Part shown: in pieces, positions 1 to 64,000 of the stretch
Layout: every line of letters begins with the position of its first letter
How positions within the stretch are numbered: the stretch's first letter is position 1
The notes under the pieces: model-generated
The model's input: only the letters and a program-made list of their open reading frames with translations
Told to the model about the DNA's origin: nothing
The model's database searches: none
DNA from: a virus
Virus record (IMG/VR): IMGVR_UViG_3300031344_000002
Span: 1-64,000 of that record
Reading direction: 5' to 3' (one strand)
DNA: 64,000 bases
Made by a program: the position numbers and the translations under genes

Positions 1-1
1 A

Positions 2-895
2 CAAACAAATTCAATTGATTCTTCACAATATAAATGGTTTGTTAATGTTTTAAATTTTATTAGTAGTAATAATAATGATATAAACCAAAAAGCAGAATTA
101 ATTAAATTTTTTCAAAATAATTTTTTAGGCTTGGATTATGGTGATTTTAATAGTAATGAAGAATTAATTAATTGGTGGCTTTCACCTGAACAACAAGAAT
201 TTATAAAAGGTGAATTAAATTCACAAGAAGGTCAAATAAATGAAATAAACATTATTAATCCTAAATATACACATTTTGCAGTAATGAAAGACAATAATGA
301 TATTGTAAATGGTTGGGATTATAGAGATATTGAACCAGTAGAACTTCGTAACTTTAAGAAAGATTATTTTTTTAATGATATTACTAATATGGGAATTGAC
401 CCACATTCAGTCAATATTGTTACTGCTAATTATTTAAAAAGTTCTGGGATTAATCCTTTTGATACTAATAATTGGAAACGAGATGCTAATGTAAATGAAA
501 ATATTAATGAAAATCAAGAAGGTTTTAAACGTTTGATTGTTTTTTCAATTTATGACAAGAATAATGATTATCTTGGTGATTTAGACCCGATGGATGAAGA
601 AAATAATTATCATATTCAAATGAAATCTGATGTAATGGCAACACCTGAATTTCAAAAATTTGCAAAAGAAAAAAATATTACACCAGAACAAATTGGTAAA
701 ATATCGAAAGATTATGAATATACAATGGATGGTAATCCTTTAAGTACTGAATATTATGCCCCTAGTGAATCAGAAGAATTATATGATGAAAAAACTAAAA
801 CATTTTATAATAATAGTGGTCAGCAAATGCGTGACTCATCAGAATACGACAGCAGTGGAGAAGGTTATACACCATTTGGTGATGAAGGTTATTAA
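2..895 (+). CDS. Hypothetical protein, 5' end outside window
   Basis: The reading frame is open from base 2, so the gene starts before the window; the TTG at 131 is only an internal codon. About 297 residues are visible. The C-terminal third is rich in Asp, Glu, Ser and Tyr and ends in a Gly-Glu-Gly-Tyr / Gly-Asp-Glu-Gly-Tyr stretch. I recognise no domain. It is followed at once by a perfect hairpin and faces a minus-strand gene, so it is the last gene of its transcript. A virion or virion-associated protein is possible from the acidic composition, which resembles the proteins at 47877-51806, but that is a guess. Confidence 0.75.
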   Translation, partial: QTNSIDSSQYKWFVNVLNFISSNNNDINQKAELIKFFQNNFLGLDYGDFNSNEELINWWLSPEQQEFIKGELNSQEGQINEINIINPKYTHFAVMKDNNDIVNGWDYRDIEPVELRNFKKDYFFNDITNMGIDPHSVNIVTANYLKSSGINPFDTNNWKRDANVNENINENQEGFKRLIVFSIYDKNNDYLGDLDPMDEENNYHIQMKSDVMATPEFQKFAKEKNITPEQIGKISKDYEYTMDGNPLSTEYYAPSESEELYDEKTKTFYNNSGQQMRDSSEYDSSGEGYTPFGDEGY

Positions 896-897
896 TA

Positions 898-925
898 AAT
901 AAGGGAGGTTAACCTCCCTTATTTA
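898..925. terminator. Bidirectional terminator hairpin
   Basis: A perfect palindrome (AAATAAGGGAGGTT then its complement) flanked by A and T runs lies between two convergent genes. It can work on both strands. The last codons and stop of the minus-strand gene lie inside it. Confidence 0.85.
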
Positions 926-1163
926 TTTTTTTAAAGTGTTTATTTTTTATTTTTTCAAGTTCTTCACAAAGTTTTTTATGTTGTTCTTTTGATTGAATAC
1001 CTAAATCATCACCATATTCTGAAAATATTGAAAATGTGAATAATATATATTCTTTTTCTTTATCTGATAAATAAATTCCCTTTTTTGAAAATTGATATAA
1101 TGCCAAAGCAAGTAATAGAATTATTACTATTAAGAATCCTATTAATATGTATAATATTGTCAT
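909..1163 (-). CDS. Small single-pass membrane protein
   Basis: 84 residues. Residues 2-25 form one strongly hydrophobic helix (Ile/Leu/Val rich), followed by a charged, Lys/Glu-rich cytoplasmic or periplasmic tail that looks helical. There is no lipobox. Its stop codon sits inside the shared terminator hairpin. It lies just downstream of thyA on the same strand, 12 bases away, so it is probably co-transcribed. I do not recognise a family. An inner-membrane spanin or superinfection-exclusion peptide would fit the topology, but nothing in the sequence singles one out. Confidence 0.7.
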   Translation of the reverse strand: MTILYILIGFLIVIILLLALALYQFSKKGIYLSDKEKEYILFTFSIFSEYGDDLGIQSKEQHKKLCEELEKIKNKHFKKINKGG

Positions 1164-1175
1164 TCAATATTCTTA

Positions 1176-2243
1176 TTATTTTTTTAATCCTGTAAATAAT
1201 TCTGCTTTAATTGTTGGATGACATTCATAATTAGTCAATTCAAAATCATCAATTGTTAAATTAAGAATATCATCAAGAGAATTTAATTCTTTCTTTATGT
1301 TCATTTGTGGTAAATCATATGGTTTTCTACTTAATTGTTCTTTAACCATTGGAATGTGATTCACATATATATGAGTATCACCACCAATCCAATTTGCAAT
1401 TCCGGGAATCATATTACATGCTTTAGCAAATATTATAAGTAATAATGACATAGAAGTAATGTTAAAAGGACAGCCAAGTGCTGTATCAACACTTCTTTGA
1501 TACATATTTAAATCGAGATAAAATTTAGGAATATTTGTATCGTTTAAATCCTGTAACCATTGTTCATCAGTGTCCCAATTCAATTTAAATTCGTCATAAG
1601 TCTGACCCTCATAATTTGCATAAATTTTAATTCTTTCTTTTAATGATAATGGTCTTACAATAAATTGATAAAGTAAATGACATGGTGCGAGAGCCATATC
1701 TTCAAAATCAGCAGCATTCCAAGCATTAATAATATGATAACGACTATATGGATTTGTTTTAAGACCATCTAATACATTTTTTACTTGGTCAACACCATTT
1801 TGATTACGCCATTGATAACCATAAACTTTACCTAAATCACCATAATTATAATCACCAATAACACAACCTTCTCCATTTTTTATTATTTCAATGAATTCTT
1901 CAATTGTTGGAATTATCGTCTCTTTTAATCCAAGAGGGGGATTATTTTTATTATATTCTTCAGCTTTCTTTAAATACCATCTATAAGCATCAGAATTCCA
2001 GATATTTACATTATTATCGACAAGATATTTTACGTTTGTATCTCCACGTAAAAACCATAAAAGTTCATGTACAATACCTTTCCAATACATTTTTTTTGTT
2101 GTAAGTAATGGAAATCCTTCTTGTAAATCCATTCTAATTACCGCATGAGATATACCAATTGTATTTGGCATATTTGCTCTACCACTTTCTTTCTCGACAC
2201 CATTAGCGAGAATATCTTCAAGTAAGTTTAAATATTCTTCCAT
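1176..2243 (-). CDS. thyA: Thymidylate synthase (ThyA type)
   Basis: 355 residues. It converts dUMP to dTMP using methylene-tetrahydrofolate, supplying thymidine to an AT-rich genome. The substrate loop Ser-Gly-Arg-Ala is near residue 20, the catalytic cysteine is in Ala-Leu-Ala-Pro-Cys-His (Cys188), and the Gln-Arg-Ser-Val-Asp and Gly-Cys-Pro-Phe-Asn blocks that bind the nucleotide follow at about 255-270. It is longer than the 264-residue E. coli enzyme because of an insertion around residues 85-125, as in several long ThyA forms. It heads a leftward run with the small membrane protein. All active-site blocks are present, so it is expected to be active. Confidence 0.97.
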   Translation of the reverse strand: MEEYLNLLEDILANGVEKESGRANMPNTIGISHAVIRMDLQEGFPLLTTKKMYWKGIVHELLWFLRGDTNVKYLVDNNVNIWNSDAYRWYLKKAEEYNKNNPPLGLKETIIPTIEEFIEIIKNGEGCVIGDYNYGDLGKVYGYQWRNQNGVDQVKNVLDGLKTNPYSRYHIINAWNAADFEDMALAPCHLLYQFIVRPLSLKERIKIYANYEGQTYDEFKLNWDTDEQWLQDLNDTNIPKFYLDLNMYQRSVDTALGCPFNITSMSLLLIIFAKACNMIPGIANWIGGDTHIYVNHIPMVKEQLSRKPYDLPQMNIKKELNSLDDILNLTIDDFELTNYECHPTIKAELFTGLKK

Positions 2244-2254
2244 AATTAATTATT

Positions 2255-2527
2255 TTATAATAATTTACCAAATGCATCATCATTATTAATTTTCATTTTT
2301 CCTTCAGCAATTAATTGTTGTTTTGCTTTATCAAGAACCATACAACAAATATTTCCTTTATTTTCATTATGATATTTAATAAATTCCTTATGAATTTCAG
2401 TTGTAGTTAAAGCAATTATTTCTCTTGCTTCTTTACGATATTGTATAGCAATTTCATTATTAATTACTTTTCTACATTCTTTAATTAGTATTGTTTTTTC
2501 TAAATCCTTAATTAATTTTAGACTCAT
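2255..2527 (-). CDS. Hypothetical protein, helical
   Basis: 90 residues, predicted mostly alpha-helical, with a Lys/Glu-rich N-terminal half and two cysteines near residue 61 (Cys-Cys-Met). It lies 11 bases upstream of thyA on the same strand and is probably in the same transcript. I recognise no family. Confidence 0.65.
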   Translation of the reverse strand: MSLKLIKDLEKTILIKECRKVINNEIAIQYRKEAREIIALTTTEIHKEFIKYHNENKGNICCMVLDKAKQQLIAEGKMKINNDDAFGKLL

Positions 2528-2553
2528 AATTTTAAGTTTTTCTATATTAGTAA

Positions 2554-2868
2554 TTATGGATGTCCTTCATCTTTATATATTCCACAAACACAAGGCATAT
2601 CAAATTCAATTTCATTATTTTTCATAACAAAATTAATTGAACTTGTTTTATGATAAGGATTTTTAAGAACTTTTATGTTTTTGTATTTAAACATGACATC
2701 AGTTTCAAATTTAGGATTTTCTAACATTTTTAACCATTCAAATAATTCTGGTGAAGTTACAATTAATTTTAATTCATCTTTATTCTTTTCAAGAAATAAA
2801 TTTAATTTATCAACATTATTTTTATTTCTTTTATAAAATTTTAATTCGTGTATTTGATTATCATTCAT
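2554..2868 (-). CDS. Hypothetical protein
   Basis: 104 residues. The N-terminal half is charged and helical. The C-terminal end carries Cys-Val-Cys-Gly, a small possible metal-binding knuckle. It lies between the CRISPR-like array and the genes leading to thyA on the same strand. Its start codon is 33 bases from the first repeat of the array, which leaves little room for a promoter and suggests read-through from upstream. Function unknown. Confidence 0.65.
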   Translation of the reverse strand: MNDNQIHELKFYKRNKNNVDKLNLFLEKNKDELKLIVTSPELFEWLKMLENPKFETDVMFKYKNIKVLKNPYHKTSSINFVMKNNEIEFDMPCVCGIYKDEGHP

Positions 2869-2901
2869 ATAATTGAATTGTTAATAATATTATTTCTTTT
2901 G

Positions 2902-3269
2902 GGTGTTAAACCCTTCCAATTTAGATTAGTTTCCACCCACCACTAGTTGATATTGTTACAAAACCTTGGTGTTAAACCCTTCCAATTTAGGTTGGTTTCC
3001 ACCCCATTTCAATTCCTGCCTCTACAATTGCACGGTGTTAAACCCTTCCAATTTAGATTAGTTTCCACCATCTTCAATGTTTCCTACCTCATGTTTATTG
3101 GGTGTTAAACCCTTCCAATTTAGATTAGTTTCCACCATAATCACCAATTTTTGAGCTATACAGATGCGGTGTTAAACCCTTCCAATTTAGATTAGTTTCC
3201 ACCCCTGAAGGAGAATATTTGAAGGGATTGGTTGGTGTTAAACCCTTCCAATTTAGATTAGTTTCCACC
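2902..3269. CRISPR. CRISPR-like array, 6 repeats and 5 spacers
   Basis: Six copies of a 36-base repeat start at 2902, 2968, 3034, 3101, 3168 and 3234. Five are identical and the second has two A-to-G changes. The five spacers are 30, 30, 31, 31 and 30 bases, all different, and visibly richer in G+C than the phage background. The repeat begins GGTGTTAAACCC and ends GTTTCCACC; the ends GGTG..AAAC and GTTT..CACC can pair, as in many CRISPR repeats. I see no cas gene in the window and no spacer match within it. Each spacer has at least one open frame across its length, as expected if protospacers lie in genes. Direction of transcription is unclear. The 2869-2901 flank is a short AT-rich stretch and the other flank is coding sequence. 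Confidence 0.85.
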
Positions 3270-3625
3270 CAATCTTGAATGAAATCCCTGATTTGCTCGT
3301 AGTTAAGACCAAATCTTACTTCAAAAATTTGCCAAATAAGTGAATATTTTACCCAAAGTCTGCCATTTTTCCAATCCTGCTGAAATAACCAACAATTATT
3401 ATTAGAATCTGGATGATATAAACCATCTAATTTATAATAAGTTATTTCTTTTTCACCAGTAATTTTAGCTACAGTGTTATTAAACATTTCAAATAAGAAA
3501 TCTGACATTGCTTTAGATTTATCATCCTTATTTACAATGGGTTTAAATTTGATTAATTCAAAAGTAGAATTATCTTTATCAATTTCAAACCCATCAGGTA
3601 CGTTAATCTTTATTTCTTTTTCCAT
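3270..3625 (-). CDS. Hypothetical protein whose frame runs into the CRISPR-like array
   Basis: The open frame actually continues to 3125, through two repeats and two spacers, adding about 48 residues. The 3270-3625 part is non-repetitive: it starts with a Lys/Glu-rich beta region (Glu-Ile-Lys-Ile-Asn-Val-Pro), has a Trp-rich middle and ends in a helix (Tyr-Glu-Gln-Ile-Arg-Asp-Phe-Ile-Gln-Asp-Trp). The first repeat then reads Val-Glu-Thr-Asn-Leu-Asn-Trp-Lys-Gly-Leu-Thr-Pro without a break, which looks like a natural C-terminus. So the gene may end inside the repeat or have been truncated by the array. No function recognised. Confidence 0.7.
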
Positions 3626-3707
3626 ATTAATAATTTATTTAAAAGTTAATTTTATTTGTTTTTTATTTTATTATTTCAATTAAACTAAAATAATCGGTTT
3701 TCATAAT

Positions 3708-4085
3708 TTATCTATTATCTCCACTTCCATGTATTGTGCCTTGTTCATATCTTGATTTTAATTTTTCAATATTATATGCAGCAACATCTTCTAATTCAAT
3801 TCCCAGACTATCACACATTGAAGAGATATACCAAAGAACATCTGATAGCTCACTTTTTATTGCTTCTACATGTTCTTGAGTAATTATTCCACCATTATCT
3901 CTAATAATTTTCTTTATTTTACCTTGAACCTCACCTGCTTCACCTAATCCAAGACCATCATAAACAATAGATAATAATATTTTAACATCAATTGGTGTAT
4001 TGGGATGTTTTTCTAAAAATTTATCTAACGATATTTTAAAAAAATTTGCTTTTTTTTGATATTCTTTAAAAGTTGTTATTATCAT
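3708..4085 (-). CDS. MazG-like nucleotide pyrophosphohydrolase
   Basis: 125 residues. The MazG/all-alpha NTP pyrophosphatase signature is present: Glu49-Ala-Gly-Glu52 in the first metal-binding helix and Glu79-Leu-Ser-Asp82 in the second. The family hydrolyses (d)NTPs to monophosphates; phage members are proposed to adjust nucleotide or (p)ppGpp pools during infection. It overlaps the upstream gene by 20 bases and is the last of a tightly packed run of small genes (5018 to 3708), consistent with translational coupling. Exact substrate cannot be read from sequence. Confidence 0.88.
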   Translation of the reverse strand: MIITTFKEYQKKANFFKISLDKFLEKHPNTPIDVKILLSIVYDGLGLGEAGEVQGKIKKIIRDNGGIITQEHVEAIKSELSDVLWYISSMCDSLGIELEDVAAYNIEKLKSRYEQGTIHGSGDNR

Positions 4086-4380
4086 TACTCATTTTTTTAA
4101 GTATTCCTATTGTATTAATAATTTCTTGTTCCCCTTTATTTTGAACTGCTTCTATTTCGGCACTATAATCCTTTACTAATTTTTCATTAATTTCTCTAAT
4201 TTCTTTAATTTTATTTAATGCAAAACGTGCTTGAGAACCATATTCATCCAAATCAATGGATGAAATATTACCTCTTGATTCAGAATAATTTGTTTTGTCA
4301 TAGTTTTTTTTATTAGCATAAAATTCTAATGCTATTTTAAGCAATTCAATTAAATTTTCATAATCTTGAGTACTATTCAT
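4066..4380 (-). CDS. Hypothetical helical protein
   Basis: 104 residues, strongly charged and predicted almost entirely helical, with a coiled-coil-like stretch around residues 55-95. It overlaps the MazG-like gene by 20 bases and the upstream gene by 8 bases, so the three are probably translated in a coupled manner. No domain recognised. Confidence 0.65.
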   Translation of the reverse strand: MNSTQDYENLIELLKIALEFYANKKNYDKTNYSESRGNISSIDLDEYGSQARFALNKIKEIREINEKLVKDYSAEIEAVQNKGEQEIINTIGILKKMSNDNNNF

Positions 4381-4687
4381 TATCTTCTTCTAATTTATTG
4401 TTTTCAACAATTTGTTTCAAATCTTTAACTATCAATTGTTTTATTTTATTTATTATGTTTTGATTAATTGAATGATATCCAGTAATACAACTATCACCAA
4501 TTCTTATTTCTTTGCCAACACCATAATAATCTTCATAACTTTTATCTAAATATGGAATTCTAGTTCTAAAAACAATTTCAATTGAATTATTGGATAATAG
4601 TTTAATTAAATCATTAAAATCGTTAATATATTCATCTTTATCATAAAAGACATTATTATGAAATATATTATTCGTTATTTTTGTCAT
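4373..4687 (-). CDS. Hypothetical protein
   Basis: 104 residues, with a mixed alpha/beta N-terminal part and a helical tail containing Asp-Leu-Lys-Gln-Ile-Val-Glu. The same seven residues occur near the C-terminus of the neighbouring KTSC protein, so the tails of the two genes are related by duplication or share a partner. It overlaps both neighbours by 8-20 bases. No function recognised. Confidence 0.65.
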   Translation of the reverse strand: MTKITNNIFHNNVFYDKDEYINDFNDLIKLLSNNSIEIVFRTRIPYLDKSYEDYYGVGKEIRIGDSCITGYHSINQNIINKIKQLIVKDLKQIVENNKLEEDNE

Positions 4688-5018
4688 TTAATTGTGTATT
4701 TATTTTATCTTCAACAATTTGTTTCAAATCTTTAACTTCATTAGGATATAATGTAAATTCCTTACGAACTGAATGTGCTTTATTGTTATTTATTTTTTGA
4801 TGAAAATATTTGCCTTGAGATTCAGCTTTTTCGAATTCATCATATTTTTCAAAACTGATATTGCTATAAGAATATGTATGTCCTCTACTAAATGCAATAT
4901 AAAGTCTTTCATTTTTAGGAAAGTATGTGATTTTTAATATATTATCAGAATTAAAAACCGCTTCAATATAACCAATTGTATTATCTTTATCTTGAAATTC
5001 TTTTCGTTCTATAAGCAT
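4668..5018 (-). CDS. KTSC-domain protein
   Basis: 116 residues. Residues about 35-78 match the KTSC domain pattern: an aromatic beta strand with Arg-Gly-His-Thr-Tyr-Ser-Tyr, then Phe-Glu-Lys-Tyr and Ala-Glu-Ser-Gln-Gly-Lys-Tyr-Phe. KTSC is a small fold found alone or fused to nucleic-acid enzymes in phages and bacteria; its role is not settled. The C-terminal tail shares Asp-Leu-Lys-Gln-Ile-Val-Glu with the next gene. It is the first gene of the run that ends with the MazG-like protein. Confidence 0.75.
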   Translation of the reverse strand: MLIERKEFQDKDNTIGYIEAVFNSDNILKITYFPKNERLYIAFSRGHTYSYSNISFEKYDEFEKAESQGKYFHQKINNNKAHSVRKEFTLYPNEVKDLKQIVEDKINTQLNDKNNE

Positions 5019-5073
5019 TATTCATATTTTATGTATGCAAATGTAATTAATTAAATATTAAAAAGCAAGAGTA

Positions 5074-5283
5074 TTATAATTTTTTAAAACCGACATCTAA
5101 ATCAAATTCTTTTATTTCTTGTTTAATTATATCTATCCCATCACAATCATTTACATATTTTGAATCTAAATTTTTTAGAATAATTTTACATGCGTCATCA
5201 ATATTTGATGCAACACAAATTTTATCATCATAAAATCCGATATGATACAAGCAAAATTCTCTAAAAACATATAATTTATTCAT
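5074..5283 (-). CDS. Small hypothetical protein
   Basis: 69 residues, mixed alpha/beta, with Cys12 and a Tyr-His-Ile-Gly-Phe-Tyr-Asp strand. It is acidic in the C-terminal half. It sits alone between the ribbon-helix-helix gene and the KTSC gene with about 55-base gaps on each side. No family recognised. Confidence 0.6.
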   Translation of the reverse strand: MNKLYVFREFCLYHIGFYDDKICVASNIDDACKIILKNLDSKYVNDCDGIDIIKQEIKEFDLDVGFKKL

Positions 5284-5337
5284 AATTTTTTATTTTTCAT
5301 TAATCATATTTTAGAATCATCATTTATTTTAGAGTTA

Positions 5338-5487
5338 TCATTTATTTGTAAAATTTCTTTCATCATTTATATCTTTTTCAAGCAAAATTCTTATTCTTTT
5401 TGAAAGAGAATAACCATTTTTTTTACAATGTACTCTAAATTTTTCAATTAAAGAAATATCAATTCTAACATTTAACATTTTTTCCAT
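5338..5487 (-). CDS. Ribbon-helix-helix DNA-binding protein
   Basis: The frame is open from 5550 (70 residues), but the ATG ending at 5487 gives a 49-residue protein that starts just before the fold. It reads Met-Leu-Asn-Val-Arg-Ile-Asp-Ile (the DNA-contacting strand), then two helices with Gly-Tyr-Ser-Leu-Ser between them, as in Arc/MetJ and CopG-type repressors. Upstream residues of the longer version are hydrophobic and unlike the fold, so I prefer the shorter start. It lies head-to-head with the virion gene at 5571 and could regulate either direction; that is inference. Confidence 0.7.
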   Translation of the reverse strand: MEKMLNVRIDISLIEKFRVHCKKNGYSLSKRIRILLEKDINDERNFTNK

Positions 5488-5550
5488 ATTGTATATTATT
5501 TGCTTTACGTAAATACTTACAAATGTATTAAAAGTATATATAAATTGCAA

Positions 5551-5558
5551 GTATTTAT
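5551..5558 (+). promoter_or_regulatory. Putative late promoter GTATTTAT
   Basis: One of the recurring GTATTTAT octamers. It ends 12 bases before the ATG at 5571 and faces that gene, with the divergent repressor gene behind it. Confidence 0.55.
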
Positions 5559-5570
5559 CTAAAAAAGATT

Positions 5571-6335
5571 ATGTCACTTCCAAAAAAAGCTAAATTAACT
5601 ATTGATACTAACCCACCAAAAATAGGTACTAACTATCTCGAATATGGTATGGATAGAATTGCTGATTTAATGAAAGCAACAAATACTGAAACTAAATATC
5701 TTCCAAGAACTATTTTACTTGAAAATTTAGACCAAGCACTTTTTGATTATGTTAATCAATATGGCATGAAAGCAGTTATCGATAATAAAGAAGTGCCAAC
5801 ATTTTATCTTGACAATGACCGTTGGGGTGAATTTAGTAAAACTTGGAGATTTATGGATGGAGACCACAATGTTCCAACTCCATATATTACTGTAAGACGT
5901 ATCGATAAACAAGCTGGTACAAGACTTGGAACGATGTATCGTATTCCACAGCCACGTAAATTCAGATATATGAATGTTCCTATATTAGATGAAGGTGCGG
6001 TAATTTATTTACAATTTAAAATGCCAGAACCAGTTAATGTTGATATGATTTATGAAGTGGCATTATTTACCAAATATCGTGTTGATGTTAATTTATATGA
6101 TGAACAAGTATTAAAAAACTTTGCTTCACGTCAAGAATATCTTACAATTAATGGAAATCCAATGCCATTATTATTTGAAGGATTTGCTGAATCAAATCCT
6201 ATTGAAAATATTGATGGTGATAGATTTTTTGTTAGTAAATATGCTTTAAAAATCTTAGGATTTATTCAAGACGAAAAAGAATTTCAAATTGTTAAAACTC
6301 TTAGAAAACCAGTTATTGGTTATTCTGCTGTGTAA
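5571..6335 (+). CDS. Probable neck / tail-completion protein
   Basis: 254 residues, mixed beta with conserved-looking blocks such as Val-Ala-Leu-Phe-Thr-Lys-Tyr-Arg and Asp-Arg-Phe-Phe-Val-Ser-Lys-Tyr, and Lys-Ile-Leu-Gly-Phe-Ile-Gln-Asp near the C-terminus. This pattern resembles proximal tail or neck proteins of T4-like phages (tail sheath stabiliser or terminator class), but I hold this loosely. It is a single-gene transcript with its own late-type motif and overlaps the convergent gene at 6320 by 16 bases. A structural role is well supported by promoter type and location; the exact position in the virion is not. Confidence 0.6.
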   Translation: MSLPKKAKLTIDTNPPKIGTNYLEYGMDRIADLMKATNTETKYLPRTILLENLDQALFDYVNQYGMKAVIDNKEVPTFYLDNDRWGEFSKTWRFMDGDHNVPTPYITVRRIDKQAGTRLGTMYRIPQPRKFRYMNVPILDEGAVIYLQFKMPEPVNVDMIYEVALFTKYRVDVNLYDEQVLKNFASRQEYLTINGNPMPLLFEGFAESNPIENIDGDRFFVSKYALKILGFIQDEKEFQIVKTLRKPVIGYSAV

Positions 6336-7099
6336 GTACCATTAGTAGAATCGAATGCATTTCCTGTTGGATAATTTTGTTTCATATTATTAAAATCAGA
6401 TAATGCATTATTTATCTTACTTGCATATGAAGAACCATATAACTCAACTGCATTAATATTTGGTGGATATGCTAATGTTAAACTCCAAGTCATTGTAGTT
6501 AAATTTAATGCTGCTTTAAAATATAACTTTTCTGGTGTTTTAAGTGCTTGATTATCTAAATTATAAAATAATTGAATTACACCATATTTTGCATTAAAAA
6601 AACTAAATTTAACATATCCTGTAGTATGTAAATTAATATATGATTGCGGTATATACCAATAACTAAATTGATTTGAATGATTAGTAATATCGAGAACATA
6701 ATTTGCTGTATTACCATTTCCAAGAATTTTTGTTAAATAAGTGGTAAATATTTTAGTTTGAGTATTTGTATCATATGTATCATAAAAATCTAAAATAAAA
6801 AAACTATTGCGAATTGTATCTCGATTAAAATCTATTTCATCTTGTGTAAATCCTGCATTTCTAAATAAACTATTATTGGTATTATTTACTACAAAATAAA
6901 ATGATAAATTATTTTGAACCGAATTTTTAAATCTACGCACTTCGGTGTCATTTACAGGATTAATAAGTTCATCTTCAGTATCAATTGTTGAATTATCTAT
7001 TTCTTGCTGATATCCAGTTAAACCCACATTTGAACCCAAACTGAATTTTAAATTCAAATCAAGATTATTAAATTTTAATGTTTCTTTAATTACTGACAT
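6320..7099 (-). CDS. Putative tail/baseplate structural protein
   Basis: 259 residues, rich in Asn, Thr, Tyr and Phe with alternating hydrophobic residues, typical of beta-rich phage tail appendage proteins. No transmembrane helix or signal peptide. It overlaps the upstream gene at 7090 by 10 bases, so the two are translated from one message that starts at the late-type motif near 8226. I recognise no named family. Receptor-binding, fibre or baseplate-attachment roles are all possible. Confidence 0.6.
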   Translation of the reverse strand: MSVIKETLKFNNLDLNLKFSLGSNVGLTGYQQEIDNSTIDTEDELINPVNDTEVRRFKNSVQNNLSFYFVVNNTNNSLFRNAGFTQDEIDFNRDTIRNSFFILDFYDTYDTNTQTKIFTTYLTKILGNGNTANYVLDITNHSNQFSYWYIPQSYINLHTTGYVKFSFFNAKYGVIQLFYNLDNQALKTPEKLYFKAALNLTTMTWSLTLAYPPNINAVELYGSSYASKINNALSDFNNMKQNYPTGNAFDSTNGTYTAE

Positions 7100-8220
7100 G
7101 GTGCTCCTATATTACTTAAATTTGTCGTTGGTATTATATTCAAACTACTTGCATTTTGACTGAACCATATTTTATTAAATCTTGTTTTTGTGTTTAGTTC
7201 GGTCATATCAGGAACTATTGATAAAATAATTTTTGAAAATAAATACCTTCTTTCATTTACAAATGGATAATCAACACCAATTCCTGTTAATGGGTCTACA
7301 TATCCTTGTGGTAAAATATCACGCCAGACAAGATTACCATTATTATCAATTGGTGTAGCATAATCAGGTATTGTTGTTATAATATCATATGAAGTACTAC
7401 CAGTATTAGCACTATCAAGTTCATTAGAAAAATATCTTAAAGTAAATGGAATAAATGGATTATATTTCCAATGAAGTGTACCTGTCTCTAAACATGTTGT
7501 TGAAATATAATATGTTTGTCCCGATTCTTGTGTTTGAAGAAATTCAGTTTTATTATAATTTATTAAATCACCATATACTGTATCTCCAACAATTAATGGT
7601 GTTGTATTTAATAATGTTTGAACAGGTACTATACCAGTATCCCAATAAGTATATTTAAGAACTTCTGTTGAACTTGGAATATATTTAGCATATAGAAATA
7701 GTTCGGTTATTGGAAACTTAAATGCATCAAAATATGTTGAAACATTAAAATCTTTTTTAAAGTTAAATGCATAAGTTTGTTCACCATATATATTATTAGA
7801 AAAACCTGCTGAAAATAATTCAAAATCATCTGGAGTTGCAATTACATCAAAATATCTTGCAAAAATAGATGAAGAAAGTTGTGCATGTTTCATTGATGGT
7901 TTAACTAAATAAAATTCAAATGAATTTTTTATTGTTTTAGAATTACCGCTAAATATTGGGGTCATAAAATCTTTAAATTTGGAATAATTATTTATTAATC
8001 CATTTAATAATGACATATATTCAATTCTTCCATAAATTCTATATATTGTATTTTCTTCTCTTTCCAAATTAAAAACATCTGTTTCATTAACATCATCATT
8101 AACATCATATCCTGTAAGTTCTGATGTATGGTTAAACAATTCAATTTTATCATAAGTATCTACATTGACAGAATTAGTATTTTTCTGACTACCGAGCAAT
8201 ATTTGAATTTTTTTGTCCAT
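7090..8220 (-). CDS. Putative tail/baseplate structural protein
   Basis: 376 residues, Tyr/Asn/Thr-rich and probably beta-rich. Its N-terminus (Met-Asp-Lys-Lys-Ile-Gln-Ile-Leu-Leu-Gly) resembles that of the 775-residue protein at 8786-11113 (Met-Asn-Lys-Ser-Gln-Arg-Ile-Phe-Leu-Gly), hinting at a shared attachment site in the virion. A late-type motif lies only 5 bases before the ATG, so the message would be nearly leaderless. No enzymatic motif seen. Confidence 0.6.
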   Translation of the reverse strand: MDKKIQILLGSQKNTNSVNVDTYDKIELFNHTSELTGYDVNDDVNETDVFNLEREENTIYRIYGRIEYMSLLNGLINNYSKFKDFMTPIFSGNSKTIKNSFEFYLVKPSMKHAQLSSSIFARYFDVIATPDDFELFSAGFSNNIYGEQTYAFNFKKDFNVSTYFDAFKFPITELFLYAKYIPSSTEVLKYTYWDTGIVPVQTLLNTTPLIVGDTVYGDLINYNKTEFLQTQESGQTYYISTTCLETGTLHWKYNPFIPFTLRYFSNELDSANTGSTSYDIITTIPDYATPIDNNGNLVWRDILPQGYVDPLTGIGVDYPFVNERRYLFSKIILSIVPDMTELNTKTRFNKIWFSQNASSLNIIPTTNLSNIGAPCQ

Positions 8221-8225
8221 TTATT

Positions 8226-8233
8226 ATAAATAC
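8226..8233 (-). promoter_or_regulatory. Putative late promoter GTATTTAT
   Basis: GTATTTAT on the minus strand, 5 bases upstream of the ATG of the 376-residue structural gene. This is the closest spacing seen and implies a nearly leaderless transcript if the octamer is the -10 element. Confidence 0.5.
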
Positions 8234-8328
8234 CTTAAAAATTTTTTCTTGTTTTTGTAACATTTTTAATGGTATTTCGTATATAATAGAAAAATGATTC
8301 AAATTGTTTAACTTAAAACTGAAAAAAG

Positions 8329-8733
8329 ATGAAAAACTTAATTTATTTTATTCTTGCAATAACCTTACTTAGTGTAAGTTGTAGTAAAAAAGACGATGGT
8401 AATGTTACTCCTCCAGTAACTAAGCTACATAGTCAATTATCTCCCGATTCCCTATATATAGGTTATTGGCATTGTGATTCAACATATAGAAATGGTATGT
8501 TGGATTTAATTGATGATGTAAATTCCAATTTTAATTTTAATGACACTACGTGTATTGAAACCGATGATAATAATATAGGTGTGAATAATGTTTATGATAA
8601 TTGGACAATATCTGGAACTACTTTGAAATTAGATGTAAATAATCCAACTATATTAACTATTGTGTCACCACCTGCTAATGGTAAAATGGTATTATGTGAT
8701 GGTTGGAATACCCATTATTTGACTAAACGATAA
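8329..8733 (+). CDS. Lipoprotein with Bacteroidota export signal
   Basis: 134 residues. The signal peptide (residues 1-18) ends in Leu-Ser-Val-Ser-Cys, and the mature protein starts Cys-Ser-Lys-Lys-Asp-Asp-Gly. An acidic stretch just after the lipidated Cys is the lipoprotein export signal that sends lipoproteins to the cell surface in Bacteroidota. The rest is a small beta-like domain resembling host lipocalin-like or META-like lipoproteins, though no family is certain. It lies alone on the plus strand between two minus-strand structural genes with its own terminator, the pattern of a moron gene. A role in masking receptors or excluding other phages is plausible inference. Confidence 0.8.
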   Translation: MKNLIYFILAITLLSVSCSKKDDGNVTPPVTKLHSQLSPDSLYIGYWHCDSTYRNGMLDLIDDVNSNFNFNDTTCIETDDNNIGVNNVYDNWTISGTTLKLDVNNPTILTIVSPPANGKMVLCDGWNTHYLTKR

Positions 8734-8748
8734 AATATTATGACATCA

Positions 8749-8785
8749 AAAAACCCTCTTAGATTAAGTTTTAAGAGGGTTTTTA
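8749..8785. terminator. Bidirectional terminator
   Basis: AAAAACCCTCTTA and its complement enclose a 10-base loop, followed by T on one strand and preceded by A on the other. It lies between the convergent lipoprotein and 775-residue structural genes. Confidence 0.85.
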
Positions 8786-11113
8786 TTATATAATATTAAA
8801 GTCAACCAATAATTGCACACAATCATTACCATATATACCTTTAAACAAATAAGCTGTTGGTAATTCATCTGCGAGAATATTAGAATATGGTGAATAATCA
8901 TCCCAACCATATAAATAATAATGTTGTGGTGGTGTAATATAACCGCTTGGTTTTAAATTTCGATATTGATAATATTTATTTGAAACAGATAATTTTGTTG
9001 GATGATTTTTATAATATTTATCATATGAATTATAATCATGGTCATAACTATTCCATTTTCTAATATTAATACCTTTTATTGGAATTTGGCTTAATAATGT
9101 TAATTCTCCTGCTGGAATATTAATAAATGTTGTTTGAAATGCATCTCCTCTTAATATATTGGAGCTATCAGTTATTCCTGCAAATAATTTTTGATTATTT
9201 GGTTGAATAAAAAAATCGTCACTAGTATTTGGAGGACAATGATAAACATCAGCAACAACTTGAGTTCTATCTGGTATAGTAGGACTAAATGCCCAACCAT
9301 AACAAGGAAAACATAAACAAAAGTTTAACCATTGTGCACCAAAATATTTATTACCTTTATTTTTTGCTAAACCAGAATTATCAAAATGAATAACATTAGG
9401 TGCAAAATCGTATGTAAATTGACGAAGATTAGGATTTGTAGAACCAGTTGTAGGAGTACAGCCAGTAATATAATTTTGTTGGTCTGTTAGTTCCTTTTGT
9501 GTTATATAATCAGTACCCGCAGTTTTAAACCAAGAACCTGCTACTGAACCATAAACACTATTATCTGTTGTAAATATATTTTCAGTATTAGGATTATAAG
9601 GTATTGCTATTGGAGCACCAATTGCATGTTTTGTTGGGTAAAATTGAGCTACGCTATATACGCCACCACCAGTAAATGTATAATATTCTTTTCTCCATAA
9701 ATCATTATCTGGTATTCCAGTTGGTGAGTTAGTCGGATTAATTGATTTATCTCCATTTATAAATGTTTCATCATAATGTAATGGAACTTTTTGTGGTATT
9801 TTAAACCAACCCCTTGCTTTATATTGTGGATGGTCTCCATTATAATGTGTTGACCAAGAAGAATTTTCAGGTAAATCAGTAAGGTCAGGATATTTAATTA
9901 ATATCATACCAAAAAACTTAGTAAAAACACCTGATGTTGAACTATCATCAACAACTGTTTTTTCACCAGTTGGACTTGTTATTACTTTTACTCTATTACA
10001 TGGAATGTTTAATAAAAAATCACCATTAGTATTATATTCAACATATTCTGTTTTATCTAATTCTCTAATTTGACTATTTGGGTCGGCATTTACCCAATCT
10101 ATATCAATATCTCCATTAATATTAACAACAATTGGTACGTCAGTGGTATATGTAAATACACTAATAATTGGATTAGCTGTTCTATATGTTCTAATATCCA
10201 TATTATTTTGAATATCATTATCAGAATCAGATAAACTATAAAATCCAGAATTTGTTGTACTTGCATTGGGGTTACCAAAAATATCATACAATCCCATTGT
10301 CATGGTTGTGCCAAATATAGTGAATGATGATGATAATATTGCTTTTATTCTAAAATTCAATTGAGTTATACCGATTTCAAAATTCGTAGTATCTCCCCAA
10401 AAAGGAATTATATTGGCAGTAATTTCTTGTGTTTCAATATTTGGTAAATCTGTTAAATCAATTGCTGGTTTTACTGCAGATGCATTTTTAGTAAAAAGAT
10501 TTGGCGAATATCCGGCATTTATCATACTTGCAGGTGACATACTATATTTACCAATATCTGTAATATCAACACTAAGATGAACTGTTTGTGTACCTATTGG
10601 TACACCAAAAATCATATAATCACCAGAATCATTTGTTAATGCGGTATATTTATAATATTTTTTATAAACATTTAAAAATGATTCATTTATAACTAATTCA
10701 GGTTTTATTGGAAATGAACCGAAAGGTTGTTTGGGTTTATATGTATGAGTTTCCTGATTGAGTTCCGAAACACGTGGTAGTAAATTATATCTTTTTCCTT
10801 CATTATTTTTATCTCTAGGTGTTTTATATGGATAGATACTATATATATTACTATCTTCTGCATCTGCATCGGTTAATGGAATAAAAATACTTATTTTGGC
10901 ATTAGGAACACCAACGCCATCATTTGCTGTTACTCTACCAACCAATACACCATAATCAGCATTAAAATTTTGATAAGCATCTTCAGTACCAAGATTTAAT
11001 GTCAGAAATTCAAGTGTTTCAACATCTTGTTCAAGTTTTACTCTTATATATTTATCTTGACCTTTAGTATTTGTATTGCCTGTGCCTAAAAAAATTCTTT
11101 GTGATTTATTCAT
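8786..11113 (-). CDS. Large tail/baseplate protein with carboxypeptidase-regulatory-like domain
   Basis: 775 residues. Around residues 50-170 it has Gly-Arg-Val-Thr-Ala-Asn-Asp-Gly-Val-Gly-Val-Pro-Asn-Ala-Lys-Ile-Ser-Ile, the pattern of a carboxypeptidase-regulatory-like (CarboxypepD_reg/Cna-B type) beta sandwich, and a second strand pattern Ser-Gly-Asp-Tyr-Met-Ile-Phe-Gly-Val-Pro-Ile-Gly typical of the same fold. The remainder is beta-rich, with a Cys-rich patch near residue 600 (Cys-Leu-Cys-Phe-Pro-Cys-Tyr-Gly). It has its own late-type motif upstream and the shared hairpin downstream, so it is a one-gene transcript. Likely a baseplate or fibre protein; the precise role is not known. Confidence 0.65.
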   Translation of the reverse strand: MNKSQRIFLGTGNTNTKGQDKYIRVKLEQDVETLEFLTLNLGTEDAYQNFNADYGVLVGRVTANDGVGVPNAKISIFIPLTDADAEDSNIYSIYPYKTPRDKNNEGKRYNLLPRVSELNQETHTYKPKQPFGSFPIKPELVINESFLNVYKKYYKYTALTNDSGDYMIFGVPIGTQTVHLSVDITDIGKYSMSPASMINAGYSPNLFTKNASAVKPAIDLTDLPNIETQEITANIIPFWGDTTNFEIGITQLNFRIKAILSSSFTIFGTTMTMGLYDIFGNPNASTTNSGFYSLSDSDNDIQNNMDIRTYRTANPIISVFTYTTDVPIVVNINGDIDIDWVNADPNSQIRELDKTEYVEYNTNGDFLLNIPCNRVKVITSPTGEKTVVDDSSTSGVFTKFFGMILIKYPDLTDLPENSSWSTHYNGDHPQYKARGWFKIPQKVPLHYDETFINGDKSINPTNSPTGIPDNDLWRKEYYTFTGGGVYSVAQFYPTKHAIGAPIAIPYNPNTENIFTTDNSVYGSVAGSWFKTAGTDYITQKELTDQQNYITGCTPTTGSTNPNLRQFTYDFAPNVIHFDNSGLAKNKGNKYFGAQWLNFCLCFPCYGWAFSPTIPDRTQVVADVYHCPPNTSDDFFIQPNNQKLFAGITDSSNILRGDAFQTTFINIPAGELTLLSQIPIKGINIRKWNSYDHDYNSYDKYYKNHPTKLSVSNKYYQYRNLKPSGYITPPQHYYLYGWDDYSPYSNILADELPTAYLFKGIYGNDCVQLLVDFNII

Positions 11114-11129
11114 TTATTTATAGTTTTTC

Positions 11130-11137
11130 ATAAATAC
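11130..11137 (-). promoter_or_regulatory. Putative late promoter GTATTTAT
   Basis: GTATTTAT on the minus strand, 16 bases before the ATG of the 775-residue structural gene, with flanks (A before, A-rich after) like the other copies. Confidence 0.55.
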
Positions 11138-11220
11138 TATCATCAAGAAATCCTTACTAATGTAAATTATTTTTAAAAAAATCTATGAGAATTTGATGAA
11201 AAATAATAATTTAATAAATT

Positions 11221-11649
11221 TTAATTGAAAACTTTATAAGTATTTTTAGATTTACTTAATTCATCTGCAATACTATTTTCTTTTCTGGGTATCCATTGAA
11301 GTGTAATAATATTTTTCTTTCTTAATGCTCTGTACAATTCTATTGCTTGATGTGCATATGGAATATATAATCCTTTCTTTATTTTCCATAATTCCAATGT
11401 TTGCATAATAACTAGTTTACTATCACCGTAAATATTAATTCTCACACCTATTTTATTTTTCATTAATTTAAAAATCATTATTAGTGCAAGATATTCCGCA
11501 ATATTACAAGTATTACCAATTTTTGCTTTATAAAATCTAGATTTTTTAAATTCTTTATCTTTACTTGTAATATAAACACCCAAACCCATGTTTCCGTTGG
11601 GATTCTTGGGTTCACAACTACCATCAAAATAACAATTATAGATTTTCAT
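11221..11649 (-). CDS. rnhA: Ribonuclease HI
   Basis: 142 residues. The four acidic active-site residues of RNase HI are all in place: Asp9 (Phe-Asp-Gly-Ser), Glu52 (Ala-Glu-Tyr), Asp76 (Gly-Asp-Ser) and Asp129 (Ala-Asp-Glu). It degrades RNA in RNA-DNA hybrids, probably removing primers or helping reduce host transcripts. Length is usual for the stand-alone enzyme, without the N-terminal hybrid-binding domain. It follows the Hef-like endonuclease by 22 bases on the same strand and may be co-transcribed with it. It is unrelated to the FEN-type nuclease at 57218, which T4 researchers also call RNase H. Confidence 0.92.
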   Translation of the reverse strand: MKIYNCYFDGSCEPKNPNGNMGLGVYITSKDKEFKKSRFYKAKIGNTCNIAEYLALIMIFKLMKNKIGVRINIYGDSKLVIMQTLELWKIKKGLYIPYAHQAIELYRALRKKNIITLQWIPRKENSIADELSKSKNTYKVFN

Positions 11650-11671
11650 ATATACTTATAAAAATATTTGA

Positions 11672-13681
11672 TTAAATATTAATACCAAAAGTTTTTTCAA
11701 ATTTCATGTTACCACAATCATAAATTTTATATATTTTATTGTCTAAAATGTTTTCACAAATTGATTTATTTTTATCATAATTTTTTAATTTAATAATATT
11801 TCCTTTTCTAAAATTAAAACGATGCTGTCTTAATTTTTCATTTATATTAAAATATGTATATGTTGGTTCATTAACACTAATCAATTGAAATCCTAATTGT
11901 TTATATAAATTACCTTGACTATATCTTCTATCAGCAAAAGATATTATATTTTCGGGTTGATATGTATTTATAAAATATTTTAATAATTTACTTGCACCAC
12001 CAGTTATTTTAGTGTTTAGTTTATTACAAAATCTATTTAAATTATAATAATTTTTATTATTTTCGTGATTACCTAATCCAATTCTCATTTTTTCAAAAGT
12101 CATAATCGACACCAATTCATTATTATAAAATAATCCAATTTTAATATTACTACCAACAAAACCTTGTAAATGATTGTTATTTAAAAAACTATGAATTAAT
12201 TCATTATCATTAATTTCTTTAATTTGACATTTACGAGCAAAGATTTTATTCTCAATAATACCTAATTTAGATTTTATAATACTTTTAATAATTTCTTTTT
12301 TATGTATCCATTCATCTTCAAAAATGTGAAGTAATTGAATTCCTTGTTTTTCACATTCAACTGTTTTATTTAGATGATAATTTTTATCCTTAAATAATTC
12401 TGAATGCCAATATAATCCATTAAATTCGATACCTAATTTATAATCAGGAAGATAAATATCAATTTCTTGTTTATTTTTTAATATTGGTATGTTTTTTATA
12501 ATTGTTTTAATATTTAATTTATTATTAATAAAATCACGAATTTCATTTTCTAATATCGATGCATTTTCAGAAATGGGATTACATTTTGTACAAATATTTT
12601 CATGTTTATTGAAAATAAGTCTTGAATATAATAATGATTTAGAAATTTCAAAATAATTATGAATTTTACAATAATTTTTAATTATAACAAAATGATTATT
12701 AATTTTTATATCGTTTGAATTAATATTAAGTAAATTTGAATATTTTTCTTTAAAATTATCATTGATTACGTTGTGTATTTTATTAATTACATCTATGGAT
12801 TTAGATGGATTATCTACACCATATTTTAGTATGGAAGTTATTTTACTTTTATCTCTATTATTATAATTTTCATCACCATATCTTATTTTTTTTGTATTTT
12901 TTACATCATCTTTATATTCTTGAGTACTACTATATGACGTATGATTATATTTTTTTAAATTTGTTTGTTTTATTTTTTCTTTAACTTTTTCATTTTGAAT
13001 TGAATATTCAACGCCATATTTTTTTAAGTTAGTTTGTTTTGTTTGTTCTTTAATTGTTTCGTTTTGAATTGGATGTTCAACACCATATTTTTTTAAATTA
13101 GTTTGTTTTGCTTTATTATTAATTATTTTATTCTGCATTGGATTTTCAACATTATATCTTTTTAAATTAGTTTGTTTAACTTTTTCTTGTTGAGATTTTA
13201 ATTTAAGATGATGTTCAACACCATATCGTTCTAAATTAGTTTGTTTACTTTTTTCTTTAATACTATCTAATTGTTGTGGATGTTCAACACCATATTTTTT
13301 TAAATTAGTTTGTTTTATTTGTTCTCTTTTTTCTTTAGAAAGTAATGTATATTTAAATCCAAAATTTTTCATTGATGTTTTTTCTCTTTTGATTTTAATA
13401 TTATTGTCTTTTCCAATACATTGCATTGAACAATATTTTGAAAATCCTTCACTAATTTTTTTAAATTTAACTGGTTTACCACATATTACACAAATAGGCG
13501 GTTTGGATAAATCATTTAATATTAAATAAAGCATTGCACCAAATGAAATATTATAGTTTTTAAATTTGTTATAAATTAAAACATATAAATTATAATAATT
13601 TTTTTTAAAAAACGATTCTGTTAATCTTCTTTTAATAATAATATTATCATTTTTTACGATTTCAAGTATTTTTTCCTTCAT
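11672..13681 (-). CDS. Hef/Vsr-like homing endonuclease with repeat array
   Basis: 669 residues. An N-terminal zinc knuckle (Cys-Val-Ile-Cys-Gly ... Tyr-Cys-Ser-Met-Gln-Cys) near residues 60-90 is followed by about seven copies of a roughly 24-residue unit (Thr-Asn-Leu-Lys-Lys-Tyr-Gly-Val-Glu-His-Pro), a DNA-contacting repeat of the NUMOD type. The C-terminal 280 residues contain Ile-Asp-Ile-Tyr-Leu-Pro, Gly-Ile-Glu-Phe-Asn-Gly-Leu-Tyr-Trp-His and Leu-Leu-His-Ile-Phe-Glu-Asp-Glu-Trp, a PD-(D/E)XK/Vsr-like core as in phage Hef enzymes. Its C-terminal half is closely related to that of the endonuclease at 17463. It is free-standing, next to the tail sheath gene. Confidence 0.85.
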   Translation of the reverse strand: MKEKILEIVKNDNIIIKRRLTESFFKKNYYNLYVLIYNKFKNYNISFGAMLYLILNDLSKPPICVICGKPVKFKKISEGFSKYCSMQCIGKDNNIKIKREKTSMKNFGFKYTLLSKEKREQIKQTNLKKYGVEHPQQLDSIKEKSKQTNLERYGVEHHLKLKSQQEKVKQTNLKRYNVENPMQNKIINNKAKQTNLKKYGVEHPIQNETIKEQTKQTNLKKYGVEYSIQNEKVKEKIKQTNLKKYNHTSYSSTQEYKDDVKNTKKIRYGDENYNNRDKSKITSILKYGVDNPSKSIDVINKIHNVINDNFKEKYSNLLNINSNDIKINNHFVIIKNYCKIHNYFEISKSLLYSRLIFNKHENICTKCNPISENASILENEIRDFINNKLNIKTIIKNIPILKNKQEIDIYLPDYKLGIEFNGLYWHSELFKDKNYHLNKTVECEKQGIQLLHIFEDEWIHKKEIIKSIIKSKLGIIENKIFARKCQIKEINDNELIHSFLNNNHLQGFVGSNIKIGLFYNNELVSIMTFEKMRIGLGNHENNKNYYNLNRFCNKLNTKITGGASKLLKYFINTYQPENIISFADRRYSQGNLYKQLGFQLISVNEPTYTYFNINEKLRQHRFNFRKGNIIKLKNYDKNKSICENILDNKIYKIYDCGNMKFEKTFGINI

Positions 13682-13705
13682 AATTATAATTAATTTATCA
13701 CAAAT

Positions 13706-13713
13706 ATAAATAC
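13706..13713 (-). promoter_or_regulatory. Putative late promoter GTATTTAT
   Basis: GTATTTAT on the minus strand, 24 bases before the ATG of the Hef-like endonuclease. This puts the homing gene and probably rnhA under the same control as the virion genes. Confidence 0.5.
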
Positions 13714-13854
13714 TTTATCTTTAAAAACAAAATTATTTTATTTTTTATTTAAAAAAAATTTTAAAGAATTTAATATAAAAATTTTAAAAAAAATGGAAAT
13801 TTAATTGAAAAAATATATAATTTGATAAAATCTGGATTTATAGACAAGAATGGT

Positions 13855-13889
13855 AAGGTGATAATAATTATAGTAAACCACCTTTTCAA
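13855..13889 (+). terminator. Weak hairpin before the sheath promoter
   Basis: AAGGTG pairs with CACCTT across an 18-base AT-rich loop, followed by a T-rich stretch. It lies in the 292-base divergent gap between the Hef-like endonuclease and the sheath gene. It may insulate the two or be part of a leader RNA. The stem is short, so I hold it loosely. The rest of the gap is A/T runs and two late-type motifs. Confidence 0.35.
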
Positions 13890-13899
13890 TTATTTTTTA

Positions 13900-13907
13900 G
13901 TATTTAT
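13900..13907 (+). promoter_or_regulatory. Putative late promoter GTATTTAT
   Basis: Plus-strand GTATTTAT, 66 bases upstream of the sheath ATG, giving a longer leader than most copies. Flanking bases (TTA before, TTGAAAA after) match the extended consensus. Confidence 0.55.
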
Positions 13908-13973
13908 TTGAAAAACAATAAAGCATTGTATATAAAATAATAATAATAATGAAAAATAAAATAATTAAATAAC

Positions 13974-16739
13974 ATGGCAGATTTTGTATTCACCTCTCCG
14001 GGTGTAAAATTTAAAGAACGTGACCTCACATTTGTTACTAGAAATGTAGGTATCACGACGTTAGGTCTTGTAGGTGAGACACTTAAAGGACCAGCATTTG
14101 AACCTATATATATTCAGGATTCAACTCAATTTTCAAATACTTTTGGTGGGCAAAGCACACAGAAACTTTCAAATGGAAATTTTCAATATTTATTACCATA
14201 TTATGCTAATTCATATCTTGGTGAAACTAATCAACTTTGGGTAACCAGAGTATTAGGACTAAGTGGATATGATGCAGGTAATGCATGGGCAATAACATTG
14301 AGTGCAGGTGTTGACCCGACAACTGTTGTATCTGGTGGAACTCCTGTAATTTCAACTCATACATTTACAAATAATCAATATTTGGGTGTTTCGTTGATAT
14401 ATCAAGGACAAACTGGTACATATTCTTCAGGATTTACTAAAGGTATTAATAATACATTTACTGAATATGTTCATACGTTTACTGCAACCACATTAAATAA
14501 TGTTGGAAGTGGTACGACAAAAGATAAAGTAACATTATTTACTGGTGCTTCATATAGTCAATATGAAAATATGGTATTAGCTGTAATTAGAAGTAGAGGT
14601 GTTTCAACAATTCAACCACATGGTGTCCAACATACAACATTTGATACAACAAATCTTACTATAAGTGGTAATACCACAAATATTGGTTCAGGTGATTTAT
14701 TTAGTCAATTTACATTAAGGGCATATAGCACTGGAAGTACACAATATTATACAGTATCATTAAATCCAAATTCAACTAGTTTTTTACCAAATGTAATTGG
14801 TTTAGAACCAAAAGATAAAAAAACAAAAATTTGGGTTCAAGCAGTATATCCAGACTTAATCGAAAAATTAGATGCAGAAGGTATTGGTTATGGTATTAAC
14901 ACAACATTAATTACAGCCACTTCAAATAATTTCACAAATTATAAAATTGGATTTCAAACACCTGAAACTCCTTGGGTGGTATCTCAATTAATGGGTAATC
15001 ATGTTAATAGATTATTAAAATTTATTAGTATTGCAGATGGTGATGCTGCAAATCAAGAAATTAAAATTAGTTTTGCTAATATTAATCCAGATACTTATGA
15101 ATTTGATGTAGTCGTTCGTGATTTTAATGATACTGATGCAAATCCAGTTGTATTTGAAACATATACAAAATGTACAATGATTCAAGGACTCAATAGTTTT
15201 ATTGGACAAGTAATTGGTACTTCTGATGGTCAATATACTTTAAGAAGCAATTATATTATGGTTGAACTTGCAGATGATATTCCAAATGATGTATTTCCTG
15301 CTGGTTTTGAAGGTTATGAGTTTAATGACTATGCGATGTCAGCAACAAGTGACCCAACAACTAATGGTATTGCTCCTAAAATTTTCTATAAAACAGAATA
15401 TAGTGAAACAGATAAAGTAAGTAAGGTATATTTAGGTATTTCTGAACATGGCTATGATAGTACTAATTCAACTGGTAGTGGTATTAATCAAAACTTTTTT
15501 AACTATGATGGTCAAGGTGGTTTTGCTAAATCTAAAGGTTTCCATATGGATTCTGGTGCAACCGGAATTTATGTACATGGTACTGAAATTATTGGACAGT
15601 TTGAGGTTGGTGCAGGACAAATACAAACATACGTTGATACTGACGATTCAAATAACCCATATTATGATATTAAAACAAGGAAATTTACTTTAGTTCCTGC
15701 TCGTGGTTTTGATGGATGGGATGTTAATAGAGGTATAAGTGGTGAAGACCGTTCAAATGGTGATGGTTATCAACAAGGTGGTATGTATAGTGGTTATCCC
15801 GGTCATCCTGAAACAATACCAGCAAATGACTTTCAAGCATGGCAAACTGCAATTAATACTTTTTCAAATCCTGAACAAGTTACAATTAATCTTTTTGCAA
15901 CTCCGGGTATTGATTGGAATAATAATAGCATTTTAGTCCAAGATACAATAGATATGATTGAACAACAAAGAACCGATTCATTATATGTAATTGATTCTCC
16001 AGATTCTGATATACCTGTTACTAATAATGGTAATGGTGGTGTTCCTAATGATGTTCAGGCAGCAAGTGAAATTATAGGTCTACTTAATGATATAGATATT
16101 GACACTAGTTATTCATGTACATATTTTCCCTATATTCAAATGAGAGATAGTCAAAATAATATTAATGTTTATATTCCTGCAACTGGTGAAGTTGTAAGAG
16201 CAATGGCATTTACTGATAATGTAAAATTTCCTTGGTTTGCACCTGCTGGTTTAAATCGTGGTGTAACTAATGCAATTAAATCAAAATATAAACTATCTCA
16301 AACTGCTCGTGATATTTTATATGCAGGTAGAATTAACCCAATGGCTGATTTTGCAGATTCAGGTACTGCAATCTTTGGACAAAAGACTTTACAAGTTAAA
16401 GATAGCGCACTTAATAGAATTAATGTTCGTAGATTAATACTTCAACTTAAAGTTCTTATTTCAAATATTGCAATTAGACTTGTATTCGAACAAAATGACC
16501 AAACAACTATCGACCAATTCTTAGCAAAAGTAAATCCAATTCTTGATAGTATTAAGAGAGAAAGAGGTTTGAATGACTTTAGAGTTAAAATGGATAGCAC
16601 AAATAATACTCCTGAAACAATGGATAGAAATGAATTATATGGGGAAATCTATTTAAAACCGACAAGAAGTTTAGAATTTGTTGGAATTACATTTATAGTT
16701 ACCCCTTCAGGTGCATCTTTTGCTGATGTCGGAGCATAA
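13974..16739 (+). CDS. Contractile tail sheath protein (T4 gp18 type)
   Basis: 921 residues, longer than T4 gp18 (659). The N-terminus Phe-Thr-Ser-Pro-Gly-Val-Lys-Phe-Lys-Glu-Arg-Asp and the following Gly-Leu-Val-Gly-Glu-Thr-Leu-Lys-Gly-Pro-Ala-Phe match the start of myovirus sheath proteins, and the C-terminus has the hallmark Tyr-Leu-Lys-Pro-Thr-Arg-Ser-Leu-Glu-Phe. Residues 750-920 carry the conserved sheath core (Phe-Ala-Pro-Ala-Gly, Arg-Arg-Leu-Ile-Leu-Gln-Leu). The middle 150-500 is a variable surface insertion. It forms the contractile outer tube around the gp19-type tube encoded next. A terminator follows 20 bases after the stop. Confidence 0.95.
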   Translation: MADFVFTSPGVKFKERDLTFVTRNVGITTLGLVGETLKGPAFEPIYIQDSTQFSNTFGGQSTQKLSNGNFQYLLPYYANSYLGETNQLWVTRVLGLSGYDAGNAWAITLSAGVDPTTVVSGGTPVISTHTFTNNQYLGVSLIYQGQTGTYSSGFTKGINNTFTEYVHTFTATTLNNVGSGTTKDKVTLFTGASYSQYENMVLAVIRSRGVSTIQPHGVQHTTFDTTNLTISGNTTNIGSGDLFSQFTLRAYSTGSTQYYTVSLNPNSTSFLPNVIGLEPKDKKTKIWVQAVYPDLIEKLDAEGIGYGINTTLITATSNNFTNYKIGFQTPETPWVVSQLMGNHVNRLLKFISIADGDAANQEIKISFANINPDTYEFDVVVRDFNDTDANPVVFETYTKCTMIQGLNSFIGQVIGTSDGQYTLRSNYIMVELADDIPNDVFPAGFEGYEFNDYAMSATSDPTTNGIAPKIFYKTEYSETDKVSKVYLGISEHGYDSTNSTGSGINQNFFNYDGQGGFAKSKGFHMDSGATGIYVHGTEIIGQFEVGAGQIQTYVDTDDSNNPYYDIKTRKFTLVPARGFDGWDVNRGISGEDRSNGDGYQQGGMYSGYPGHPETIPANDFQAWQTAINTFSNPEQVTINLFATPGIDWNNNSILVQDTIDMIEQQRTDSLYVIDSPDSDIPVTNNGNGGVPNDVQAASEIIGLLNDIDIDTSYSCTYFPYIQMRDSQNNINVYIPATGEVVRAMAFTDNVKFPWFAPAGLNRGVTNAIKSKYKLSQTARDILYAGRINPMADFADSGTAIFGQKTLQVKDSALNRINVRRLILQLKVLISNIAIRLVFEQNDQTTIDQFLAKVNPILDSIKRERGLNDFRVKMDSTNNTPETMDRNELYGEIYLKPTRSLEFVGITFIVTPSGASFADVGA

Positions 16740-16757
16740 TTTATGATTTATAAAATT

Positions 16758-16793
16758 AAAAAGACTCACTTATTTATAGTGGGTCTTTTTAAT
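16758..16793 (+). terminator. Terminator after the sheath gene
   Basis: AAAAAGACTCACT pairs with AGTGGGTCTTTTT across a 7-base loop, ending in a T run. It lies 18 bases after the sheath stop and ahead of the separate tube promoter, so sheath and tube are made from different transcripts. Confidence 0.85.
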
Positions 16794-16841
16794 TAAAAAA
16801 TAGAACATCAATTCTATTCTAAATTGTTTTCAAATATGTAA

Positions 16842-16849
16842 GTATTTAT
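16842..16849 (+). promoter_or_regulatory. Putative late promoter GTATTTAT
   Basis: Plus-strand GTATTTAT, 45 bases before the tube ATG, preceded by AA and followed by TAGAAAA. It is located just after the sheath terminator, where a fresh promoter is needed. Confidence 0.6.
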
Positions 16850-16894
16850 TAGAAAACATAAAAATAAACAGAAATTAATTAATAATTAAATATT

Positions 16895-17386
16895 ATGGCA
16901 GGAGAAATGATAAGAACAATTCCGTTCAAGTATGAGCCTAAGAGAGTTAATAGGTTCTTTGCGGAATTCTCAGATACAATCGGACTTGAAGTATGGCAAG
17001 TACAAAAGTTCAAAAGACCTTCATTAAAAATCAATAGTGTTCCAATTCAATATATGAACGAACAAAACTATGTAGCTGGTAGATATACGTGGGATACAAT
17101 GTCAATTACATTTATTGACCCAATCGGTCCCTCTACATCACAAATTCTTATGGAATGGGTTCGTTTACACGCTGAATCACTCACAGGTCGTATGGGTTAT
17201 GCTGCAGGTTATAAGAAGGATATTTATTTAAAAGCATTAGACCCAACTGGTGTTGAAGTTGAAAAATGGACACTTGAACAATGTATGATTACATCAATCG
17301 ATTTCATGGATAATGATTATAGTAGTGATGAATTAACAAACATAACGTTGGAGATACAACCGTGGCGTTGCATTTTAAACCTCTAA
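16895..17386 (+). CDS. Tail tube protein (T4 gp19 type)
   Basis: 163 residues, the size of T4 gp19. It starts with Arg-Thr-Ile-Pro-Phe-Lys-Tyr-Glu-Pro and has the tube-family core: Arg-Pro-Ser-Leu-Lys near residue 45, Trp-Asp-Thr-Met-Ser-Ile-Thr-Phe near 70, and a C-terminal Leu-Glu-Ile-Gln strand. It polymerises to form the inner DNA-conducting tube within the sheath. It has its own promoter and a strong terminator, which allows high expression of this major virion component. Codon use is slightly more G/C-rich than that of the neighbouring homing endonuclease genes. Confidence 0.95.
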   Translation: MAGEMIRTIPFKYEPKRVNRFFAEFSDTIGLEVWQVQKFKRPSLKINSVPIQYMNEQNYVAGRYTWDTMSITFIDPIGPSTSQILMEWVRLHAESLTGRMGYAAGYKKDIYLKALDPTGVEVEKWTLEQCMITSIDFMDNDYSSDELTNITLEIQPWRCILNL

Positions 17387-17404
17387 GAGATTAATTAAAC
17401 TTAT

Positions 17405-17443
17405 AATAATGTCACAAATTTTTACTATATTTGTGACATTATT
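17405..17443 (+). terminator. Strong terminator after the tail tube gene
   Basis: A 15-base perfect stem, AATAATGTCACAAAT and its complement, with a 9-base loop. It isolates the tube transcript from the homing endonuclease that follows. Confidence 0.85.
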
Positions 17444-17462
17444 ATTTATATTCGTTTAATTT

Positions 17463-19046
17463 ATGGAAAATATTAAAAATTTTTTTCTTACCAACAATAA
17501 ATCTGGGTATAAAACCAATGAAAAATGGTTAAATATTAATCATAATGATTTATATTTAAATATAATTCATTTTTCGACAAATAAAAACATTTTATTTGTC
17601 GAAAAAATTTATTTGTTTATTAATAATTTAACTGATGTTCCCAGATGCCCTATTTGCAACGAATATGTTAAATTTATTGGAACTTTAAAACGTGGATATA
17701 ATAAATACTGTTCAATAAAATGTTTAAATAAATCTGATGAGCATAAAAATAAAATAATTTCAACATTTCAAAATAAATATAATTGTAGAAGTCATAATCA
17801 GGTTGATGAAATTAAAAATAAAAAAAGAATAACATTAATTAATTCTTATGGCGTTGATAATCCAATGAAGAATAATAATATAAAAAAAAGACAAATTAAT
17901 TCTCTTATTAAAAATTATGGTGTTGATAATCCGATGAAAATTAAATCAGTTATTGAAAAAAGAAATAAAAATATTGAAATTGGTGAAGAATTAAATATTA
18001 AAAGAATGTTAAATAGAATTACTGATAATACTATTATATATATTGGGCATAATTTAGCTGAAAATAATAATGTTAATTTTCATTGTTTGAATTGCAAAAA
18101 TGATTTTAAAATAAATTCTAATTTATTAACATCACGAATTTCTAATAATACTACCATTTGTACTATTTGTAATAAAAATAAATCATTTTCTGAAATACAA
18201 AAATCGTTAGAAAATTTTATTACATCATTAAATATTAATTATGAATCAAAAAATAGGGATATTTTAAATGGATTAGAAATTGATATATATTTACCAGAAC
18301 ACAAATTAGGTATTGAAATTGATGGTTTATACTGGCATAGTAATAAATTTAAAGACAAAAATTATCACCTTAATAAAACTAATTTATGTGAACAACAAGG
18401 TATACAACTACTTCATATCTTTGAAGATGAGTGGGTTAATAAGAAAGATATTGTTAAATCTATAATTAAAAGTAAATTAAGTATTATTGAAAATAAAATA
18501 TTCGCAAGAAAATGTCATATAAAAGAAATCGATTCATTAATTTGTAATAACTTCTTAAATGACAATCACATACAAGGTAATATTAATTCTAAAGTTAAAA
18601 TTGGTTTGTTTTATAATAATGATTTGGTATCGGTTATGACTTTTGGTAAAAAGAGAGTTGCTATGGGTAATAAAACCAATATTGAGGGAGAGTATGAGAT
18701 GCATAGGTTTTGCAATAAACTTAATACTCAGGTTGTTGGTGGAGCAAGTAAGTTATTAAGTTATTTTATAAAAACCTATTTACCAAAATCAATTTTAACA
18801 TTTGCGGATAGAAGATATGGTCAAGGTAATTTATATAAACAATTAGGATTTAATTATATAAAAAATACCCCCCCCAATTATTGGTATATTTTACCGGGAG
18901 AATTGAAAAAATATTATAGATATTCATTCAGAAAAGATGTATTAGTTAAACAAGGATTTGATAAGACCAAAACAGAAAATGAAGTAATGATTGAAAGAGG
19001 ATATTTGAGAATATATGATTGTGGTAATATGAAATTCATATATTAA
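17463..19046 (+). CDS. Hef/Vsr-like homing endonuclease
   Basis: 527 residues, a shorter paralogue of the protein at 11672. An N-terminal zinc knuckle (Cys-Pro-Ile-Cys ... Tyr-Cys-Ser-Ile-Lys-Cys) is near residues 60-80, then two or three NUMOD-like repeats (Tyr-Gly-Val-Asp-Asn-Pro-Met-Lys), a second four-Cys zinc site (Cys-Leu-Asn-Cys ... Cys-Thr-Ile-Cys) near 200-235, and the PD-(D/E)XK/Vsr-like domain with Glu-Ile-Asp-Gly-Leu-Tyr-Trp-His and Leu-His-Ile-Phe-Glu-Asp-Glu-Trp. I see no promoter of its own; low-level read-through from the tube gene is likely. An 8-base C run inside it (near 18868) is unusual in this AT-rich sequence but keeps frame. Confidence 0.85.
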   Translation: MENIKNFFLTNNKSGYKTNEKWLNINHNDLYLNIIHFSTNKNILFVEKIYLFINNLTDVPRCPICNEYVKFIGTLKRGYNKYCSIKCLNKSDEHKNKIISTFQNKYNCRSHNQVDEIKNKKRITLINSYGVDNPMKNNNIKKRQINSLIKNYGVDNPMKIKSVIEKRNKNIEIGEELNIKRMLNRITDNTIIYIGHNLAENNNVNFHCLNCKNDFKINSNLLTSRISNNTTICTICNKNKSFSEIQKSLENFITSLNINYESKNRDILNGLEIDIYLPEHKLGIEIDGLYWHSNKFKDKNYHLNKTNLCEQQGIQLLHIFEDEWVNKKDIVKSIIKSKLSIIENKIFARKCHIKEIDSLICNNFLNDNHIQGNINSKVKIGLFYNNDLVSVMTFGKKRVAMGNKTNIEGEYEMHRFCNKLNTQVVGGASKLLSYFIKTYLPKSILTFADRRYGQGNLYKQLGFNYIKNTPPNYWYILPGELKKYYRYSFRKDVLVKQGFDKTKTENEVMIERGYLRIYDCGNMKFIY

Positions 19047-19054
19047 TAGTCCTT

Positions 19055-19840
19055 TTACACTGCTAATTCAGCAATTCTATTATCTATTAAATTTTTAACA
19101 TAATATGACCTATCTTTAGTTTCAATAATTTCATAGTTATCATTATTATGTGAAAACCAAACTATATATGATTTTCCAAGTTTAATGCCAGTAATTTTTT
19201 CAATAATATATTTATACATTCCTAATTGTAATGAATATGTTTCTAAATCACAATCTTCTAATACACAAAGTTTATCAAGTAAATGTTTACTTTTATTTTC
19301 TTTACTAAATTTCTTATTTGTTTTATAATCCCAAATTTGAAATTCTTTTATTTTGATATTATAAAATAAAATATCAAGCATTCCACCAATCAATGATTCT
19401 TTATCATATACAACCATTTCTGTACGAATTGGTATTAATTTATTATGCACATCATTATAAAATCTATCAACATGTTTTTTTGTTGTAAGATATTCATTTA
19501 GTACAGGGTCAAAACCAAATTCATTTAAAATTAATTGTTTTGGATATTCAAATATTTTATTTTGAAATAAATTTTCGGCATAATCATGAATTGCCGAACC
19601 TTTAATAGTGCCTTTTTTATTTATAAAATTCCATGCCCTTTTAATTATTCTAGGACTTATATTGAGTTCATTACTTTTATAATCAGACCAAAATTCTTCA
19701 TCAAAATCTTCTTGATATTTATGAATTAAAGTAGTTACAGATATTAACTCCTTATTATTAATATAATATTTATGTGGTTCGTCATAAAATGTAATATCAT
19801 TAAATGATGTAAATAATTTATTGGGTATTTGAATATTCAT
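19055..19840 (-). CDS. PD-(D/E)XK exonuclease, RecB/Cas4-like fold
   Basis: 261 residues. The motifs run in the order of the RecB-type nuclease fold: His85 in Gly-Ser-Ala-Ile-His, Glu141, Asp156 in Gly-Gly-Met-Leu-Asp, Asp171-Tyr-Lys173, and Gln205 in Tyr-Ser-Leu-Gln-Leu-Gly-Met-Tyr. This set coordinates a metal and cuts DNA ends. The cysteine cluster of Cas4 and AddB iron-sulfur nucleases is absent, so it is not Cas4. It is the last gene of the long leftward block that includes the baseplate hub and ends 8 bases from the convergent homing endonuclease. A role in recombination or DNA maturation is likely. Confidence 0.85.
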   Translation of the reverse strand: MNIQIPNKLFTSFNDITFYDEPHKYYINNKELISVTTLIHKYQEDFDEEFWSDYKSNELNISPRIIKRAWNFINKKGTIKGSAIHDYAENLFQNKIFEYPKQLILNEFGFDPVLNEYLTTKKHVDRFYNDVHNKLIPIRTEMVVYDKESLIGGMLDILFYNIKIKEFQIWDYKTNKKFSKENKSKHLLDKLCVLEDCDLETYSLQLGMYKYIIEKITGIKLGKSYIVWFSHNNDNYEIIETKDRSYYVKNLIDNRIAELAV

Positions 19841-19862
19841 AGATTACAAAACTACAAATTAA

Positions 19863-20777
19863 TTAATTAATTACAATGTTTTTTTGTAAAATTTGGTCTA
19901 ATTGTAATTGTTCCAATTTATTAATGATTGCTGTTTTATCAGCAGGAAGTACTGAATATCCATGAATATGATTAATTATTGCATCTCTAAAAACATTTAA
20001 TGCTTCGACAATAATATCTCCTCTTCCAAGAGGATGTCCTTCATTAAATATTTTTGTTCTATCATCAGCAGTTAATCTTGCTGCTTTAAATTGTGGATTT
20101 CCTGTATGTGAAATTAGTGCAATTTTATCACTTGTTATTATTGTATTACTATAATAACAAGTTGACGTATTGTTTATAGTAGTTGTATTATTTTTTATTG
20201 GTTCAAATACCATACTAATTTCTGCAGGATTTTTGGTATTAAGTTTTAATATATTATCATTTTCATGTTTACCTGCTCTAATATGTACTTCATTTATCCT
20301 TAATATTACATCTGTATTAATTCTACCAATAATTGCAATATCTGTTTTTATTGGAAATACTCCATCTGCATCAGGATATGTTGATACTGCTTTTTCTGGA
20401 TTAACTAATGCATAATTTGTTGTAGATGTCGCAGTAAATTTTGAATCAAATCCTATTTTCTGTGATTGTGATATAACACTACCTGTCCAAAATCGACTCC
20501 TCATGGGTAATTTTATATCTTCGATAAGAACTCTAACCATTTCACCAACTTGAGGATATTGATAAATAAATCTCGGTATTAATGGATAACACCAAGGTAA
20601 ATCGTTAATATCTGATGTTCGATTATCTAAATCAGGTATTTTTACTTTAATTCTACCACCATCGGTATCATCATCAATACTCATAACCTCACCATAATAT
20701 ATAGTCCTTTGCAGAGTAATTGTGGCTGACTGTTGTTTGTTAGGATTACTTGTTTGTATGTAAGGTTTATCAAACAT
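19863..20777 (-). CDS. Baseplate hub protein, gp5/VgrG-like OB fold
   Basis: 304 residues. Residues about 25-110 form the gp5-type OB domain: Tyr-Tyr-Gly-Glu-Val-Met-Ser-Ile-Asp-Asp, Gly-Arg-Ile-Lys-Val-Lys-Ile-Pro-Asp, and Tyr-Pro-Gln-Val-Gly-Glu-Met-Val-Arg-Val. In T4 this domain sits at the base of the tail needle and caps the tube. No lysozyme domain follows, unlike T4 gp5. A C-terminal part with His-Ile-His-Gly-Tyr and a helical end is present, so the spike tip is probably another protein. It is in a tight run with putative baseplate genes (20782-22740). Confidence 0.85.
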   Translation of the reverse strand: MFDKPYIQTSNPNKQQSATITLQRTIYYGEVMSIDDDTDGGRIKVKIPDLDNRTSDINDLPWCYPLIPRFIYQYPQVGEMVRVLIEDIKLPMRSRFWTGSVISQSQKIGFDSKFTATSTTNYALVNPEKAVSTYPDADGVFPIKTDIAIIGRINTDVILRINEVHIRAGKHENDNILKLNTKNPAEISMVFEPIKNNTTTINNTSTCYYSNTIITSDKIALISHTGNPQFKAARLTADDRTKIFNEGHPLGRGDIIVEALNVFRDAIINHIHGYSVLPADKTAIINKLEQLQLDQILQKNIVIN

Positions 20778-20781
20778 TCAT

Positions 20782-20985
20782 TTATATAGTTATTATTTCA
20801 ATAATTGCAACATAATTTTTTTCAAGTTCATCTAATAATACAAGTTTTTTATTGATTAATTTTTCAAGTTCGTCTGCTTGAAAACTATATTCAATAATTT
20901 CTTGCTTTAAAGCATCGTGTTTTGCTTTAATATCGTTACCCATTTTAAGCAATTCAATTGGTGTATATTTAGTATAATCTTCCAT
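20782..20985 (-). CDS. Small coiled-coil protein
   Basis: 67 residues, almost wholly helical with a heptad-like Leu/Ile pattern from residue 10 to 55, ending in a hydrophobic Val-Ala-Ile-Ile-Glu-Ile-Ile. It lies 4 bases from the hub gene and 3 bases from the 135-residue gene, so it is clearly part of that operon. It could be a small baseplate or chaperone component; no family recognised. Confidence 0.65.
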   Translation of the reverse strand: MEDYTKYTPIELLKMGNDIKAKHDALKQEIIEYSFQADELEKLINKKLVLLDELEKNYVAIIEIITI

Positions 20986-20988
20986 AAT

Positions 20989-21396
20989 TTATTGTATTAC
21001 TCCAAATGCAGATGCTATAATTATTGTTGAACCGAATACTGAAACCGGTCCTGATGGTGAAACACCTGAACCAGTAATTGTTATTCCCGGTGGAATTGCC
21101 ACTGTAATAACTGCATCCTGTTGAAATGCTTTAATTATTTCTTCAATTCGAATCCTTTCCATAATTTCATCAGGATTAACTCCACCAGAAGGTAAAACAC
21201 CAACAGGTAATCCTGCTTCACTTTTTCTGGCAATAATACGTGATGCAATTTTAGTTGGAGATAAACCCGGACGTAATGGAACACCAATTAATATCATTGG
21301 TGTTGGAATTGATGGCGGTCCTCCAAGAGATGAAAGACTTAATACTTTATTAAATCCCCCAATAATAGAATCAATACTACTGTAATCAATTGCCAT
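20989..21396 (-). CDS. Probable baseplate-associated protein
   Basis: 135 residues with a distinctive Gly/Pro-rich beta pattern: Pro-Met-Ile-Leu-Ile-Gly-Val-Pro-Leu-Arg-Pro-Gly-Leu-Ser-Pro, then Ser-Glu-Ala-Gly-Leu-Pro-Val-Gly and an Ile/Val/Gly-rich C-terminus ending Gly-Val-Ile-Gln. The pattern looks like a packed virion part rather than an enzyme. It is located between the hub gene group and a 441-residue putative membrane-contacting protein, which suggests a place in or near the central baseplate. No named family is certain. Confidence 0.6.
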   Translation of the reverse strand: MAIDYSSIDSIIGGFNKVLSLSSLGGPPSIPTPMILIGVPLRPGLSPTKIASRIIARKSEAGLPVGVLPSGGVNPDEIMERIRIEEIIKAFQQDAVITVAIPPGITITGSGVSPSGPVSVFGSTIIIASAFGVIQ

Positions 21397-21414
21397 ATTA
21401 TTTATTTTTTATAT

Positions 21415-22740
21415 TTATCCTGTTAAACTTGATGCAATATTACTCGAACCAGTTAAACTTGAAATTATATCGATATATTGGTTTATTTTTTCCTTAACTA
21501 CTTTTTTTATTACAGGTGTTAATAATTTTATTAGATATAAAATTGCTAATGCAAAAATAAATTCTGCAACTATTTTCATTATTTGTGTTGCCATACATTT
21601 AATACATGTTTTAAATTTTTTCATATCCTCATTTGGATTAGTAATTAATACTGCCCCATTATTTTCAAAAGCACCCATTATTCCCAATAACACTCTAATT
21701 TGTGGTGCAGTGGTTACTGCTAACAACATTGCCATCGTAATTGCACCAATTATTTTTTGAAAAAATCCATCTTTAATTGTTTGTTTATTTTCTGCAGATG
21801 TTGCAGTATTATTACTTTGGTCGATTGTTGCTTCCACTGCGTTACCAACTGCAAATGGGTCTGTTGACCCTGATATTGATGAAACTAAATTTTTAAAATC
21901 GTTATATGATAATTGTGCTGGTATAACGCCACAACCCATATCATAATTAGTAACACCGTCAACCATTTCACGTGCTTTTTGAAGTAAATTAGCATAATCA
22001 CTTGGTGAAATTGTGAACGAATCATCATCATTTAATAATTGTTCCAACATTTTTTGAATTTGTAATTCATCATATGTTTGTTGTATTGTTTTATTTCGTT
22101 TATTTGTAAGCGTACCATAAATACTATCCATAGTATTGCTTACAATTTCTTTTTGGTCAAGTATTTGTGCATTATCAATATAATTACTAAAATAATCACC
22201 AATATTTGAACCATTACTATTATGTGGTTTAATATTAAAACTATCTGATGTAGAATTATAATTAATTATCATATTATTATATGGAGTATCTGTACCAGAA
22301 TTTAAAATAGCATCATGTGCAGAACTGTCAAAATTTGGTGTGGAAGTATTATATAATAAACTACCTTCACTTGAGCTTTTATCGACTTTATATTTACCAG
22401 TAGTATCAACATTTTTTACTGGCATTGTAATACCATTTGATGAATATGATGTAGGTAATGCTTCATTCGAATTTGAATGAATAAACTGTTTTTTTAATGA
22501 TGTTTTTAATGTTGGTTCGGAATTATTAACAACTTTTGTAAGCATTTGTCCCACAACTAATTTTAATGCTTCACTTCCAGCAACAGTTTTTAATACATCA
22601 AGTAAAAACGGAACGCTATCCTTTTTGTTATTAACAGAAGGATATGAATCAGTTGATTTTGGTGGGGTTTGTTGTTGATTTAACGAAGTATATGCACCAA
22701 TAGTAGTAAAAACACCTCTTTTATTGTCAGCTAAACTCAT
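21415..22740 (-). CDS. Putative hub-region protein with C-terminal membrane segments
   Basis: 441 residues. The first 210 residues are polar, rich in Ser, Asn and Thr. Residues about 330-355 and 390-425 are long hydrophobic stretches (Met-Ala-Met-Leu-Leu-Ala-Val-Thr and Phe-Ile-Phe-Ala-Leu-Ala-Ile-Leu-Tyr-Leu-Ile), separated by a segment with Cys-Ile-Lys-Cys. This is rare for a soluble virion component. Between the hub genes and the small protein at 22747, it may be an injected membrane-active protein or a membrane anchor during assembly. That is inference from composition and location only. Confidence 0.6.
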   Translation of the reverse strand: MSLADNKRGVFTTIGAYTSLNQQQTPPKSTDSYPSVNNKKDSVPFLLDVLKTVAGSEALKLVVGQMLTKVVNNSEPTLKTSLKKQFIHSNSNEALPTSYSSNGITMPVKNVDTTGKYKVDKSSSEGSLLYNTSTPNFDSSAHDAILNSGTDTPYNNMIINYNSTSDSFNIKPHNSNGSNIGDYFSNYIDNAQILDQKEIVSNTMDSIYGTLTNKRNKTIQQTYDELQIQKMLEQLLNDDDSFTISPSDYANLLQKAREMVDGVTNYDMGCGVIPAQLSYNDFKNLVSSISGSTDPFAVGNAVEATIDQSNNTATSAENKQTIKDGFFQKIIGAITMAMLLAVTTAPQIRVLLGIMGAFENNGAVLITNPNEDMKKFKTCIKCMATQIMKIVAEFIFALAILYLIKLLTPVIKKVVKEKINQYIDIISSLTGSSNIASSLTG

Positions 22741-22746
22741 AATAAA

Positions 22747-23136
22747 TTATATATTGTTATTTTTTTCTTTTTTCTCAACTTCATCTGCAACGAATTTAAG
22801 TAATTCATTTCTTCTGTCAGTTGTTACTTCACCCTTTTCTTCTTCTCTACCACTTTTATTATTATTAAATTCACCAACCTTATTATCAAAAACAACTTCT
22901 TTTAGATAACGAAGTAGCATGATTTTTTGGTCTTGAATTTTTGATTCAGCTAAAATTAATTTTACAATTTGGTCACCAATTATTTGAATTTCACCGCTTT
23001 CTTTTACTTTAGTTTCCCATTTAGTAAAAAGTCTGGTGATTTTTGCCTTAGTGTTGTGGCTATCGTTGTAGCATTCTTGAAGTAGTTTATTTACACTTTC
23101 TTCATCAAATTTTAATTGTTTACGGGTTGGTCTCAT
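22747..23136 (-). CDS. Hypothetical charged helical protein
   Basis: 129 residues, strongly charged and helical throughout. The C-terminal third is Lys/Glu/Asn-rich and probably disordered. It is 6 bases upstream of the 441-residue gene and is the first gene of the hub operon on the downstream side of the IS605 relic. Two copies of a 19-base direct repeat containing CTATTTAT lie just upstream of its ATG. No family recognised; a scaffold or assembly-factor role would fit its place in the operon. Confidence 0.65.
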   Translation of the reverse strand: MRPTRKQLKFDEESVNKLLQECYNDSHNTKAKITRLFTKWETKVKESGEIQIIGDQIVKLILAESKIQDQKIMLLRYLKEVVFDNKVGEFNNNKSGREEEKGEVTTDRRNELLKFVADEVEKKEKNNNI

Positions 23137-23158
23137 ATGCTTTTATTGTTATTGTACA

Positions 23159-23196
23159 TATAAATAGTTATTATTTATATAAATAGTTATTATTTA
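23159..23196. repeat. 19-base tandem repeat, two copies
   Basis: Two adjacent identical copies of TATAAATAGTTATTATTTA lie 22 bases upstream of the 129-residue gene. Read on the minus strand each contains CTATTTAT, one base away from the late motif. This could be a doubled variant promoter or a by-product of the insertion next to it. Confidence 0.6.
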
Positions 23197-23356
23197 TAAA
23201 ATTGAACTATCATTTTTATAAAGAGTGCCGTAAAACCCATCGGTCTTTAGCCGATGGGATGTAAGGCACAAATTAGAATTATTTTTAAAAATATATTTCA
23301 TTATTATTTATATTAACTATTTTATTAAAATAAAATGAAAATAAATTTCAAAAAAC

Positions 23357-23387
23357 TTTGCGGATTGTAAAAATAAGTGTATCTTTA
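23357..23387 (+). promoter_or_regulatory. Bacteroidota-type promoter inside the IS relic
   Basis: TTTG at 23357-23360 and TATCTTTA at 23380-23387 are 19 bases apart, one mismatch from the TTTG-N19-TAnnTTTG consensus of Bacteroidota. An ATG follows 4 bases later. It could drive the TnpB scrap and any overlapping guide-like RNA. Confidence 0.45.
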
Positions 23388-23391
23388 CAAA

Positions 23392-23512
23392 ATGATATGT
23401 TGTGTGTCAGGGACTGATTCGCAACTAAAACAAAAAACGGAGTAAGGCGTTACCATTAGGTGAGTCTATGACCTCCGAAGCCAATCCCATCGCCTTTGGC
23501 GTGGGTGGGTAG
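23392..23512 (+). pseudogene. TnpB C-terminal remnant
   Basis: From the ATG at 23392 one frame reads Cys-Cys-Val-Ser-Gly-Thr-Asp-Ser-Gln-Leu-Lys-Gln-Lys-Thr-Glu and stops at 23445. A second frame from 23441 continues with Lys-Ala-Leu-Pro-Leu-Gly-Glu-Ser-Met-Thr-Ser-Glu-Ala-Asn-Pro and stops at the TAG of the right-end motif (23510). Joined by a two-base shift they look like the C-terminal tail of a Bacteroidota TnpB. The RuvC and zinc-finger parts are gone, so no nuclease is made. The longer minus-strand frame across the same bases looks like a shadow of this relic. My recognition of the tail is from memory and moderate. Confidence 0.5.
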
Positions 23513-23816
23513 TTCACCTTTGTCGAAGTTCTTTGAAGTATTGTTGGTTGGTGATTAATTGCTTTCACCATAAAACTTAAAGCAAAACGTAACACTGAAC
23601 AGTTACAAAGTAACTTTAAATAGTTACACAAATCAATTAATTTGATTTTAAAATTTAACATCGTTTGGGACAAACGATTACGGGCATCGAGCAAAAATAA
23701 GACTTCTAACTCCTTGGAGCAGTAAGCATAAGCGTTGAAATGTCTAAAATTCATAATTTAATGTTTAAATTAAATGTTATTTTATGAAGCCCACAAGTCT
23801 TTAGCTTGTGGGTAGT

Positions 23817-24098
23817 TCACAACCATTCTATTTTATTGCTGGTTACAAAATAATGGGCATGATATGGTTTTTCTCCACTCCAATTACCAATTGAGGGTCT
23901 TAAAGTAATTTTATTATCATTTTTTGTTAATATCCATTCATTAATACCTAAAGGGGTGACCGATTTTTCACCACAACCACATGCGCATAAATGAATCGCA
24001 ATTTTAAATTTTTCAGAAATATAAATTATTCCATTTTTTAAATCTTCCGGAATTTCATCATAATATTCTGGTTTTATTTCAAATATTTTAATCATCAA
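23817..24098 (-). CDS. DUF6527-like metal-binding protein
   Basis: 93 residues. The pattern Cys38-Ala-Cys40-Gly-Cys42-Gly, then Val-Thr-Pro-Leu, Arg-Pro-Ser-Ile-Gly-Asn and a His-Ala-His-Tyr-Phe block with a final Ile-Glu-Trp matches the small DUF6527 family, a probable zinc-binding domain often found near ubiquitin-like conjugation genes in bacteria. No such partner is seen here. It overlaps the sigma-factor gene by 11 bases. Its stop codon is formed by the TTCAC end of the IS605 relic, so its last residue or two may have been changed by that insertion. Confidence 0.7.
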   Translation of the reverse strand: MMIKIFEIKPEYYDEIPEDLKNGIIYISEKFKIAIHLCACGCGEKSVTPLGINEWILTKNDNKITLRPSIGNWSGEKPYHAHYFVTSNKIEWL

Positions 24099-24969
24099 AG
24101 AAATCAGTTTTTTCTAAAAAATATATTTCTTTAAATGGTTTAATACCAATTCTTATTTCTTTTGTAGATAATCCTGTTTGTTCTTTTAAATATAATAAAA
24201 TTTTATTTTTAGCAAATTTATTTGTGACTCTTTTATTATATTTTCCTTCTGGTGTATCTTCCATAAATAATACTTGCCAATTTTTTAATACATTAACTAT
24301 TGCATCGCCAACAATTTTTTCATTTTTTTTCATTATTGTATCATTATCAATTTTATCTTCAATTTTAAATATTACTGAATTTATTAATTTTTCAAGTTGA
24401 TGTTGGCTTTCTGTTTCAATTTCATAAATATATTCAGTATTTTGATTAATTTCATCAATATAATCATCAAAAGATAGATTAATTTTCTTTTCTGTATAAC
24501 TTTTTTTACCGTGGTCTTTATAATAGTTTCTAATTATTGTTTGGCAATAACTAAATGCTCTGGAATTAAATATTCTATAATTATGTTTATTATCTTCATC
24601 AATTAAAGATTTTAATTTTTCATTGGCATCTACAGCAAACCAAAACCTATAATTAACATCTAATTTAATCCATTTTTCAGAACCATTTTTATTACATTCA
24701 ATAATAAATGGTCTATATTTAATCATATGCTCAATTAAATGTGTAAGAGCATTCGATTCAACCTCCCTCATATCATAATTACCAATATGAATGGGATATC
24801 GCCTTAATATAGATTGTATCATTTTTTTAAAAGGTTCAATAAGAATTTCATTATAAATTTTATTTTTTTCTTCTAAAGAATTTGAATTTATATAATCTAT
24901 AACTGCTTGTTCTTCTCTTTCCGCAAAATACGGTACGCTAACTTCGAATTCGTTTTCATTTTCTTTCAT
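24088..24969 (-). CDS. Probable late sigma factor (T4 gp55-like)
   Basis: 293 residues, predicted all helical. A helix with Pro-Phe-Lys-Lys-Met-Ile-Gln-Ser-Ile-Leu-Arg-Arg-Tyr, followed by Asn-Ala-Leu-Thr-His-Leu-Ile-Glu-His-Met-Ile-Lys-Tyr-Arg-Pro, resembles sigma region 2 as found in gp55-like proteins of T4-related phages. The block Ala-Phe-Ser-Tyr-Cys-Gln-Thr-Ile-Ile-Arg-Asn-Tyr supports this. T4 gp55 directs host polymerase to late promoters without a -35 element. The GTATTTAT motif in this window, also without an obvious -35, is the natural candidate target. It is longer than T4 gp55 (185 residues), with an extra C-terminal helical part. Confidence 0.65.
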   Translation of the reverse strand: MKENENEFEVSVPYFAEREEQAVIDYINSNSLEEKNKIYNEILIEPFKKMIQSILRRYPIHIGNYDMREVESNALTHLIEHMIKYRPFIIECNKNGSEKWIKLDVNYRFWFAVDANEKLKSLIDEDNKHNYRIFNSRAFSYCQTIIRNYYKDHGKKSYTEKKINLSFDDYIDEINQNTEYIYEIETESQHQLEKLINSVIFKIEDKIDNDTIMKKNEKIVGDAIVNVLKNWQVLFMEDTPEGKYNKRVTNKFAKNKILLYLKEQTGLSTKEIRIGIKPFKEIYFLEKTDFFDD

Positions 24970-24998
24970 TTATCATAGAATCATAATAATCAAATTAT

Positions 24999-25823
24999 TT
25001 ACTCAACAATTAATTTTTGAAGTCTTGATATATCAATTGTTCTATCATTAGAAAAATTAGATTCTTTAGCTGCGGTCTCGAACCAAAATTTTCTTTCATC
25101 AATTGACATATTTTTTAAATAATTGTCGAACATACTACCTTCACGTGTTGCTAAATGTTTATAACCAATTTTTGGAATTGAGAATATTTTACTTGCATTA
25201 TTTAATGCCCTGAGTAAATATTCAAACATAAAAGCTAGTTTAATATTTGATTTATATTTACCAAGATTAACAAAATCAGATTTTTTAATTACTGCACCAC
25301 TTAATTTAAAATCGGAATATTGTTTTAATGAATTAGCATTTAAATAACCCATTTCACCATTTTCACCAACAAATTGTTGTGCCCAAACAGTTTCGTTTGT
25401 TAATTTAATACCTTCATTTTTTTCATTAACTTCAATCATCATAGTTAGAAATACATCAATTTCTGGATATGTTTGAATATATTTTTCTACATTTCTAAAA
25501 AAAGTTGTACCATATTCATCATCAAATTCAAGTACTGAAAAATAATCAGTAGTTACTGAATCAACAGCAAGATTAATTTGAGATTGATAATCGGTTTTTC
25601 CTTGATTTTGTATTAAATTAAATTTAACTTTATCTTGATATTTATGAAGCATAGAATCTTTAAATGAAATGATTTCATTATCAAGATTTGATGGATACAC
25701 TATAAGTACTTCAGGTAATTCAGTTATATTTTCCTGTTTATTAATAGATTCAATTGCTTTATCTAAAAGATTTGAAATCTGGTCGTTAAATTCATGTATT
25801 GGAATTATTATCGATATATTCAT
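24999..25823 (-). CDS. Family 2 glycosyltransferase (GT-A)
   Basis: 274 residues. The N-terminus Ile-Ser-Ile-Ile-Ile-Pro-Ile-His is the usual GT2 first strand. The metal-binding acidic motif is Leu-Glu-Phe-Asp-Asp-Glu near residues 98-103. The C-terminal half is less conserved. It transfers a sugar from a nucleotide-sugar donor; acceptor unknown. It lies in a leftward operon with a GT-B-like gene (25856) and the sigma factor, so it is separated from the larger glycan island at 37-47 kb but may act in the same decoration pathway. Confidence 0.8.
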   Translation of the reverse strand: MNISIIIPIHEFNDQISNLLDKAIESINKQENITELPEVLIVYPSNLDNEIISFKDSMLHKYQDKVKFNLIQNQGKTDYQSQINLAVDSVTTDYFSVLEFDDEYGTTFFRNVEKYIQTYPEIDVFLTMMIEVNEKNEGIKLTNETVWAQQFVGENGEMGYLNANSLKQYSDFKLSGAVIKKSDFVNLGKYKSNIKLAFMFEYLLRALNNASKIFSIPKIGYKHLATREGSMFDNYLKNMSIDERKFWFETAAKESNFSNDRTIDISRLQKLIVE

Positions 25824-25855
25824 GTTTATTTTTTATTTAAATTTTATAATTATTT

Positions 25856-27022
25856 TTATAATACAGCAGGTGGTTCTATTGTATTAACCTCTTCTACTGG
25901 TTGTATTGCATTTTGAAATAAATTAATCCTTTGTGTTATATAATTAGAATAAATTTCAATTAATTGTTTTTCGCTATCATTTTGATTATATTTTGATGCA
26001 ATTTTTTCCATTATATCATATAATTCAGGACTAATATTATCATCTAAAAACTTAATTAATACATCACCAGCCAATACAGGAAGGTCATAATAGTTATCAG
26101 TCCATACACCAGCACCTTCAACTGCTATAATTGGTGTGCCTTTTTCGTCTCTTTCAATCATATATTCAGGCATAATATCTGGTTTTAAACAAATTGGAAT
26201 TGTACCAGATTTCATACATTCAAGAGGAAATGTACCAAAACTTGCAATTCTATCAATCCAAACCGCAGCAAAATTTCCTTGCAATCTTTTAGCAAAATCA
26301 ACCCTACGCATTGGTTGTGGGGGTTTACTTTTTGTAACCATTGGGTCAAAGGTCACCCAACTATATTGTGGATATTTACTAAAAAATAATTTTACGAATT
26401 TTGAAATTTCATTTGTATTTCTACCTATTACTGAAATTATTGGTTTTTGTGGAATACTTGACCTTTCAAAATATTCGGGAATTCCAATATTATAAGTTTT
26501 AATGTTAAATTTTTTACCATAAAATACATCAACCCATTCTTTAAGTGTTACTGAAGTGGTAATTATATCATTTATACCAAATGAAGACCAATCAGTACCC
26601 GGAATTAATGAATTAATCATATAATCAACCGATTGTAATAAACCTATTCTCACACAAGGTAGATTTTTAGTTTGTTCCATTACATTTGAAAACACTTCAG
26701 GAATTATCATAATATCTTCAGGACCTACTGTTAATTTAGGGTCTGACATTGGTATGTGTTTATGATTTGTAAGTTCTTTTTCAATCCAAACAGGAATAAC
26801 ATAGTCACCCTTTTCTACCATGATTATAACTTCATATCCCATATTTTTTACCACTGTGGCATGAAAATAAAGTTCATATACACTTGCAACAGGATTTATA
26901 GATTCTGGCATACAAAATAAAAATTTTGATTTTTTATTTACGATTCTATCTAACGATACTTTAATTTTTTCTATTTTTTCTAATTCAGCAACTTGTGCTG
27001 TATTTTTCAATTCTTCACCCAT
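25856..27022 (-). CDS. Glycosyltransferase, GT-B-like
   Basis: 388 residues with a two-domain Rossmann-like layout. The N-terminal half has Phe-Cys-Met-Pro-Glu-Ser and a strand-helix pattern. The C-terminal half has Ile-Ser-Val-Ile-Gly-Arg-Asn, then Gly-Thr-Phe-Pro-Leu-Glu-Cys-Met-Lys-Ser-Gly-Thr-Ile-Pro, the donor-binding motif of GT1/GT4-type enzymes. The last 30 residues are Pro/Glu-rich. It is 1 base from the next gene and is probably coupled to it. Substrate cannot be inferred. Confidence 0.75.
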   Translation of the reverse strand: MGEELKNTAQVAELEKIEKIKVSLDRIVNKKSKFLFCMPESINPVASVYELYFHATVVKNMGYEVIIMVEKGDYVIPVWIEKELTNHKHIPMSDPKLTVGPEDIMIIPEVFSNVMEQTKNLPCVRIGLLQSVDYMINSLIPGTDWSSFGINDIITTSVTLKEWVDVFYGKKFNIKTYNIGIPEYFERSSIPQKPIISVIGRNTNEISKFVKLFFSKYPQYSWVTFDPMVTKSKPPQPMRRVDFAKRLQGNFAAVWIDRIASFGTFPLECMKSGTIPICLKPDIMPEYMIERDEKGTPIIAVEGAGVWTDNYYDLPVLAGDVLIKFLDDNISPELYDIMEKIASKYNQNDSEKQLIEIYSNYITQRINLFQNAIQPVEEVNTIEPPAVL

Positions 27023-27023
27023 T

Positions 27024-27764
27024 TTATTTATTTTTATATTTTATTATTTTTTCGAAATATTTATTATCTATTAAATCTGCAATTTGTAATACTTCTAAAG
27101 AACCACCATAAATATTTTCATTATATGGTCTTTTTAATTTAATTATTTTTTTTCCCCAAGGTGAACCATTTTTTAAAATTTCAGGGTCTGTGGTGATTAG
27201 TACATCAATGTCTTTCCACATATCAATTGCTTTATCAACAAATTTATAATTTGTAAATCTGCATGATATTTTACTTAAGAAAAAAAGTGTTGGAGGGATA
27301 CTAAATCTGTTTTCAACATTCATTATAGTAAAGTTTGCCGAATCTGCATATTTTAATAAAAAATTATTAACATGTAAATCCATACCTTTATACATCATTG
27401 ATGCTGCACCATGTATTTCAAATAAATAATCTTCATACATAAAACGATTATATACTTCACGTGCAGTTTTTTTTATTTTTTCTTCTTTTTTAAATAATAA
27501 AAAATCTGCTGGTGCTTCACCTGTTTTTTCATCCACTTGATAATCAAGTGGATTAACGTTTTCTGGGGTTTCTTCTGGTTCACGCATTTCTTTAATTATC
27601 TCTTCAGTGTCTTTCCACGGATAATATTTAAAAAAATCATAAACATATGGTTGCTTTTCAGGAATTCCTTCTTCCCCAAATTCAGAAACAAAAAATCGGT
27701 CCATTTGAAGCCATTTCGCACGCAATATTTCATCTATAACTATACCTACTCTTACTTTACTCAT
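27024..27764 (-). CDS. Conserved phage protein, possibly HAD-like
   Basis: 246 residues. It begins Val-Arg-Val-Gly-Ile-Val-Ile-Asp-Glu-Ile-Leu-Arg-Ala, and later has Asp-Val-Leu-Ile-Thr-Thr-Asp-Pro and Ile-Lys-Leu-Lys-Arg-Pro-Tyr-Asn. The order of strand-acid motifs faintly recalls a HAD-type nucleotidase, but the first aspartate pair is incomplete (Asp-Glu rather than Asp-x-Asp), so it may be inactive or a different fold. It overlaps the 100-residue gene by 4 bases and precedes the GT-B gene by 1 base, so it probably serves the same pathway. Confidence 0.6.
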   Translation of the reverse strand: MSKVRVGIVIDEILRAKWLQMDRFFVSEFGEEGIPEKQPYVYDFFKYYPWKDTEEIIKEMREPEETPENVNPLDYQVDEKTGEAPADFLLFKKEEKIKKTAREVYNRFMYEDYLFEIHGAASMMYKGMDLHVNNFLLKYADSANFTIMNVENRFSIPPTLFFLSKISCRFTNYKFVDKAIDMWKDIDVLITTDPEILKNGSPWGKKIIKLKRPYNENIYGGSLEVLQIADLIDNKYFEKIIKYKNK

Positions 27765-28063
27765 AATTTTTTTCTTTTTTTATTATCTTTTAATATATTT
27801 AACTGATATTTAAGATGTTCATTTAATTCTTTTATTAATTCAGTATGTTTTTGGATTAATTGTGGCTGTACTATATATAAAGGATTAATACATTCAATTC
27901 TTGTATCTACTGATTGTGTTGGAATTATTATTATTTCTCCTTGAAATGTCACTGGTATAATTTTTTTTGTAACTTTTTGGGTAAAATTTTCAATATCCTC
28001 ACTACGAATACCTGCAATACCAATATAAATAACTAATATTTTATTTTCAATTCTTTTTTCCAT
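27761..28063 (-). CDS. Hypothetical protein, first gene of leftward operon
   Basis: 100 residues. The N-terminal 60 residues are beta-rich (Ile-Leu-Val-Ile-Tyr-Ile-Gly-Ile-Ala-Gly-Ile) and the last 35 are a basic helix ending Lys-Lys-Arg-Lys-Lys-Leu. It is the promoter-proximal gene of the block that runs down to the DUF6527 gene. The start is 173 bases from the divergent tail-chaperone gene. No family recognised. Confidence 0.6.
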   Translation of the reverse strand: MEKRIENKILVIYIGIAGIRSEDIENFTQKVTKKIIPVTFQGEIIIIPTQSVDTRIECINPLYIVQPQLIQKHTELIKELNEHLKYQLNILKDNKKRKKL

Positions 28064-28188
28064 ATTTAATTCATTACTTTAAAATGTATTACTTCAATTA
28101 ATATTAATTATTTTAAATAATATCAATTATATATGATAATACGAGTTTTATTAAAAAATCTTGAATCGTGACGAAAATTTTTTTCATA

Positions 28189-28196
28189 GTATTTAT
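28189..28196 (+). promoter_or_regulatory. Putative late promoter GTATTTAT
   Basis: Plus-strand GTATTTAT in the divergent gap, 40 bases before the ATG of the gp26-like gene, preceded by ATA and followed by TTACTGAA. Confidence 0.55.
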
Positions 28197-28236
28197 TTAC
28201 TGAAAACAATAAATAAATATAAAAATTTATAAAATC

Positions 28237-29163
28237 ATGGGAAAAGAAGAAGAATTGCAACCAAAAGAAAGTATTGGAGAAGTACTAAAAAAATATAAAG
28301 AAAAACGTAGTGAAGGTATAATTCCAACACAACCAATTTCTAATACTAATGTTATTAGTGAAATACCGAAAGCATCTACATTTAATCCACAAGAATTTGA
28401 AAAAACCATGATGAAAGAAACTGACCCTGATTTAATGACTTCATATGAAATTGTTAAATTACCTTCAAAGGGTTTATTCTACACAAATCAAATTAATGAA
28501 GTTAATGTAGAATATATGACTTCAAAAGATGAAGATTTACTTACAACTCCTTCATTACTTGAAAGTGGTATGGTATTAGATATGTTATTAAAAAGAAAAA
28601 TTAAATCTGCTAATGTAAATCCGGAAGATTTATTACCGGGTGACCGTAATGCAATAATTTTATTTTTACGTAGTTCAAGTTATGGTAATGAATATACAGT
28701 ACAAGTAACTGACCCAAGAACTGGTGTTCCCTTTAAAGCAATTGTTGATTTACTTCAACTTAGATATAAGGAAATGAAAGAAATACCTGACCAATATGGT
28801 TATTTCACTGTTGAATTACCAATGCGTAAAAAAACTGTCACAATTAGATTACTTACTGCTGGTGAAGAAACAAAACTTTTTAAAAAATCGGAATCAATAA
28901 AAGAAGCATATAATGAAGAATATAGCCAATATAATACTTTAAAATTAAAAGCACATATTGTTGCAATTAATGAAAAATCAGATAGAGCATATATTGATAA
29001 ATTTGTTGATGCAATGCCAGCACTTGATGCATTTACTATTCGTAGGAAAATAATTGATATTAGTCCTGATGTTGATATGTCATATGAATTTAGTGCTAAA
29101 GATGGTTTTAAATTTACAGCAAATTTAACAGTGGGGATTGATTTTTTTTTCCCTCAGATTTAG
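28237..29163 (+). CDS. Baseplate-hub/tail-assembly protein (gp26-like), with -1 frameshift site
   Basis: 308 residues. The central block Leu-Pro-Ser-Lys-Gly-Leu-Phe-Tyr, then Asp-Glu-Asp-Leu-Leu, Leu-Leu-Lys-Arg-Lys-Ile and Leu-Pro-Gly-Asp-Arg-Asn-Ala-Ile-Ile-Leu-Phe-Leu-Arg resembles the T4 gp26 family of hub assembly proteins. The first 75 residues are a polar, probably disordered extension. The last codons before the stop are Phe-Phe-Phe-Pro-Gln-Ile on a 9-T run. A slip of -1 there would extend the protein by about 70 residues. Its place before the tape measure gene is that of tail-assembly chaperones, which often use such slips. Confidence 0.75.
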   Translation: MGKEEELQPKESIGEVLKKYKEKRSEGIIPTQPISNTNVISEIPKASTFNPQEFEKTMMKETDPDLMTSYEIVKLPSKGLFYTNQINEVNVEYMTSKDEDLLTTPSLLESGMVLDMLLKRKIKSANVNPEDLLPGDRNAIILFLRSSSYGNEYTVQVTDPRTGVPFKAIVDLLQLRYKEMKEIPDQYGYFTVELPMRKKTVTIRLLTAGEETKLFKKSESIKEAYNEEYSQYNTLKLKAHIVAINEKSDRAYIDKFVDAMPALDAFTIRRKIIDISPDVDMSYEFSAKDGFKFTANLTVGIDFFFPQI

Positions 29164-29360
29164 CGGGTGAATATAAAAAAATGGTTAATGAAGAGATATA
29201 TATTTTAACCAAACACGCTAAATTTCAAGCAGATTATATCGAGAATCTACCAATATATCGTAGGCGACATTTCTTATTTCTATTACAAAAAGAAAATGAA
29301 GAAATAGAAAGAATACAAGACCAAGCAAGAAATAAAAATAATTTTAGACCAAGAAAATAA
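29148..29360 (+). CDS. -1 frame extension of the tail-assembly protein
   Basis: In the -1 frame the sequence stays open from the T run to a TAA at 29358-29360. It reads Pro-Ser-Asp-Leu-Ala-Gly-Glu, then Glu-Glu-Ile-Tyr-Ile-Leu-Thr-Lys-His-Ala, Asn-Leu-Pro-Ile-Tyr-Arg-Arg-Arg-His-Phe, and a Lys/Glu-rich helix. The Leu-Pro-Ile-Tyr-x-Arg pattern followed by a helix is typical of gp51-like or chaperone C-terminal parts. There is an in-frame ATG at 29181, so a separate 59-residue protein is the alternative. A single extra T, or two fewer, in the run would fuse the frames without a slip, so a sequencing error must also be excluded. Confidence 0.65.
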   Translation, partial: FPSDLAGEYKKMVNEEIYILTKHAKFQADYIENLPIYRRRHFLFLLQKENEEIERIQDQARNKNNFRPRK

Positions 29361-29362
29361 GT

Positions 29363-29635
29363 TTATTTTAAAAGTGGATGAATTTTGAAATATTCTTCAT
29401 TTATAAAAATATTCAATAAATTTTCCCTTGCAAATTTTTTAGAACCATTTTCAACATTTTCTAAAAATTCAACATAATATTTAGTAATGTGTTGAATTAT
29501 TTCATTACCAGAAAGTTCTTTATCTTTCAAAGTTATAATATTATTAATAATATTACTCATAAATTCACCCTTTTCATGGTTTTCTAAAATATTATGTTTA
29601 GCTAAATCTTCTATTTCTTTTTTCGTGTATTTCAT
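29363..29635 (-). CDS. Hypothetical helical protein
   Basis: 90 residues, charged and helical. It sits on the minus strand between the chaperone extension and the tape measure gene, so it interrupts an otherwise rightward tail operon. It ends 2 bases from the convergent stop, and no terminator separates them. No family recognised; its isolated opposite orientation suggests a late arrival. Confidence 0.6.
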   Translation of the reverse strand: MKYTKKEIEDLAKHNILENHEKGEFMSNIINNIITLKDKELSGNEIIQHITKYYVEFLENVENGSKKFARENLLNIFINEEYFKIHPLLK

Positions 29636-29707
29636 ATTATTTTTATTTTTTGCTAATATATTAATTATTTTTTAATTAAACAAGTATTATATATTTTATA
29701 TCTTTTT

Positions 29708-29715
29708 GTATTTAT
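29708..29715 (+). promoter_or_regulatory. Putative late promoter GTATTTAT
   Basis: Plus-strand GTATTTAT, 23 bases before the tape measure ATG. It follows a T run and is followed by AATATATAA. Confidence 0.5.
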
Positions 29716-29738
29716 AATATATAATATAAATTATTATT

Positions 29739-32267
29739 ATGGCTGATGATGGTAGAACAAAAGCAATGAAAGAACTTCTTGGATTAACTAAGGAGTTACA
29801 AACCACATATAAGAAGAATTTAGATATTGAAAAACAAGTAGCTGATTTACAAGAAAGAAGAAGTGAAAGACAATCACTTATTAATCAATTACAATTAAAT
29901 TTTAATGATTTAAATGATAAACAAAAAGAAGTTTTAGATAAGTTAATTAAATTACAAATTACTGAATATAATAGTTTAAAAGATTTATCAAAACAGCAAC
30001 AATTAATTAATGAACAACTTCAAAAAGAAATAAAAACCAGAGAAAAGATTGTTGACTTAGCAAATGGGTTAGCTTCTGCTTTAAAACAAACTTGGACTTT
30101 TTTACAATCACAAGATAAAATTATTAAAAGTACTATTCTTAATCTCGGAATGTCAGGTGCTAAAGCAGATATGATGAGAAATTCATTTGAACAATCTGCT
30201 GGTTTTGTAGCAAGATTAGGTGGAAGTCTTGATGATGTTCAAGGAATAATGGAAGGATTTGCAGATGAAACAGGTAGAGCACGTGTTTTATCTTCAGATA
30301 TGGTAAAAGATATTGAAATGATTGGTAAAGGTACTGGTCTTGGAATTGAAGGAGCTACAAAACTTGGTGCTCAATTTGAATTAATGGGTATTGATGCTAA
30401 ATCGGCAAAGGATTATGTTCAAGGTGTTGTTGATACTTCAGAAAGAATGGGTGTTAATACAACTAAAGTACTTAAAAATATAAGTGATAATTTTAAAAGA
30501 TTACAAGGATATACTTTTCAGCAAGGTGTTAAAGGTTTTGCTCAAATGGCAGAATATGCTGAAAAATTTAAAATTAGTATTGATGCTGCATTAAATGCTG
30601 CGGACATTGGAAGAACACTTGAAGGTGCAATTAATATGGGAGCACAATTACAAGTTATGGGTGGAAATTTTGCAAAAATGAATCCATTTGATATTCTTTA
30701 TAATTCACGTAATAATCCAGAACAATTTCAAAAAGATATTGCTTCAATGACTAAAGGTATTGCAACTTTAAGAAAAAATACTGATGGTACATTTCAAAAA
30801 TTTATTAGTCCTGCTGATATGGATAGACTTACTCAAGTTGGTAAAGCATTAGGTATTAGTGCTGATGAAATGAAAGCAATGGCTTTAAGACAACTTGATA
30901 TAACCACAATGGCTGATAAATTACAAGGCATGGGTTTAACTGCCCGTGAAAAAGAACTTATTCAAGGTGCTGCATTTTTTGATACAAAATCTGGTAAATA
31001 TCAAGTTATGCTTGCTGGTGAAATGCGAGATATTAATACTTTAACTAGAGGTCAAGCAGAAAGTTTTGTTAAACAAACAGTTAGTTTAGAAGAACGTGCA
31101 AAACAAGCACAAACATTTGATGAAGTATTAAAAATAACAATTAATGAATTAAAAGCTGCTTTATTACCAATATTAAAAGGTGTTAATAAAGTTCTTGAAT
31201 TTGTAAGACCAGTAGTAGATGGATTAAGTAAACTTGCTGGAAGTGGTTGGGGTGGAGTTGTAGCTGCAGCAAGTATATTATTAAGTGCTGGTCTACTTTG
31301 GAAAGTTGTTTCAAGTAGTTTATCAAAAGCATTAACAAATTGGGGAGAAAAATTAGGAGAAAAAGGTATTGGTGGAGCTATTGGTGGTGCATTAAAAGGA
31401 AAAGGTGGCGCAAGTGGTGGACTTACTGATGTAGTCGGTGGTGGTACTAAAAAAGGTATTAGTGGTGGAGCAGCATTTGGAATAGGTGCTGGTATTGGTG
31501 CTGCTGCATTAGGTGTTGGTGCTGGTATTGGTGTTGCTGCTGTCGGTATTAGTAAACTTGCAGATTCTATGAGTAAATTAACACCAGAAAAAGCAAAAAT
31601 ATTAAAAGATATTGTTAAATCATTGAGCTGGGTTGTAGGTATTAGTGCTGCACTTGCTGGTGGTATAATTGCTATTGGTATGGCATCTACATCAGTAGCT
31701 CCGGGATTAGATATGTTAGCACTTGCAGCATTAGGTATAGGTGCTGGTATTGGAATTGCTGCTGCTGGTATTGGATTTATGGCAATGGGGTTAGCTAAAT
31801 TAGTTGAATCAGCAAAAGGAGCGGGACCAGCTATGTTAGAAGTTGGGGCAGGTATTGCTGCAATATCATTAGCAATGATGGGATTTACTTTAGGTGCATT
31901 AGGATTTTTAACATTCGCAGCAACAATGCATACAATAGCAAAAAATGCTGATGCTATGTCTAAAGTAGGTGATGCATTTAAACAAATTAGTACAGTAATG
32001 CATGGTAATAAAGATGATTTTATTGCAGTTCAAAATGCGGTTGAAAGTATATCGAAAATGAATACTAAGGGTGGTGGTATGTTAGCTGATTTAGCTACAC
32101 TTTTAAAATCTCCATTAAAAGTAGAATTTGCTAATGGTGGTCAAGTTACATTAAAAAATGATGTAACATTAGATATTGATGGTAATAAATTTATGCATAA
32201 AGTTTATAATACTGTAGTAGCTATTGAAAAACAACAAGCATTAAAACAAGGTAAAGCAGGTAAATAA
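29739..32267 (+). CDS. Tail tape measure protein
   Basis: 842 residues. The first 110 are a Lys/Glu/Gln-rich coiled coil, followed by a helical body (Ala-Lys-Ala-Asp-Met-Met-Arg-Asn-Ser-Phe; Gly-Ala-Gln-Leu-Gln-Val-Met-Gly-Gly-Asn-Phe). Residues about 490-740 are Gly/Ala/Ile-rich and strongly hydrophobic, with several helices that could cross a membrane (Gly-Ala-Gly-Ile-Gly-Ala-Ala-Ala-Leu-Gly). This layout and the place after the chaperone pair mark it as the tape measure, which sets tail length and may form a channel on injection. T4 gp29 is 590 residues, so this tail may be longer if the usual length scaling holds. Confidence 0.85.
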   Translation: MADDGRTKAMKELLGLTKELQTTYKKNLDIEKQVADLQERRSERQSLINQLQLNFNDLNDKQKEVLDKLIKLQITEYNSLKDLSKQQQLINEQLQKEIKTREKIVDLANGLASALKQTWTFLQSQDKIIKSTILNLGMSGAKADMMRNSFEQSAGFVARLGGSLDDVQGIMEGFADETGRARVLSSDMVKDIEMIGKGTGLGIEGATKLGAQFELMGIDAKSAKDYVQGVVDTSERMGVNTTKVLKNISDNFKRLQGYTFQQGVKGFAQMAEYAEKFKISIDAALNAADIGRTLEGAINMGAQLQVMGGNFAKMNPFDILYNSRNNPEQFQKDIASMTKGIATLRKNTDGTFQKFISPADMDRLTQVGKALGISADEMKAMALRQLDITTMADKLQGMGLTAREKELIQGAAFFDTKSGKYQVMLAGEMRDINTLTRGQAESFVKQTVSLEERAKQAQTFDEVLKITINELKAALLPILKGVNKVLEFVRPVVDGLSKLAGSGWGGVVAAASILLSAGLLWKVVSSSLSKALTNWGEKLGEKGIGGAIGGALKGKGGASGGLTDVVGGGTKKGISGGAAFGIGAGIGAAALGVGAGIGVAAVGISKLADSMSKLTPEKAKILKDIVKSLSWVVGISAALAGGIIAIGMASTSVAPGLDMLALAALGIGAGIGIAAAGIGFMAMGLAKLVESAKGAGPAMLEVGAGIAAISLAMMGFTLGALGFLTFAATMHTIAKNADAMSKVGDAFKQISTVMHGNKDDFIAVQNAVESISKMNTKGGGMLADLATLLKSPLKVEFANGGQVTLKNDVTLDIDGNKFMHKVYNTVVAIEKQQALKQGKAGK

Positions 32268-32269
32268 TA

Positions 32270-33052
32270 TTAAAATTTATTTCCTTTACTTAAATTTTCA
32301 TGCTTCCAAATTGGCTGTAAATTACATAACATATTAATAATTCTTGGGCTTGTTCCTTCTTTAAAAGCAGAAATAGGTTTTTTATGGTCAATATGCCATT
32401 CATTTCTATTATTCCATGACATACCCACTTTAAATTGACATTCAATTCTTTGAATTAATTGTTTAGGTGTATAACCAAATTCTGTTATAGTATTTATTGA
32501 ATTTTTCTTAAATCCTAATTTTTCGGTTCTATATAAAAAATTTCTCATCCATTTAATTGTAGATAATTCGAGACTTTTCTTATATCGATTTCTAGCATAT
32601 TTTCTAAACTTTTCTTTATTTTTTTTAAAATAATTATGACCATATTCATTTAATTTATTAAAATATTTAGAATAATAGTTTTTAGTATATTTATTAAGTT
32701 TATCTTTATTATTCTTATAATAATTACGACCATATTCTAAACACCTTTCCTTATTTTTATTATAATAAATTTTAGAACGTTTTCTAATTTTATTTTTATT
32801 AATTATATTATAATTTATATTATATTCTTTTATTTTTTCTTTATTTTTATTATAAAAATCTTTAAGTTTAATATAAGAACATTTTTTACAATCTGCTCTT
32901 AATCCATAAGAACCAAGTTTAGATTTATAAAATTCTGAAATATTTTTAATTTCACCACATTTACTACATTTCTTTTCTGTAATATCATTAATATCCTTTT
33001 TTATTTTAATTTTTTTTATATATTTACTAGATTTAAGTTTTCTTTTTTTCAT
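32270..33052 (-). CDS. HNH homing endonuclease
   Basis: 260 residues. Residues about 28-58 hold a Cys-Ser-Lys-Cys-Gly ... Asp-Cys-Lys-Lys-Cys zinc ribbon. Residues about 60-170 are a very Lys/Asn/Tyr-rich run of short repeats with a Tyr-Tyr-Lys-Asn-Asn-Lys core, probably a flexible DNA-contacting linker. The C-terminal HNH core shows His-Ile-Asp-His-Lys-Lys-Pro and Cys-Asn-Leu-Gln-Pro-Ile-Trp-Lys-His-Glu-Asn. It lies 2 bases past the tape measure stop, on the opposite strand, a common place for free-standing homing genes. Confidence 0.85.
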   Translation of the reverse strand: MKKRKLKSSKYIKKIKIKKDINDITEKKCSKCGEIKNISEFYKSKLGSYGLRADCKKCSYIKLKDFYNKNKEKIKEYNINYNIINKNKIRKRSKIYYNKNKERCLEYGRNYYKNNKDKLNKYTKNYYSKYFNKLNEYGHNYFKKNKEKFRKYARNRYKKSLELSTIKWMRNFLYRTEKLGFKKNSINTITEFGYTPKQLIQRIECQFKVGMSWNNRNEWHIDHKKPISAFKEGTSPRIINMLCNLQPIWKHENLSKGNKF

Positions 33053-33571
33053 TAATCTTTATTGGTTTAATAATTCTATTAACTCTATAATATTATTACA
33101 TATTATAAAATAATATTTATAATAAATAGTAATTTCTATAAATATTATTTTTAGTTAACTAATTTTAACATTATTTAACTAAAATATTTTAATAAGGTCT
33201 TTTTTTATTGGAAAATAATTTATAACTTTGACAAGTTTTTTCATTAAACTTCTACGAAACTATTTTAGTTAATCTAATTAATCATTCAAAAACTCTTTCT
33301 TTTAAATAAAAGAACAAATTTATAATATTTATTACTAACTTCTTCGAATTTAATAAAAATTTAACAACACGGGATAGCTATGTTCAATTATTTTCATAAT
33401 TGAAATTAGTTTCATAATCATTAATTTCATTTATAAATAAAAAATATTCCACACTCAATTTTATTTTAAAAAAATATATAATTAATCTTTTATAGATTGG
33501 GATAGTTTTCACCAATGTAAAAATAGATATTATAAATTTATTCTGCAAGTATTTATTTAAAAATAATATTA
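33053..33571. other. 519-base non-coding region
   Basis: This is the longest gene-free stretch apart from the IS relic. It is very AT-rich. It holds a 9-bp hairpin at 33383-33404 (TTCAATTAT and complement), a TAACTTTG at 33223-33230 that matches the -7 element of Bacteroidota promoters but lacks a -33 element at the right distance, two GGGATAG words (33371 and 33498 regions) and the late-type motif next to the following gene. It separates the divergent HNH and baseplate genes. I see no tRNA and no convincing ORF. Confidence 0.5.
33549..33556 (+). promoter_or_regulatory. Putative late promoter GTATTTAT
   Basis: Plus-strand GTATTTAT, 15 bases before the ATG of the 1068-residue baseplate gene, with GCAA before and TTAAAAA after, nearly identical to the copy at 5551. 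Confidence 0.6.
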
Positions 33572-36500
33572 ATGGCTGATATTAATGGAAATTCAAGATT
33601 ATTTTTAAGTGGGGAACAATTTAGAAATCAATTAATACCACGTAATTTATATAATCTTGATAATGAATATGAATCAACTGATGAACTTTCTCTTAGAAAT
33701 AAAAGTAAAGTTGCAGATTCTATTGCCAGTATTTTAGCAGTAATTCCACAATATCAACATATAAATCCAGATAATAGTTTACTTTCAAGAATAGATGGTA
33801 ATACACCATTAACTGAAATTGGTACAAGAATGTTAGGGCAACAAATGTTTTATAATTCAGTGTCACATATTGCTCAACAAAATTTACCTTCAATTGATTT
33901 TTCTAATATACTTAAAGGTAAAAGTCCTTTTATAAAAAATGTTGATTTGACAATTACAGTAAAAGACCAAGATAGTAGTTCTTTATTAGATAAAGTTGGC
34001 GGATTTATAGGTAAAACATTTTTTAATACAAATGCAATTGGTACTCCAGACCCATTTAATCCAAGTTCAATTAATACTGATTATATAAAAAATAGTGGTA
34101 AGGGTCAATTAGCATATTTTTATGATTCAATAAATTTGAATGTATATAAACAAATTGGACCTGATGATAGTAGTGATACCATTATTAAGTATGCACCAAA
34201 AGGACATGAAATTCAACAACGTGTTAATATTACTAGTAATTGGAAATATTTTAATTTTACTGAAAAAAATGCATATCCTTATTTATATAAACCAAGTGGC
34301 ACATTTACTCCAAGTTCTGAAAATTATGCAAATACTGATGAAAGAATTTCATATTCAGATTTAACAAAATCCAATACCATTCAAGAATATGCACCAAATC
34401 AACAATTTATAGAAGATAATTTTGGTGTTATAAATAAATCTCCAATTAAAATAAATATAGAAAATTTTGTTGATGATAAATCAGATATAACAACAGATGA
34501 TATTCAACATAAATTAGTTTGGGGTAGAGATGGTATTAGTAGTGATTCTAAAGGTTATTTATCATCACTTCATGGTGACACTAATGATGAAATAAATGGT
34601 TTAAATTCAAACGATTCAGGAGATATTACTAAATTTAAAATAAATGGTGGATTATTAGAATATACAAAAAATTTATTAAATGCAAGTTCTGGATATTTAG
34701 TTGATATTACAAGAAAAGTATTTACAGAAGGTAATAAAATAATTGGATTTAATGGTTCACCATTATGGCAAGCACCGAATGAATTAAATGCATATGTTGT
34801 TGCAAATGATATAGTTAATAAAACAGGTGTACGCCAACATACTATGGTAGACCAATATGATAGATTTGCAAAAGCAATAAGGTATATGGGAAATGTGGTA
34901 TATGGTGGTAATCCAAATTCTGTTATTTATAAATCAGTAATTCCAAAAATTCATCCAGAATGGGATAAAAGCAATACAGATTTAAATTATAAAAACATGA
35001 TGTTTAGTATTGAAAATCTTGCAATTGTTGCAATTAAAAAGGATGATAGTTATGGCACTATTGATGATGAATGGAATACACCAATACCATTAAGTGAAGT
35101 TGGACCATTTAGTGGACGTATTATGTGGTTTCCACCATATGATATACAACTTAATGAAACAGCAAATGCTAAATATGAATCCACAGTAATGGTTGGTAGA
35201 AATGAACCAATGTATAATTATATGAATTCAGAAAGAACAACAACACTTAGTTTTACATTACTTATAGATTATCCAGAACAATTAAGAAATTATATTGGCG
35301 AAAATCAAAATAAAAATATTGCAGATTTTTTCGCATTTGGTGGTAATAGTATACCTGAAAAGAAAATTGAAGATTTAAAATTACATTTAAAACAACTTCA
35401 AGATAAAATTTCTCAAATAACTGGTCCAACAAAACAAGCCGATGTTGCACCAATAAATGTACCAGAAATAAAAATATATTTCCCTAATGATATGCCAACA
35501 GATAGTCAAATTAATACAATTATTGAAGATATGTATAATAATCCACTTCATTATGAAATTAGAGATGGCTGTATTTCGGAAAATGATGGTAATGGTTTTG
35601 GATTAAATGATAGTAAAAAACATGGTGTTTATGACGTTGTTGGTCTTAGTGCAAATTCAACAAATAATATATTTGTTCTTACTGGTACTTCAATATATTC
35701 TCAATATAATGTGTCTAATTTAAATAATGATTTAAATAAAGCATTATCGGATGTATATAGTAATCCTGATAATAGAAAATATTATGATATTACAATTGAT
35801 GGTGGTTCATCAAAACTATATAAAGGTAAAGATGAAACTGCATATAATATTGCACTTGGTAATAGAAGAATAGCTGCAGTAAAACATTTAGTTGAAGAAC
35901 GTTTAAAAGCAATTTTTAAAGTAAATAATGTTCAAACTGAATTAGGAATTAATATTATATCAAATCTTAGTACTGGTAGTGCTGGTAGTAGTGTGGAAGG
36001 TGCTGAAGCAAAAAATATGTCTTTAAAACCAATTAAAGAAGAAAGACGTGCATCAATTAATATTAAAAAAAATAATAAAAGTGTTGACCCAAAACAACAA
36101 ACAGTAAATATAAATCAACAACAAAATATTAAAAAAATACAAGATGATATTACTGCAACAGAACTTTTACTTAAACAATATTCAAATCCTACTTTTAATA
36201 CAAGAGAGGATGCAATATTAAATGGATTTGAATCAATAAGTAAAAATAATTATTATCCTGCATTTCATACACAAACACCAGAGGATTTTCATAGACGTTT
36301 AACTTTTTTACAACAATGTACAAGACAAGGTTCTGCAAAACATTTTAATTCTGAAGTTGATGCAGCAGGTACATTAAGAGCTAGAAATTCAGTATTTGGT
36401 AGACAACCAATTTGTATAATGAGAGTAGGTGATTTTATGTATACAAAAGTTATTATTGAAAATGTTACAGTAGATTATAATGAAACTACGTGGGATATGA

Positions 36501-36778
36501 ATCCAGAAGGATTTGGTATGCAACCGATGTTAGCTAAAATTACATTACAAATGAAGATAATTGGTGGTCAATCATTAGAAGGACCTATCGATGCATTACA
36601 AAATGCGGTATCATTTAATTACTATGCAAATTCAACATTTAGTAAAAATGGTATGTATGCTCGTCCTTCAAAAGTTTCATCGGCACAAACAAGTTATAAG
36701 GGTGGAGTATCAACCAATACTTCAACAACAAGTTCAAATACAGTAAATAATACATTACAAACACAAAATACAAAATAA
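33572..36778 (+). CDS. Large baseplate protein with an OmpA-like insertion
   Basis: 1068 residues. Residues about 540-590 have Glu-Arg-Thr-Thr-Thr-Leu-Ser-Phe-Thr-Leu, and 900-1020 have Gln-Pro-Ile-Cys-Ile-Met-Arg-Val-Gly-Asp-Phe, Trp-Asp-Met-Asn-Pro-Glu-Gly-Phe-Gly and Leu-Ala-Lys-Ile-Thr, patterns of tube-like proteins at the top of contractile-tail baseplates. Between them, residues about 630-830 look like an OmpA-type peptidoglycan-binding domain: Ile-Lys-Ile-Tyr-Phe-Pro-Asn-Asp, then Ala-Tyr-Asn-Ile-Ala-Leu-Gly-Asn-Arg-Arg-Ile-Ala-Ala-Val and Glu-Arg-Arg-Ala-Ser-Ile. The last 35 residues are Ser/Thr/Asn-rich. Its stop overlaps the next gene's ATG. Confidence 0.75.
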   Translation: MADINGNSRLFLSGEQFRNQLIPRNLYNLDNEYESTDELSLRNKSKVADSIASILAVIPQYQHINPDNSLLSRIDGNTPLTEIGTRMLGQQMFYNSVSHIAQQNLPSIDFSNILKGKSPFIKNVDLTITVKDQDSSSLLDKVGGFIGKTFFNTNAIGTPDPFNPSSINTDYIKNSGKGQLAYFYDSINLNVYKQIGPDDSSDTIIKYAPKGHEIQQRVNITSNWKYFNFTEKNAYPYLYKPSGTFTPSSENYANTDERISYSDLTKSNTIQEYAPNQQFIEDNFGVINKSPIKINIENFVDDKSDITTDDIQHKLVWGRDGISSDSKGYLSSLHGDTNDEINGLNSNDSGDITKFKINGGLLEYTKNLLNASSGYLVDITRKVFTEGNKIIGFNGSPLWQAPNELNAYVVANDIVNKTGVRQHTMVDQYDRFAKAIRYMGNVVYGGNPNSVIYKSVIPKIHPEWDKSNTDLNYKNMMFSIENLAIVAIKKDDSYGTIDDEWNTPIPLSEVGPFSGRIMWFPPYDIQLNETANAKYESTVMVGRNEPMYNYMNSERTTTLSFTLLIDYPEQLRNYIGENQNKNIADFFAFGGNSIPEKKIEDLKLHLKQLQDKISQITGPTKQADVAPINVPEIKIYFPNDMPTDSQINTIIEDMYNNPLHYEIRDGCISENDGNGFGLNDSKKHGVYDVVGLSANSTNNIFVLTGTSIYSQYNVSNLNNDLNKALSDVYSNPDNRKYYDITIDGGSSKLYKGKDETAYNIALGNRRIAAVKHLVEERLKAIFKVNNVQTELGINIISNLSTGSAGSSVEGAEAKNMSLKPIKEERRASINIKKNNKSVDPKQQTVNINQQQNIKKIQDDITATELLLKQYSNPTFNTREDAILNGFESISKNNYYPAFHTQTPEDFHRRLTFLQQCTRQGSAKHFNSEVDAAGTLRARNSVFGRQPICIMRVGDFMYTKVIIENVTVDYNETTWDMNPEGFGMQPMLAKITLQMKIIGGQSLEGPIDALQNAVSFNYYANSTFSKNGMYARPSKVSSAQTSYKGGVSTNTSTTSSNTVNNTLQTQNTK

Positions 36779-37089
36779 TGCCGTACAAAGATTATGATAG
36801 ATATTCAATATTAAAAAATTCTGATGGTACAATAGACCAAATGCCATTTGTGAATTTACCTATTAATCCAAGTGATAAATATGAATATTGGAATAGTGCA
36901 TATAGTAGATTAGATAAATTATCACAAAAATATTATGGAAATCCCTTCTATGATTTTATAATACTTTATGGAAATTATATGTATACAAGTGAGTTTGATA
37001 TTCCTGATGAAACTTTAATTCGTATACCATTTCCACTTAATAAAGCAATTGCTGATTATGAGGCAATATTAACAGCATATAAAACATAA
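36778..37089 (+). CDS. Baseplate wedge protein (gp53-like)
   Basis: 103 residues. Ser-Arg-Leu-Asp-Lys-Leu-Ser-Gln-Lys-Tyr-Tyr-Gly-Asn-Pro-Phe-Tyr-Asp, then Asp-Ile-Pro-Asp-Glu-Thr-Leu-Ile-Arg-Ile-Pro-Phe-Pro-Leu, is the gp53/LysM-like pattern of T4-like baseplate wedge proteins. T4 gp53 clamps adjacent wedges; its core is similar in size to this whole protein. The start codon overlaps the previous stop by one base (ATAATG), so translation is coupled. It ends the structural run before the glycan island. Confidence 0.8.
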   Translation: MPYKDYDRYSILKNSDGTIDQMPFVNLPINPSDKYEYWNSAYSRLDKLSQKYYGNPFYDFIILYGNYMYTSEFDIPDETLIRIPFPLNKAIADYEAILTAYKT

Positions 37090-37119
37090 AAACACTTGTC
37101 ATTCTAATTTAAATTCATT

Positions 37120-37419
37120 ATGTTTGCAGTTATTAAAACTGTAATTATGAAAACAAGTATAATAAATTATCGCCAAGTAAGTGAATCTTATTTCATAACA
37201 AAACCATTAAAATTAGGTGAATTTATAGATATTTTAAAAAATTTACCTAATGATTATACTGCTGTTGCAGTAGAAGAAATATTACAATTTAATGGATTTA
37301 ATAATACACCTTATAGCACACATTATCCAATCATTGAAATTGAAGTTAATAATGATAATAAAGAAATTAAATTTTTTACTAAAAGAGCTAAACTTACCTT
37401 AATTAATGATGAAAAATAA
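37120..37419 (+). CDS. Hypothetical protein at the start of the glycan island
   Basis: 99 residues from the ATG at 37120, or 90 from the ATG at 37147, which starts Met-Lys-Thr-Ser-Ile-Ile and looks more natural. It is alpha/beta with Ile-Asp-Ile-Leu-Lys-Asn-Leu-Pro-Asn-Asp-Tyr and Pro-Ile-Ile-Glu-Ile-Glu-Val. It overlaps the next glycosyltransferase gene by 14 bases and is probably co-translated with it. No family recognised. Confidence 0.6.
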   Translation: MFAVIKTVIMKTSIINYRQVSESYFITKPLKLGEFIDILKNLPNDYTAVAVEEILQFNGFNNTPYSTHYPIIEIEVNNDNKEIKFFTKRAKLTLINDEK

Positions 37420-38914
37420 AATAATAGTAGTATTTTCATCACATTTGGGAGATGAAAAAAATAATGAATTTATAAATCATATTCATAATACTATTGGTGT
37501 TAATCATGATATATTATGTTACACTAATTATAATCAATATTCTCTTACTGAAGTGTATAATAAAGCAATTGTCGATTATAATAAAGATAATGTAATTATG
37601 GTATTCTGCCATCCAGATATTATAATAAAAACAAAAAATTGGGGTAAAATATTATTAAATAAATTCAATAACACTAATTTTGATATTATTGGAGTGGCTG
37701 GTACAACTTTTCTTAATGAAAATGGCTGTTGGTGGACCGATAAAAGTAAAATGTTTGGAATAGTAGAACATACGAATGGTATTAGTACGTGGGTTAGTGA
37801 ATATTCTAAAGAAATACCCAATGTAAAAGAAGTTGTAGTTATTGATGGTGTATTTATGGCTATTGATTGTAATAATATTATACATAAATTTGATGAAGAA
37901 TTTAAAGGATTTCATTTTTATGAAATTCCAATGATTACTTCCAACTACCTCGATGGTTGTAATATAGGAGTAACTACTTCAATTAGAATTTTACATAAAT
38001 CTATAGGTATGACCAATCAAGAATGGGAAAATAATAGAATTCAATTTGCTCAAAAATATAAAGATGAATTACCATTATCATTACCACCGCAATATAAAGA
38101 TATTATTTCTAAATTAACGGTAGAGCCAAAAGTTAGTGTAATTATACCAACAAAAAATAATTTTAATTTAATTAAAAATAATATTAATTCATGGAATGAA
38201 TGTGTTAATTATGAGAATTATGAAATACTTATTGCTGATACTGGTAGTAGTCCTGATATTATTAATAGATATTCGGAGATATTAAGTAATAAAGTTAAAT
38301 TAATTCGATATGATTACTATAATTTTGGTAAAATAAATAATGATATGGTGAGAAATCATGTATCTGAAGATACTGAATTAATTTTATTTTGTAATGATGA
38401 TGTTAAATTATTAAATGATGTATTAAGTAGATGTGTCGAAATTTATAATGCAAATAAAGAAAATGTTGGTACAATTGGAATTAGATTGCATTTTGCAAAT
38501 GCTGATGTACAACATTGTGGAATTACAATTGTTAGAGATACAACCGATAATATACATTTAACGCATACTGACCTTAGAAAAGCAGATAATTATTTTACTG
38601 GTGTAAATTATAATTCATTAGGAAATACAGGAGCATTTCTATTAATTAATAAACAACTATTTATTGATATTGGATATTTTAATGAATCATATATTGAATG
38701 TTTTGAAGATGTTGAATTGAATTTGAATTGTCTCATTAAAGGTAAAAAAAATATCACAGTTTGTGATGCAGTAGCATATCATTATGAATCAATATCAAGA
38801 GATAGAAGTAATGATAAATTAGAAAAGTTAAATAGGGATTATTTTGAAAGATTACATTTATTTTATCTAAAAAATAAAGAAGTATTAAATAAAATTATTA
38901 GATTGGTTAAATAA
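37406..38914 (+). CDS. Two-domain glycosyltransferase (Glyco_tranf_2_5 + GT2)
   Basis: 502 residues, starting at Met-Met-Lys or at the second Met. Residues 1-220 look like a Glyco_tranf_2_5 domain: Ser-Leu-Thr-Glu-Val-Tyr-Asn-Lys-Ala, Cys-His-Pro-Asp-Ile, Gly-Val-Ala-Gly-Thr, and Gly-Phe-His-Phe-Tyr. Residues 235-480 are a classic GT2 domain: Val-Ser-Val-Ile-Ile-Pro-Thr-Lys-Asn, Phe-Cys-Asn-Asp-Asp and a late Glu-Cys-Phe-Glu-Asp-Val-Glu. The first domain has His-Pro-Asp where the metal-binding Asp-x-Asp is expected. It opens the operon and could build a disaccharide with two different sugars. Confidence 0.85.
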   Translation: MMKNKIIVVFSSHLGDEKNNEFINHIHNTIGVNHDILCYTNYNQYSLTEVYNKAIVDYNKDNVIMVFCHPDIIIKTKNWGKILLNKFNNTNFDIIGVAGTTFLNENGCWWTDKSKMFGIVEHTNGISTWVSEYSKEIPNVKEVVVIDGVFMAIDCNNIIHKFDEEFKGFHFYEIPMITSNYLDGCNIGVTTSIRILHKSIGMTNQEWENNRIQFAQKYKDELPLSLPPQYKDIISKLTVEPKVSVIIPTKNNFNLIKNNINSWNECVNYENYEILIADTGSSPDIINRYSEILSNKVKLIRYDYYNFGKINNDMVRNHVSEDTELILFCNDDVKLLNDVLSRCVEIYNANKENVGTIGIRLHFANADVQHCGITIVRDTTDNIHLTHTDLRKADNYFTGVNYNSLGNTGAFLLINKQLFIDIGYFNESYIECFEDVELNLNCLIKGKKNITVCDAVAYHYESISRDRSNDKLEKLNRDYFERLHLFYLKNKEVLNKIIRLVK

Positions 38915-38915
38915 T

Positions 38916-39731
38916 ATGGGATTTACAAAATACGGTATATGTTATAATGTTTTTGATGGTCAAGAATTACTTGAAGATTCAATACTTCAAATAAGAGATT
39001 TAGTTGATTATATTTCTGTAGTATATCAAACAGAATCATATTGGGGAAATAAGTGTTCGGAAAATTTATTAGAAATATTAAATAGATTAAAAAATGAAGG
39101 GTTAATTGATGAATTGGTTTTTTATGAGAATCAACAAACGCTTTCACCGCATTCAAATCAAATAATTAAAAGAAATTTAGGTATTAATTTATCAAGAAAA
39201 AAATATTGTACCCATCATATGTCAATGGATTGTGATGAATTTTATGTTGAAGAACAATTCGCTAAATTATTGGCATGGTATGACGAAAATCCAAATTTTG
39301 TTGGTTTTTCAGATTACAATGATTATTATAAATCTCCTTCGTATTTAATTGATAAACAACATGATACTATGGTTAGTTTATTTTTTCCAATAAAAGGAAA
39401 TAATGTTTCATTTATACAAGACTATCCTTCACCAGTGCTTGTTGACCCAACAAGAAGACCTAATTATGATAGGTATGTTATATTTCAACCAGATATTATA
39501 CAAATGCATCATATGACATTGGTTAGAAAGAACATTGACAGTAAGATAAGAAATGCAGCAAAAAGACTTAATTATAATAATGATGCTGCAATTCAAAAAC
39601 AAATTGATTTTTATAATAATTGGAATGAAGATAATTTAGTTGGTTTAAATGAATGGGGTGATTTAAAATTAAAAAAAATCGAGCCAATAATAATACTAAA
39701 TAATTTTAATAAAAATAATATAAAATTATGA
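38916..39731 (+). CDS. Glycosyltransferase-like protein
   Basis: 271 residues. It begins Lys-Tyr-Gly-Ile-Cys-Tyr-Asn-Val-Phe-Asp-Gly and has Met-Ser-Met-Asp-Cys-Asp-Glu-Phe-Tyr near residue 106, a metal-binding Asp-x-Asp motif in a GT-A context, and a His-His-Met-Thr later on. The C-terminal domain of the 583-residue protein at 43002 has the same start and the same Asp-x-Asp-Glu pattern, so the two are paralogues. It is 1 base from the previous stop and overlaps the next start (ATGA). Confidence 0.75.
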   Translation: MGFTKYGICYNVFDGQELLEDSILQIRDLVDYISVVYQTESYWGNKCSENLLEILNRLKNEGLIDELVFYENQQTLSPHSNQIIKRNLGINLSRKKYCTHHMSMDCDEFYVEEQFAKLLAWYDENPNFVGFSDYNDYYKSPSYLIDKQHDTMVSLFFPIKGNNVSFIQDYPSPVLVDPTRRPNYDRYVIFQPDIIQMHHMTLVRKNIDSKIRNAAKRLNYNNDAAIQKQIDFYNNWNEDNLVGLNEWGDLKLKKIEPIIILNNFNKNNIKL

Positions 39732-40363
39732 ATCCGAATGAATTAGATATACTTGCATTAAAATATGGAACAGATAAGTCATCTGAGCATCATGATTATA
39801 CTAAATTTTATAATCAATTTTTTTATTCAAATAAAAATGAAGTAAAAAATGTTTTAGAAATTGGGGTTTTTCGTGGTAATTCATTGAGAATGTGGAGAGA
39901 TTATTTTATCAATGCTATGATTTATGGCATTGATATTGATATAAATTGTAAGTTTGAGGAAGAAAGAATTAAAGTATTGATTAATGACCAAATTAATACT
40001 AATATAATCAACTTATTACCAAATAATTTTGATGTTATTATTGATGATGGCGGACATCAATCAACACAACAAATTAAATCATTTGAAATATTATTTCCAA
40101 GTGTAAAATCTGGTGGCGTATATATTGTTGAAGATGCGTGTTGTTTATATTGGTCAGAATATAATATAGGTTCAAATCAAACAGCAATAGAATATTTTAA
40201 AACATTAGTTGACCACGTAAATTTTTTTGGTAGTGTAACAAATGGTTTATATCAAAGAAATCGAGAAATTATATTGAAAAATAAAGAAAATGTAAGTTTT
40301 TTTGAAAAAAATATTGATTATATTTTATTCACAAATAGTATAATTCTCATTAAGAAAATATAA
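39728..40363 (+). CDS. SAM-dependent methyltransferase
   Basis: 211 residues. Asn-Val-Leu-Glu-Ile-Gly-Val-Phe-Arg-Gly-Asn-Ser is the SAM-binding glycine motif; Tyr-Gly-Ile-Asp-Ile-Asp follows, and Val-Ile-Ile-Asp-Asp-Gly-Gly-His is the acidic metal-binding block of sugar O-methyltransferases of the demethylmacrocin/cephalosporin-hydroxylase-like group. In this setting it probably methylates a sugar hydroxyl of the phage-encoded glycan. Its ATG overlaps the previous stop, implying coupled translation. Confidence 0.85.
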   Translation: MNPNELDILALKYGTDKSSEHHDYTKFYNQFFYSNKNEVKNVLEIGVFRGNSLRMWRDYFINAMIYGIDIDINCKFEEERIKVLINDQINTNIINLLPNNFDVIIDDGGHQSTQQIKSFEILFPSVKSGGVYIVEDACCLYWSEYNIGSNQTAIEYFKTLVDHVNFFGSVTNGLYQRNREIILKNKENVSFFEKNIDYILFTNSIILIKKI

Positions 40364-40409
40364 ATTAATTAAACGAAAAAATAAGAAATAAACTAAAAAT
40401 TAATAAAAT

Positions 40410-41117
40410 ATGATAAATAGAGAAGATGTTCAAACATTTATATTCGTGCATGACCAAAACATTATTTTATCTTATGAAGAAGAAAAAATATTTAAGAACA
40501 TTGAATATACCTATGTGTTTTTAGGTACAGGTAAAACAGACATGTTATTTAATATTAAAAATATAATCTATGCCAAGGATTTACCATATAATTTAGAAAA
40601 TTATCCAAAAATGTGTTCATATTCTGGTTGGTATGTGTTATTTAAAAATAATTTAATTACCGCCAAATATGTTAATTTATTTGAATATGATATTATATTA
40701 TCTAATGATTTTATGGATAAATTAGTATTAAATATAGATGATAAAACAGATTATTATGGTTATATACAAATAGGACTTAATAGTTGTTTTTTATATAATG
40801 AAATCCAATTTGGAGAATTAAGTAAATATTATCCTAATCTTCAACTTAATATTATAAATAAAAGTAAAGAAAAAAATATTGATGTGTGGTGTGTAACAAG
40901 TAATGTTACAATGAAAAGGGAGTTTTTTTATAAATATATGTCAGATTCAGAAGATTTTTTTTATTGGGTTAAAGCAGCACCACGTGCTGGGCATGAATTA
41001 GAAAGATGTTTATCTGTATATCACATATTAAATAATGATATAATAAATGTCAAATATTTAGATAAGGAAAACGCATTAAAACATTATTATAAGAATTCAC
41101 ATAATATTAAATATTAA
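40410..41117 (+). CDS. Putative glycosyltransferase
   Basis: 235 residues. An alpha/beta N-terminus (Thr-Phe-Ile-Phe-Val-His-Asp) is followed by Asn-Leu-Phe-Glu-Tyr-Asp-Ile-Ile-Leu-Ser-Asn, the place and shape of a GT-A Asp-x-Asp strand, although the acidic pair is incomplete. The Trp-Tyr-Val-Leu-Phe-Lys block before it resembles other sugar-transfer proteins in phage islands. The 46-base gap before it holds no clear promoter. I call it from context and faint pattern; it could have another role. Confidence 0.55.
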   Translation: MINREDVQTFIFVHDQNIILSYEEEKIFKNIEYTYVFLGTGKTDMLFNIKNIIYAKDLPYNLENYPKMCSYSGWYVLFKNNLITAKYVNLFEYDIILSNDFMDKLVLNIDDKTDYYGYIQIGLNSCFLYNEIQFGELSKYYPNLQLNIINKSKEKNIDVWCVTSNVTMKREFFYKYMSDSEDFFYWVKAAPRAGHELERCLSVYHILNNDIINVKYLDKENALKHYYKNSHNIKY

Positions 41118-41118
41118 A

Positions 41119-41655
41119 ATGAAATACATAAAAAATAGAAATGAAATGCTTGCACTACTTCCGAAAAAAATAGTGATTGCAGAATTAGGTGTTTTTAGAG
41201 GGGATTATAGTCAAATAATAATAGATATTATTCAGCCAAGTCATATTTATTTGGTGGATATTTTTAATGAAGGACCATCCTTTTCGGGAGATAAAGATGG
41301 TGAAAATGCAATTACGATACCAAATTTATTTGTTGAATATGAAAATTTAATAAAAAAATATAAAAAACAAAATAATGTGAGTATTATTAGAAATACTACA
41401 ACAGATTTTTTAACGAATATTAGTTCAGATATACTTCAAGCAGTTTATATAGATGCTGACCATACTTATAATGCAGTATATAATGATTTAATTAATAGTT
41501 ATAATAAAATAAAACAATATGGTTGGATAATGGGGCATGATTTTAACGGTATGGAAGTTCAACATGCTGTTAATAGATTTTGTGCTGAAAGAAATTTAGA
41601 AATTGAGTATCTTACTCAAGATAAATGTCCGAGTTATATGATAATAAAAAAATGA
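41119..41655 (+). CDS. SAM-dependent methyltransferase
   Basis: 178 residues. Ile-Ala-Glu-Leu-Gly-Val-Phe-Arg-Gly-Asp-Tyr-Ser is the SAM-binding loop; Val-Tyr-Ile-Asp-Ala-Asp-His-Thr-Tyr and Gly-Trp-Ile-Met-Gly-His-Asp are the later motifs of the Methyltransf_24 type. It is compact, with no extra domain. It starts 1 base after the previous stop and its own stop overlaps the next ATG. A sugar O-methylation role is inferred from the island. Confidence 0.85.
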   Translation: MKYIKNRNEMLALLPKKIVIAELGVFRGDYSQIIIDIIQPSHIYLVDIFNEGPSFSGDKDGENAITIPNLFVEYENLIKKYKKQNNVSIIRNTTTDFLTNISSDILQAVYIDADHTYNAVYNDLINSYNKIKQYGWIMGHDFNGMEVQHAVNRFCAERNLEIEYLTQDKCPSYMIIKK

Positions 41656-42287
41656 ATAAAAATATTTTTATAGAAATTGTTAGACCATATACAATGACAA
41701 GTGTCGAAAGAATTATTGCATTATTTGATTCTTTAGAATATATTAGAAAAAATAAAATTTCTGGTGATATTGTAGAATGCGGTGTATGGAAGGGAGGAAA
41801 TATTCTTGGAATAATAGAGTATTTAAATTATTATGAAATTTATGATAAAAATGTGTGGTTATATGACACATTTAATGGAATGACACAACCCGAAGAAATA
41901 GATATGGATTACTTCAATAGAAAGGCTATTGATATATTTCAATCAATACTATGTGTTTCATTAATTGATGAAGTTAAAAAGAATTTATCTATTTCGAAAT
42001 ATCCCAACGAAAAAATAAAATATATTATCGGGGATGTTGAAAAAACGTTAAATAATGAAATAAATTTACCAAATCAAATATCATTATTGAGATTAGATAC
42101 TGATTTTTATAAATCAACAAAAAAAGAATTAAATGTATTATTCCCAATATTATCCAAAAATGGTGTTTTAATTGTTGATGATTATGGTTATTGGCAAGGT
42201 TCTAAAAAAGCGGTTGATGAATACTTTAATGAATTTACATTAATTGAGCATATTGATGATACTGGAATAAAAATAATTAAAGAATGA
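41652..42287 (+). CDS. TylF/MycF-like O-methyltransferase
   Basis: I choose the ATG at 41652, which overlaps the previous TGA (ATGA); the frame is open from 41625. The 211-residue protein has Gly-Asp-Ile-Val-Glu-Cys-Gly-Val-Trp-Lys-Gly-Gly, Tyr-Asp-Thr-Phe-Asn-Gly-Met, Arg-Leu-Asp-Thr-Asp-Phe-Tyr and Ile-Val-Asp-Asp-Tyr-Gly, all hallmarks of macrocin O-methyltransferase TylF and its relatives, which methylate deoxysugar hydroxyls with a metal ion. It is the third methyltransferase in 2.6 kb and suggests that the glycan carries several O-methyl groups. Confidence 0.88.
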   Translation: MNKNIFIEIVRPYTMTSVERIIALFDSLEYIRKNKISGDIVECGVWKGGNILGIIEYLNYYEIYDKNVWLYDTFNGMTQPEEIDMDYFNRKAIDIFQSILCVSLIDEVKKNLSISKYPNEKIKYIIGDVEKTLNNEINLPNQISLLRLDTDFYKSTKKELNVLFPILSKNGVLIVDDYGYWQGSKKAVDEYFNEFTLIEHIDDTGIKIIKE

Positions 42288-42955
42288 AAACATATTTAAT
42301 ATTTTTTTGCGATAAAAAATATGAAAAGAGAGAATCATATTTTTTAGTTGAATTAAAAAATATTGGTTTTGATAATATATTTTGTTATAGAAAAGAATGG
42401 TTATTAACTACTAATTTTTATGTAGAAAATAAAGAAATATTAGATATGCCAAGGGGGGCAGGATATTGGTTATGGAAACCATACATTATTATTGAAATGT
42501 TAAAGAAGATTGAAGAAGGTGATATTGTTTTTTATATGGATGCTGGTGATAGTATAAATAATTATAATATTATAAATATAATAAAAAACCATATGGTTGA
42601 TAATGATTATATGATTGCTGGTACATCTAAATGGGGATTGAATAAATATTGGACAAAAAAAGATTGTTTTGTTTTAATGGAATGTGATAATGAAATATAT
42701 CATAATGTTCCTCAAATTGAGGCAGGTACATTAGTTTTTAAAAAAACAAAAAAAAATGAAGATTTTTTAAATGAATGGTTATATTATTGTAAAAACAAAA
42801 GTATTTTAACTGATGTTTCAAATACTTTGGGTAATAATTATGATGGATTTAATGACCATAGGCATGACCAAAGTATTTTAACTAATTTAATAATAAAATA
42901 TAATATGAAACATAGTGATATATTATATTCATATATAAATTATAATAGTTATTAA
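42284..42955 (+). CDS. Glycosyltransferase-like protein
   Basis: 223 residues. Arg-Gly-Ala-Gly-Tyr-Trp-Leu-Trp-Lys-Pro-Tyr-Ile-Ile and Asp-Ile-Val-Phe-Tyr-Met-Asp-Ala-Gly form a pattern seen in GT-A enzymes related to capsule and O-antigen transferases, where Met-Asp-Ala-Gly stands for the Asp-x-Asp motif. A His-Arg-His-Asp-Gln block near residue 191 may bind metal. Start and previous stop overlap (ATGA). Acceptor and donor cannot be told. Confidence 0.75.
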   Translation: MKTYLIFFCDKKYEKRESYFLVELKNIGFDNIFCYRKEWLLTTNFYVENKEILDMPRGAGYWLWKPYIIIEMLKKIEEGDIVFYMDAGDSINNYNIINIIKNHMVDNDYMIAGTSKWGLNKYWTKKDCFVLMECDNEIYHNVPQIEAGTLVFKKTKKNEDFLNEWLYYCKNKSILTDVSNTLGNNYDGFNDHRHDQSILTNLIIKYNMKHSDILYSYINYNSY

Positions 42956-43001
42956 CTATAGAATTATAATAAGCATTATATTAAGGTAAAAAAAATTAGA
43001 A

Positions 43002-44753
43002 ATGAATAATGATATTACAAGACCCGATATTAGATTATCTAATGATGAACGTACTAAATTAAGGGGTGGTAATTCTCATAATATCCAAGATTCGAAAAAA
43101 ACATTAAAACCATTTATCCAATTACCTAATTGTCCATTGGAGTGTATTATCACACGACAAATTAAAGATAATCCTTTTGAAGCAGTAAGAACAATGATAT
43201 TATCTAAATATCAAAATCAATTTAAATATAATAACACATTAGTTATTTTAGGTTATAATATAGATTTTAATATTTTAGAATATCGAGAAAAATATCCAAA
43301 TTATAAAATCGTTATATATCAATTAGAACAACTTTATGATAATAAAAGTCAATGGTATGATATAAATAATAAAAATGGAGCAGTTGTTAATAGAACAAAA
43401 CACATACAAAAATCATTAAGCGAATGTGATGAAATTTGGGATTATGATTTAGATAATATTAATTTTTTAAAAGCAGAGGGATTTAATAATATAATACACG
43501 TTCCTTTGGAATATACAGAGGATTTAATTAAAATAAATAATATTATAAATCCAAAATATGAATTATTATTTTTAGGTTCTGTTAACGATAAGAGAGCAAA
43601 AATATTATCATTATTATGTGATAAATATAATATTTGTATACTTGCTCCAGAAGTTGATTGTAGTAAATATAAAAATTATAATTTTGGAAAATGTATGAAT
43701 CCTTCAGCATTTGGCGATGATTTATATGAATATGTTTTTAATTCAAAAATTATTATTAATTTACATTATTATGAATCTTGTTTACAAGAACAAGTTAGAC
43801 TTTTTGAATTATTAATAAATGGAAGAGTAATTGTATCAGAAAAATCTATAAGAAATTATTTTGGTAATTTAATATATGAATTTGATGATGAAAAAGATAT
43901 GTTTAAAAAAATTTATTTTTTATTGAAAAATAATATATGGAAAAATAATAGTATATCGAAAAAATTTAAAAATAAGGAATATAAAAGATTTAGAGTCGGT
44001 ATTGCGTATAATACCTTTTATGGTTTAGAATTGATTGAAAAATCAATAAAATCTATAAAAAACTATGCTGATTATATCATTATAGTTCACCAAAAAATTG
44101 GATTTAATGGAAGTCCTGAACCAGAAGAAAATAAACAAATTTTAAAGCATTTAATAGATAATAAATTGGTTGATGATGTTGTTTATTATGATAATAATGA
44201 TAATGATATAGAACGTGGGGTTTTAAATAAAAGGAATATTGGTTTAGATTATTGTAAAAAAAATGGTTGCACATTTATAATGCCAATGGATTCAGATGAG
44301 CGATATAATGTGAACGAATTAATTACTGAAATTAATTTCATGTACGATAATAATATAGATACATTATATTCTCCAATTTATTCGTATTATTATGATGAAA
44401 ATTATTATTTTAAAGATACATATTTTGTTGCGAGTGTATTTAAAATTGATAATAGAAGATTTGAAGTTATTAAATCTTCTGTATTAGTAGACCATGTTAG
44501 AAAAATGAATGAAGGTACATATAAAATATCTGAAATGTATATGCATCATTATACATATTTAAAAAATTCTTTTTCGATTAAAATAAATAATAGTGTAGCA
44601 TCAACAACAGATGATTCATATATAACTATTGGTATGAAAAAAATACGTGATTATTTAATGTCATGGTCAGAAGGTGATGAAGCACTTGTATTTATAAACG
44701 ATATAATAAATAATGGAATAATACTTACAAAAGTAAATTTATTAAAAAAATAA
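43002..44753 (+). CDS. Bifunctional glycosyltransferase (GT-B-like + GT-A)
   Basis: 583 residues. Residues about 60-310 look like a CgeB/YkvP-type GT-B half: Glu-Leu-Leu-Phe-Leu-Gly-Ser, Ile-Ile-Ile-Asn-Leu-His-Tyr-Tyr-Glu and Arg-Leu-Phe-Glu-Leu-Leu-Ile-Asn-Gly-Arg. Residues about 330-560 are a paralogue of the protein at 38916, with Ile-Met-Pro-Met-Asp-Ser-Asp-Glu as the metal motif and a Met-His-His-Tyr later. It is a fusion of two transferases with different folds. It has no clear promoter in the 46-base gap upstream. Confidence 0.8.
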   Translation: MNNDITRPDIRLSNDERTKLRGGNSHNIQDSKKTLKPFIQLPNCPLECIITRQIKDNPFEAVRTMILSKYQNQFKYNNTLVILGYNIDFNILEYREKYPNYKIVIYQLEQLYDNKSQWYDINNKNGAVVNRTKHIQKSLSECDEIWDYDLDNINFLKAEGFNNIIHVPLEYTEDLIKINNIINPKYELLFLGSVNDKRAKILSLLCDKYNICILAPEVDCSKYKNYNFGKCMNPSAFGDDLYEYVFNSKIIINLHYYESCLQEQVRLFELLINGRVIVSEKSIRNYFGNLIYEFDDEKDMFKKIYFLLKNNIWKNNSISKKFKNKEYKRFRVGIAYNTFYGLELIEKSIKSIKNYADYIIIVHQKIGFNGSPEPEENKQILKHLIDNKLVDDVVYYDNNDNDIERGVLNKRNIGLDYCKKNGCTFIMPMDSDERYNVNELITEINFMYDNNIDTLYSPIYSYYYDENYYFKDTYFVASVFKIDNRRFEVIKSSVLVDHVRKMNEGTYKISEMYMHHYTYLKNSFSIKINNSVASTTDDSYITIGMKKIRDYLMSWSEGDEALVFINDIINNGIILTKVNLLKK

Positions 44754-44815
44754 TGTAATTATTTTGATATTTATGAAAGAAATTAACTTTAAATTATAAT
44801 AAAATTTTAATTAAT

Positions 44816-46231
44816 ATGGTGGGTATATTAATAGTTAATTTAAATAATCTTGAATTAACAAAAAATTGTATTGATTCTTTAAAAAAACAAATAAATCAAG
44901 AATTTAGAATATATTTATTTGACCAAAATTCTAATGAACAAGGTACTTTTGAATATTTAAATGAATGTGAAAACAATAATATGTTTGTTTATAGAAATTC
45001 AGAAAATGTTCCACTTAATTATATTTGGAATAATTTTAAATATATTTGTGGTTATGAATATTTATGCTTTTTAAATAATGATATTGTGGTATCAAATACA
45101 TTTGTTGATGATATTATTAAAATATTTATTAACGAACCAACAGTTGGTGTAGTAATTCATGTAACAAATAATAATGATTATATAAAATCAAAAAATAATC
45201 TTGAATATGCAATATTTAATAATAATAATAATGTATTATATCAAGGATGGGATTTTGCGATTAGAAATAGTATAATTCCTGATATTCCAAAACAGTTAAC
45301 AATTTTTGGTGGGGATGATTATATTTTTGCTAAAATAAGTTCGCAGGGTTATAAAGTTGCGATGGCATTTAGTTCACCAATTATTCATTTTAAAGCAAAA
45401 ACTAGAGTAAAAATAATTAATATTGGTGAAATTCAAAGAAATGATGGAATTGCTTATGCAGAATTATTTAGAACTGAAAATCTTACATCACTATGTGCAA
45501 CCATTCATAATGGTATTTGCAGTGCAACACCAGAACCAAATATGAAATTAATACAAAATAAAAATTGTGTTTTTACTGCATTTATAGGGGATTATGATTT
45601 GCCATTATCAACCACGCATACAAAACTTCCTGATTGGGATTATATTTGTTTTACTGATAATAAAGAAATTAAATCAGATTTTTGGAGAGTAATATATATC
45701 GAAAATAATCATAATAATTTCCTTTATAATATTAAATTAGGGAAATATTTTAAAACAAATTTTTATAAATATTTATTGAGTTATGAAAATTTATTATGGT
45801 TGGATGAAAGAATTACTATTACCAATAATATAAATAATTATCTTAATTATCTTAATTATAAAGATATTGTTTTTTTAAAACATCCAGACACATTAAATAT
45901 TTTAGAGGAATTTGAGAGAGTTATTAACAGTAAGAGAGAATCTACCAAAATGGTTGATATTATTCGAAATCGTTATGCGGAATTAGGATATGATTATAGT
46001 AATGGTTTGATTTCATCTGGAGTTATTTTATTTAAAAATAATGAAAAAACAATAAAATTTTTTAAGGAATGGTGGAATGAAATCGAACATTACTCAAGTA
46101 GTGACCAATTATCTGCAAATTTTGTATTGTGGAAAAATCCTGAATTAAATTATGTTATGTTAAGTGGAATTTTAAATAATCAAGATTTTATGCGACAGCC
46201 AAGAACTACACAAGTATTTAAACATGAGTGA
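44816..46231 (+). CDS. Two-domain glycosyltransferase (GT2 + TOD1/MUCI70-like)
   Basis: 471 residues. The N-terminal GT2 domain starts Gly-Ile-Leu-Ile-Val-Asn-Leu-Asn-Asn and has Leu-Asn-Asn-Asp-Ile as its acidic motif near residue 85. From about residue 240 a second domain starts with Cys-Val-Phe-Thr-Ala-Phe-Ile-Gly-Asp-Tyr-Asp and has Trp-Leu-Asp-Glu-Arg-Ile and Ser-Ser-Asp-Gln, the DUF616/TOD1-MUCI70 pattern first described in plants and also found in bacteria. It overlaps the next gene by 8 bases. A GATATTTAT word upstream (44764) is a weak variant of the late motif. Confidence 0.78.
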   Translation: MVGILIVNLNNLELTKNCIDSLKKQINQEFRIYLFDQNSNEQGTFEYLNECENNNMFVYRNSENVPLNYIWNNFKYICGYEYLCFLNNDIVVSNTFVDDIIKIFINEPTVGVVIHVTNNNDYIKSKNNLEYAIFNNNNNVLYQGWDFAIRNSIIPDIPKQLTIFGGDDYIFAKISSQGYKVAMAFSSPIIHFKAKTRVKIINIGEIQRNDGIAYAELFRTENLTSLCATIHNGICSATPEPNMKLIQNKNCVFTAFIGDYDLPLSTTHTKLPDWDYICFTDNKEIKSDFWRVIYIENNHNNFLYNIKLGKYFKTNFYKYLLSYENLLWLDERITITNNINNYLNYLNYKDIVFLKHPDTLNILEEFERVINSKRESTKMVDIIRNRYAELGYDYSNGLISSGVILFKNNEKTIKFFKEWWNEIEHYSSSDQLSANFVLWKNPELNYVMLSGILNNQDFMRQPRTTQVFKHE

Positions 46232-46958
46232 ATTATTTTATAAAAAGGAATTTGATTATTTTTTAAATAAAATAAAACTTAATCAACATTTTAAATATTC
46301 AAGATATAATGATGGTGAATTAATCGCAATAATTGGAAATTCTCCAAATTCTACCAATTGTGATGGTCATCAATATTTTCCTAAAATGTCTATTGAGTTA
46401 AGACAGACATTGCTGAGTTATAAATATAATGAAGATTATGTTTTAGAATCTTTTGATTATTGGTATAATTTATTACCACATGTCAAAAATATACTTAATG
46501 AATTAAAGCTAATAAATTCTGAACTTACCTTTTTACATACAGATTTTATTAGAATTGCTCATGAACAGAATCCTGAACAATTTATACAATTATTAGAAAC
46601 ATTAAAAACAAAAAAACTTATAATTGTCGGTCCTTTTTATCTTAAGGAATTATGTAGATTTTTTAATTTTACGTATGTTGAAGTATTATTAAAAAATTGT
46701 TATTTGGATAAGGATAATATTATTAAAGAAATTATAAAAATTAATAACTTATCCAATGATAATTATTATTTGTTTAGCGCAAGTATGCCAACAAAAGTTA
46801 TTATTGATGTATTTAAAGAAGATAATAAGAATACATATTTAGATTGGGGAAGTGTTTGGGACACATTTTTTATATCACCACAATATAGTTTTATTAGAAA
46901 ACGCTCAACATCAAACCATAATAAATATTTGGAAATATATAAAGATTATTTAATATAA
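46224..46958 (+). CDS. Putative GT-D-fold glycosyltransferase
   Basis: 244 residues. Near the N-terminus, Phe-Lys-Tyr-Ser-Arg-Tyr-Asn-Asp-Gly-Glu matches the Arg-Tyr/Phe-x-Asp-Gly-Glu motif of the GT-D fold (DUF1792-type), whose Asp-x-Glu binds metal. The middle has Leu-Ile-Ile-Val-Gly-Pro-Phe-Tyr-Leu, and the C-terminus Tyr-Leu-Asp-Trp-Gly-Ser-Val-Trp-Asp, both typical of that fold. It closes the glycan operon. Three GT folds (A, B and D) would then be present within 10 kb. Confidence 0.7.
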   Translation: MSELFYKKEFDYFLNKIKLNQHFKYSRYNDGELIAIIGNSPNSTNCDGHQYFPKMSIELRQTLLSYKYNEDYVLESFDYWYNLLPHVKNILNELKLINSELTFLHTDFIRIAHEQNPEQFIQLLETLKTKKLIIVGPFYLKELCRFFNFTYVEVLLKNCYLDKDNIIKEIIKINNLSNDNYYLFSASMPTKVIIDVFKEDNKNTYLDWGSVWDTFFISPQYSFIRKRSTSNHNKYLEIYKDYLI

Positions 46959-46978
46959 AAGACAATTATTTTACTAAA

Positions 46979-46986
46979 GTATTTAT
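46979..46986 (+). promoter_or_regulatory. Putative late promoter GTATTTAT
   Basis: Plus-strand GTATTTAT, 17 bases before the ATG at 47004, just after the glycan operon ends; flanks AAA and TATTAAA. Confidence 0.55.
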
Positions 46987-47003
46987 TATTAAAAAATTAG
47001 AAT

Positions 47004-47639
47004 ATGAAAATCGCTAATGTTATTTTTGAAAAAGAATTAGTAAATCATACAAAGGTTGATTATATAAATTATTATAATGAACCTATTATATATGATACAT
47101 TAGACAAAACTATACCAACATTATATGTGGGTTGGTCATTTATGAAAGCAAGCAATCCCGATAATCTTATAATTCAAAATGCGGATATTCTTAAAAAGAG
47201 AATTATAAGTAATGAACTATATTGGGAATGTAATTTTGAAGAAGGTAAGGCATCCCATGTTAAAGGAGTGGATTCTTTTGTAAATTTTGCTCCACAATTG
47301 TATTTTACACCAAAATATTCTTATGTTAACTTAGACCCAATTTTTTTCCAATTAAAAGATGTTCAAGACATCATGGATGTTCTTCCTAAAAACATTAAAG
47401 CAAGTTATAATTTCAGAAACGAAATGATATATTTATTATGTGATAATAATATATATGGTATAAATTTAAACATGTTTCAGTTTTTCCTATTTAATATAGA
47501 AGCGATTAAAAATAGTTTGTCATTAAGAACAATAACAACATATGATGATATTGATGGTAGCATATATCAATCATATTATAAATTATTTCCAAATTTTACT
47601 TTTCTTAAAAGATATCTTGTTGTGATATTGTCAAAATAG
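47004..47639 (+). CDS. Hypothetical protein, probably virion-related
   Basis: 211 residues. Alpha/beta with Thr-Leu-Tyr-Val-Gly-Trp-Ser-Phe-Met, Phe-Val-Asn-Phe-Ala-Pro-Gln and several Tyr/Phe-rich strands. No transmembrane segment or signal peptide. It has its own late-type motif and is followed 11 bases later by another such motif, so it is made from a single-gene or read-through late transcript. I recognise no family; I place it with the virion genes only from its promoter and neighbours. Confidence 0.65.
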   Translation: MKIANVIFEKELVNHTKVDYINYYNEPIIYDTLDKTIPTLYVGWSFMKASNPDNLIIQNADILKKRIISNELYWECNFEEGKASHVKGVDSFVNFAPQLYFTPKYSYVNLDPIFFQLKDVQDIMDVLPKNIKASYNFRNEMIYLLCDNNIYGINLNMFQFFLFNIEAIKNSLSLRTITTYDDIDGSIYQSYYKLFPNFTFLKRYLVVILSK

Positions 47640-47649
47640 ATATAACATA

Positions 47650-47657
47650 GTATTTAT
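47650..47657 (+). promoter_or_regulatory. Putative late promoter GTATTTAT
   Basis: Plus-strand GTATTTAT, 18 bases before the ATG at 47676, with TATTAAA after it exactly as in the copy at 46979. Confidence 0.6.
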
Positions 47658-47675
47658 TATTAAAAAATAAATATT

Positions 47676-47861
47676 ATGGAAAATAAAATAGAAAAAGCAC
47701 TTGAAGATTTTGTTGAAACCCCTATAACTAATGAAGAATTAGAAAAGAAAGTAAAAAAAGATAAAGAAAAAATAATAAAATCTGATTTTACTATCATAGA
47801 ACGTGTTGATAAAATAATTATTGCTGAAAATGGAAAGCAACTTCTTCGTGAAGTATATTAA
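47676..47861 (+). CDS. Small charged protein
   Basis: 61 residues, nearly one-third Lys or Glu, helical, ending in a beta-like Thr-Ile-Ile-Glu-Arg-Val-Asp-Lys-Ile-Ile-Ile. It has a late-type motif at the usual distance, which supports it as a real gene despite its size. It lies 15 bases before the acidic 250-residue gene and is probably co-transcribed. No family recognised. Confidence 0.65.
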   Translation: MENKIEKALEDFVETPITNEELEKKVKKDKEKIIKSDFTIIERVDKIIIAENGKQLLREVY

Positions 47862-47876
47862 TAACATTCATATATT

Positions 47877-48629
47877 ATGAAGAAAATAGAAGAAAAAAAT
47901 CTTTCAGAAGAAATTCGAAAGATTAAATATCGTGTAGATTATAAAATCAACGAATCCCCTAAATATCATTCTTTAATTAGTAGTAATGAGGAATTTGATA
48001 CTGTCCCTGTATTAACTAATGAAGCTGGTGATGAAGAAAATGCAGAAAAACCGGGTGGCGGGGAACAACCTCCAGCACCCTCAAATGATAAACCTATTGG
48101 TGTAGATGCGCCAGTACCCGCTTTTGATAAAACTGGCGGTGATAGTGGTGAAATTCCTGCTGAACCTATGACTGGTGGTGAAACACCGGAAGAACCTATG
48201 ACGGGTGAAACTCCAGATACTATGGTGAATCCAATGGGTGCTCCTGAACCAGATAATCAAGTTAATGATGTTCAAAACGAAATTATAAAACATAATATTG
48301 AAGCCATGAAAAGTATTCATGACCAATTAGAAGGTTTGAATAATATTGTTCAAGGTTTAAATAGTAAATTAGAAACGCTTAATACTGATGTTGAGGAAGT
48401 TCGTGAACCTACGAATACTGAAAAACTTATGAGCAAAACTAATGTAAGTTATCCTTATTATTTTAATTTAAATGATTTTTGGTCGGGAAATTGGTTCAAT
48501 GAAAAACGTAATCAGGAAATGGAAAAAGGAATAAAAGAATTGCCTGATGGTACTTTTGTTGCAGATTTTGATGATTTACCACAAAAGTCTAAGACTGATG
48601 TGCAAGATAGTTTTAATAGTTTGATTTAA
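47877..48629 (+). CDS. Acidic Pro/Gly-rich protein with coiled coil
   Basis: 250 residues. Residues 50-120 are Gly/Pro/Glu-rich and likely disordered (Pro-Met-Thr-Gly-Gly-Glu-Thr-Pro repeats). Residues about 125-175 form a coiled coil (Leu-Asn-Asn-Ile-Val-Gln-Gly-Leu-Asn-Ser-Lys-Leu). The C-terminus is a compact Trp/Phe-rich part. Leu-Thr-Asn-Glu followed by Ala-Gly near residue 48 is like a prohead-protease site. The gene directly precedes the tagged metallopeptidase, so a head-associated role is possible, but no family is recognised. Confidence 0.65.
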   Translation: MKKIEEKNLSEEIRKIKYRVDYKINESPKYHSLISSNEEFDTVPVLTNEAGDEENAEKPGGGEQPPAPSNDKPIGVDAPVPAFDKTGGDSGEIPAEPMTGGETPEEPMTGETPDTMVNPMGAPEPDNQVNDVQNEIIKHNIEAMKSIHDQLEGLNNIVQGLNSKLETLNTDVEEVREPTNTEKLMSKTNVSYPYYFNLNDFWSGNWFNEKRNQEMEKGIKELPDGTFVADFDDLPQKSKTDVQDSFNSLI

Positions 48630-48638
48630 TATAATATA

Positions 48639-49091
48639 ATGAGAGTTTTTCACCAATATGGCTCAAAGGATAGACTTTTTGAAATGATGCAGAAAGTTGG
48701 TCAAATGGGATTAAATGAAGCATTACTTCCTAAAGAAAAAAAAATAGAAGTAATTAATGACTTTGTAAAATTTGTTGGTAAAAAATTAAAATTTAGTAAA
48801 GAATTACCTGAAATTATATTATCAGATGATGAAAAAGAGGCGCAGACAATGCATTCTTTTGGAAAATTTACACCAGAGAAAAAAGAAATTAGAGTTGTTA
48901 TAGCTAATAGAAATTTAGCTGATATTTTGAGAACATTGGCACATGAATTAGTACATTATTGGCAATATTTAAAGGGAGAATTAAAAACAGATTCTAATAA
49001 TACTGGTAGTAAACATGAAAATGAAGCAAATGCACTTGCAGGTGCATTAATGAGAGAATTCGGTAAAATGAATTCAATAATTTTTGAGTGA
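48639..49091 (+). CDS. Zinc metallopeptidase-like protein with N-terminal tag
   Basis: 150 residues. His102-Glu103-Leu-Val-His106 is the zincin motif, and a third ligand is available in the following helix (Glu127 or Glu129 in His-Glu-Asn-Glu-Ala). Residues 1-27 (Gly-Ser-Lys-Asp-Arg, then Glu-Met, then Leu-Asn-Glu) are closely similar to the first 27 residues of the next gene's product and are unrelated to the peptidase fold. Leu-Asn-Glu before Ala fits the (Leu/Ile)-x-Glu consensus cut by T4-type prohead proteases. The peptidase may be packaged in the capsid; that is inference. Confidence 0.75.
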   Translation: MRVFHQYGSKDRLFEMMQKVGQMGLNEALLPKEKKIEVINDFVKFVGKKLKFSKELPEIILSDDEKEAQTMHSFGKFTPEKKEIRVVIANRNLADILRTLAHELVHYWQYLKGELKTDSNNTGSKHENEANALAGALMREFGKMNSIIFE

Positions 49092-49103
49092 AATATATAA
49101 AAT

Positions 49104-51806
49104 ATGAAAATAATTACACAAATTGGCAGCAAAGACAGATTCATCGAAATGTTCGAAAGAGTCAATAAAATACAATTGAATGAAGAAATTGTACAAAATA
49201 ATAATTCAAATTCTGTTCTTGAAAATACTTTTCAAGAATTAAAAAATAATCAATTGAATATTCAACATGTCAATAATCAAGCTAATGGCGATGAAAGTTT
49301 TGTTGAAATAATTGGTATTGATAAGGGTGGTAATTATGTTAATTTAAAATTCAAAGTTACTTCAAGTCAAAGTGAACAAGATGGTGTATTTAATGTTGAT
49401 TCAGTACAATTAGATAGTTTTACATTTAATACAAAAAATGGTGGTCAAACTATTGAAATGGATGTAAATGCATTAAAACAATTCAATGCTCAACATAGTC
49501 AAGAATTGGTTGATATTGTTAGTGAATATGTTGATGTTGAATCTGAACAACCAGAAGTTGATGAACTATATGAAGAAGCTATCAAGAAAATTGATTCATA
49601 TAATATAAAAGAAATGTCAACATTTAGAAATATAAATAATATTAATCCAGAAATTCAAAAAATAGTTGCAGTACATTTGTGGGATGGAGGTACGGGAACT
49701 AAAGTAGCTGTTTTTCTTAGAGGGACAAAAAAAGATACTGGTGAAGAAGCATGGAGGTTATATCCAAAAAAACCAACTATTTTTGTAAAAGATGATTTTT
49801 TGCAAAGACCTGATGTTGCTTATTTACAAGGAAAAGCAGCAGATGAATTTTTGAGAAGTAATGGTTATAAAGTAAAACAAGATAATAAAACTCTTACAAA
49901 ACTTGAAGAAATGGATATAAATCCCACTATTGGAATGCAAACACTTAGTGCATATGCTGATGAAAAACCAACAAATCCTGAAGTAAGAGTTAATTCACCT
50001 GAATTAGAAAAATATGTAAGTGAAATACAAGAATATAATCCAGAAGAAGAACAACCTGAAGGTGATGTTTTGGATTTACCACCAGATTATAGTAATACTG
50101 ATATTTCTACTGATGATGAACCAGAAATCGTTAATCCAGATAATATTAAACCATCAGAACCTGAAGAACCGATTTCTCCAGAAAAGGAAAAAATAATTAT
50201 GCAAGCATATGATAATTTGATTGCAAGAGGTATTTCAGCACCAACAGTAAATCAAATATTGGCAGAAATTGATAAAATAAATCCTTCTGCTTCAGAGAAA
50301 CCAGACCCTGAAAGTCATATGGCTGTTGGAAAAAAAAGAGTATACCCAAGTATGGCAGAACCATTTTTAGAAAATTTAGATGCAACAGATATACTTTCAA
50401 GAACTTATGAGAAACAATTAAGCCCAGAAAAGAAAGAAGAATTTATTAATTTTGTTAAAAAATATGTTGATATGAAATTAGGTGCTAAAAAAAATCAAAT
50501 ATCAAAAGAAGATTATATAAAAATAGTTAAAGCTGTGTCATTGGAAATATATAATAGAGGTTTAGCAGAATTAAATGAAACAGATTATCCTGAAGAAATG
50601 GGTATTCCAAGAGAAATTAAAACAACAACAAATTATCCAAAACCCAAAAAAAAACATAAAACAAAAAAATTAAAAATCAAAACAGGGGTTAGTGAAAGTA
50701 TTGACCAAGATAAATATGAAGAAGTTGTATTTTTACAAGGTGATGAAGCATATCAACCTTTGGAAATACTTAATACAAAGGGTAAAGATGCAGCATTGGA
50801 ATATCTCAAACAATGGCATTATCCGGGTGAACATCAAGGTAGTCAAGAATTGGGACATGGTACTGAAGACCAAACTTATGAAAAAGATGGTTATATAATG
50901 TCATGGAATTCAGGAATTGGTTATATTGGTTTACAATATGATTTATCAAAAATGAATGAAGATGACGAACAAATGTCACATCAACCATTTGATAATGAAA
51001 AAGAAAATCCTGAAGAAACACCAGAATTAAATGCAAACGGTAATGAGGAAATCGAAAAATTAGCAAAGGATAAAGAAGAACAAGGTGAAGTACTTATTGG
51101 TGGTAAAGGTGATGGTAAATCACCACTTGAATTTGATGCAGACCAAGTAATAAAGGGTCTTGAGGTCGAAAAAGAACATACTGATGACCCATTAGTAGCT
51201 ATTGAGGTGGTTTTAGACCATTTATCAGAAACGCCTGATTATTATACGGTTAAAGATACACCACAAGATTCAGCACAAGCAGAAGCAGCAAAAGATGCTG
51301 AAGGTGAGAATATTCCTGAAGAAAATAACGATGATGAAGAAATGACAGATATATTACTTGGTTATGAACCAAAGAATGTTGGGGATGATACAGAAGATAA
51401 TAAAGAAATTCCTGCAATTAAAGAAGATATTGAAAGTGATTTAAAACAAAAAGACCCGGCAACATGGCATCAAATTCAAATTGCAAAGAAGACAATAAAA
51501 ATGCCGGGAGCAATGGCAGATATTATGGGAGGTATGACAAAAGAAGAAGCAAGAGAAATTCTAACTAAACGTGGTATTAAAGTTGAAGAAAATATTGTTG
51601 GCGCAAGTGGTGTACAATCAGTAGTTGGTTCAAATAATAATACAAATGGTGCACAATCAACAATTGGTTCAAATTCTAATGTTAATACAAAAGATAATGA
51701 TAGTTTAAAGAAATATCAAGAATATGAAAAAGAAGATATTAATTCATTAAATGATGGCGAAAAAAAGGAATATTTTGAACTTTGGACTAAATTTAAAAAT
51801 AGTTAA
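49104..51806 (+). CDS. Large acidic protein with N-terminal tag and DUF5661-like segment
   Basis: 900 residues, very rich in Glu, Asp, Pro and Asn. Residues 1-27 share the Gly-Ser-Lys-Asp-Arg ... Leu-Asn-Glu tag of the preceding peptidase. Around residue 540, Phe-Leu-Gln-Gly-Asp-Glu-Ala and Gln-Trp-His-Tyr-Pro-Gly-Glu-His form a block I have seen in other large-phage proteins. Around 690-720, Glu-His-Thr-Asp-Asp and Leu-Asp-His-Leu-Ser-Glu-Thr-Pro-Asp-Tyr-Tyr resemble DUF5661. A Lys-rich patch is near residue 515. The C-terminus overlaps a lipoprotein gene in another frame. Possibly an internal head or ejected protein. Confidence 0.7.
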   Translation: MKIITQIGSKDRFIEMFERVNKIQLNEEIVQNNNSNSVLENTFQELKNNQLNIQHVNNQANGDESFVEIIGIDKGGNYVNLKFKVTSSQSEQDGVFNVDSVQLDSFTFNTKNGGQTIEMDVNALKQFNAQHSQELVDIVSEYVDVESEQPEVDELYEEAIKKIDSYNIKEMSTFRNINNINPEIQKIVAVHLWDGGTGTKVAVFLRGTKKDTGEEAWRLYPKKPTIFVKDDFLQRPDVAYLQGKAADEFLRSNGYKVKQDNKTLTKLEEMDINPTIGMQTLSAYADEKPTNPEVRVNSPELEKYVSEIQEYNPEEEQPEGDVLDLPPDYSNTDISTDDEPEIVNPDNIKPSEPEEPISPEKEKIIMQAYDNLIARGISAPTVNQILAEIDKINPSASEKPDPESHMAVGKKRVYPSMAEPFLENLDATDILSRTYEKQLSPEKKEEFINFVKKYVDMKLGAKKNQISKEDYIKIVKAVSLEIYNRGLAELNETDYPEEMGIPREIKTTTNYPKPKKKHKTKKLKIKTGVSESIDQDKYEEVVFLQGDEAYQPLEILNTKGKDAALEYLKQWHYPGEHQGSQELGHGTEDQTYEKDGYIMSWNSGIGYIGLQYDLSKMNEDDEQMSHQPFDNEKENPEETPELNANGNEEIEKLAKDKEEQGEVLIGGKGDGKSPLEFDADQVIKGLEVEKEHTDDPLVAIEVVLDHLSETPDYYTVKDTPQDSAQAEAAKDAEGENIPEENNDDEEMTDILLGYEPKNVGDDTEDNKEIPAIKEDIESDLKQKDPATWHQIQIAKKTIKMPGAMADIMGGMTKEEAREILTKRGIKVEENIVGASGVQSVVGSNNNTNGAQSTIGSNSNVNTKDNDSLKKYQEYEKEDINSLNDGEKKEYFELWTKFKNS

Positions 51807-51975
51807 TTTTATATTTGTAATATTATTTATATTTTTATTAATTGGATGTTATTCAAAAAATAGATTACAACATACTGCACATAAAAATTATAATAAAACA
51901 ATTAATAAAATTCACCATGATGTTTCAAAGCATGAAAAACAACGAAGGAAACAAGAAATATTTGTTTTTAAATAA
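51751..51975 (+). CDS. Small lipoprotein, possible outer spanin
   Basis: 74 residues from ATG at 51751 (a TTG at 51772 is an alternative). It overlaps the end of the 900-residue gene by 56 bases in the +1 frame. A basic N-terminus is followed by a hydrophobic stretch and a lipobox Leu-Leu-Ile-Gly-Cys at residues 29-33. The mature part is about 41 residues, helical and basic with several His and Lys. Small lipoproteins with short helical mature parts include phage o-spanins; no holin or endolysin is near, so this is only a suggestion. A terminator follows. Confidence 0.6.
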   Translation: MMAKKRNILNFGLNLKIVNFIFVILFIFLLIGCYSKNRLQHTAHKNYNKTINKIHHDVSKHEKQRRKQEIFVFK

Positions 51976-51983
51976 GAAAAAAT

Positions 51984-52014
51984 AAAGACTACAATAATAA
52001 GTAGTCTTTTTTAT
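51984..52014 (+). terminator. Terminator after the lipoprotein gene
   Basis: AAAGACTAC pairs with GTAGTCTTT across an 8-base loop and is followed by TTTTTT. It ends the 47-52 kb late transcripts. Confidence 0.85.
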
Positions 52015-52021
52015 TTCTTAG

Positions 52022-52029
52022 GTATTTAT
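52022..52029 (+). promoter_or_regulatory. Putative late promoter GTATTTAT
   Basis: Plus-strand GTATTTAT, 12 bases before the ATG at 52042 and 8 bases after the preceding terminator's T run, a tight terminator-promoter junction. Confidence 0.6.
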
Positions 52030-52041
52030 AAGAAAAGAAAA

Positions 52042-53457
52042 ATGGGATTCTTTAGGTCATATTTTAATAAAAACAATACCTTAATTTCTGGTAATCAAAC
52101 AAATAATAGTCAAAATCCAGTTACTGAAGTATCATATGGTACACCAGATAAACAGGTTAGTCGATTTATATTTGATATTGACTTAACTGAATTGCGTAAT
52201 AGAATTATAGATGGTTATATTAATCCAAATAGAATTGTAAAACATATATTACATATGACCAATACAATTAGTTATGCCCCGCAATATCTTGGACAAAAAT
52301 CATATACGCAGGTAATTAATAGAGCAACAAGTTTTGATTTAGATTTATTTAATATTAATCAAGATTGGGATGAAGGTAGTGGTTATGATTTTATATATAA
52401 TGATACAATAATAGCAAATTCAATTATTGAAGCATCTAATTGGTATTCTGCAAAAACAAATACATTATGGATAAATTCTGGTGCATATATTAGTGGTGTA
52501 ACACAAATAATTGCTACAGAAAGATTTGAAAAGGGAAATGAAAGTCTTGATATTGATATTACCGATTATATAAATCAAAGATTATTTGGTACTGGCTATA
52601 CTGGAACATCAGCATTTACAGGTTCTTCATATGGTCTTGGTCTTAAATTTCCGGATAATCTTGAAATACAAGAAACAACATATAGAGAAGCAGTTGCTTT
52701 TCATGCAAAGAATACTAATACATGGTATGAACCATATATTGAAACAATTATTGATGATACAATAATTGATGATAGGAATTATTTTTATTTAGATAAAAGT
52801 AATGATTTATATTTATATGTAAATATTGGTGCTTTTTCTCAGGATATTATAATAAATAAGGTTGATATCTATGATTATGAAGATAACTTGGTTGATACAT
52901 TAAGCGGAACATCAATTGTTAATGTAAGTAAAGGAATTTATAAAATAAATTATTTTGTTGATTCTGATACATATCCAGATGCAGTATTATTTAAAGATGT
53001 TTGGACTGTTACAATAAATGGTAGACAAAGTGAACATACTGGAGAATTTTATTTAATATCACCAGATAAATATTATACTTTTGACCAATCGAATCAAATT
53101 CAATTTGATAATTATTTCTTTTATTTTTGGGGAATCGGTGAAAGAGAAAACATTACTTCAGGTGTGGTTAAAAAAATAAAATTAACAATAAAAGAATTAT
53201 ATGCCAATCAAAATAATTTCTTACCTTTGGATATTGAATATAGATTATTTACAACTGTTGGTAGTAAATATGAAATCGATGTAATTCCATTTACATCTGT
53301 TAATAGAACAAATACTGGTTATGAATTTAATCTCGATACATCATGGTTAATTCCTCAAGATTATCATTTACAAATAAGATTAAAAAATGGTAATTATTAT
53401 GAAAATAAACAAACACTTTCTTTTACAATAGTTTCAGATAATTTAGTTAATGTATAA
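52042..53457 (+). CDS. Putative virion structural protein
   Basis: 471 residues, Tyr/Asn/Ile/Asp-rich with alternating hydrophobic strands. Residues about 120-230 have Thr-Leu-Trp-Ile-Asn-Ser-Gly and Leu-Asp-Ile-Asp-Ile-Thr-Asp-Tyr-Ile-Asn, a pattern common in beta-sandwich fibre or neck-decoration domains, and the C-terminal 200 residues look like Ig-like sandwiches. No enzyme motif. It is a single-gene late transcript between a terminator and the promoter of the gp32-like gene. No named family. Confidence 0.65.
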   Translation: MGFFRSYFNKNNTLISGNQTNNSQNPVTEVSYGTPDKQVSRFIFDIDLTELRNRIIDGYINPNRIVKHILHMTNTISYAPQYLGQKSYTQVINRATSFDLDLFNINQDWDEGSGYDFIYNDTIIANSIIEASNWYSAKTNTLWINSGAYISGVTQIIATERFEKGNESLDIDITDYINQRLFGTGYTGTSAFTGSSYGLGLKFPDNLEIQETTYREAVAFHAKNTNTWYEPYIETIIDDTIIDDRNYFYLDKSNDLYLYVNIGAFSQDIIINKVDIYDYEDNLVDTLSGTSIVNVSKGIYKINYFVDSDTYPDAVLFKDVWTVTINGRQSEHTGEFYLISPDKYYTFDQSNQIQFDNYFFYFWGIGERENITSGVVKKIKLTIKELYANQNNFLPLDIEYRLFTTVGSKYEIDVIPFTSVNRTNTGYEFNLDTSWLIPQDYHLQIRLKNGNYYENKQTLSFTIVSDNLVNV

Positions 53458-53486
53458 AACATAAAAAAGTTTATTTTTAAAATCTC

Positions 53487-53517
53487 TTGTATTTATCTAA
53501 AATGTGAAATATATTTG
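53487..53517 (+). promoter_or_regulatory. Bacteroidota-type promoter for the gp32-like gene
   Basis: TTG at 53487-53489 and TATATTTG at 53510-53517 are 20 bases apart, matching the TTG-N19-21-TAnnTTTG promoter of Bacteroidota vegetative sigma. The ATG is 54 bases downstream. A GTATTTAT word at 53489-53496 overlaps the -33 element, so early and late use of this site is possible. Confidence 0.6.
53489..53496 (+). promoter_or_regulatory. GTATTTAT overlapping the host-type promoter
   Basis: A late-type octamer 75 bases before the gp32-like ATG, sharing its first G with the TTG of the host-type promoter. It may allow continued expression late in infection. Confidence 0.35.
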
Positions 53518-53571
53518 TATTGCAATTTTTATAATTGAAAAAATAACTTTACTGTAATTTAAATTTAAAAA

Positions 53572-54795
53572 ATGGAAAAACAAAATTCAACGACAAACAC
53601 CCAAGGTGGTGATTTGTCAGATTTAAAAAAAATGTTTACTTCTTATCAGAAAAAACAATCTCAAACAAACAAAAGAAAATCACGTGAAGACCTTTTAGCA
53701 AAGTACTTTGTACCACGTAAAGCTAAAGAAATCTTCAGAATTCTCCCACCTAAATCCGGTAAAAAACATATTGAAGAAGCATTTTTTCATGTGGTTACTA
53801 CCAATGCAACTGGTGGAAAAAAGAAACACGGTACAGTAATTTACTGTCCTGCTCACAATGACCCTAAAGTTCCTAAATTGGGAGCAGATAATAAGCCATT
53901 GATAGACCAAGCAACTAGTAGTCCTATTCTTGTACCTGCACCATGTCCTCTTTGTGCAAGGAATAAAAAATGGCTTACGAAACAAGACCAATCCTTAAAA
54001 GGAATTAAAAAGGAAAATATGAATGATGCACAGTTAGCAATTAAAGCTAAGAATGATGAAATTTATAGGGAAGCCATTAAATGGGAAGCCAAGAAATTTT
54101 ATATTGTTCGTGGTATTGATAAGGGTGTAGAAAAAGATGGTGTTAAGTTTTGGAGATTTAAACATAATTATAAAAATCAAGGAACTCTTGATAAATTACT
54201 TCCAATTTTGGAAGATTATATGTCAAATCATCAAGCAGATTTTTCTGACCCAAATAATGGTACTGATTTAAGTCTTACTATGACAGATAGTGAATTTAAT
54301 GGTTATGTTTATAAAGCAATTTCTGCAATCACAGCAAAAGGTAAGTCATTATTAAGTAATGATTCATTAGTTTCAAGAGCATGGCTTGAAGATGATATTA
54401 CATGGAGAGATGTATTTAAACCAAAACAAGCACCGGGAATGCCACCATTTGAATTTCTTGAAGCTGTGGCTAATGGTACAAATCCTTATTGGGATGATAC
54501 TGACGCAAATAATAAACATTGGGTATTTCCGGGTCGTCCTGACTTGGAAGCAGCAGCCAATACTCGTACTCGTAATCTTGATGCAACTGAAGAAAATTTT
54601 GAATATGCTTCAGATTTGGATGATGAATATCCAAGAGTTACTATAAGTAATATTACTGAATCAAAAGTTGGCAAATATGAAGATGATGCAACTGATTTAG
54701 GAAAAGAAACACTTGCAGAAACAGCAAAAGATGTTATTACTGAAGATGAAAATCAATCGGGTGATAATTCAGATTATGAGGACCTTCCTTTTTAA
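53572..54795 (+). CDS. Single-stranded DNA-binding protein (T4 gp32 type)
   Basis: 407 residues, longer than T4 gp32 (301). The OB-fold core has a zinc site from His73, Cys92, Cys125 and Cys128 (Cys-Pro-Leu-Cys), as in gp32. A basic N-terminal arm (residues 25-50) would give cooperativity. The C-terminus is acidic and ends Tyr-Glu-Asp-Leu-Pro-Phe, like the Asp-x-Pro-Phe tip with which bacterial SSB recruits its partners. It coats ssDNA in replication and recombination and works with UvsX encoded next. A terminator follows; the UvsX gene is 75 bases on. Confidence 0.9.
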   Translation: MEKQNSTTNTQGGDLSDLKKMFTSYQKKQSQTNKRKSREDLLAKYFVPRKAKEIFRILPPKSGKKHIEEAFFHVVTTNATGGKKKHGTVIYCPAHNDPKVPKLGADNKPLIDQATSSPILVPAPCPLCARNKKWLTKQDQSLKGIKKENMNDAQLAIKAKNDEIYREAIKWEAKKFYIVRGIDKGVEKDGVKFWRFKHNYKNQGTLDKLLPILEDYMSNHQADFSDPNNGTDLSLTMTDSEFNGYVYKAISAITAKGKSLLSNDSLVSRAWLEDDITWRDVFKPKQAPGMPPFEFLEAVANGTNPYWDDTDANNKHWVFPGRPDLEAAANTRTRNLDATEENFEYASDLDDEYPRVTISNITESKVGKYEDDATDLGKETLAETAKDVITEDENQSGDNSDYEDLPF

Positions 54796-54817
54796 AAAAT
54801 AAAATTAATTAATTTAT

Positions 54818-54847
54818 ATATAAGGAGAATATAAGTTCTCCTTATAT
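54818..54847 (+). terminator. Hairpin between the gp32-like gene and uvsX
   Basis: A 12-bp stem (ATATAAGGAGAA and complement) with a 6-base loop, followed by a short T-rich stretch. It is either a terminator or an attenuating and 3'-end-protecting hairpin that raises gp32 message over uvsX. Confidence 0.7.
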
Positions 54848-54870
54848 TCTTTAATATAAATAAAAAATAT

Positions 54871-55980
54871 ATGGCAAAAAAAATAGAAAATGAAGTACCT
54901 TCAAATGAATTGGTGAGAAAACCAACAGCAAAAAAAACATTTAGTCTTGAAAATTTTAAAAAGAAGGTAGGAGTTGAAGATATTCCAGATAAACCACTAC
55001 AATGGATAAAAATTGATGATGCTATGGAGGAGGTAACTGGAATTCCGGGCTTCCCAAAGGGCTACGTATCAGCATGTTGCGGATTTTCTAATAGCGGAAA
55101 ATCCACTGCAGTAGCGTTAGGTATTGTTAATGCACAAAAAATGGGATTGCTTCCAATAATAATTGATTTAGAAAATAACTTAAGTAAATATCGATTAACT
55201 ACAATGGGTTTTGATTGGGATAAAGAACATATTTTTATTGATAATGAATATCTGTTAGAACATTTTGGAAGAGTTTTAGATAAAAATAGAAATTATGCTT
55301 CAATTGAAGATTTAGCGAATTGTGTTCGTTTCTTATTACGTGAACAAAGCGATGGTAATTTACCATTTGATTTAGCATTTGCAATTGACTCAATTGGTAC
55401 GTTGAATTGCAATAAAACAATTAATGCTGCAGAAAAAAATGAAACAGACTCCAATTTTTGGAATGCAGGTGCGTATGAAAAAGAATTTATGTATTTATTT
55501 AATGATGTTATTCCAAATAGTAGGAAAGCAACAAAACAATATACAAATACAGTATTTGTTGTTCAGAAAATTGGTCGTGATGCAATGAATAATTCAATTA
55601 CTATGAAAGGTGGACGTACATGGGAATACACGCCTCGATTGCAGTATTATTTTGGTGGTATTGTGTCAAAAGGTGTTAAGAAAATTACAGCTATTTCAAA
55701 AAAACGTGAAATATCATATGGTGTGTCAGTAAAAGTTAATGTATTAAAAAATCAAATAGATGGACCGCTTGGTGGTATTTCGATGGAAGGGTCAATAATT
55801 TCAGTACCACAAGGATTTATAACTCCTGAAGGTGTTGAAGAATATAAAAAGAAAAATATATTATATTTTCGTAATTTATTTGGTAATGATGATTTAAATG
55901 TTGATGATATTGGCACAGGTGAACGTATTGAAAATACTGATGGAAAAGTAGTATTTGATATTATAGAAAAAGCTGAATAA
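54871..55980 (+). CDS. uvsX: UvsX/RecA-like recombinase
   Basis: 369 residues. The Walker A loop is Gly71-Phe-Ser-Asn-Ser-Gly-Lys77-Ser-Thr, and the Walker B strand is Leu-Ala-Phe-Ala-Ile-Asp-Ser-Ile-Gly near residue 167. The flanking blocks (Ile-Pro-Gly-Phe-Pro-Lys-Gly; Trp-Glu-Tyr-Thr-Pro-Arg-Leu) fit the phage UvsX branch rather than cellular RecA. It forms filaments on ssDNA for strand exchange and recombination-dependent replication. The first 35 residues are basic and may be flexible. It is followed 26 bases later by a GIY-YIG homing gene. Confidence 0.88.
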   Translation: MAKKIENEVPSNELVRKPTAKKTFSLENFKKKVGVEDIPDKPLQWIKIDDAMEEVTGIPGFPKGYVSACCGFSNSGKSTAVALGIVNAQKMGLLPIIIDLENNLSKYRLTTMGFDWDKEHIFIDNEYLLEHFGRVLDKNRNYASIEDLANCVRFLLREQSDGNLPFDLAFAIDSIGTLNCNKTINAAEKNETDSNFWNAGAYEKEFMYLFNDVIPNSRKATKQYTNTVFVVQKIGRDAMNNSITMKGGRTWEYTPRLQYYFGGIVSKGVKKITAISKKREISYGVSVKVNVLKNQIDGPLGGISMEGSIISVPQGFITPEGVEEYKKKNILYFRNLFGNDDLNVDDIGTGERIENTDGKVVFDIIEKAE

Positions 55981-56006
55981 TATTTAAAATTTTTATTATT
56001 ATTATT

Positions 56007-57221
56007 ATGAAAAAACCTAGAGGATATTGGACATATGATGTTTGTAAAAAAGAAGCATTAAAATTTACAAATAGACATCAAATGGGATTAGAATCTCCAA
56101 ATATCTATAATAAGATTTTACGAAAAAAATGGTTTAGTGAATTATGTTCGCATTTTTTATTAGATAATAGAAAACCTAATGGATATTGGATATATAAAAA
56201 ATGTAAAGAAGAAGCATTAAAATATATTAGAATTGTTGATTTTAAAAAGGGGTCGGGTGGTGCATACATTTCTTCAAGACATAATGGGTGGTTAAAAGAT
56301 GTGACAAAACACATGATAAAAATTAAGCCTGTTGGATTTTGGTCAAAAGAAAACTGTAGAATTGAAGCACTTAAATATAATACGAAAATAGAATTTAAAA
56401 ACAAATCTGGTAGTGCATATAATGCATCCATAAAAAATAAATGGATAAATGATGTTTCTTCACATATGGTGAAAATAGGTAATAGGTATCACAAATGTGT
56501 ATATGCATATGAATTTTCAGATAATCATGTTTATGTGGGTATTACGTATAATATAGAAAAAAGAATTCATGATAGAAAAAAATGTAAAACGGATTCAGTA
56601 ACAAAATATATTAATAAATCAGGATTAATTCCGGAATTTAAACAATTAACAGATTTTATTGATGTTGATATTGCAATTATGTTAGAAGAAAAATACGTTA
56701 ATGATTATAGAAATAATAATTGGATTATATTAAATCAAGTAAAAACTGGTAGTGTTGGTAGTGTTAGAAAATGGAGTAAAGAAATGTGTATTAATGAAGC
56801 AAAAAAATATGAAAATCGTAGTGATTTTTCACATTTTAGTGGGGGTGCATATGATGCTTCAAGAAGATATGGATGGATTGATGAAATATTATCAACCATC
56901 CCGTTGAAAATTAAACCTCGTAGATATTGGACAAAAGAAATGTGTGAGACAGAGTTTAAAAAATATTCATCAAAAAAAGAAGTAAAACGGTATGCTGTTA
57001 CCGCATATTGTGTTGCATGTAAAAATAATTGGTTAAAAGATTTTGAAAAATATATGACTAATGGTCGTAAAATTAATGGGTATTGGACTAAAGATATGTG
57101 TATTTCTCATGCGAAAATGTGTAAAAATTGGAACGAATTTAAAAAAAATTATAAAACAGCATATGTAATCGCAAGTAGAAATAATTGGTTGGAAGATATT
57201 AGCATAAGCACTAATTTATGA
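56007..57221 (+). CDS. GIY-YIG homing endonuclease with flanking repeats
   Basis: 404 residues. A GIY-YIG core starts near residue 163 (Val-Tyr-Ala-Tyr-Glu-Phe ... Val-Tyr-Val-Gly-Ile-Thr) with the following Arg-Ile-His helix. Three copies of a roughly 50-residue repeat with Tyr-Trp-Thr/Ser-Lys-Glu-x-Cys ... Glu-Ala-Leu-Lys-Tyr precede it and three follow it, each ending in a Trp-Leu-Lys-Asp or similar. These are probably DNA-recognition modules. It lies between uvsX and the exonuclease gene and overlaps the latter by 4 bases (ATGA). Confidence 0.85.
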   Translation: MKKPRGYWTYDVCKKEALKFTNRHQMGLESPNIYNKILRKKWFSELCSHFLLDNRKPNGYWIYKKCKEEALKYIRIVDFKKGSGGAYISSRHNGWLKDVTKHMIKIKPVGFWSKENCRIEALKYNTKIEFKNKSGSAYNASIKNKWINDVSSHMVKIGNRYHKCVYAYEFSDNHVYVGITYNIEKRIHDRKKCKTDSVTKYINKSGLIPEFKQLTDFIDVDIAIMLEEKYVNDYRNNNWIILNQVKTGSVGSVRKWSKEMCINEAKKYENRSDFSHFSGGAYDASRRYGWIDEILSTIPLKIKPRRYWTKEMCETEFKKYSSKKEVKRYAVTAYCVACKNNWLKDFEKYMTNGRKINGYWTKDMCISHAKMCKNWNEFKKNYKTAYVIASRNNWLEDISISTNL

Positions 57222-58276
57222 AAATCCGTACATTATTAATTGATGGTTCTTATCTGTTGAAACGTTCATTTCATGGTGCAAAAGATATATATAATAGTAA
57301 GGGCATCCATCTCGGCGGGCTATATCAATTTTTAACGACACTAAGAAAGCAGATTAAAGAACATATGATAAATAAGACTGTCGTGGTCTGGGACTCTTCT
57401 AATTCTGGTATTATGCGCCACCAAATAGACCCTAGCTATAAATCTAACAGAAAATCAAAACAATGGTATGAAAAAATTGAAATGAGTGATGCTGAAATTC
57501 GTAGAGAAAAAGAGAAAGAAGAATCAATATTATATCAACGAATTAAAATTAAAAATTATCTTGAAAATTTATTTATTAGACAAATTGAAGTAGATGATAT
57601 AGAAGCAGATGATTTGATTGCTGCATATTGTCTTCAATATAATAATAAAGAAGAAATATTTTTATATTCAAATGACAGAGATTTTGCACAATTATTGGAT
57701 TTAAATATTACAATAATATTTCCAAACATTGACCAACCAGTAACTCGTTCTAATTATTTAATGCATTTTAATCATCATTATTCGAATGCACTTGTATTAA
57801 AAATAATATGTGGTGATGATGCCGATAATATTAAAGGTATTGAAGGTATTGGTGAAAAAACATTATTAGAACATTTTCCTGAATTGAAATTCAAACATAT
57901 TAGTGTTAGGGAAATTTGTAGAAGAGCAGATGAAATAAATAAAGAACGAATTGCCAATAAAAAGAAACCATTAAAAGCATTAGAAAAATTAATAAGTCCA
58001 GAAGGTGTTGAAAGATTAAAAACAAATTTTCAACTAGTTAATTTGAGAGAACCAATGCTTAATGAACAAGCGATTGAAGAACTTAAACAATTAGAAATAC
58101 CATTATCTCCAGAAGGTCGAGGAAGCACAAATTTACTTAAAATGATGAATGAAGACCAGTTCTTATCAGTGTATGGTAGTACATTTGTTCAATATGTTGA
58201 ACCATTTTATACAGTTATTATGAATGAAAAACAATTACTTACAGAGTATATAAAAAATAATAAAGGTAATTTATAA
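57218..58276 (+). CDS. FEN-type 5'-3' exonuclease (T4 RNase H-like)
   Basis: 352 residues. The active-site acids are in Leu-Ile-Asp-Gly-Ser (Asp9), Val-Val-Trp-Asp-Ser, Asp-Ile-Glu-Ala-Asp-Asp-Leu, Ser-Asn-Asp-Arg-Asp and Cys-Gly-Asp-Asp-Ala-Asp-Asn, and a helix-hairpin-helix (Gly-Ile-Glu-Gly-Ile-Gly-Glu-Lys-Thr) follows, all typical of FEN/T4 rnh proteins. It removes RNA primers and flaps during lagging-strand synthesis, in step with the helicase and gp32-like protein in this block. The C-terminal 80 residues are family-specific. ATG overlaps the stop of the homing gene. Confidence 0.9.
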   Translation: MKIRTLLIDGSYLLKRSFHGAKDIYNSKGIHLGGLYQFLTTLRKQIKEHMINKTVVVWDSSNSGIMRHQIDPSYKSNRKSKQWYEKIEMSDAEIRREKEKEESILYQRIKIKNYLENLFIRQIEVDDIEADDLIAAYCLQYNNKEEIFLYSNDRDFAQLLDLNITIIFPNIDQPVTRSNYLMHFNHHYSNALVLKIICGDDADNIKGIEGIGEKTLLEHFPELKFKHISVREICRRADEINKERIANKKKPLKALEKLISPEGVERLKTNFQLVNLREPMLNEQAIEELKQLEIPLSPEGRGSTNLLKMMNEDQFLSVYGSTFVQYVEPFYTVIMNEKQLLTEYIKNNKGNL

Positions 58277-58305
58277 AAAGTCTTTTACTTTTAGTAGATT
58301 CATAT

Positions 58306-58313
58306 TATATTTG
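58306..58313 (+). promoter_or_regulatory. Possible Bacteroidota-type -7 element
   Basis: TATATTTG lies 32 bases before the ATG at 58346. A clear TTG at the -33 position is missing (TTT instead), so this is a weaker match than the one at 53487. Confidence 0.4.
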
Positions 58314-58345
58314 TCATAGTTATTAACAATTTAAAAATAATCAAA

Positions 58346-58969
58346 ATGAGCGAAAAAGAAAACAATAACGAATTTAGATTTTCACTATACCAAGAAAACA
58401 TTTTGTTATGTGAAAAAGTATTTAATGCAGATAAATTTAATCCGTTTACGAGGTATTCAATAGATATTAGAGATATACTTCCACGTGCAATAACAAAATT
58501 GCAAAAAACTTTATCAAAACGAAATTATGATGTTCTTGCTGAAGTAGGTAGAATCGATACAAGTATTCCAGATTCTGAAAATTATGAATATGATTTATAT
58601 GCATATCATCAAAAAACTTTGGTTGAATATAAAAATGAAATGCGTTATAATCCAATGCCTATTATACAAAAAATAGAAGAAAAAACAATTAAAGGTGTTG
58701 AATGTAAAATTGGTTTTTACATTAATAATAACCCAATAGTTGAACGAACGTTTTATGTTGATGGTTTTAATCCTGTTGCAAGATGGTCAGTTGATTTAAC
58801 TAATGCTGTTGTTGATATTGCTGATGATATTTTCAATAAAATAAAAAAGAGTGATATTAAAAATATGTGGGATGATTATGACTTGATTAATTTCAGGGGT
58901 TTATCAATAAATCAAATCAGAGAACTCTCTACTTCTAAAAGAGAAGAATTGTTGAGAAAATTTAGGTAA
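58346..58969 (+). CDS. Hypothetical protein with internal duplication
   Basis: 207 residues made of two related halves. The first has Arg-Phe-Ser-Leu-Tyr-Gln-Glu-Asn and Phe-Asn-Pro-Phe-Thr-Arg-Tyr-Ser-Ile-Asp; the second has Lys-Ile-Gly-Phe-Tyr-Ile-Asn-Asn and Phe-Asn-Pro-Val-Ala-Arg-Trp-Ser-Val-Asp. A helical tail (Arg-Gly-Leu-Ser-Ile-Asn-Gln-Ile) ends it. It sits between the 5' nuclease and the helicase and is flanked by its own promoter candidate and terminator, so it is probably an early replication accessory protein. No family recognised. Confidence 0.7.
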   Translation: MSEKENNNEFRFSLYQENILLCEKVFNADKFNPFTRYSIDIRDILPRAITKLQKTLSKRNYDVLAEVGRIDTSIPDSENYEYDLYAYHQKTLVEYKNEMRYNPMPIIQKIEEKTIKGVECKIGFYINNNPIVERTFYVDGFNPVARWSVDLTNAVVDIADDIFNKIKKSDIKNMWDDYDLINFRGLSINQIRELSTSKREELLRKFR

Positions 58970-58990
58970 AAGTAAGTAGAGAAAAATAAT

Positions 58991-59028
58991 AAAATCATTA
59001 TTGTTTTAATTAAAACAATAATGATTTT
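58991..59028 (+). terminator. Terminator between accessory gene and helicase
   Basis: An 18-bp perfect stem (AAAATCATTATTGTTTTA and complement) with a 2-base centre, ending in T run. It lies 20 bases after the previous stop and 18 before the helicase ATG. Confidence 0.8.
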
Positions 59029-59046
59029 TCATACACATATTTTAAA

Positions 59047-61320
59047 ATGGCAGATATAACAGAAAATACACTATCATCATATTTAGGTCCTGAATTTCAA
59101 CAACATCTTATGTGGCAATTGTTGGTTGAACCTGAATTTGCAGAAAAAATATTACCTGATTTAGCAATTGAATATTTTGATGACCCTAATCTTAGAAAAT
59201 TATTAATTATTATTTTAGAGTATCTTAAAGAATTTGAAAAAGTTCCAAACCTTCAGAATCAAAGTATTCATCAAGCAATTAATAAATATAAAACGCCAAA
59301 TAATATAATTGAAGAAGAATCATTATTTGCGATAATTAAACGTATTGAACTTTGGAATGAAAGAATTATCAATAAACAAATGCTTTATGATGGTGATGTT
59401 ATACAAAAATCCACAAATTCATTTATTAAACAACAAGAATATCGTAAATTAGCTGAAGGTATTATTGATAAAGTAAAAAATGGCGAAATTAAAAGTAAAT
59501 ATGTAATTGCAGCAATTGAAGAGAAATTTCAAAAAATTACACATATTGGTGAAGATGAAGATGATTGTGAAGAAGTAACTGAAGGTATTGAAAAAGCAAT
59601 GAGAAAAGAATTTAGACAACCAATACCAACAGGAATTGGTGTAATAGATTCATTAACTGGTGGGGGTTTAGGTAAGGGTGAAATTGGTTTAATATTAAGT
59701 CCGAGTGGTACTGGTAAAAGTACCGCTCTTACAGTTATTGCCAATACTGCTTATGAACAAGAAAAAAATGTTGCACAAATAATTTTTGAAGACACAAAAG
59801 ACCAAATTAAACGTAAACATTATACTATTTGGGCAAAATCTGCATTAAGTAAACTTGATGATAAAGAAGAAAATGTAAGAGTTATTAAAATAGCAAATGA
59901 AAAGGCAAAATCATTAGTAGGTAAGGGTAGATTGGTTATTAAAAAATTCAGTCAGGAAAATACCACTATGATAGACATTAAAAATTGGATGATTGGTTTT
60001 CAGAAAAAATATGGTTTTAAATTTGATATACTCGTACTTGATTATCTTGATTGCTTAGAATCACACAAGAAATCACCAGACAGAACTGAAGCTGAATTAC
60101 AAATAGTAAAAGCATTTGAAGCACTTGCAAGTGATTTTGATATACCTGCATGGTCAGCGTTACAAACTGGACGTGGAGGATTTGGTGCTGAATATGTTGA
60201 AGCACAGCAAACTGGTGGTAGTATTAAAAGAGTTCAAAAAGCACATTTTTTTATGAGTATTGCTAAAACTAAAGAACAACAAGAAGCAAACTTTGCTAAT
60301 ATTAGAATTATTAAAGCAAGATTTTGTAAAGACGGACAAACATTTGAAGATTGTATTTTTAATAATGATACAATGCAAATTATTATAACTGACCCAAAAT
60401 ATCCAGTAAAGAATAAATTGAAACATTATGATGAAAATGATGTAAATAATGTTGAAAATACTGCAAATAAAATGCATGCTGTTATTAGTCAACTTGCTGA
60501 AGATTCTAAAAATGTGGCTGATTTAGTTTATGATGCTGTGCCTAATACAGTAAATGATGTTGTAAATTTATCTCCTGCTGAAATTAATGGATTATTGCAA
60601 AACAATTCTGAATTCGAAACTGAACAAAATACTGTAAAAGAAATTGTAATAAAAACTGATATCGATGAACCCATTGTAAAAAAAGAAGAAATTGTTGTCA
60701 AAATTGAACCAATTAAAACTGAAAGTAGTGATTTTATTGAACAAATGAGAAGAGAAATTGAAGGTGAGATACATGGTGTTCCTGTTAAACAAATAGAAAA
60801 TATTCATATTAGTACAACAAGAACTGATTTAAAATATAATGAAATTAAACAAATAATTGACATTGCCAATGAAGCAATACTGGAAATTAATGGTGTAGTT
60901 GAAGTATCAGATGAAGAAATAATTCATCCTGAAGCAATATTTCATGAAGAACAAATAAAAAAGGATGAAGAAAAAGAACCATTTGAATGGAATGGCGAAT
61001 CTGGTAAAACAACAATTAATGTGATTAATCAACCAGAAGTGAAATTAGAAGATATAAAAAAGCCATTAGAGTTAATCAAAATTACTCCACCGGGAATTTT
61101 GATTAAAGAAAATAATATTGTTGTTGAAAAAAATACTGAAATTAAGGAAGAAAAATTATCATTAAAACCATTAATTGAAAGAACAAATAAAAATATTAAT
61201 ATAAAAGAATTGGAAACTAAATTATTAATTGATATTGATGAACCACAAGAAAATGAAAAAAGCATATTTAATATTTTGAATAAAGCACGTCAAAATCAGA
61301 GAGTTATAAAGGATGATTAA
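59047..61320 (+). CDS. Replicative DNA helicase (DnaB/gp41 type) with long C-terminal extension
   Basis: 757 residues. The N-terminal domain (1-150) is helical as in DnaB. The Walker A is Ser-Pro-Ser-Gly-Thr-Gly-Lys-Ser-Thr near residue 220, Walker B Leu-Val-Leu-Asp-Tyr-Leu-Asp near 330, and the arginine-finger region with Ala-Gln-Gln-Thr-Gly-Gly-Ser near 385. The helicase core ends near 455. The next 300 residues are Glu/Lys/Ile-rich and lack a known fold, ending in a basic helix (Arg-Gln-Asn-Gln-Arg). It unwinds DNA at the fork as a hexamer. The extension may bind the primase or another partner that is not in the window. Confidence 0.88.
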   Translation: MADITENTLSSYLGPEFQQHLMWQLLVEPEFAEKILPDLAIEYFDDPNLRKLLIIILEYLKEFEKVPNLQNQSIHQAINKYKTPNNIIEEESLFAIIKRIELWNERIINKQMLYDGDVIQKSTNSFIKQQEYRKLAEGIIDKVKNGEIKSKYVIAAIEEKFQKITHIGEDEDDCEEVTEGIEKAMRKEFRQPIPTGIGVIDSLTGGGLGKGEIGLILSPSGTGKSTALTVIANTAYEQEKNVAQIIFEDTKDQIKRKHYTIWAKSALSKLDDKEENVRVIKIANEKAKSLVGKGRLVIKKFSQENTTMIDIKNWMIGFQKKYGFKFDILVLDYLDCLESHKKSPDRTEAELQIVKAFEALASDFDIPAWSALQTGRGGFGAEYVEAQQTGGSIKRVQKAHFFMSIAKTKEQQEANFANIRIIKARFCKDGQTFEDCIFNNDTMQIIITDPKYPVKNKLKHYDENDVNNVENTANKMHAVISQLAEDSKNVADLVYDAVPNTVNDVVNLSPAEINGLLQNNSEFETEQNTVKEIVIKTDIDEPIVKKEEIVVKIEPIKTESSDFIEQMRREIEGEIHGVPVKQIENIHISTTRTDLKYNEIKQIIDIANEAILEINGVVEVSDEEIIHPEAIFHEEQIKKDEEKEPFEWNGESGKTTINVINQPEVKLEDIKKPLELIKITPPGILIKENNIVVEKNTEIKEEKLSLKPLIERTNKNINIKELETKLLIDIDEPQENEKSIFNILNKARQNQRVIKDD

Positions 61321-61346
61321 AATATTTTAATTTTTTAAATTTTTAT

Positions 61347-61354
61347 GTATTTAT
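61347..61354 (+). promoter_or_regulatory. GTATTTAT upstream of the tRNA
   Basis: A plus-strand octamer 37 bases before the tRNA and 27 after the helicase stop. It may give late expression of the tRNA. Confidence 0.4.
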
Positions 61355-61391
61355 TTTAAAAAATTAATTAATTTTGCATCATTAAAAATAT

Positions 61392-61479
61392 TGCGGTGTT
61401 GAGAAGTTGGTCATCTCGCCTGTTTCATAAGCAGGAGTCCCCAATAAGGTTTACGGTAGTTCGAATCTATCCACCGCTA
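61392..61479 (+). tRNA. tRNA with CAU anticodon and long variable arm
   Basis: The acceptor (TGCGGTG with CACCGCT, first pair T-T), D arm (GAGA/TCTC with GTTGG loop), anticodon arm (CCTGT-TTCATAA-GCAGG, anticodon CAT) and T arm (GGTAG-TTCGAAT-CTATC) are all in place. The region between anticodon and T arms is 19 bases, long for a methionine tRNA. The anticodon stem lacks the three G-C pairs of initiators, so elongator Met or an Ile tRNA with modified C34 is more likely. CCA is not encoded (CTA follows). Confidence 0.8.
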
Positions 61480-61537
61480 CTAATGAAAAATCTATAATTT
61501 TAAAAGATTTATTTTATAAAATTAAATTTGGTATATC

Positions 61538-61574
61538 AAATCCCCATAAGAAATATTTCTTATGGGGATTTTTA
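61538..61574 (+). terminator. Strong terminator after the tRNA
   Basis: A 16-bp perfect stem (AAATCCCCATAAGAAA and complement) with a 2-base centre, followed by T run. The 61575-61720 stretch behind it holds a CCAAAC/GTTTGG hairpin near 61622-61640 and a partly structured GGGGTACGG...AGCTCC segment, with no gene. Confidence 0.85.
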
Positions 61575-61603
61575 TTTTATATTGTTTTTAATCCATTTCA
61601 TTT

Positions 61604-61611
61604 GTATTTAT
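61604..61611 (+). promoter_or_regulatory. Putative late promoter GTATTTAT
   Basis: Plus-strand GTATTTAT, 109 bases before the ATG at 61721, giving the longest leader of the set. The leader includes a small hairpin. Confidence 0.45.
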
Positions 61612-61720
61612 TATAAATAAAACCAAACAAAAAAGTTTGGATTGCTAATTAGGGGTACGGTCATTAAGATAGCTCCTTTTTGAAAATAAAATTATATAAT
61701 AAATGTAAATAATTAAATAT

Positions 61721-62830
61721 ATGCCGTTCTTCAGTCGTCCAAATTTGGAAAATGAACAATTTAAACAATTGAGTGGCAGCACTTTAACTTTAAATGGTCA
61801 AACACAAATAGCAACCACATCTGGTTTAACACTTACTGATGGTGCAGGAACTAACGTATTAATTACTGCAAGTGGTGCATCATCATCAACAAATGGATAT
61901 GTTTTAACATATTGTGATACTACAAAAGTAATATCATTAGCACAATCATCTGCAAGTGGTGGTTCAACAATATATAATGGTGCATCACCTACAACATGTA
62001 GTGTTGGTGGATTGAATTCAAGTACAGCAATTGCTGGTTGTCAATTATCTTGTATTATTCAAATGATAGTTGCACCAGTAATTAGTCCTTCTTTAATACC
62101 ACCAAGTAGTTCACTATCTCTATCACCAGCAACAACAACTTTTGAAATAGGTTGTAATATTGCATTTATTGGTATAATAAATTTTAATAGTGGTGTTGTA
62201 TCTCCAGTATATTGTGGAGGTCCTTCAGTAAGAACTGGTGCAGCAACTGGTTATACTTTTACGAATATTGGTGGTAACCAATATTCTGGTATAAATAATA
62301 CATGTATAATGCCAAGTATATCAATAACATCGGGTAATAATACTGCATCTGGTGTTGCTACATATGCTTCAGGTCAAACTCCTATAAATAGTGATGGTAG
62401 TTTATTAATAGGTTGTACATGTCCTGCTGGAAGTATATCATCTAGTGTGGTGGTTTGTGGTATTTATCCATATTTTTATGGAAATAGTGTAAGTGCTCCT
62501 ACTGCTGGTTCGGCATTACTTACAACAGGAAATAAATGTGTAACTGATAGTAGTAATAACGTTATTGTAAATTATAATGTTACAAGTAAATATATTTGGC
62601 TTGCAGTTCCTACAATATCAACAATAAAGACCAAATGGGAAGGTTCAAATGCTCCAACAACAAATACAGAATCAATACCCGGTGGATTATTTAATGTACC
62701 AACATCAGTATTAGTAAATTCTCCAAGTTCTTGTTGGACAGGAGTAAATTATAATTTTTACATTAGTAATTATCCTACAAGTACAATAGCTGGTATTACT
62801 CCTTATAATATAACATTTAAAAATAGTTAA
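61721..62830 (+). CDS. Putative tail-fibre or virion protein, Cys/Ser/Gly-rich
   Basis: 369 residues. It opens with Met-Pro-Phe-Phe-Ser-Arg-Pro-Asn-Leu-Glu-Asn-Glu-Gln-Phe, a short N-terminus that looks like a virion attachment segment, followed by Thr/Ser/Gly-rich beta repeats. At least 12 cysteines are scattered between residues 65 and 345, very unusual for a cytoplasmically made phage fibre. The C-terminus is Asn/Tyr-rich. It sits 4 bases before the next fibre-like gene, which shares a similar composition, so the two probably form one appendage. Confidence 0.65.
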   Translation: MPFFSRPNLENEQFKQLSGSTLTLNGQTQIATTSGLTLTDGAGTNVLITASGASSSTNGYVLTYCDTTKVISLAQSSASGGSTIYNGASPTTCSVGGLNSSTAIAGCQLSCIIQMIVAPVISPSLIPPSSSLSLSPATTTFEIGCNIAFIGIINFNSGVVSPVYCGGPSVRTGAATGYTFTNIGGNQYSGINNTCIMPSISITSGNNTASGVATYASGQTPINSDGSLLIGCTCPAGSISSSVVVCGIYPYFYGNSVSAPTAGSALLTTGNKCVTDSSNNVIVNYNVTSKYIWLAVPTISTIKTKWEGSNAPTTNTESIPGGLFNVPTSVLVNSPSSCWTGVNYNFYISNYPTSTIAGITPYNITFKNS

Positions 62831-62834
62831 AAAA

Positions 62835-64000
62835 TGGCAACACAATTAAATACAAATATAAAAGTTTCTGCACCATTACCAATTGATAAACGATATTTAA
62901 GCGAAAGAACTATTGGTGGTAGTCCATTACCATATTCAGCAACAACTGAAGTATTTTCAATAATTCCTTCAAGTGAAAGATATATTGGGTTAACTGTTAA
63001 TATTAATAATGTTGATTATTGGTTTAAAAATAATACAACGAATTTAATATTAAAAACGATTACTGGTTCAACATCAAATATTAATAATGTTACTGGCGGA
63101 ACAAATATTGGATATTTTAGTGGAAAAACTGGTATACAAATGCTTAATTTAAGTGGTGCTGGTTTTGGTATATATGAGGGTGATTATTATTCAGAATATA
63201 ATAATTATTATCGAGATAGTTCAGGATTTGTAAGACTTGGTACACCAACATATCATGGAGCACTTAGACGTGCATATATAAATTCTACAAGAACAGTTTC
63301 TTGGTTATTTGACCAAGGTTTAAATGCATGGCAATTAAGTAATTTTGATATTACTTTATATATTGGAAGTTATGTTCCCATTATTGGATATACAGGTAGT
63401 GGATATACAAATACTACATGGAATGGAAGTAATTATAATGGTTCTGTTTTAGTTACTGCGTATGGTAGTTTAAATACTGGTAATACAATTACAATAGGAA
63501 GTCCAGTTTTTTCAGATAAACAATTTAGTGAACTTAGATTTAAAACATTAAAATCGAAGACACCGAATTTCGTTAATATAAGTAATGATGATAGTTTTAT
63601 ATATTTTTCTGGTTCATCATCATTAATAAAAGGTAAAAATGTTGGTACTGGTATTGGTGTTTATTCTGGTGTAACTGGAAATACTTTACAATTTAAAAGT
63701 ATTCTTGGAACAGGTAGTACTACAGTAATAAATAATGGTGGTACTATTCTCATATCTTCAAGTAATGCAATAACTGGTGCAACCAATGGTTTAACAAAAG
63801 ATAATCTAAATATTAAATTAGGTGGAACATTAACTGGTAATACAGTAATAACTGATAATCGTGTAACGCCTGTTGGTATTCAATATGGCGGAAATTATGC
63901 GCCATATTTTACTTCTCGTTCACTTGTTGATAGGGGTTATGTTGAATCGGTTGCAACTGGACTTATTCCTAAATTAGCAGTAAAAGTTGCAACAATTTCG
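62835..64000 (+). CDS. Tail-fibre-like protein, 3' end outside window
   Basis: The frame opens at ATG 62835 and stays open to the last base, about 388 residues. It reads Asp-Lys-Arg-Tyr-Leu-Ser-Glu-Arg-Thr-Ile-Gly-Gly near residue 18 and Val-Asn-Asn-style Asn-Val-Asp-Tyr-Trp-Phe soon after, a start seen in Bacteroidota prophage fibre proteins. Gly/Thr/Asn/Ser-rich beta repeats follow (Gly-Thr-Gly-Ile-Gly-Val-Tyr-Ser-Gly), and the visible end has Ser-Leu-Val-Asp-Arg-Gly-Tyr-Val-Glu, typical just before a fibre shaft or chaperone domain. Likely a receptor-binding appendage. Confidence 0.75.

What the first reader, a model, noticed from the sequence alone, without database searches (positions are those of the whole stretch)
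2902..3269. Stand-alone CRISPR-like array in a phage genome
Six 36-base repeats with five distinct 30-31-base spacers, regular to one base, lie among small phage genes with no cas genes in the window. The spacers are richer in G+C than the phage and each has an open frame, so they may come from coding sequences of competing phages, plasmids or the host. The repeat ends can pair (GGTG..AAAC with GTTT..CACC). A phage mini-array may use host Cas proteins against rivals or host genes.
Basis: partly seen in the sequence, partly recalled or inferred. Interest (0 to 1): 0.8.

Follow-up and report, generated by a model that had tools for sequence, protein, structure and literature searches.

The report
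CRISPR array grown from phage gene tails
In a family of uncultured large phages, the last dozen codons of a small phage gene double as a CRISPR repeat, and short pieces of foreign DNA have repeatedly been inserted there in CRISPR fashion, so the tail of a protein-coding gene has become a small guide array in phages that show no Cas1 or other adaptation gene.

Summary
In detail: six 36-bp repeats and five unrelated 30-31-nt spacers at 2902-3269. It is not a stand-alone intergenic array. It runs on the minus strand and its first repeat (3234-3269) is, in frame, the C-terminus (VETNLNWKGLTP) of the phage gene at 3270-3625. The same 218-kb record has two more arrays, each on a paralogue of that gene, with different spacers. 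A related 365-kb phage has two, and four further phage contigs carry divergent homologues with the same anatomy. One contig gives an empty/filled pair: two gene copies, identical in the 36-bp tail, differing by exactly 66 bp (one repeat copy plus a 30-nt, 63% GC spacer). Two other contigs share a spacer, with an extra spacer on the gene side in one. This is the signature of Cas1-Cas2 spacer integration at a gene's 3' end. No Cas1 or other adaptation gene was found in either large phage, so the integrase is probably the host's (inferred). Spacers are GC-richer than the phage (P about 0.00025), but no target was found. Host, effector and function are inferred.

The parts
3270..3625 (-). Phage gene up to the first repeat (start codon at 3625). 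N-terminal module MEKEIKINVPDGFEIDK; the conserved C-terminal domain (W..FE..F.LNY.QI..F) also lies where the leader of the array would be.
   Evidence: Translation; homologues
3125..3625 (-). Full open frame (166 aa): reads through repeat 1, spacer 1, repeat 2 and spacer 2 and stops inside repeat 3
3234..3269 (-). Repeat 1, gene-proximal; encodes VETNLNWKGLTP as the gene's C-terminus
3204..3233 (-). Spacer 1 (30 nt), AACCAATCCCTTCAAATATTCTCCTTCAGG
3168..3203 (-). Repeat 2
3137..3167 (-). Spacer 2 (31 nt)
3101..3136 (-). Repeat 3
3070..3100 (-). Spacer 3 (31 nt)
3034..3069 (-). Repeat 4
3004..3033 (-). Spacer 4 (30 nt)
2968..3003 (-). Repeat 5, variant with two synonymous differences (AACCAACC for AACTAATC), the form found in the other two arrays of this record
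2938..2967 (-). Spacer 5 (30 nt)
2902..2937 (-). Repeat 6, gene-distal end of the array

Best explanation
This is a CRISPR-type array built on the 3' end of a phage protein-coding gene. The last 12 codons of a small, often duplicated phage gene form a 36-bp CRISPR-like repeat, with the coding sequence upstream in the place of the leader. An integrase, most likely the Cas1-Cas2 of a Bacteroidota-type host, joins 30-nt fragments of foreign DNA to this site and copies the 36-bp tail each time. The gene-proximal repeat therefore stays coding and older copies drift downstream. Transcription of the gene would run through the array, and the repeats could be processed by a host effector (or a phage Cas12f where one exists) into guides. 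Shown: the anatomy, the coding role of the first repeat, unrelated foreign-like spacers, an exact 66-bp empty/filled pair, gene-side addition of a spacer between relatives, and no Cas1 in the two large phages. Inferred: host Cas1-Cas2 as the integrase, transcription and processing, and use of the spacers against competing phages or other targets.
For: Repeat 1 is in frame as the C-terminus at all three loci of this record and both loci of the related phage. All variable sites between gene-proximal repeats of the two phages are synonymous third positions, whereas several distal repeats carry nonsynonymous or stop changes. L108/L109 in one 84-kb contig: identical 36-bp tails; L109 has exactly one extra 30-nt spacer plus 36-bp repeat; upstream 93% and downstream 90% identical; the spacer is not the downstream flank. 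L107 and L110 (different metagenomes) share a 30-nt spacer, gene-proximal in L107 and second behind a new spacer in L110. A search by the protein domain alone, blind to the tail, found six genes: five have 2-6 repeats at 65-67-nt spacing and one is the single-copy L108. Gene-distal end repeats are degenerate at two loci. Spacers are GC-rich relative to the phage. Repeats resemble the Cas12f-array repeat of the related phage and Bacteroidota type VI-B-like repeats better than shuffles do (P about 0.005 or less for this record's forms). Precedent: in F. columnare, type II-C Cas1 feeds a VI-B array in trans despite different leader and repeat (PMC8092290).
Against: No protospacer found in phage and plasmid collections, in the own genome or in held loci. 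No host array with this repeat: no exact hit in genome contigs, none within 3 mismatches in 17 genomes with VI-B-like arrays or in 396 Bacteroidota genomes. The covariance model of VI-B-like repeats does not score the tails. No expression data. Host unknown.
Confidence: 0.72

Rival explanations
1. An ordinary host mini-array was captured by the phage ancestor, and the neighbouring gene later read into its leader-side repeat, so the coding role is secondary.
For: Virus-borne mini-arrays with host repeats are known (PMC6858448, PMC7162821, PMC11656645). The repeat is CRISPR-like in length, ends and similarity.
Against: Every homologue of the C-terminal domain found, down to about 35-40% identity, carries the repeat in the same frame as its own C-terminus. 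The gene-proximal repeat differs by synonymous substitutions only between the two large phages. L108 has the gene tail without any array, although loss of an array there cannot be excluded.
Confidence: 0.17
2. The gene tail is chiefly a CRISPR repeat mimic (decoy or RNA anti-CRISPR, like Racr) that binds host Cas proteins, and spacers are by-products of the host's Cas1-Cas2 acting on it.
For: Single-copy tail in L108. Racrs are repeat mimics, and the published SRU search masked ORFs, so coding repeats would be missed (PMC10651486). Similarity to Bacteroidota repeats.
Against: Most loci hold one or more spacers of regular length, and arrays differ at paralogous loci, which a pure decoy does not need. 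Host repeat not identified.
Confidence: 0.22
3. The arrays feed a phage-encoded type V-F effector such as the Cas12f of the related phage.
For: The related phage has Cas12f (PADLOC Cas12u3 3e-82; PDB Cas12f 6e-48) with its own 66-nt-period array and a repeat with 26 identical positions in a 37-column alignment to the tails, same orientation.
Against: No Cas12f in the window's record, which is incomplete; no second tracrRNA with a matching loop was recognised; duplex energies with the Cas12f tracr region are no better than for shuffles (the test also failed for the Cas12f repeat itself, so it is weak).
Confidence: 0.1
4. A coding tandem repeat or assembly artefact without CRISPR history.
For: Units of 66 bp keep the reading frame.
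Against: Spacers are unrelated to each other and to the flanks, and the inserted spacer is not the downstream sequence; 31-nt and 29-nt spacers break the frame; the same anatomy occurs in independent assemblies.
Confidence: 0.03

Closest known systems
Virus-borne mini-CRISPR arrays (Sulfolobales SPV1/SPV2; PMC6858448) and cas-less arrays of huge phages (PMC7162821)
   Same: Short arrays, no adaptation genes, spacer turnover between relatives at the same position, presumed use of host Cas proteins.
   Different: There the repeat (and in SPV the leader) resembles that of the host; here the repeat is the coding 3' end of a phage protein family and no matching host repeat was found.
Off-target spacer integration creating new CRISPR loci (Nivala et al. 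2018, recalled; the title occurs in papers but the paper was not read)
   Same: A non-CRISPR site resembling a repeat receives a spacer and its sequence is duplicated; L108/L109 is such an empty/filled pair.
   Different: Seen here in nature, in a recurrent gene family, with repeated rounds.
Solitary repeat units / RNA anti-CRISPRs (PMC10651486)
   Same: CRISPR repeat-like sequence in phage genomes without cas genes; L108 has one copy.
   Different: Multiple repeats with spacers, inside a coding gene; the published search masked ORFs.
In-trans acquisition into type VI-B arrays by type II-C Cas1-Cas2 in Flavobacterium columnare (PMC8092290)
   Same: 36-bp repeats, 66-nt period (VI-B-like loci), leader-distal ACAAC-type end, arrays without their own cas1/cas2.
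   Different: Host chromosomal array next to cas13b; the phage tails do not score with the VI-B-like covariance model.

Membership tests
CRISPR array (general) | Near-identical repeats separated by unrelated spacers of constant length | tested here: met
   36-bp repeats, 30-31-nt spacers, 13 spacers in three arrays, all different
CRISPR array (general) | Polarised gain of spacer plus repeat at one end | tested here: met
   exact 66-bp empty/filled pair; shared spacer displaced by a gene-side new spacer. Seen in relatives, not at the window's own locus
CRISPR array (general) | Spacers match mobile elements | tested here: inconclusive
   No match in phages, plasmids, own genome or held loci; uncultured targets were hardly searchable
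CRISPR array (general) | Transcribed and processed to crRNA | not testable with these tools
   No RNA data
Virus-borne mini-array using the host system | Repeat identical or nearly so to host repeats | tested here: inconclusive
   No exact hit in genome contigs, none within 3 mismatches in 17 and 396 Bacteroidota genomes; host unknown
Virus-borne mini-array using the host system | No cas genes on the virus | tested here: inconclusive
   No Cas1 in either phage; no Cas effector but a TnpB in this record. But the related phage has Cas12f elsewhere and this record is incomplete
Solitary repeat unit / Racr | Single intergenic repeat | tested here: not met
   Six repeats and coding overlap here; single copy only at L108
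Type VI-B (Cas13b) array | Repeat belongs to the VI-B family | tested here: not met
   No hit with the covariance model built from 31 VI-B-like repeats, although pairwise similarity exceeds shuffles
Type V-F (Cas12f) array | Adjacent cas12f and tracrRNA | tested here: not met
   Not adjacent in this record or in the related phage, where the Cas12f array has a different repeat
Plain tandem repeat | Interval sequences are copies of each other or of the flank | tested here: not met

The most novel reading that the evidence does not exclude
A phage protein family has evolved a 3' coding end that is a docking site for Cas1-Cas2, so these phages turn host adaptation machinery into a builder of phage-owned guide arrays (and of variable protein C-termini). 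CRISPR arrays can thus arise de novo from protein-coding genes, repeatedly and in several phage lineages.
Probability: 0.4. Interest if true: 0.9.

Novelty: new variant of a known kind. Interest (0 to 1): 0.8.

Why it matters
It offers natural before-and-after evidence that a CRISPR-type array can start at, and remain part of, a protein-coding gene. That bears on how arrays originate, how viruses without adaptation genes acquire guides, and why repeat searches that mask genes would miss such arrays. It is directly testable by following spacer gain at the gene tail.

Tried and rejected
Type VI-B identity: suggested by the 36/30 layout and paired ends; the covariance model gave no hit. Companion effector in this phage: the Cas12f-like PADLOC hit is an IS605-type TnpB. 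Self-targeting: best internal matches have 8 or more mismatches. Spacer targets: none (only 22-25-nt chance-level hits). Host repeat: none. Rfam: no CRISPR family above threshold. tracrRNA partner for the tails: none recognised; duplex energies not informative. Gene function: no Pfam, PHROGs or PADLOC match above cut-off; the AlphaFold model (pLDDT 75) has no significant fold match. Homologues in Bacteroidota genomes: only the N-terminal module was found (L101) plus weak chance-level hits. One tail-pattern hit, L106, is an unrelated protein without repeats.

Full report
What is there. The window is the first 64 kb of a 218,381-bp virus record, an AT-rich (26% GC) large tailed phage with a tail sheath, a DnaB-like helicase and homing endonucleases. 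The record is incomplete: a 38-kb contig that is essentially identical over 24.8 kb extends 13 kb beyond its start.

The array is the tail of a gene. The open frame 3625-3125 on the minus strand runs into the array, and the first repeat is its C-terminus...FIQDWVETNLNWKGLTP. The same repeat occurs in two more arrays at 153,690-154,055 and 155,107-155,342. Each of these follows a paralogue of the same gene, in the same frame, with its own spacers: 13 spacers in all, none shared. A related 364,702-bp phage has two tandem paralogues, 62% identical in protein, each ending in the same peptide and each followed by one 30-nt spacer and a second repeat.

The first repeat is under coding constraint. 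Between the gene-proximal repeats of the five loci every variable site is a synonymous third position, while the gene bodies differ at many amino acids (if the changes were five independent ones with 22% of random changes synonymous, P is about 0.0005). Distal repeats can lose coding sense: a stop and other changes in the second repeat of locus E of the related phage, a degenerate last repeat in array B, and altered repeats in L107, L110 and L117. A private variant is shared by both repeats of one locus (AAACAAACC at locus E), so repeats were copied locally.

The same anatomy recurs in distant phages. Degenerate searches on the tail peptide and a search on the upstream domain alone of the viral collection gave four further contigs: L107, L110, L108/L109 and L117. 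The domain-only search does not use the tail, yet five of its six genes have two or more repeats at 65-67-nt spacing, and the sixth, L108, has one copy. The N-terminal modules of these proteins differ; the C-terminal domain and tail are the shared part.

Empty and filled sites. L108 and L109 are two gene copies in one 84-kb contig. They are 93% identical upstream of the tail, identical in the 36-bp tail and 90% identical in the next 100 bp; L109 has exactly 66 extra bp, a second 36-bp tail plus a 30-nt segment of 63% GC that is not the downstream sequence. A tandem duplication would copy the flank; spacer integration by Cas1-Cas2 copies the repeat and inserts foreign DNA. L107 and L110, from different metagenomes, share the spacer GCAATGTAGTAGCCAAGTAAACTACTTATA; it is next to the gene in L107 and second in L110, behind a new spacer. 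Gain on the gene side and degeneration at the far end make the gene the leader side.

Who integrates, and what is it for. Neither large phage has Cas1 by Pfam search, with controls positive, and PADLOC found no CRISPR effector or adaptation gene in this record other than a TnpB. In some searches only the first 25 matching families are listed, so a weak match could be hidden; one search covers Cas1 directly. Host Cas1-Cas2 is therefore the likely source, by inference. The spacing, and similarity above shuffles to Bacteroidota VI-B-like repeats and to the repeat of the related phage's own Cas12f array, fit a Bacteroidota-type host, but a covariance model of the VI-B-like repeats does not recognise the tails, so I do not file them as VI-B. 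In F. columnare a type II-C Cas1 serves a VI-B array with different leader and repeat, and the shared part of the repeats is the leader-distal end (PMC8092290); the tails end in ACACC, ACAAC or ACAGC on that side. The VI-B-like loci were recognised by their repeat pattern, which I wrote from memory of known Cas13b repeats; they include Bergeyella zoohelcum, Riemerella anatipestifer and F. columnare. Spacers of this phage are GC-richer than its genome (35.5% against 26.3%, P=0.00025), which points to foreign sources. No target was found, so defence against rivals, attack on host genes, or a decoy role stay open.

Comparison. Virus-borne mini-arrays are known (PMC6858448, PMC7162821) and so are repeat-mimic RNA anti-CRISPRs (PMC10651486); the published search for the latter masked open reading frames, which would hide gene-tail repeats. 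The literature searches found no description of arrays whose repeat is the coding end of a phage gene, but the library holds only open-licence papers. I rate it a new variant of a known kind with a strong structural case and an open functional one.

The related phage G001 also carries a Cas12f locus: effector at 217,417-218,865, a GGCTG-GTTGTA-CAGCC hairpin like that of Cas12f tracrRNAs (recalled from known Cas12f guides) and six repeats at 219,087-219,451. Whether the gene-tail arrays can feed it is a minor rival.

Noticed in passing
L046:17417-19451 (related phage G001, 217.4-219.5 kb): Phage type V-F locus: 482-aa Cas12f, tracrRNA-like hairpin and a six-repeat array (GTTGTAAACAACCACAAATTGAAAGGTACTTACAAC); no close homologue in the INPHARED phages.
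   Followed up: partly
L017:16945-18183 (about 215 kb of the window's record): IS605-type TnpB, the only Cas12-like protein of the record.
   Followed up: partly
rest of the window's record, about 121-218 kb (ORFs of alignment A3): Anti-defence and defence-like genes: Tad4 anti-Thoeris (4e-36), a viperin-like match (pVip 3e-18), NADAR, and two ice-binding-like proteins.
   Followed up: no
window 11672-13681 and 17463-19046: Two related large homing endonucleases flank the tail sheath gene.
   Followed up: no
L010:13323-13726 and 14737-15143: Tandem duplication of the gene plus array (about 90% identical) with fully different spacers in the two arrays.
   Followed up: partly
L101:1366-1926 (a Bacteroidota genome): Prophage-like gene carrying the same N-terminal module (KITPPKGYEVDKDKSTFENIVFK) with an unrelated C-terminus: the N-terminal motif looks like a shared module among phage small proteins.
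   Followed up: partly
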